A stretch of DNA of 11,585 nt from assembly GCA_030671985.1 (NCBI GenBank), contig DAOVHI010000035.1, positions 1-11,585 of the forward strand, given 5' to 3'. Every line of letters begins with the position of its first letter. The stretch's first letter is position 1. The notes under the pieces are model-generated. The model was not told the origin of the DNA. It did not search any database and saw nothing but the letters and a program-made list of their open reading frames with translations. Below, in pieces: positions 1 to 11,585 of this stretch. The stretch comes from JAHJDO01 sp030671985 [NCBI: bacterium]. GTDB taxonomy: Bacteria; JAHJDO01. A program made the translations under genes and the position numbers.

Positions 1-1943
1 ATGTTATTCAAAAGCTTCCCATCGCCAACCGAAAAACTGAATTTATTAGTGCTGTCTTTATTCAGTAAAAATCCGCTTGATGAAGAGGATACTAATTTTC
101 CCACAATTCCTTGATCTGCGCCGTCTGCCTCGCTTTTCACCCATGCTTCAACCGTAATATTTCCTGAGCTCACCAAACTTGTTGAATGAGAAATTCCAAC
201 ATAATCCCCTGTCCCGTCAAAGTGAATACACTTTCCAAATACCCCATACTGTGACCATGCCGCATCATTATAAATTGTTCCGTCGTTGTCATATATTGAA
301 GAATCATGGGCAGTCGTTGATACCGGATCATCATCTAGATTATCAAAATGCCATAGACCCACCGGATTTCCGCCAAGGATGCTTGAGGTTGTCTGTGTCT
401 TGAAGCGTACCTGCGTTCCCCGCGAATCCTGCCATATCTCATATGCCGTTTTTGCGCGGCTGTAGACTGCGACTTCGTCAATTAAGCCGTTGAATTCTCG
501 TCCAATTTTAAAACTATTAGAATTTGAAGCTATCACTGCGTCAGTATCATGGGTTACCTCCTCGACGCCATTTACATAAAGCTTCATCTCGTCCGTGCCG
601 CCTGCGTCTTTATCGTAAGTTAAAGAGATATGATTCCATCCCGGAGAAACTGCGCTGGAAATTACCTGCCCGTTTATGTGGACGGCGGCGGTTGTTAAGG
701 TTGCTCCAATCCCATAACTTCCTTCTTTTGAGATATTTACCTCCGGATGGCTGGGAACGCCATAACTTACTTCAACCTTGACATAATGAGTTCTAAGCCA
801 TCTGGAAGGTCCCGGGTTACATGATGTTCCTAAAACATAGAGAAAGCCGGAGCCATCTACATACTTAGTTAGATCTGTAGTTAAGGTTCCTTGATAAGTG
901 TGTTTTATATTACCATTAAGAAAGCTATCAATTTGTACCCACTGGGTGCCATCAAAATCCCAGATATATAAAAAAGACTCATAAGAAGTATGCTCATCGT
1001 GAGCAACCCATGTAGCCTGAATTTGGGTGATGTTATCCTCAGCTTCAGTTATGGTAAATTCGAAACGATGGTATTTGATATCATGGCTATCACCTGCTTC
1101 ATCATAGCTGGCATCATCAAACGCAATATTAGCCAATGCGGTGTCGTTTAACGCAGTTTCAGTTCCCGGAACCAAGTTTGCAATATTGGTTAAATCACTG
1201 CATCGCCACCCCCATTTATCCGTGTCTGCGCCGTCGGAACTAAATTCATAGACGGTAGAAGATGAAGCTGTAGCTGATAAGGAATTCACCCACGCCTCAA
1301 TCGTAATTGCATCGGTGATATTATTTAGACTCGTTGAACTGGGAACATTAACATAACCACCGAGTCCGTCAAAGTATAATGCGCTCTGAAACACTGCTGA
1401 ATCATCCGACGCTTGTTCCCACCAACTGCCGTGGACAACGCCTGTGTTGCAATTTGCGGATTCATCATATACAGCGAAATCATCGGCGCTTGTTCCGCCT
1501 GCTAAATGCTCTCCCTCGTCAAAATGCCAGAGACCCACAAGATCCGTTACCTCGTCCTTTCTCAGCCGTGAATCTCCTCTATCGTATGGATCAGTTAAAG
1601 TACTCCGATTATTCCAGTCTATTGTTTTCCACACAACAAGCGAACCCGCATCATAAGTGGAGGAAAGCAGCACACCTGTGTCGTAATAGTCACTCTCTTT
1701 AACAATTGATATCTGTCCTGGTACAGCATTATCAATATTGACATCTGTATCGTAGCGCTCAGTGCCGTTAACCCAGATACACTGCGAATCCCCGCCAACC
1801 CAGTCGGTCTGGGTCCAGTCGGCATGGGCAGGAACGGTGAAGGCAAAGAACAGACAGATAAGGCATCTTTGAACCCACGATTTAAATCGTGGGTTCAGTG
1901 GGTTCATTTGGACATTTGAATTTTGAATTTTGTCATTTATCAT
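1..1943 (-). CDS. Large exported LamG-domain protein (3' end beyond window)
   Basis: An open frame runs from the ATG at 1943 through the left edge (647 full codons, no stop). The start has a strong GGAGG at 1953-1957, nine bases upstream. Residues 1-41 form a signal peptide with an unusually long N-region, a hydrophobic core near 27-37 and a likely AHA/D cut at 41/42. After a beta-rich leader domain (about 42-135, with a DTGVLLSSTYDAGSLVVW motif) comes LamG domain 1: GLWHFDEG at 137-144, LYFDG at 189-193, IEAWV at 215-219, LYVNG at 455-459, IDEVAVYSRA from 488. LamG domain 2 starts with GLWHF near 529 and has HFDG and VEAWV, then is cut by the edge. A 155-residue segment (about 244-399) interrupts domain 1. 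LamG domains commonly bind glycans or proteins; no catalytic residues were recognised. The gene follows gspK and has its own sigma-54 promoter, so it may be T2SS cargo or an adhesin working with the pseudopilus (inference). Confidence 0.88.
   Translation of the reverse strand, partial: MINDKIQNSNVQMNPLNPRFKSWVQRCLICLFFAFTVPAHADWTQTDWVGGDSQCIWVNGTERYDTDVNIDNAVPGQISIVKESDYYDTGVLLSSTYDAGSLVVWKTIDWNNRSTLTDPYDRGDSRLRKDEVTDLVGLWHFDEGEHLAGGTSADDFAVYDESANCNTGVVHGSWWEQASDDSAVFQSALYFDGLGGYVNVPSSTSLNNITDAITIEAWVNSLSATASSSTVYEFSSDGADTDKWGWRCSDLTNIANLVPGTETALNDTALANIAFDDASYDEAGDSHDIKYHRFEFTITEAEDNITQIQATWVAHDEHTSYESFLYIWDFDGTQWVQIDSFLNGNIKHTYQGTLTTDLTKYVDGSGFLYVLGTSCNPGPSRWLRTHYVKVEVSYGVPSHPEVNISKEGSYGIGATLTTAAVHINGQVISSAVSPGWNHISLTYDKDAGGTDEMKLYVNGVEEVTHDTDAVIASNSNSFKIGREFNGLIDEVAVYSRAKTAYEIWQDSRGTQVRFKTQTTSSILGGNPVGLWHFDNLDDDPVSTTAHDSSIYDNDGTIYNDAAWSQYGVFGKCIHFDGTGDYVGISHSTSLVSSGNITVEAWVKSEADGADQGIVGKLVSSSSSGFLLNKDSTNKFSFSVGDGKLLNN
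1871..1906. repeat. TTTAAA-centred palindrome with extra half-copy, inside LamG gene
   Basis: Positions 1871-1896 are a perfect 26-bp palindrome (arms GAACCCACGA, centre TTTAAA). The adjoining 1898-1906 repeats the arm end, so GTGGGTTCA occurs twice in tandem (1889-1897 and 1898-1906). It is read in frame as NPLNPRFKSWVQ in the N-region of the signal peptide. The arrangement (two direct half-copies plus one inverted) matches that at 8688-8730 in the kinase gene. Confidence 0.85.
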
Positions 1944-1975
1944 TTTTCCTTTCCTCCGATCCACCTATATAAACA

Positions 1976-1992
1976 AGCAACTTTCATGCCAA
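1976..1992 (-). promoter_or_regulatory. Sigma-54 (-24/-12) promoter for the LamG gene
   Basis: On the minus strand the bases read TTGGCATGAAAGTTGCT: TGGCA, then the required spacing, then TTGCT. The GG (1990-1989) and GC (1978-1977) are 12 bases apart, as in the sigma-54 consensus TGGCAC-N5-TTGCW. Transcription would begin near 1965, just before the GGAGG of the gene starting at 1943. The same motif occurs at 7714-7730, and the locus encodes a sigma-54 activator. No enhancer site was recognised. Confidence 0.75.
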
Positions 1993-1995
1993 ACA

Positions 1996-2040
1996 ACTCA
2001 TCCCCCACCCCCTTCTCTTGACAAAGAAGGGGTGCTTTCC
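1996..2040 (-). repeat. Modular hairpin repeat, copy A (gspK/LamG junction)
   Basis: It begins right after the gspK stop. It contains the 24-base hairpin module also found at 5009-5032 and 5783-5806 (here 2009-2032; about 10-bp stem, GTCA loop on the coding strand), followed by the shared tail GGGGGATGAGTTG. The tail ATG at 2000 opens only a five-codon frame (MSCLA, then stop). The hairpin lacks a following U-run, so it is not a convincing intrinsic terminator, though it could protect the mRNA 3' end. Confidence 0.8.
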
Positions 2041-5001
2041 TTATCTTTCATAAATAACCGTAATTTTCTTCTCTCCGAGTACTTCATCATCAACATCAAA
2101 GATCCTGTTGCCATTCTTATCCAAAATTGACTGACCTGTACAGATTATCTTGAACACATTTGATTTTGTTGTAATGAGATTGGAGATGGGTTGAAAATTT
2201 GTAGTGCCTATATTATCTACTCCTCCACTAGCTGCTGAAGGAAGAATTTCACCAATAGATTTAAATGGTCTATTTGCAAGAAAATCGGGCGCATTTGTAG
2301 CACCTACCCCTTGCAGTCCCTGAAGCACAGGCGTGTCCGCTGTATTTATATTTATTCTTCCATAAGTTTTTGAAGCCGGCGTGAGCAGGATATAATCAAA
2401 AAACACCGAGTCCGCGCTTGAAGCGTCTGCTAGAATAGCAACGCTCAAAGTGGTATCCGATATTGCAACCTGTCCATATTTAGCACCGTAATCTGAGCTT
2501 GGAGTAATAAGCGCGGAGTCATTGCCAACCCTTACCCTCATTGTTCCGCCTTCTCTGCCGTAAACATACATGATATATGTATCCGCTTCAAATCTGTCTC
2601 TTGTTGTGTACCATGTCCATGTATCCTCCTGTGCTGAAGCGGAATCAGATGCCCTAAACCAATATAATTCACCAATAATGCTCTTCCCGAACTTACGCTC
2701 TATTTCACCTGATAAATCACTTATCTTTTCTGGAGAGCCCCAATTTGCGTTTGTATGATCCGCAAACTCCGCGTCAAGCCGTCTTCCAGAAACAGTGATA
2801 CTATCCGCAATATTCCTTATCCTATCCTCAATATTACCAATAGTTTCCCATTCGGTAGTTTTACTGTAGGATACATCCGCTATTTCGCCTATATTTGCGA
2901 ATGGAAAATTTTTCACATTAACACTGCCTCCTGAAAAATTGCCGACGTTTACTGCGGCAGGACTTCCTCTGTCTGATAAAGAATCTGAAGCATTTTGGTG
3001 TATCAACCAGCTGTCAAATATGCCTGAATCATTTAAGACATCCACTCCTCCAGCTACTCCCATAAAAGCAGGGTCATTTCTTTCCATAGAATAAAACTCA
3101 TATTCCTGCACTATCTGACTATCCCATAGAACCTGATCTACAATATGACCCGCTGGATTAGCTATTCCTCCGCTTATTGTTGATTCAATGGGTCCGTCAT
3201 AGAGCCGCAGAGGGCTGTCAATGAGAACCGTATCGGAAAGAATATCGTCCAAAGCGGATAAATTAAGCAGTTGATAAACATTACCTGTAGGGCCACCAAA
3301 CCATGTGTTTTCAACAGAAATTCCGTCGCTGTTAGAATCCCCCTTATCTATAGCAAGAACGGCATAAGCGCCTGCTCCTATACTTACATTTGGTATTGTT
3401 CCAACCTGACCGTTTGGAAATTCAAGTCTCCAGCCGCCTATGTTAATATCGTTCTCAGAGATATTCACAAGCTCAACATATTCGCAGTCAGGTGATTGAG
3501 AAAGGTCAACGCGGTACCATGAAACAGGACTTTCTGTTGGCAGTTTTTTGGAGATAATATTGATCTTAAATGTGCCTCCTCCAGATATTACTACCGTATC
3601 TGCCGTAGAGGTATCGGATAACCATACATTGAAATGCGTGTCCGACCAGATTCCACTATCAGGATAGATCAGATAATCCACTTTTCCTGAGCCATAAACA
3701 TTCACCTTATATGTTCCATCCGGAATTCCCGACCAGCTCCAGATACCGCTGTCGCCGAAATCATCACTTGTCCAAGTATTTCCTGATGGCGCCCATCCAA
3801 CATTAACTTCCGATACAGCAGCAACGCCATCCTTCCTAAACACAGGCCTTACCATAACCTCATTTATTCTTATTCCCTCAACCCCGTAACGGGTAATTAT
3901 GTTGCCGTCTTTATCTTCAACATCAATCCGCGTTGAGCCGCTATCTCGGTCCCTGTAGTCAATTATATTTACTGCCATCTGCGCAAGCTCTTCCGTTGTA
4001 TAAGCATTTGGACCTTCCCAGTATTCGCACGCGTCCCTCAGAATTGAATACAACTCCATTGCAGAACTTACAGCGTTAATATTCATTCGCATCAGCCCTG
4101 AATCTGTGAGATTTTTATCAGACGAGTAGGTTGTGATGTATGAATCAAACCTAGCATATTCATCGCCATCTATCCCTGCAAGAGAAACAACTTCGGCAGG
4201 AGTCAGATAAGATGTGTCTGCTCTGAGATCGTCTGTAGGGTTAATGTATGGACTGGCAATATAAAACTCTGCAGGATCATCTACTCCTTCATTAAGTTCA
4301 TCAGTTGAATTATCTCCATCATTATCTATTCCGTCATTATTCAGAACAACGCTGTCATGATTATCATCATCGGTGGTAGGGTCTCCTTCACAAACCCCCG
4401 GCGAATCATCATTCCCATAACGCGCATCTAAAATATCGCCTGCGTCTGATGTGGTGAATATTTTATCAAGTCTTATTTCTCGCGTTGTCCAGCCGTCTTC
4501 GCCGTAAGAAGTCCCTGCACTATTTATATTTATCTTGCCCGACTCATCAATGACCAGAACAGCGTATCTTCCAATCAGACGTCCTTGTGAATCCATTAGA
4601 TTTATCCATCGGGAATCTGCTCCGTCAACTGCAGCCGGCGCATTTGTTGAAATCACATTGGCATCATTGCTTATACACGAATCTGCCGTTAAGCTTTCAG
4701 TAGAATCAATTCCAAAGAGTGAGGAATCGTAACCCCAATCATCCTCGTACCAGTCATATCCTTCATACATGCAGTAATCACCTGATTCATTATTAGACGG
4801 ATCGCCGTCCTTCTTTAGAACACCGATTGCATGCTGAATACCTGCTTTCGCAACATAGTCTGCCTTTACTCCAGTCATATAATTGGCTGCCGCGCGCTGA
4901 TCCATTATCATGCTGTATGAAAAAGCCGCAGCAATAGAGGCAAGAACAGCCATGATCGAGACAACAAGGATGAGGGCTATTCCGGATTGATTACAACTCA
5001 T
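2041..5001 (-). CDS. gspK: Giant GspK-like minor pseudopilin with lamin-tail-like domain
   Basis: GspK caps the T2SS pseudopilus tip with GspI and GspJ. From the ATG at 5001 the protein is 986 aa, about three times the usual length. The N-terminus MSCNQSG/IALILVV is a class III prepilin signal (cut after Gly7, no Glu at +5, as is typical of GspK), followed by a hydrophobic helix to about residue 30. GspK core signs: GKININS (155-161), MNINAVSSAMELYSILRDA (306-324) and GRININTADTPVLQGLQGVG (881-900). Inserted are an acidic loop (197-242, with DNDGD), a lamin-tail-like domain (strand GIRINEVMVRP at 376-386; CEYVELVN...GGW at 506-525, continuing to about 640) and two beta-sandwich-like modules (about 405-485 and 794-875). 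A second possible start at 5094 overlaps the gspJ stop as ATGA and has a GGAG four bases upstream; it would add 31 residues encoded mostly by the repeat. I prefer 5001 because it gives a normal short leader. Export or adhesion roles of the extra domains are inferred. Confidence 0.85.
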   Translation of the reverse strand: MSCNQSGIALILVVSIMAVLASIAAAFSYSMIMDQRAAANYMTGVKADYVAKAGIQHAIGVLKKDGDPSNNESGDYCMYEGYDWYEDDWGYDSSLFGIDSTESLTADSCISNDANVISTNAPAAVDGADSRWINLMDSQGRLIGRYAVLVIDESGKININSAGTSYGEDGWTTREIRLDKIFTTSDAGDILDARYGNDDSPGVCEGDPTTDDDNHDSVVLNNDGIDNDGDNSTDELNEGVDDPAEFYIASPYINPTDDLRADTSYLTPAEVVSLAGIDGDEYARFDSYITTYSSDKNLTDSGLMRMNINAVSSAMELYSILRDACEYWEGPNAYTTEELAQMAVNIIDYRDRDSGSTRIDVEDKDGNIITRYGVEGIRINEVMVRPVFRKDGVAAVSEVNVGWAPSGNTWTSDDFGDSGIWSWSGIPDGTYKVNVYGSGKVDYLIYPDSGIWSDTHFNVWLSDTSTADTVVISGGGTFKINIISKKLPTESPVSWYRVDLSQSPDCEYVELVNISENDINIGGWRLEFPNGQVGTIPNVSIGAGAYAVLAIDKGDSNSDGISVENTWFGGPTGNVYQLLNLSALDDILSDTVLIDSPLRLYDGPIESTISGGIANPAGHIVDQVLWDSQIVQEYEFYSMERNDPAFMGVAGGVDVLNDSGIFDSWLIHQNASDSLSDRGSPAAVNVGNFSGGSVNVKNFPFANIGEIADVSYSKTTEWETIGNIEDRIRNIADSITVSGRRLDAEFADHTNANWGSPEKISDLSGEIERKFGKSIIGELYWFRASDSASAQEDTWTWYTTRDRFEADTYIMYVYGREGGTMRVRVGNDSALITPSSDYGAKYGQVAISDTTLSVAILADASSADSVFFDYILLTPASKTYGRININTADTPVLQGLQGVGATNAPDFLANRPFKSIGEILPSAASGGVDNIGTTNFQPISNLITTKSNVFKIICTGQSILDKNGNRIFDVDDEVLGEKKITVIYER

Positions 5002-5078
5002 CCACTTGCCCCTTCTCTTGACAAAGAAGGGGAACACTCCCTCTCTTTTCAAGAGAGGGTTAGGGTGAGTTAATTCAT
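4993..5078 (-). repeat. Modular hairpin repeat, copy B (gspJ/gspK junction)
   Basis: It has both modules: a CTCACCCTAACCCTCTC-type hairpin (5039-5059, 9-bp perfect stem, 3-base loop) and the 24-base hairpin (5009-5032), then the tail GGATGAGTTG. The tail ATG (5001-4999) is the preferred gspK start, with AAGGGG from the hairpin arm seven bases upstream acting as ribosome binding site. Confidence 0.85.
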
Positions 5079-5090
5079 AATTAATAATTT

Positions 5091-5774
5091 TCATTCCGCT
5101 CCCGGCATAAATACAGTAGTTTCAAAAGTCTGAGTATCTTCTCTTGCTTCTTCATCACGTGTTCGAAGAACTATCTTTATCTTTTTTGGTAAACCGTCAG
5201 CAGTTCCGTCAGCAAGATACAAATCTGCCAAAGAATCCCAAGTTCCGGGAGAAGAATCTGCCTCAGCAGCATCGCCATAATAATAATAAAACTGAAGATC
5301 TACGACTGCAATGCCAAGTGAACTGCTTGTGCCTGTGTCATAAACAAAATCAATTTTATTACTAGTGCCAACTGCATAATGACGCATGATTTCTGTATCT
5401 CCTCTTATCCAGTATCCTAACTCACACATATCAGACGCGGTGGTATTTGAGGGATCTATTAAATTAGATGTTGAGTATATAGGAGCTACAAAGAATAACT
5501 CATCTCTCGTACTACCTGTTTTTATCCAAGCCGCTGTTTCATCATTTAGTCCAAGCATGTATATTTTTCTTGCTTCATTTACCATTGCGCAGGAGATCTC
5601 TCTTGACATCATACCAAGAATCGCTCTTGCATTCTGATACCGCTCCATTCTTACATTGCCCTTTGTCCATGAATCGGTACCGCCTTTGAATATAGAGTAA
5701 ATACCTGTTATCAGTAAAGCCAGAACCAGTGTTGATATCATAATTTCGATGAGAGTGAAAGCACGGCAACTCAT
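5091..5774 (-). CDS. gspJ: GspJ-type minor pseudopilin
   Basis: GspJ is a minor pseudopilin of the T2SS tip complex (GspH-I-J-K) in the inner membrane and periplasm. From the ATG at 5774 the product is 227 aa and opens MSCRA/FTLIEIM: a five-residue leader, Ala instead of Gly at -1, Phe at +1, Glu10 at +5, then a hydrophobic helix (about 6-27). The C-terminal part has the GspJ-like pattern AVVDLQFYYYYG, then TWDS, then LPKKIKIVLRTRD. An in-frame ATG at 5891 overlaps the end of gspI and would add 39 repeat-encoded residues. It has no close ribosome binding site, whereas 5774 has AAGGGGG seven bases upstream, so 5774 is preferred. The stop (5093-5091) overlaps a possible ATG at 5094 as ATGA, an arrangement typical of coupled translation into gspK. 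Confidence 0.87.
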   Translation of the reverse strand: MSCRAFTLIEIMISTLVLALLITGIYSIFKGGTDSWTKGNVRMERYQNARAILGMMSREISCAMVNEARKIYMLGLNDETAAWIKTGSTRDELFFVAPIYSTSNLIDPSNTTASDMCELGYWIRGDTEIMRHYAVGTSNKIDFVYDTGTSSSLGIAVVDLQFYYYYGDAAEADSSPGTWDSLADLYLADGTADGLPKKIKIVLRTRDEEAREDTQTFETTVFMPGAE

Positions 5775-5880
5775 CCCCCTACCCCCTTCTCTTGACAAAG
5801 AAGGGGTAAATATTCCCTCTCCTTTTCCCTCTCTGTCAAGAGAGGGTAGGGTGAGTTTGAGAGAATTAGAGTGAGTTAAT
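5770..5880 (-). repeat. Modular hairpin repeat, copy C (gspI/gspJ junction)
   Basis: This is the longest copy. It contains a CCCTCTCT/AGAGAGGG hairpin (5827-5846, 8-bp stem, four-base loop), the 24-base hairpin (5783-5806) and the tail GGGGGATGAGTTG. A further degenerate CTCACTCTAATTCTCTC piece precedes the first hairpin on the coding strand. The tail supplies the gspJ start at 5774. Confidence 0.85.
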
Positions 5881-6300
5881 TTATTTAACATAACTCGTTA
5901 CGAACTCCTCAATTTTAGTATCTGCTCCACAATTGGAATAAATAGCCAAAGTAACGTGATATAAATTATCTATATTATTGTGATTTTGCGAAATTATGAA
6001 ACTCCACGAAAAGTTCTCATACGGAGAAGAAAAAAAGTGATCTGAAGCAGTTAATGCCGAATACGTAACTAAATCGCTAACATCATTAGCGTTCATATAC
6101 TCATACTCGGTCTCATCATATTTTTTTTGCTCTATATCGCTCATCTTCTGCTGACCGAGAAATGCCATTATCGTGTGATCTCCTGCACGCTTGCTTGCCT
6201 TGAGCCCTACAGGGAACATCTGAATAAGCCCAAGAAGAGCGATACCCATAATAGCCATCGCAATAACAAGTTCAAGAAGGCTGAATGCTCTATTTCTCAT
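5881..6300 (-). CDS. gspI: GspI-type minor pseudopilin (PilV/GspI family)
   Basis: The product is 139 aa and opens MRNRA/FSLLELVIAMAIMGIALLGL: a five-residue leader with Ala at -1, Phe at +1, Glu10 at +5 and a hydrophobic helix. A basic segment (LKASKRAGD) and the AFLGQQKMSDIEQKKY stretch fit the GspI/PilV pattern. GspI is expected to start the tip complex with GspJ and GspK. The start overlaps the gspH stop by four bases (ATGA, 6300-6297), implying coupled translation. The C-terminal half (about 60-139) is weakly conserved and rests mainly on position between gspH and gspJ. PilV-like naming is an alternative. Confidence 0.82.
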   Translation of the reverse strand: MRNRAFSLLELVIAMAIMGIALLGLIQMFPVGLKASKRAGDHTIMAFLGQQKMSDIEQKKYDETEYEYMNANDVSDLVTYSALTASDHFFSSPYENFSWSFIISQNHNNIDNLYHVTLAIYSNCGADTKIEEFVTSYVK

Positions 6301-6827
6301 CGGTATGTCCTCACACGACCTGTAGTATTTAATATTGTTATATATGAAGTATCATTTCTATTAATATCACTAATTTCAATTGTTCTGGATGCCGATGCTC
6401 CTCCTGTCGGATTAAACCAAATATATTTCACATTAACACCTGCCGAATCTGAATCATTGGGAAATGGAATAATATCCCACTCATCCAAAGTCCCATTGTC
6501 TGTCATAATTATTGTCTTAGGCAAAGTTTTCCAGTTGGTTACAGAACCTCCCTCATCATAGCCATCTGGGTCCCAATAAATCTTCACTGCGTATCCACTG
6601 TTATTTATATCCATATTAAAAAGAACTGCGCAATTTTTTCGCTTTGTTATTGCATGACTGCGCGCAGTGTGGAGGGCGGAAACAACTGTTTGCGCTCCGC
6701 TTTTAATCCTGGAATTTCTCGTAAACTGGACAAAAGAAGGGGCTGCCGCAACAAACATAATGCCCATGATCGCAAGCACTATCATTAATTCCACTGCTGT
6801 GAAACCCAACATTCTTTTATTTGCCAT
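6297..6827 (-). CDS. gspH: GspH/FimT-type minor pseudopilin
   Basis: From the ATG at 6827 the product is 176 aa. It opens MANKRMLG/FTAVELM: an eight-residue leader, Gly at -1, Phe at +1, Glu13 at +5, then helix VLAIMGIMFVAAAPSFVQF. The segment SGAQTVVSALHTARSHAITKRKNCAVLF is the typical GspH/FimT stretch where the helix meets the first strands, and WFNPTGGAS followed by IEISDINR fits the C-terminal beta part. A GTG at 6854 in the same frame would overlap gspG by 25 bases. The ATG at 6827 lies two bases after the gspG stop and gives a normal leader, so I chose it; its ribosome binding site (GGAG about 11 bases upstream, inside gspG) is rather distant. Confidence 0.85.
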   Translation of the reverse strand: MANKRMLGFTAVELMIVLAIMGIMFVAAAPSFVQFTRNSRIKSGAQTVVSALHTARSHAITKRKNCAVLFNMDINNSGYAVKIYWDPDGYDEGGSVTNWKTLPKTIIMTDNGTLDEWDIIPFPNDSDSAGVNVKYIWFNPTGGASASRTIEISDINRNDTSYITILNTTGRVRTYR

Positions 6828-6829
6828 TC

Positions 6830-7321
6830 TTAGTTTGTCTCCGTATCCCAACACGCTATGTCATCATTAGGAGTACCAAGTGGAGCCTTATTTTTTCCCC
6901 AAGACCAGAGATCATAACTGCGATCTTCAAGCGGATTATCGTAATCGGCTGGGGTACCTCCCGGGGCAATATATCTGTATTTCATACCATAAGGGTCATT
7001 CGGAATATCCTTGGAAAGATACAATCCACGCCCGTTGGTTCCAACGGCTTGTAACATCCTTTGCAGATCATCTATGTTGTCATCGGCGTCACTAGATAAA
7101 TCTTCTCCACCCGCATTGCCATCACCTGGATACACTCCATAATCCATCTGATACATTGCAAGGGCGCTTTCAAGACTGTTGATATCCGCTCTCGCTCGTA
7201 TCTTCTTAGCCGAATCAATATGCTTCATAAAGTTCGGCATTACAATACCAGCAAGAAGCACAATGATTCCTATTACAACTAAAAGCTCAATGAGTGTGAA
7301 TCCTCTTTTAAATTTTCCCAT
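6830..7321 (-). CDS. gspG: GspG-type major pseudopilin
   Basis: GspG is the main subunit of the T2SS pseudopilus. The product is 163 aa and opens MGKFKRG/FTLIELLVVIGIIVLLAGIVMPNF: cut after Gly7, Phe at +1, Glu12 at +5. The GspG signature is clear: IRARADINSLESALAMYQMDYGVYP (split here as residues 41-65), NDPYGMKYRYIAPG (108-121), SYDLWSWGKN (135-144) and a DDIACWD tail (153-159). The acidic C-terminal loop matches the region that binds calcium in known GspG structures. The ribosome binding site GGAGG lies just upstream of the ATG, ten bases after the previous gene, so the two pseudopilins are probably cotranscribed. An acidic insert (about 68-85) lengthens it beyond the usual 140-150 residues. 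Confidence 0.93.
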   Translation of the reverse strand: MGKFKRGFTLIELLVVIGIIVLLAGIVMPNFMKHIDSAKKIRARADINSLESALAMYQMDYGVYPGDGNAGGEDLSSDADDNIDDLQRMLQAVGTNGRGLYLSKDIPNDPYGMKYRYIAPGGTPADYDNPLEDRSYDLWSWGKNKAPLGTPNDDIACWDTETN

Positions 7322-7331
7322 AATCCCTCCT

Positions 7332-7679
7332 TTAAAAATTAATTGTCTCCGATACGCCCTTACCGCTTCCGTCGGTTATTGTGTAACTGCTGGTCGTTGT
7401 TGTATAAGTATAAGTCCCTTTCCATGGATCAGCAGGAACAGGTTTGCTTAGATATTTTTCGGACACAAGAACGTCAAGACTTGCAGGAAGAGCCCCTTCG
7501 TTACCGGCTCTAAACAAATCAACGCTTTTTCTTAAGAGCATTACGTCTGCCGTTGCCTTTCCAACCTTAGATTTCTCAAGCCCTTTAAAATAATTAGGAA
7601 CTATTATTGAAGCAAGCAGTGTAATAATTGCAATCACAACAAGAAGCTCAACAAGTGTGAAACCTTTTCTAAACTTCAT
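7332..7679 (-). CDS. Small GspG-like pseudopilin, first gene after the sigma-54 promoter
   Basis: From the ATG at 7679 the product is 115 aa and opens MKFRKG/FTLVELLVVIAIITLLASIIVPNY: six-residue leader, Gly at -1, Phe at +1, Glu11 at +5. The rest fits a short GspG-like head: LRKSVDLF in the helix, GALPASLDVLVSEKYLSKPVPADPWKGTYTY, and an SYTITDGSGKG ending. A GTG at 7685 is in frame but overlaps the ribosome binding site (GGGAGG, 7690-7685); the ATG has GGAGG five bases upstream and is preferred. It lacks the long acidic C-terminal loop of the neighbouring GspG, so it may be a second fibre subunit or a variant pseudopilin. Being first in the operon behind its own promoter suggests high expression. 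Confidence 0.88.
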   Translation of the reverse strand: MKFRKGFTLVELLVVIAIITLLASIIVPNYFKGLEKSKVGKATADVMLLRKSVDLFRAGNEGALPASLDVLVSEKYLSKPVPADPWKGTYTYTTTTSSYTITDGSGKGVSETINF

Positions 7680-7713
7680 TTCCACCTCCCTTTTTCACTC
7701 TATATTACTATAA

Positions 7714-7730
7714 AGCAACATTTATGCCAA
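7714..7730 (-). promoter_or_regulatory. Sigma-54 (-24/-12) promoter of the pseudopilin operon
   Basis: On the minus strand the bases read TTGGCATAAATGTTGCT. GG (7728-7727) and GC (7716-7715) are exactly 12 bases apart. Transcription should begin near 7703, leaving a leader of about 24 bases that contains the GGGAGG of the first pseudopilin gene. Thirteen of the 17 positions around the core are shared in kind with the site at 1976-1992. The site lies in the gap right after the sensor kinase gene, so the pseudopilins can be expressed separately from the gspF-regulator unit. Confidence 0.8.
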
Positions 7731-7743
7731 CCCTAGAATACAA

Positions 7744-7788
7744 ACTCATCCCCTCTCTTCTCAAGAGAGGGTCAGGGTGAGTTTGGCT
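7744..7788 (-). repeat. Modular hairpin repeat, copy D (kinase 3' end)
   Basis: It holds only the first module: AACTCACCCTGACCCTCTC on the coding strand, with a perfect 9-bp stem hairpin (7751-7771), followed directly by the shared tail GGGGATGAGTTTG. The kinase stop codon (7774-7772) is the TGA in CACCCTGACC. The 24-base module is absent. The sigma-54 promoter follows within 20 bases. Confidence 0.8.
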
Positions 7789-8950
7789 TCTTTTCTCTCA
7801 ATGTGTGCGATTTTTCTCTCACTGGCAGTCTAATAGTAAAACTTGTTCCTTTCCCCTCTTCAGATTGAACAGATATATCGCCATTAAGATTTTTTATTAA
7901 CGACTTACAGATGTAAAGACCAAGTCCCGTTCCCTTTCCTGACTCTTTTGTTGAAAAAAACGGCGTAAATATTTTCTTTAAATTTTCAGGCGCAATACTG
8001 CATCCTGTATCAGTGAATTTTATTTCAATAAAACTTTCCGTATGATCATCTCCCTCTTCTTTCACATCTGTTGTTATAGTAAGTAGAGGCGAACGGCCAT
8101 TTGCCATTACTCCTTTGTTTCCTCCCATAGCTTGATAAGCGTTGGCAATTATATTCAAAAATACCTGTTTCAACTGATCCGGATTGGCTTTTATTTTTGG
8201 CAGCCTTACAGCATATTTTTTCCGCAGTGGCGAATGACCGTCTGCCCCTACGGATTCAAGAGACATCAGCGAATCGTCAAGCAACTCATTAACATCAATC
8301 ATGCTCATATCATTATTCCTAGATACTGAAATTCTGGAAAAGTTAAGTAAATCAGTAACCATTTTATTAATGCGGTCTGTTTCCTGAAAAAGGATTCCAA
8401 TCTGTTCAGATACTTCATGCCCCGGATTTTTAAAGGCATTCTTGAGAAAAAACGCTGCATTATTAATAATTGCCAGAGGATTCTTGATTTCATGCGCAAG
8501 TTTTGCTGATATTTCCCCCATAGAGGAGAGCTTGTTTCGCTCCATAAGTTCAAACTCCGTATCAAGCAATTCTATATTGAGCTTCTTTAGTTCCAAAGTT
8601 CTCTCTTCTACTTTTTTTTCCATATCCTGAGACCATTTCTTAAGTTGTTCCCTTGAACTAACAAGTGGCTGTAAGCTCTTCTCTTTTTGAACAGTGGGTT
8701 TTTGAACAGTGGGTTTAAACCCACTGTTCAAAGCAGCAAATATTGGTTGAATGATGATTTTTAAGAGAAAAATAAGGGTAATAAATCCCAGAGAAAAAAA
8801 GATAATTGCGATAAAGAAATCCCTGTGCTGAAGAGAAGTATCTCTCCATACAGTCACAGCAACGTATATAAGGAAAACGGCTAAAACTGTTAATATGAAT
8901 AGATATACAAGCCGCAAAAACAGAGAAAGAACTTTATCTTTTAATTCCAT
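7772..8950 (-). CDS. Membrane-bound sensor histidine kinase, partner of the NtrC-type regulator
   Basis: The product is 392 aa. Two membrane segments (about 10-33 and 44-70) bracket only about ten residues, so there is almost no periplasmic sensor domain. A coiled segment (about 96-140, rich in KK/EE) leads to the HisKA H-box LAHEIKNPLA with phospho-acceptor His153. The ATPase has the N-box FLNIIANAYQAM (264-275), a G1-like box DTGCSI (314-319, Ser where Gly is usual), the F-box FTPFFSTKESGKG and G2 box GTGLGL (340-345). It should phosphorylate the regulator encoded just upstream; the two genes overlap by 17 bases. Three stretches are repeat-derived: LNSGFKPTVQ (74-83), VGADGHSPL (234-242) and VMANGRSPL (281-289); the last five residues (KPNSP) also come from a repeat. 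Role resembles PilS, but with two rather than six membrane segments. The signal sensed is unknown. Confidence 0.93.
   Translation of the reverse strand: MELKDKVLSLFLRLVYLFILTVLAVFLIYVAVTVWRDTSLQHRDFFIAIIFFSLGFITLIFLLKIIIQPIFAALNSGFKPTVQKPTVQKEKSLQPLVSSREQLKKWSQDMEKKVEERTLELKKLNIELLDTEFELMERNKLSSMGEISAKLAHEIKNPLAIINNAAFFLKNAFKNPGHEVSEQIGILFQETDRINKMVTDLLNFSRISVSRNNDMSMIDVNELLDDSLMSLESVGADGHSPLRKKYAVRLPKIKANPDQLKQVFLNIIANAYQAMGGNKGVMANGRSPLLTITTDVKEEGDDHTESFIEIKFTDTGCSIAPENLKKIFTPFFSTKESGKGTGLGLYICKSLIKNLNGDISVQSEEGKGTSFTIRLPVREKSHTLREKKPNSP
8083..8110. repeat. 28-bp palindromic unit in kinase gene, copy 1
   Basis: This imperfect palindrome (10 of 14 symmetric positions match) begins GTAATGGC and ends CTCTAC on the coding strand. 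It matches the unit at 8224-8251 at 20 of 28 positions. It is read in frame as VMANGRSPL, in the ATPase domain between the N-box and G1 box, where length varies among kinases. Confidence 0.75.
8224..8251. repeat. 28-bp palindromic unit in kinase gene, copy 2
   Basis: On the coding strand it begins GTAGGGGC and ends CACTGC, 20 of 28 bases equal to copy 1 (8083-8110). It is read in the same frame and orientation, giving VGADGHSPL. It lies between the HisKA helices and the N-box. Confidence 0.75.
8688..8730. repeat. TTTAAA-centred palindrome with extra half-copy, inside kinase gene
   Basis: A perfect 28-bp palindrome (8703-8730; arms TGAACAGTGGG, centre TTTAAA) is preceded by a 15-base direct copy of its arm (8688-8702). 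It is read in frame as LNSGFKPTVQKPTVQ, just after the second membrane segment and before the coiled linker. The half-copy produces the doubled peptide KPTVQ. Confidence 0.88.
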
Positions 8951-10277
8951 ATATTTTCATCTTCTCATAGAAATGCCGCCTACTTATACCGGCTTTCTTT
9001 GAAGCAAGTGATATATTTCCATTTGCCTTTTTTAATGTATTGATTAAAAAATCGCTTTCAAAGACGGTTCGCGCTTCGTGAAAATTCTCTCTTGCAATTG
9101 TTTTGATGCGGGCAGGCGCAAAGCCTGCTCCTACAGAAATATATTCCGGCAAATCCTTAGGAAGAATACATGCTCCTTCCTGCAGTGTTACCGCGCGTTC
9201 AATTACGTTTTCCAGCTCTCTAACGTTACCTGGCCAATCGAAATTTATGAGCAAATTCATTGCTTCGGAGGAAATCCGTTTAGACGCTAAAAAGTGCTTT
9301 ACTAAAAGAGCTATATCATCTTTCCTTTCTCTGAGGGGAGGCAGATCAATAGCAATTACATTTATTCTATAATACAAGTCCTCTCTAAACAGTCCCTCTT
9401 TTATACGGTCTTCTAAATCCCTATTAGTTGCGCTTATGATTCTTACGTCAACCTTAATTTGCCGTACTCCCCCAACTCCTCTAAATTCTCCATCTTGAAG
9501 AACGCGCAATAATTTCATCTGCGTGATTAAAGAGAGATCTCCTATTTCGTCAAGAAAAATAGTCCCTTTGTCAGCAGATTCAAATATCCCTTTTCTACTG
9601 CTTATGGCACCAGTAAATGCGCCTTTTTCATGCCCAAACAATTCGCTTTCCAGTAGATTCTCAGGCAAAGCTCCGCAATTTATAGCTAGAAACTTGTTTT
9701 TTTTACGCGGACTGTTGTAGTGAATTGCATTAGCTATTAGTTCCTTACCTGTTCCACTCTCTCCCCTTATTAGTATAGAGGCATTGGCTTTAGAAACCTT
9801 TTGCACCAATTGATAGACATCCTGCATTTTTTTGTTGTTTCCTATCAGCCCTTTAAGACGAAATTTTTCTTTTAACTGGTCATGCAAATATAAATTCTCG
9901 TTTACCAGTTTCTCGTGTTCTATCGCTCTACGCGCAGATAAAAGAATCTCCTCAGGCATATATGGTTTCCTGATATAATCATAGGCGCCAAGCTTTACTG
10001 CATCAATTGCCGAATCCACCGTAGCATGTCCGGTAACGATTATGACAGGTATTTCCTTGTTCTTCTTTCTCACAGTGGACAACATAGTCATTCCATCAAC
10101 GCGAGGCATCTTTATGTCAGTAATTATTAGATTGAATTGCTCGGTGTCTAAAATTTCTATGGCTTCTTTTCCATCTCCGCATACTTTGACATCATATCCC
10201 TGCTGATGAAGGATACCGGAAAGCGCTTTCTGCATATTTAGTTCATCGTCTACAACTAGGATTTTTGGGTTCATCAT
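8934..10277 (-). CDS. NtrC/PilR-type sigma-54-dependent response regulator
   Basis: The product is 447 aa and activates sigma-54 RNA polymerase when phosphorylated. Receiver domain (about 4-118): acidic pair Asp10/Asp11, phospho-acceptor Asp54 in TDIKMP, Thr82 and Lys104 in RKP. AAA+ domain (about 143-370): Walker A GESGTGKE (172-179), sigma-54 contact loop GAFTGA (219-224), Walker B GTIFLDE (238-244), arginine-rich RINVIAIDLPPLRER. A Fis-type helix-turn-helix lies at the C-terminus (about 405-447: ISLASKKAGISRRHFYEKM). All key residues are intact. The linker before the DNA-binding part contains VGAGFAPAR (382-390), encoded by a dispersed-type repeat. The start is ATG 10277 or the next ATG at 10274. 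The gene follows gspF and overlaps the kinase gene by 17 bases. Likely targets are the two sigma-54 promoters at 7714-7730 and 1976-1992 (inference). Confidence 0.95.
   Translation of the reverse strand: MMNPKILVVDDELNMQKALSGILHQQGYDVKVCGDGKEAIEILDTEQFNLIITDIKMPRVDGMTMLSTVRKKNKEIPVIIVTGHATVDSAIDAVKLGAYDYIRKPYMPEEILLSARRAIEHEKLVNENLYLHDQLKEKFRLKGLIGNNKKMQDVYQLVQKVSKANASILIRGESGTGKELIANAIHYNSPRKKNKFLAINCGALPENLLESELFGHEKGAFTGAISSRKGIFESADKGTIFLDEIGDLSLITQMKLLRVLQDGEFRGVGGVRQIKVDVRIISATNRDLEDRIKEGLFREDLYYRINVIAIDLPPLRERKDDIALLVKHFLASKRISSEAMNLLINFDWPGNVRELENVIERAVTLQEGACILPKDLPEYISVGAGFAPARIKTIARENFHEARTVFESDFLINTLKKANGNISLASKKAGISRRHFYEKMKIYGIKR
9106..9141. repeat. GC-rich hairpin repeat inside regulator linker
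   Basis: On the coding strand CTGTAGGAGCAGGCTTTGCG and the following CCTGCCCGC form a short hairpin (GCAGGC at 9112-9117 with GCCTGC at 9123-9128). It is read as VGAGFAPAR between the ATPase and helix-turn-helix. The word resembles a dispersed bacterial repeat of the form TGTAGGAGCAGGC...; only one copy is in the window, so its repeat status rests on recall, not on sequence shown here. Confidence 0.5.
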
Positions 10278-10288
10278 ACACCACTTTT

Positions 10289-10319
10289 CTTTTTTCTCTC
10301 TGCCAAGAGATCAGGGTGG
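10289..10319 (-). repeat. Degenerate hairpin repeat, copy E (gspF/regulator junction)
   Basis: On the coding strand TCCACCCTGATCTCTTGGCA then GAGAG resembles the first module (CTCACCCTNACCCTCTCTTG then AGAG) of copies B-D, but with decayed stem pairing. It fills most of the gap between the gspF stop and the regulator start. No sigma-54 or clear ribosome binding site was seen here. Confidence 0.5.
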
Positions 10320-10320
10320 A

Positions 10321-11585
10321 TTATGAAATCGCTGTAGCCAGCTTGATCAAAGGCATGAATAACGCAATAACTATAAAACCTACAATAATTCCCATAAATA
10401 TAATCATAACCGGCTCTATTATACTTGTCAAAGCTTCTACTGCAGCATCTACTTCTTGATCGTATGTATCACCCACCTTGAGCAGCATCTTATCTAATGC
10501 TCCTGTTTCTTCACCAACATCCACCATATTGATAACCAGCGGAGGGAATATTCCGCTTTCTTGAAGCGGCACGGCTATTGATTCTCCTTCTCTGATACTG
10601 TCACGAACGGATACCATTGCCTGAGCTATTACTTCATTTCCTGATGTATCCCTTACAATAGTGAGTGCCTGAAGTATCGGAACTCCGCTTCCGATCAGAG
10701 TTGCAAACGTTCTTGCGAATCTACCGATAGCTGTTTTTCTGGTCAAAGGACCGATAATAGGAAGATACAACTTAAATTTATCCGAATAATACTCCCCTTT
10801 CTGTGTTTTTCTAATAAGCTTGTATATTATAAATATACCAACTAATGCTCCCAAAATAATAAGAATACTTTTCCAGTCTTTGAAAAGGTCAGAAGTTTTC
10901 AATAGAAAAACAGTAGCACCTGGCAGCTCCGTATCGAAATCATCAAACATTTTTTTAAAGGTTGGGATAACCATTATGATCAAAAAGGCAAGTATTCCTA
11001 CGGCTGCAACAGTAACAAGTATAGGATAAACCATAGCGGATTTAATCTTTCTTTTTAGTGCCTCCTCTTTCTCTGAAAACTCAGCTAACCTTTCTAAAAC
11101 CGCCTCTAAAATCCCGCCAACTTCACCGGCCTTTATCATATTGACAAAAAGCTTTGAAAAGCTTTTTGGATGTTTGGCAAGTGCGTCTGAAAATGTGGAG
11201 CCTCCCTCAATATCTGCAGATACCTCTGAGAGAGTGTCTTGCATAATACCGGGTTTGGCCTGGTCTCTCAGGACATTAAGACTTCTCAATAAAGGAAGCC
11301 CCGCATCAAGCAAGGTTGCTAATTGTCTGACAAAAACAGATAAGTGTTTGGGCTTTATTTTATCGCCGATCCCAGGCAGTTTAATCTGAATATTCACACC
11401 TGCGTTACCACCGGATTTTGCTGACTTAGCAGACTTTGAAGTACGGGAAGCGGGAAACTTCTCGTAAACTTTTGTAGGGAAATAACCAATATCCCTTATC
11501 TGGGATATTGCCAAAGTAGAAGTCTCTGCCTCAACAGTCCCATTCATCTCTTTACCGTGATTGTCTATTGCAACATACGTGTAAG
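10321..11585 (-). CDS. gspF: GspF-type inner-membrane platform protein (start beyond window)
   Basis: GspF is the polytopic inner-membrane platform that couples the GspE ATPase to pseudopilus assembly. The frame is open to the right edge: residues YTYVAIDNHGKEMNGTVEA run across an internal ATG at 11547, matching the usual GspF opening, so the true start lies upstream. The visible 420 residues hold an N-terminal segment, a linker rich in Lys/Ser (about 45-62), a first T2SSF domain (about 81-205; FVRQLATLLDAGLPLLRSL) and a second (about 288-408; FARTFATLIGSGVPILQAL). Three membrane segments are predicted near 186-208, 237-256 and 388-412. It ends LATAIS. A PilC-type type IV pilus platform is the alternative; the GspG-H-I-J-K genes downstream favour T2SS. 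The partner gspE would be expected just upstream. Confidence 0.93.
   Translation of the reverse strand, partial: YTYVAIDNHGKEMNGTVEAETSTLAISQIRDIGYFPTKVYEKFPASRTSKSAKSAKSGGNAGVNIQIKLPGIGDKIKPKHLSVFVRQLATLLDAGLPLLRSLNVLRDQAKPGIMQDTLSEVSADIEGGSTFSDALAKHPKSFSKLFVNMIKAGEVGGILEAVLERLAEFSEKEEALKRKIKSAMVYPILVTVAAVGILAFLIIMVIPTFKKMFDDFDTELPGATVFLLKTSDLFKDWKSILIILGALVGIFIIYKLIRKTQKGEYYSDKFKLYLPIIGPLTRKTAIGRFARTFATLIGSGVPILQALTIVRDTSGNEVIAQAMVSVRDSIREGESIAVPLQESGIFPPLVINMVDVGEETGALDKMLLKVGDTYDQEVDAAVEALTSIIEPVMIIFMGIIVGFIVIALFMPLIKLATAIS

Follow-up and report, generated by a model that had tools for sequence, protein, structure and literature searches.

The stretch of DNA analysed here (the window, 11,585 nucleotides) carries pilin-like and secretion-like genes, a two-component regulatory pair, an exoprotein gene, two predicted sigma-54 promoters and two repeat elements. 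From the highest coordinate downwards, these features are:

10321 to 11583, minus strand: gspF/pilC inner-membrane platform protein (Pfam T2SSF), its 5′ end lost at the contig edge
8934 to 10277, minus strand: NtrC/PilR-type response regulator, sigma-54 activator (Pfam receiver, AAA+ with GAFTGA, Fis-type HTH)
7772 to 8950, minus strand: sensor histidine kinase (Pfam HisKA and HATPase_c; alignment and hydropathy)
7751 to 7783, no strand assigned: repeat element between the kinase stop and the gspG1 promoter (repeat analysis)
7714 to 7730, minus strand: predicted sigma-54 (-24/-12) promoter of the gspG1-gspK operon, an exact motif match with a predicted start near 7703
7332 to 7685, minus strand: gspG1, major pilin/pseudopilin-like, first gene behind the promoter (N_methyl and T2SSG; likely ATG at 7679)
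6830 to 7321, minus strand: gspG2 (Pfam T2SSG)
6297 to 6854, minus strand: gspH-like gene (Pfam GspH)
5881 to 6300, minus strand: gspI/pilV-like gene (N_methyl; weak pilV and gspI matches)
5091 to 5891, minus strand: gspJ-like gene with a repeat-derived N-terminal leader (N_methyl; repeat analysis)
2041 to 5094, minus strand: gspK-like gene, 1017 aa, with an internal LTD domain (Pfam LTD; T2SS_GspK 54.4 bits, cut-off 130)
1993 to 2048, no strand assigned: repeat element between the gspK stop and the LamG promoter (repeat analysis)
1976 to 1992, minus strand: predicted sigma-54 (-24/-12) promoter of the LamG exoprotein gene, an exact motif match with a predicted start near 1965
3 to 1964, minus strand: LamG (Laminin_G_3) exoprotein gene (Pfam; likely ATG at 1943), cut by the contig end

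Comparisons were made within a genus set of five genomes, namely the source genome and the relatives G001 to G004. The first-pass annotation had recognized an intact sigma-54 activator (GAFTGA) and its kinase in the cluster, which the Pfam domains confirm. The regulator has orthologues of 86-89% identity in the four relatives, the G001 copy being partial. By alignment and hydropathy, the kinase has two hydrophobic segments separated by a very short loop, and no Pfam match to a PAS domain was found in it. The platform protein is matched by both the PilC and the GspF models of NCBIfam, in each case below the cut-off. The N-terminus of the LamG protein is signal-peptide-like (as judged by eye), and its N-terminal part and a second module are common to the proteins of G002 and G004.

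The site upstream of gspG1 reads TTGGCATAAATGTTGCT (7730-7714, minus strand) and that upstream of the LamG gene reads TTGGCATGAAAGTTGCT (1992-1976, minus strand). Both lie where the first-pass annotation had placed them, with the letters it gave, and the two are near-identical to each other. Each is a TTGGCAY-N5-TTGCW-like site with a 12-base distance between GG and GC, and no other sequence in the window matches TGGCAYNNNNNTTGC with zero mismatches. The gaps that hold them are indeed sizeable: 86 bases separate the kinase stop from the start listed for gspG1, and 76 bases separate the gspK stop from the start listed for LamG; the remaining gaps measure 43 bases (gspF-regulator) and 10 bases (gspG1-gspG2), and all other neighbours overlap. 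Reading of the sequence also bears out a good ribosome binding site behind each promoter site: GGGAGG precedes the ATG at 7679 in gspG1, and GGAGGAAAGG precedes the ATG at 1943 in the LamG gene. The listed GTG starts (7685 and 1964, respectively) appear less likely than these two ATGs. Transcription is predicted to start near 7703 and 1965, in agreement with the earlier values.

In the source genome (1,253,468 bases in 152 contigs), TTGGCAYNNNNNTTGCW has four exact matches. Two are those of the window, one lies upstream of glnA on contig C108 and one is inside a 675-aa frame on contig C66; the reversed pattern, a weak control, has no match. Allowing up to one mismatch gives 51 matches, the four exact ones included, and the stretches around part of the one-mismatch matches were scanned with an approximate matrix. 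Across the genus genomes, the paired motif words occur 37 times at the N5 (sigma-54) spacing versus 54 times in total over six other spacings, each of which has 5 to 17 pairs. Placement just before a gene was found for 15 of the 37 correctly spaced pairs versus 1 of the 53 wrongly spaced ones (Fisher P 2.4e-6, with orthologues counted separately and not collapsed), while 20 of the 37 lie inside reading frames. The 15 promoter-like sites form seven target groups.

The two sites of the window are also conserved. The gspG1 site is kept in all five genus genomes, with 16 of its 17 columns invariant versus 1 of 40 upstream, and the repeat families beside it in G002, G003 and G004 are others than in the source genome. 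All three genomes with a close LamG relative (the source genome, G002 and G004) retain the LamG site, with 15 of 17 columns invariant versus 3 of 40 upstream. Loss of the GG/GC bases in orthologues or absence of rpoN had been named as grounds for abandoning the proposal; the bases are retained at 5/5 gspG and 3/3 LamG sites, and rpoN is present in the source genome and in all five genomes of the genus set. The sites look real, being retained in related bacteria.

A sigma-70 reading takes TTGGCA as a -35 box followed, after a 16- or 17-base spacer, by an AT-rich -10 element, with the TTGC coincidental. The gspG site does score 9/12 at spacer 17, where TAATAT is found in four of the five genomes and TATAGT in the fifth. 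More widely, 5 of 16 compared sites carry a -10-like hexamer that matches at 5 or 6 of its 6 positions (spacer 16 or 17), in one case TATAAT. However, sigma-70-like matches in the window are hardly above those of shuffles (36 versus a mean of 30.1, sd 5.1), the LamG site of G002 retains TTGC while reading TGTGTT where the -10 element would lie, and the paired words are commonest, and precede genes, at the sigma-54 spacing. On these three grounds the sigma-70 reading is held to be very improbable. While position, conservation and placement are observed directly, promoter activity is what we infer, and both sites are, with high probability, sigma-54 promoters.

The LamG site has remained with its gene in spite of a change of surroundings. 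G002 and G004 have the gene and its site in another neighbourhood, away from the pilin operon, and in G003 a LamG-like site is found with that same other neighbourhood. In G002 and G003, gspK is followed by a gene other than LamG, while the G004 contig ends in gspK. The source genome is thus the odd one, and its junction of gspK with LamG, which carries a repeat of about 56 bases, could have arisen by misassembly at that repeat. Yet in the source genome an epimerase-like gene directly follows the glycosyltransferase-like gene of the other neighbourhood, no trace of LamG being found there, and a repeat of this length is shorter than a usual sequencing read. A misassembled junction is hence considered improbable.

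In the proposed mechanism, RNA polymerase bearing RpoN would wait at each site to be remodelled, through ATP hydrolysis, by a phosphorylated NtrC/PilR-type activator. For the gspG1-G2-H-I-J-K operon, this activator would most likely be the product of the regulator gene immediately upstream (8934-10277), with the adjoining membrane kinase (7772-8950) driving it. Such an arrangement would be a PilS/PilR-like local circuit inside a cluster of hybrid type IV pilus and type II secretion character. The regulator genes are observed next to the operon; the pairing of activator with promoter is what we infer. In five of the seven target groups (gspG, a second pilin, gvpA, glnA and gdhA), a gene for a sigma-54 activator immediately precedes the site or lies at a distance of one gene. 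It is quite likely that the adjacent regulator acts on the gspG promoter.

The LamG gene would own a sigma-54 promoter that stayed with it when its neighbourhood changed, and for this promoter the choice of activator is less clear-cut. Three convincing activators were seen in the source genome: the window regulator (C20), a NifA-like GAF protein beside glnA (C108) and a fragment (C140); at 92% completeness, the assembly may lack a further one. The promoters could be real sigma-54 promoters while another activator, e.g., the NifA-like neighbour of glnA or C140, drives LamG, in which case the pilus and the exoprotein would respond to different signals. LamG is unlinked from the operon in G002 and G004, and the source genome offers two convincing activators besides the regulator, one a fragment. 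Furthermore, a search for an enhancer common to the upstream regions of gspG (five) and LamG (three), by exact words, dyads and ungapped words, gave nothing above shuffles, of which 8, 6 and 4 out of 25 reached the observed score of the ungapped scan at widths 10, 14 and 18; this search had low power, with repeats interfering. A palindromic repeat that adjoins both promoters in the source genome was weighed as a candidate enhancer but dropped, since G002, G003 and G004 carry other repeats there. On the other side, just three convincing activators are available in the source genome, where LamG sits directly behind an operon that is most likely under the regulator. Control of LamG by another activator is a credible alternative whose likelihood falls somewhat below even, and action of the window regulator on the LamG promoter is about evenly balanced. 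Still, if one activator had to be named for LamG in the source genome, this regulator would be the most probable choice, so that the pilus fibre and the exported protein would be made together. The explanation as a whole, in which sigma-54 promoters are served by a local regulator on the gspG operon and LamG may be co-controlled, is judged probable.

The machine itself combines pilus and secretion traits. The source contig ends in gspF, and the pilB and pilT genes are known from relatives: in G002, G003 and G004, a pilB/gspE gene, pilT and a second pilB/gspE gene lie directly before gspF. In G003, the genome in which family names were tested, PilT scores 443.8 bits with pilT_fam (cut-off 319.1), and both pilB/gspE ATPases fall under the pilB cut-off. 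With GspE, the more distant of the two from gspF scores 647.7 (cut-off 630.25) and the other 628.6, just below. This first score speaks for a secretion-type element. The GspG and GspK scores are all under the curated equivalog cut-offs (for typeII_sec_gspG, 84.2 bits for gspG2 and 61.0 for gspG1, cut-off 88.85). In addition, a separate operon of G002 encodes a PilM-PilN fusion together with PilO and a secretin; the fusion is also present in the source genome. The system is best called a pilus/secretion hybrid, because one of its two ATPases exceeds the GspE cut-off.

A PilS-type kinase has six membrane segments and a PAS domain, neither of which was recognized here. Nevertheless, the NtrC-type regulator stands beside a histidine kinase as in a PilS/PilR module, a sigma-54 promoter lies directly before the major pilin and adjoins the regulator genes, and in G002-G004 the cluster includes pilB, pilT and pilC. 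The kinase-regulator pair seems to work like PilSR without necessarily being orthologous to it. The first-pass annotation had proposed a less familiar arrangement, a built-in sigma-54 switch in a type II secretion cluster that also drives a LamG exoprotein. Its promoters (very probable), its activator and kinase and the exported LamG protein are supported, but the unfamiliar setting is not, given the pilB/gspE and pilT genes before gspF in relatives.

These observations extend a PilS/PilR-like sigma-54 circuit to a lineage that has no close relatives in the genomes covered. The candidate regulon is small and testable. Short promoters could be recognized in these repeat-ridden genomes because they stay conserved while the repeats around them change. 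If the LamG exoprotein belongs to the same regulon, it could be put forward as a substrate or a partner of the pilus machine, an assignment otherwise hard to make. More speculatively, the LamG gene may be a relocatable unit with its own sigma-54 promoter, staying in the pilus/secretion regulon wherever it lands; sigma-54 control by local activators may be the lineage's default for modules that serve the cell surface or buoyancy (two pilus operons, the exoprotein and gas vesicles), and the kinase, whose outer loop is nearly absent, may read the state of the pilin in the membrane. This wider reading is doubtful, and slightly more so because only one neighbourhood change is supported, in one genus among the genomes searched.

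Sigma-54 has been tied to gene classes for the envelope, motility and secretion (PMC3162934, a text without the word "pilus"), and the sigma-54 regulome of Desulfovibrio vulgaris includes pili, exopolysaccharide and nitrogen operons, with 23 operons lacking a predicted enhancer (PMC4641369). Among passages of these two papers, none gives a LamG exoprotein as a sigma-54 target. Titles and the beginnings of abstracts likewise gave none, although one may be in print elsewhere, and no literature joining at least three of sigma-54, LamG, type IV pili and candidate phylum was found.

Within 105 distant loci scanned for pilus genes (25 plus 80 regulator relatives), six have a gspF match in the flank; 25 of the loci have a flank of about 1.5 kb, so misses there mean little. 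One of the six, Candidatus Omnitrophota JACQZH010000064, has a sigma-54-like site before a pilin. Its order is pilT-like, pilB-like, kinase, regulator, gspF/pilC, sigma-54-like site (12721-12737) and pilin, followed by pilM-like to secretin-like genes (names by eye, except gspF, found by tblastn, and the regulator). It differs from the present cluster in that its regulator is 45% identical, it has a single pilin-like gene and no GspG-K series, and its site lies 341 bases upstream of the pilin.

In Geobacter and Myxococcus, the gene order is pilB-pilT-pilC-pilS-pilR-pilA. Work on PilR by Juarez (2009) is cited in PMC2725144, on Geobacter sulfurreducens. In contrast to Geobacter, the order here is regulator, kinase and pilins, the pilin-like genes number six, a GspK-like one included, and the kinase has two hydrophobic segments with no PAS match. 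As in the parts of the G. sulfurreducens PilR-sigma-54-pilA circuit that were consulted (PMC2725144), an activator gene is found just before the sigma-54 promoter of pilin-like genes, with pilB and pilT genes nearby in relatives. PilSR of Pseudomonas aeruginosa, described in part of PMC6058289 as a two-component system regulating the major pilin PilA and also swimming, is similar as a two-component system and differs from the present pair, whose kinase has two membrane segments. Overall, the cluster resembles in its layout the known PilS/PilR-bearing pilus clusters, and not a switch set into a purely type II secretion locus. A PilS/PilR-like sigma-54 circuit is known; a LamG gene that changes place with its own promoter is the less usual part.

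All genes of the window lie on the minus strand, in the order gspF, an NtrC-type regulator with GAFTGA, a histidine kinase, gspG1, gspG2, gspH-, gspI-, gspJ- and gspK-like genes, and the gene of a LamG exoprotein, truncated at the contig end. The features concerned are as follows.

1976-1992, minus strand: sigma-54 (-24/-12) promoter site before the LamG gene
2041-5094, minus strand: gspK-like protein of 1017 aa, which contains a Lamin Tail Domain
7714-7730, minus strand: sigma-54 (-24/-12) promoter site before the gspG1-gspK operon
7772-8950, minus strand: histidine kinase
8934-10277, minus strand: NtrC/PilR-type sigma-54 activator (the regulator)
1870-1897: perfect palindrome of 28 bases, in the coding sequence for the LamG protein N-terminal part
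8701-8732: perfect palindrome of 32 bases, within the kinase linker coding sequence

The first-pass annotation had placed both promoter sites from the sequence alone; the positions are correct, the GG-GC distance is 12 bases at each, and the genes, closely spaced elsewhere, indeed leave two wider gaps, in which the sites lie. Without mismatch, TGGCAYNNNNNTTGC occurs in the window only at these two sites, and TTGGCAYNNNNNTTGCW occurs four times, twice in the window, in the whole window genome (G000; 1.25 Mb searched, 92% complete). The reversed pattern is absent from this genome, a weak control since it is composed of other words, and 0 of 200 shuffles matched the site pattern, a weak test as the pattern was derived from the sites themselves. 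Across five genomes of the genus (G000 to G004), half-site pairs number 37 at a spacing of N5 and 54 at N2, N3, N4, N6, N7 and N8 combined (9, 8, 8, 5, 7 and 17, respectively). Promoter-like placement, defined for all spacings as lying outside frames of at least 100 aa with a frame of 50 aa or more beginning within 200 bases downstream, was found for 15 of the 37 N5 sites versus 1 of 53 other-spacing sites, one having been dropped for a context identical to another (Fisher P 2.4e-6, orthologues counted separately). The placed sites belong to gspG (5), LamG (3), a second pilin (2), the gas vesicle gene gvpA (2), glnA, gdhA and a PilZ protein. Two N5 sites are neither placed nor within frames; the 20 within frames we take to be chance, although they outnumber the pairs at any single other spacing, to some extent because the same word recurs in orthologous frames.

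The proposed gspG promoter recurs before gspG1 in all five genomes. When aligned on the site, 16 of 17 columns and the eight bases downstream are invariant, against 1 of 40 upstream columns. The repeats filling the interval from the kinase stop to the site differ among G000/G001, G002/G003 and G004; the site is therefore an island within a stretch that otherwise turns over. Pilin-like genes, too, have repeat elements at their 5′ edges (window 4993-5071 and 5767-5857; loci L052, L053 and L055), where the repeats provide a leader ahead of the prepilin cleavage site, and their families vary between genomes. Kinase C-termini likewise vary, ending in repeat-like tails. A sigma-70 reading of the sites could draw on a -10-like hexamer with 5 or 6 matches at 5 of the 16 sites compared, TATAAT at the second pilin site of G003 among them, but it is the poorer one: sigma-70-like matches scarcely exceed shuffles (36 vs 30.1, sd 5.1) and the -10 place is not conserved at the G002 LamG site.

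A sigma-54 activator-domain gene lies directly upstream of the glnA (G000), gdhA (G003) and gvpA (G003) sites, one small frame away from the gvpA site in G002, one pilC-like gene (named by eye) away from the second pilin site and one kinase away from the gspG site; at the PilZ protein site, the contig ends 466 bases upstream. The exception is LamG outside G000, where the site has no adjacent activator gene. In the gas vesicle clusters L209 (G002:C140) and L223 (G003:C24), the NtrC-type regulator lies just upstream of the site before gvpA; about 3 kb before that regulator in G002, a 256-aa frame holds a second, divergent sigma-54 DNA-binding-domain match (G002:C140:16453-16863, E 1.3e-9). G000 itself has five activator-domain matches: two strong ones on contigs C20 (that of the window) and C108, a partial one at the edge of contig C140, and a weak pair (E about 1e-5), presumably other AAA+ proteins.

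The kinase has two hydrophobic segments with a very short loop. It would phosphorylate the regulator, which would then activate RpoN polymerase at the gspG1 promoter, so that the pilin-like operon is turned on; this is the most likely working of the module. That LamG is under the same regulator is suggested by the G000 gene order and the few activators; a search of the upstream regions for an enhancer common to both promoters gave no support for this and lacked the power to refute it.

G002 and G004 encode close relatives of the LamG protein that have its N-terminal part and a second module in common with it. Weaker matches in G002, G003 and G004 (best E 7.4e-7, in G003) we regard as other LamG proteins, and G001, 62% complete, has none. 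The proposed LamG promoter precedes both close relatives (TTGGCATGAAAATTGCT and TTGGCACGAAAGTTGCT) and is thus kept, G000 included, in 3 of the 3 genomes with such a gene, with 15 of 17 columns invariant vs 3 of 40 upstream columns; the G004 start codon is unsure, the called frame beginning 175 bases further on. In G000, LamG directly follows gspK. In G002, it lies downstream of a glycosyltransferase-like gene (by eye) with a short four-helix-type frame intervening, and in G004 downstream of a 445-aa gene whose G002 relative is two genes further on, so that the neighbourhood is the same one in these two genomes. In G000, the glycosyltransferase-like gene is directly followed by an epimerase-like gene (names by eye), and downstream of gspK, G002 and G003 carry a prfB-like gene (by eye) instead of LamG; the G004 contig terminates within gspK. 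The gene orders therefore support one probable change of neighbourhood, in either direction, the rival explanation being a misassembly of the window contig. At the position corresponding to that in G002, G003 too carries a site, followed by a short four-helix-type frame and a run of N. The four-helix frames resemble the 23S rRNA IVP; that of G002 lies just upstream of the LamG promoter (L202:6684-7031, by eye), and that of G003 immediately follows the equivalent site (L226 from 2478, Pfam).

Upstream of the same gene row, G002, G003 and G004 carry pilB/gspE, pilT and a second pilB/gspE. Checked against family cut-offs on G003 proteins, PilT exceeds its cut-off, both ATPases (663.5 and 644.3) fall under that of PilB (675.65), and the ATPase most distant from gspF exceeds that of GspE (647.7 vs 630.25); the predicted system thus bears features of pilus and of type II secretion alike. 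A PilM-PilN fusion, PilO and secretin form a separate operon in G002; in G000, the fusion is on C103 and secretin matches are on C132 and C14.

Passages of a D. vulgaris study place pili among the targets of a sigma-54 response regulator and list 23 operons for which no enhancer was predicted (PMC4641369), and another source presents sigma-54 as a controller of the bacterial exterior (PMC3162934). A cluster of the same kind as that of the window is present in an outgroup locus of Candidatus Omnitrophota (L067). By these comparisons, the module belongs to an already known kind, and its less usual features are the turnover of the repeats and the probable relocation of the LamG gene together with the promoter that belongs to it.
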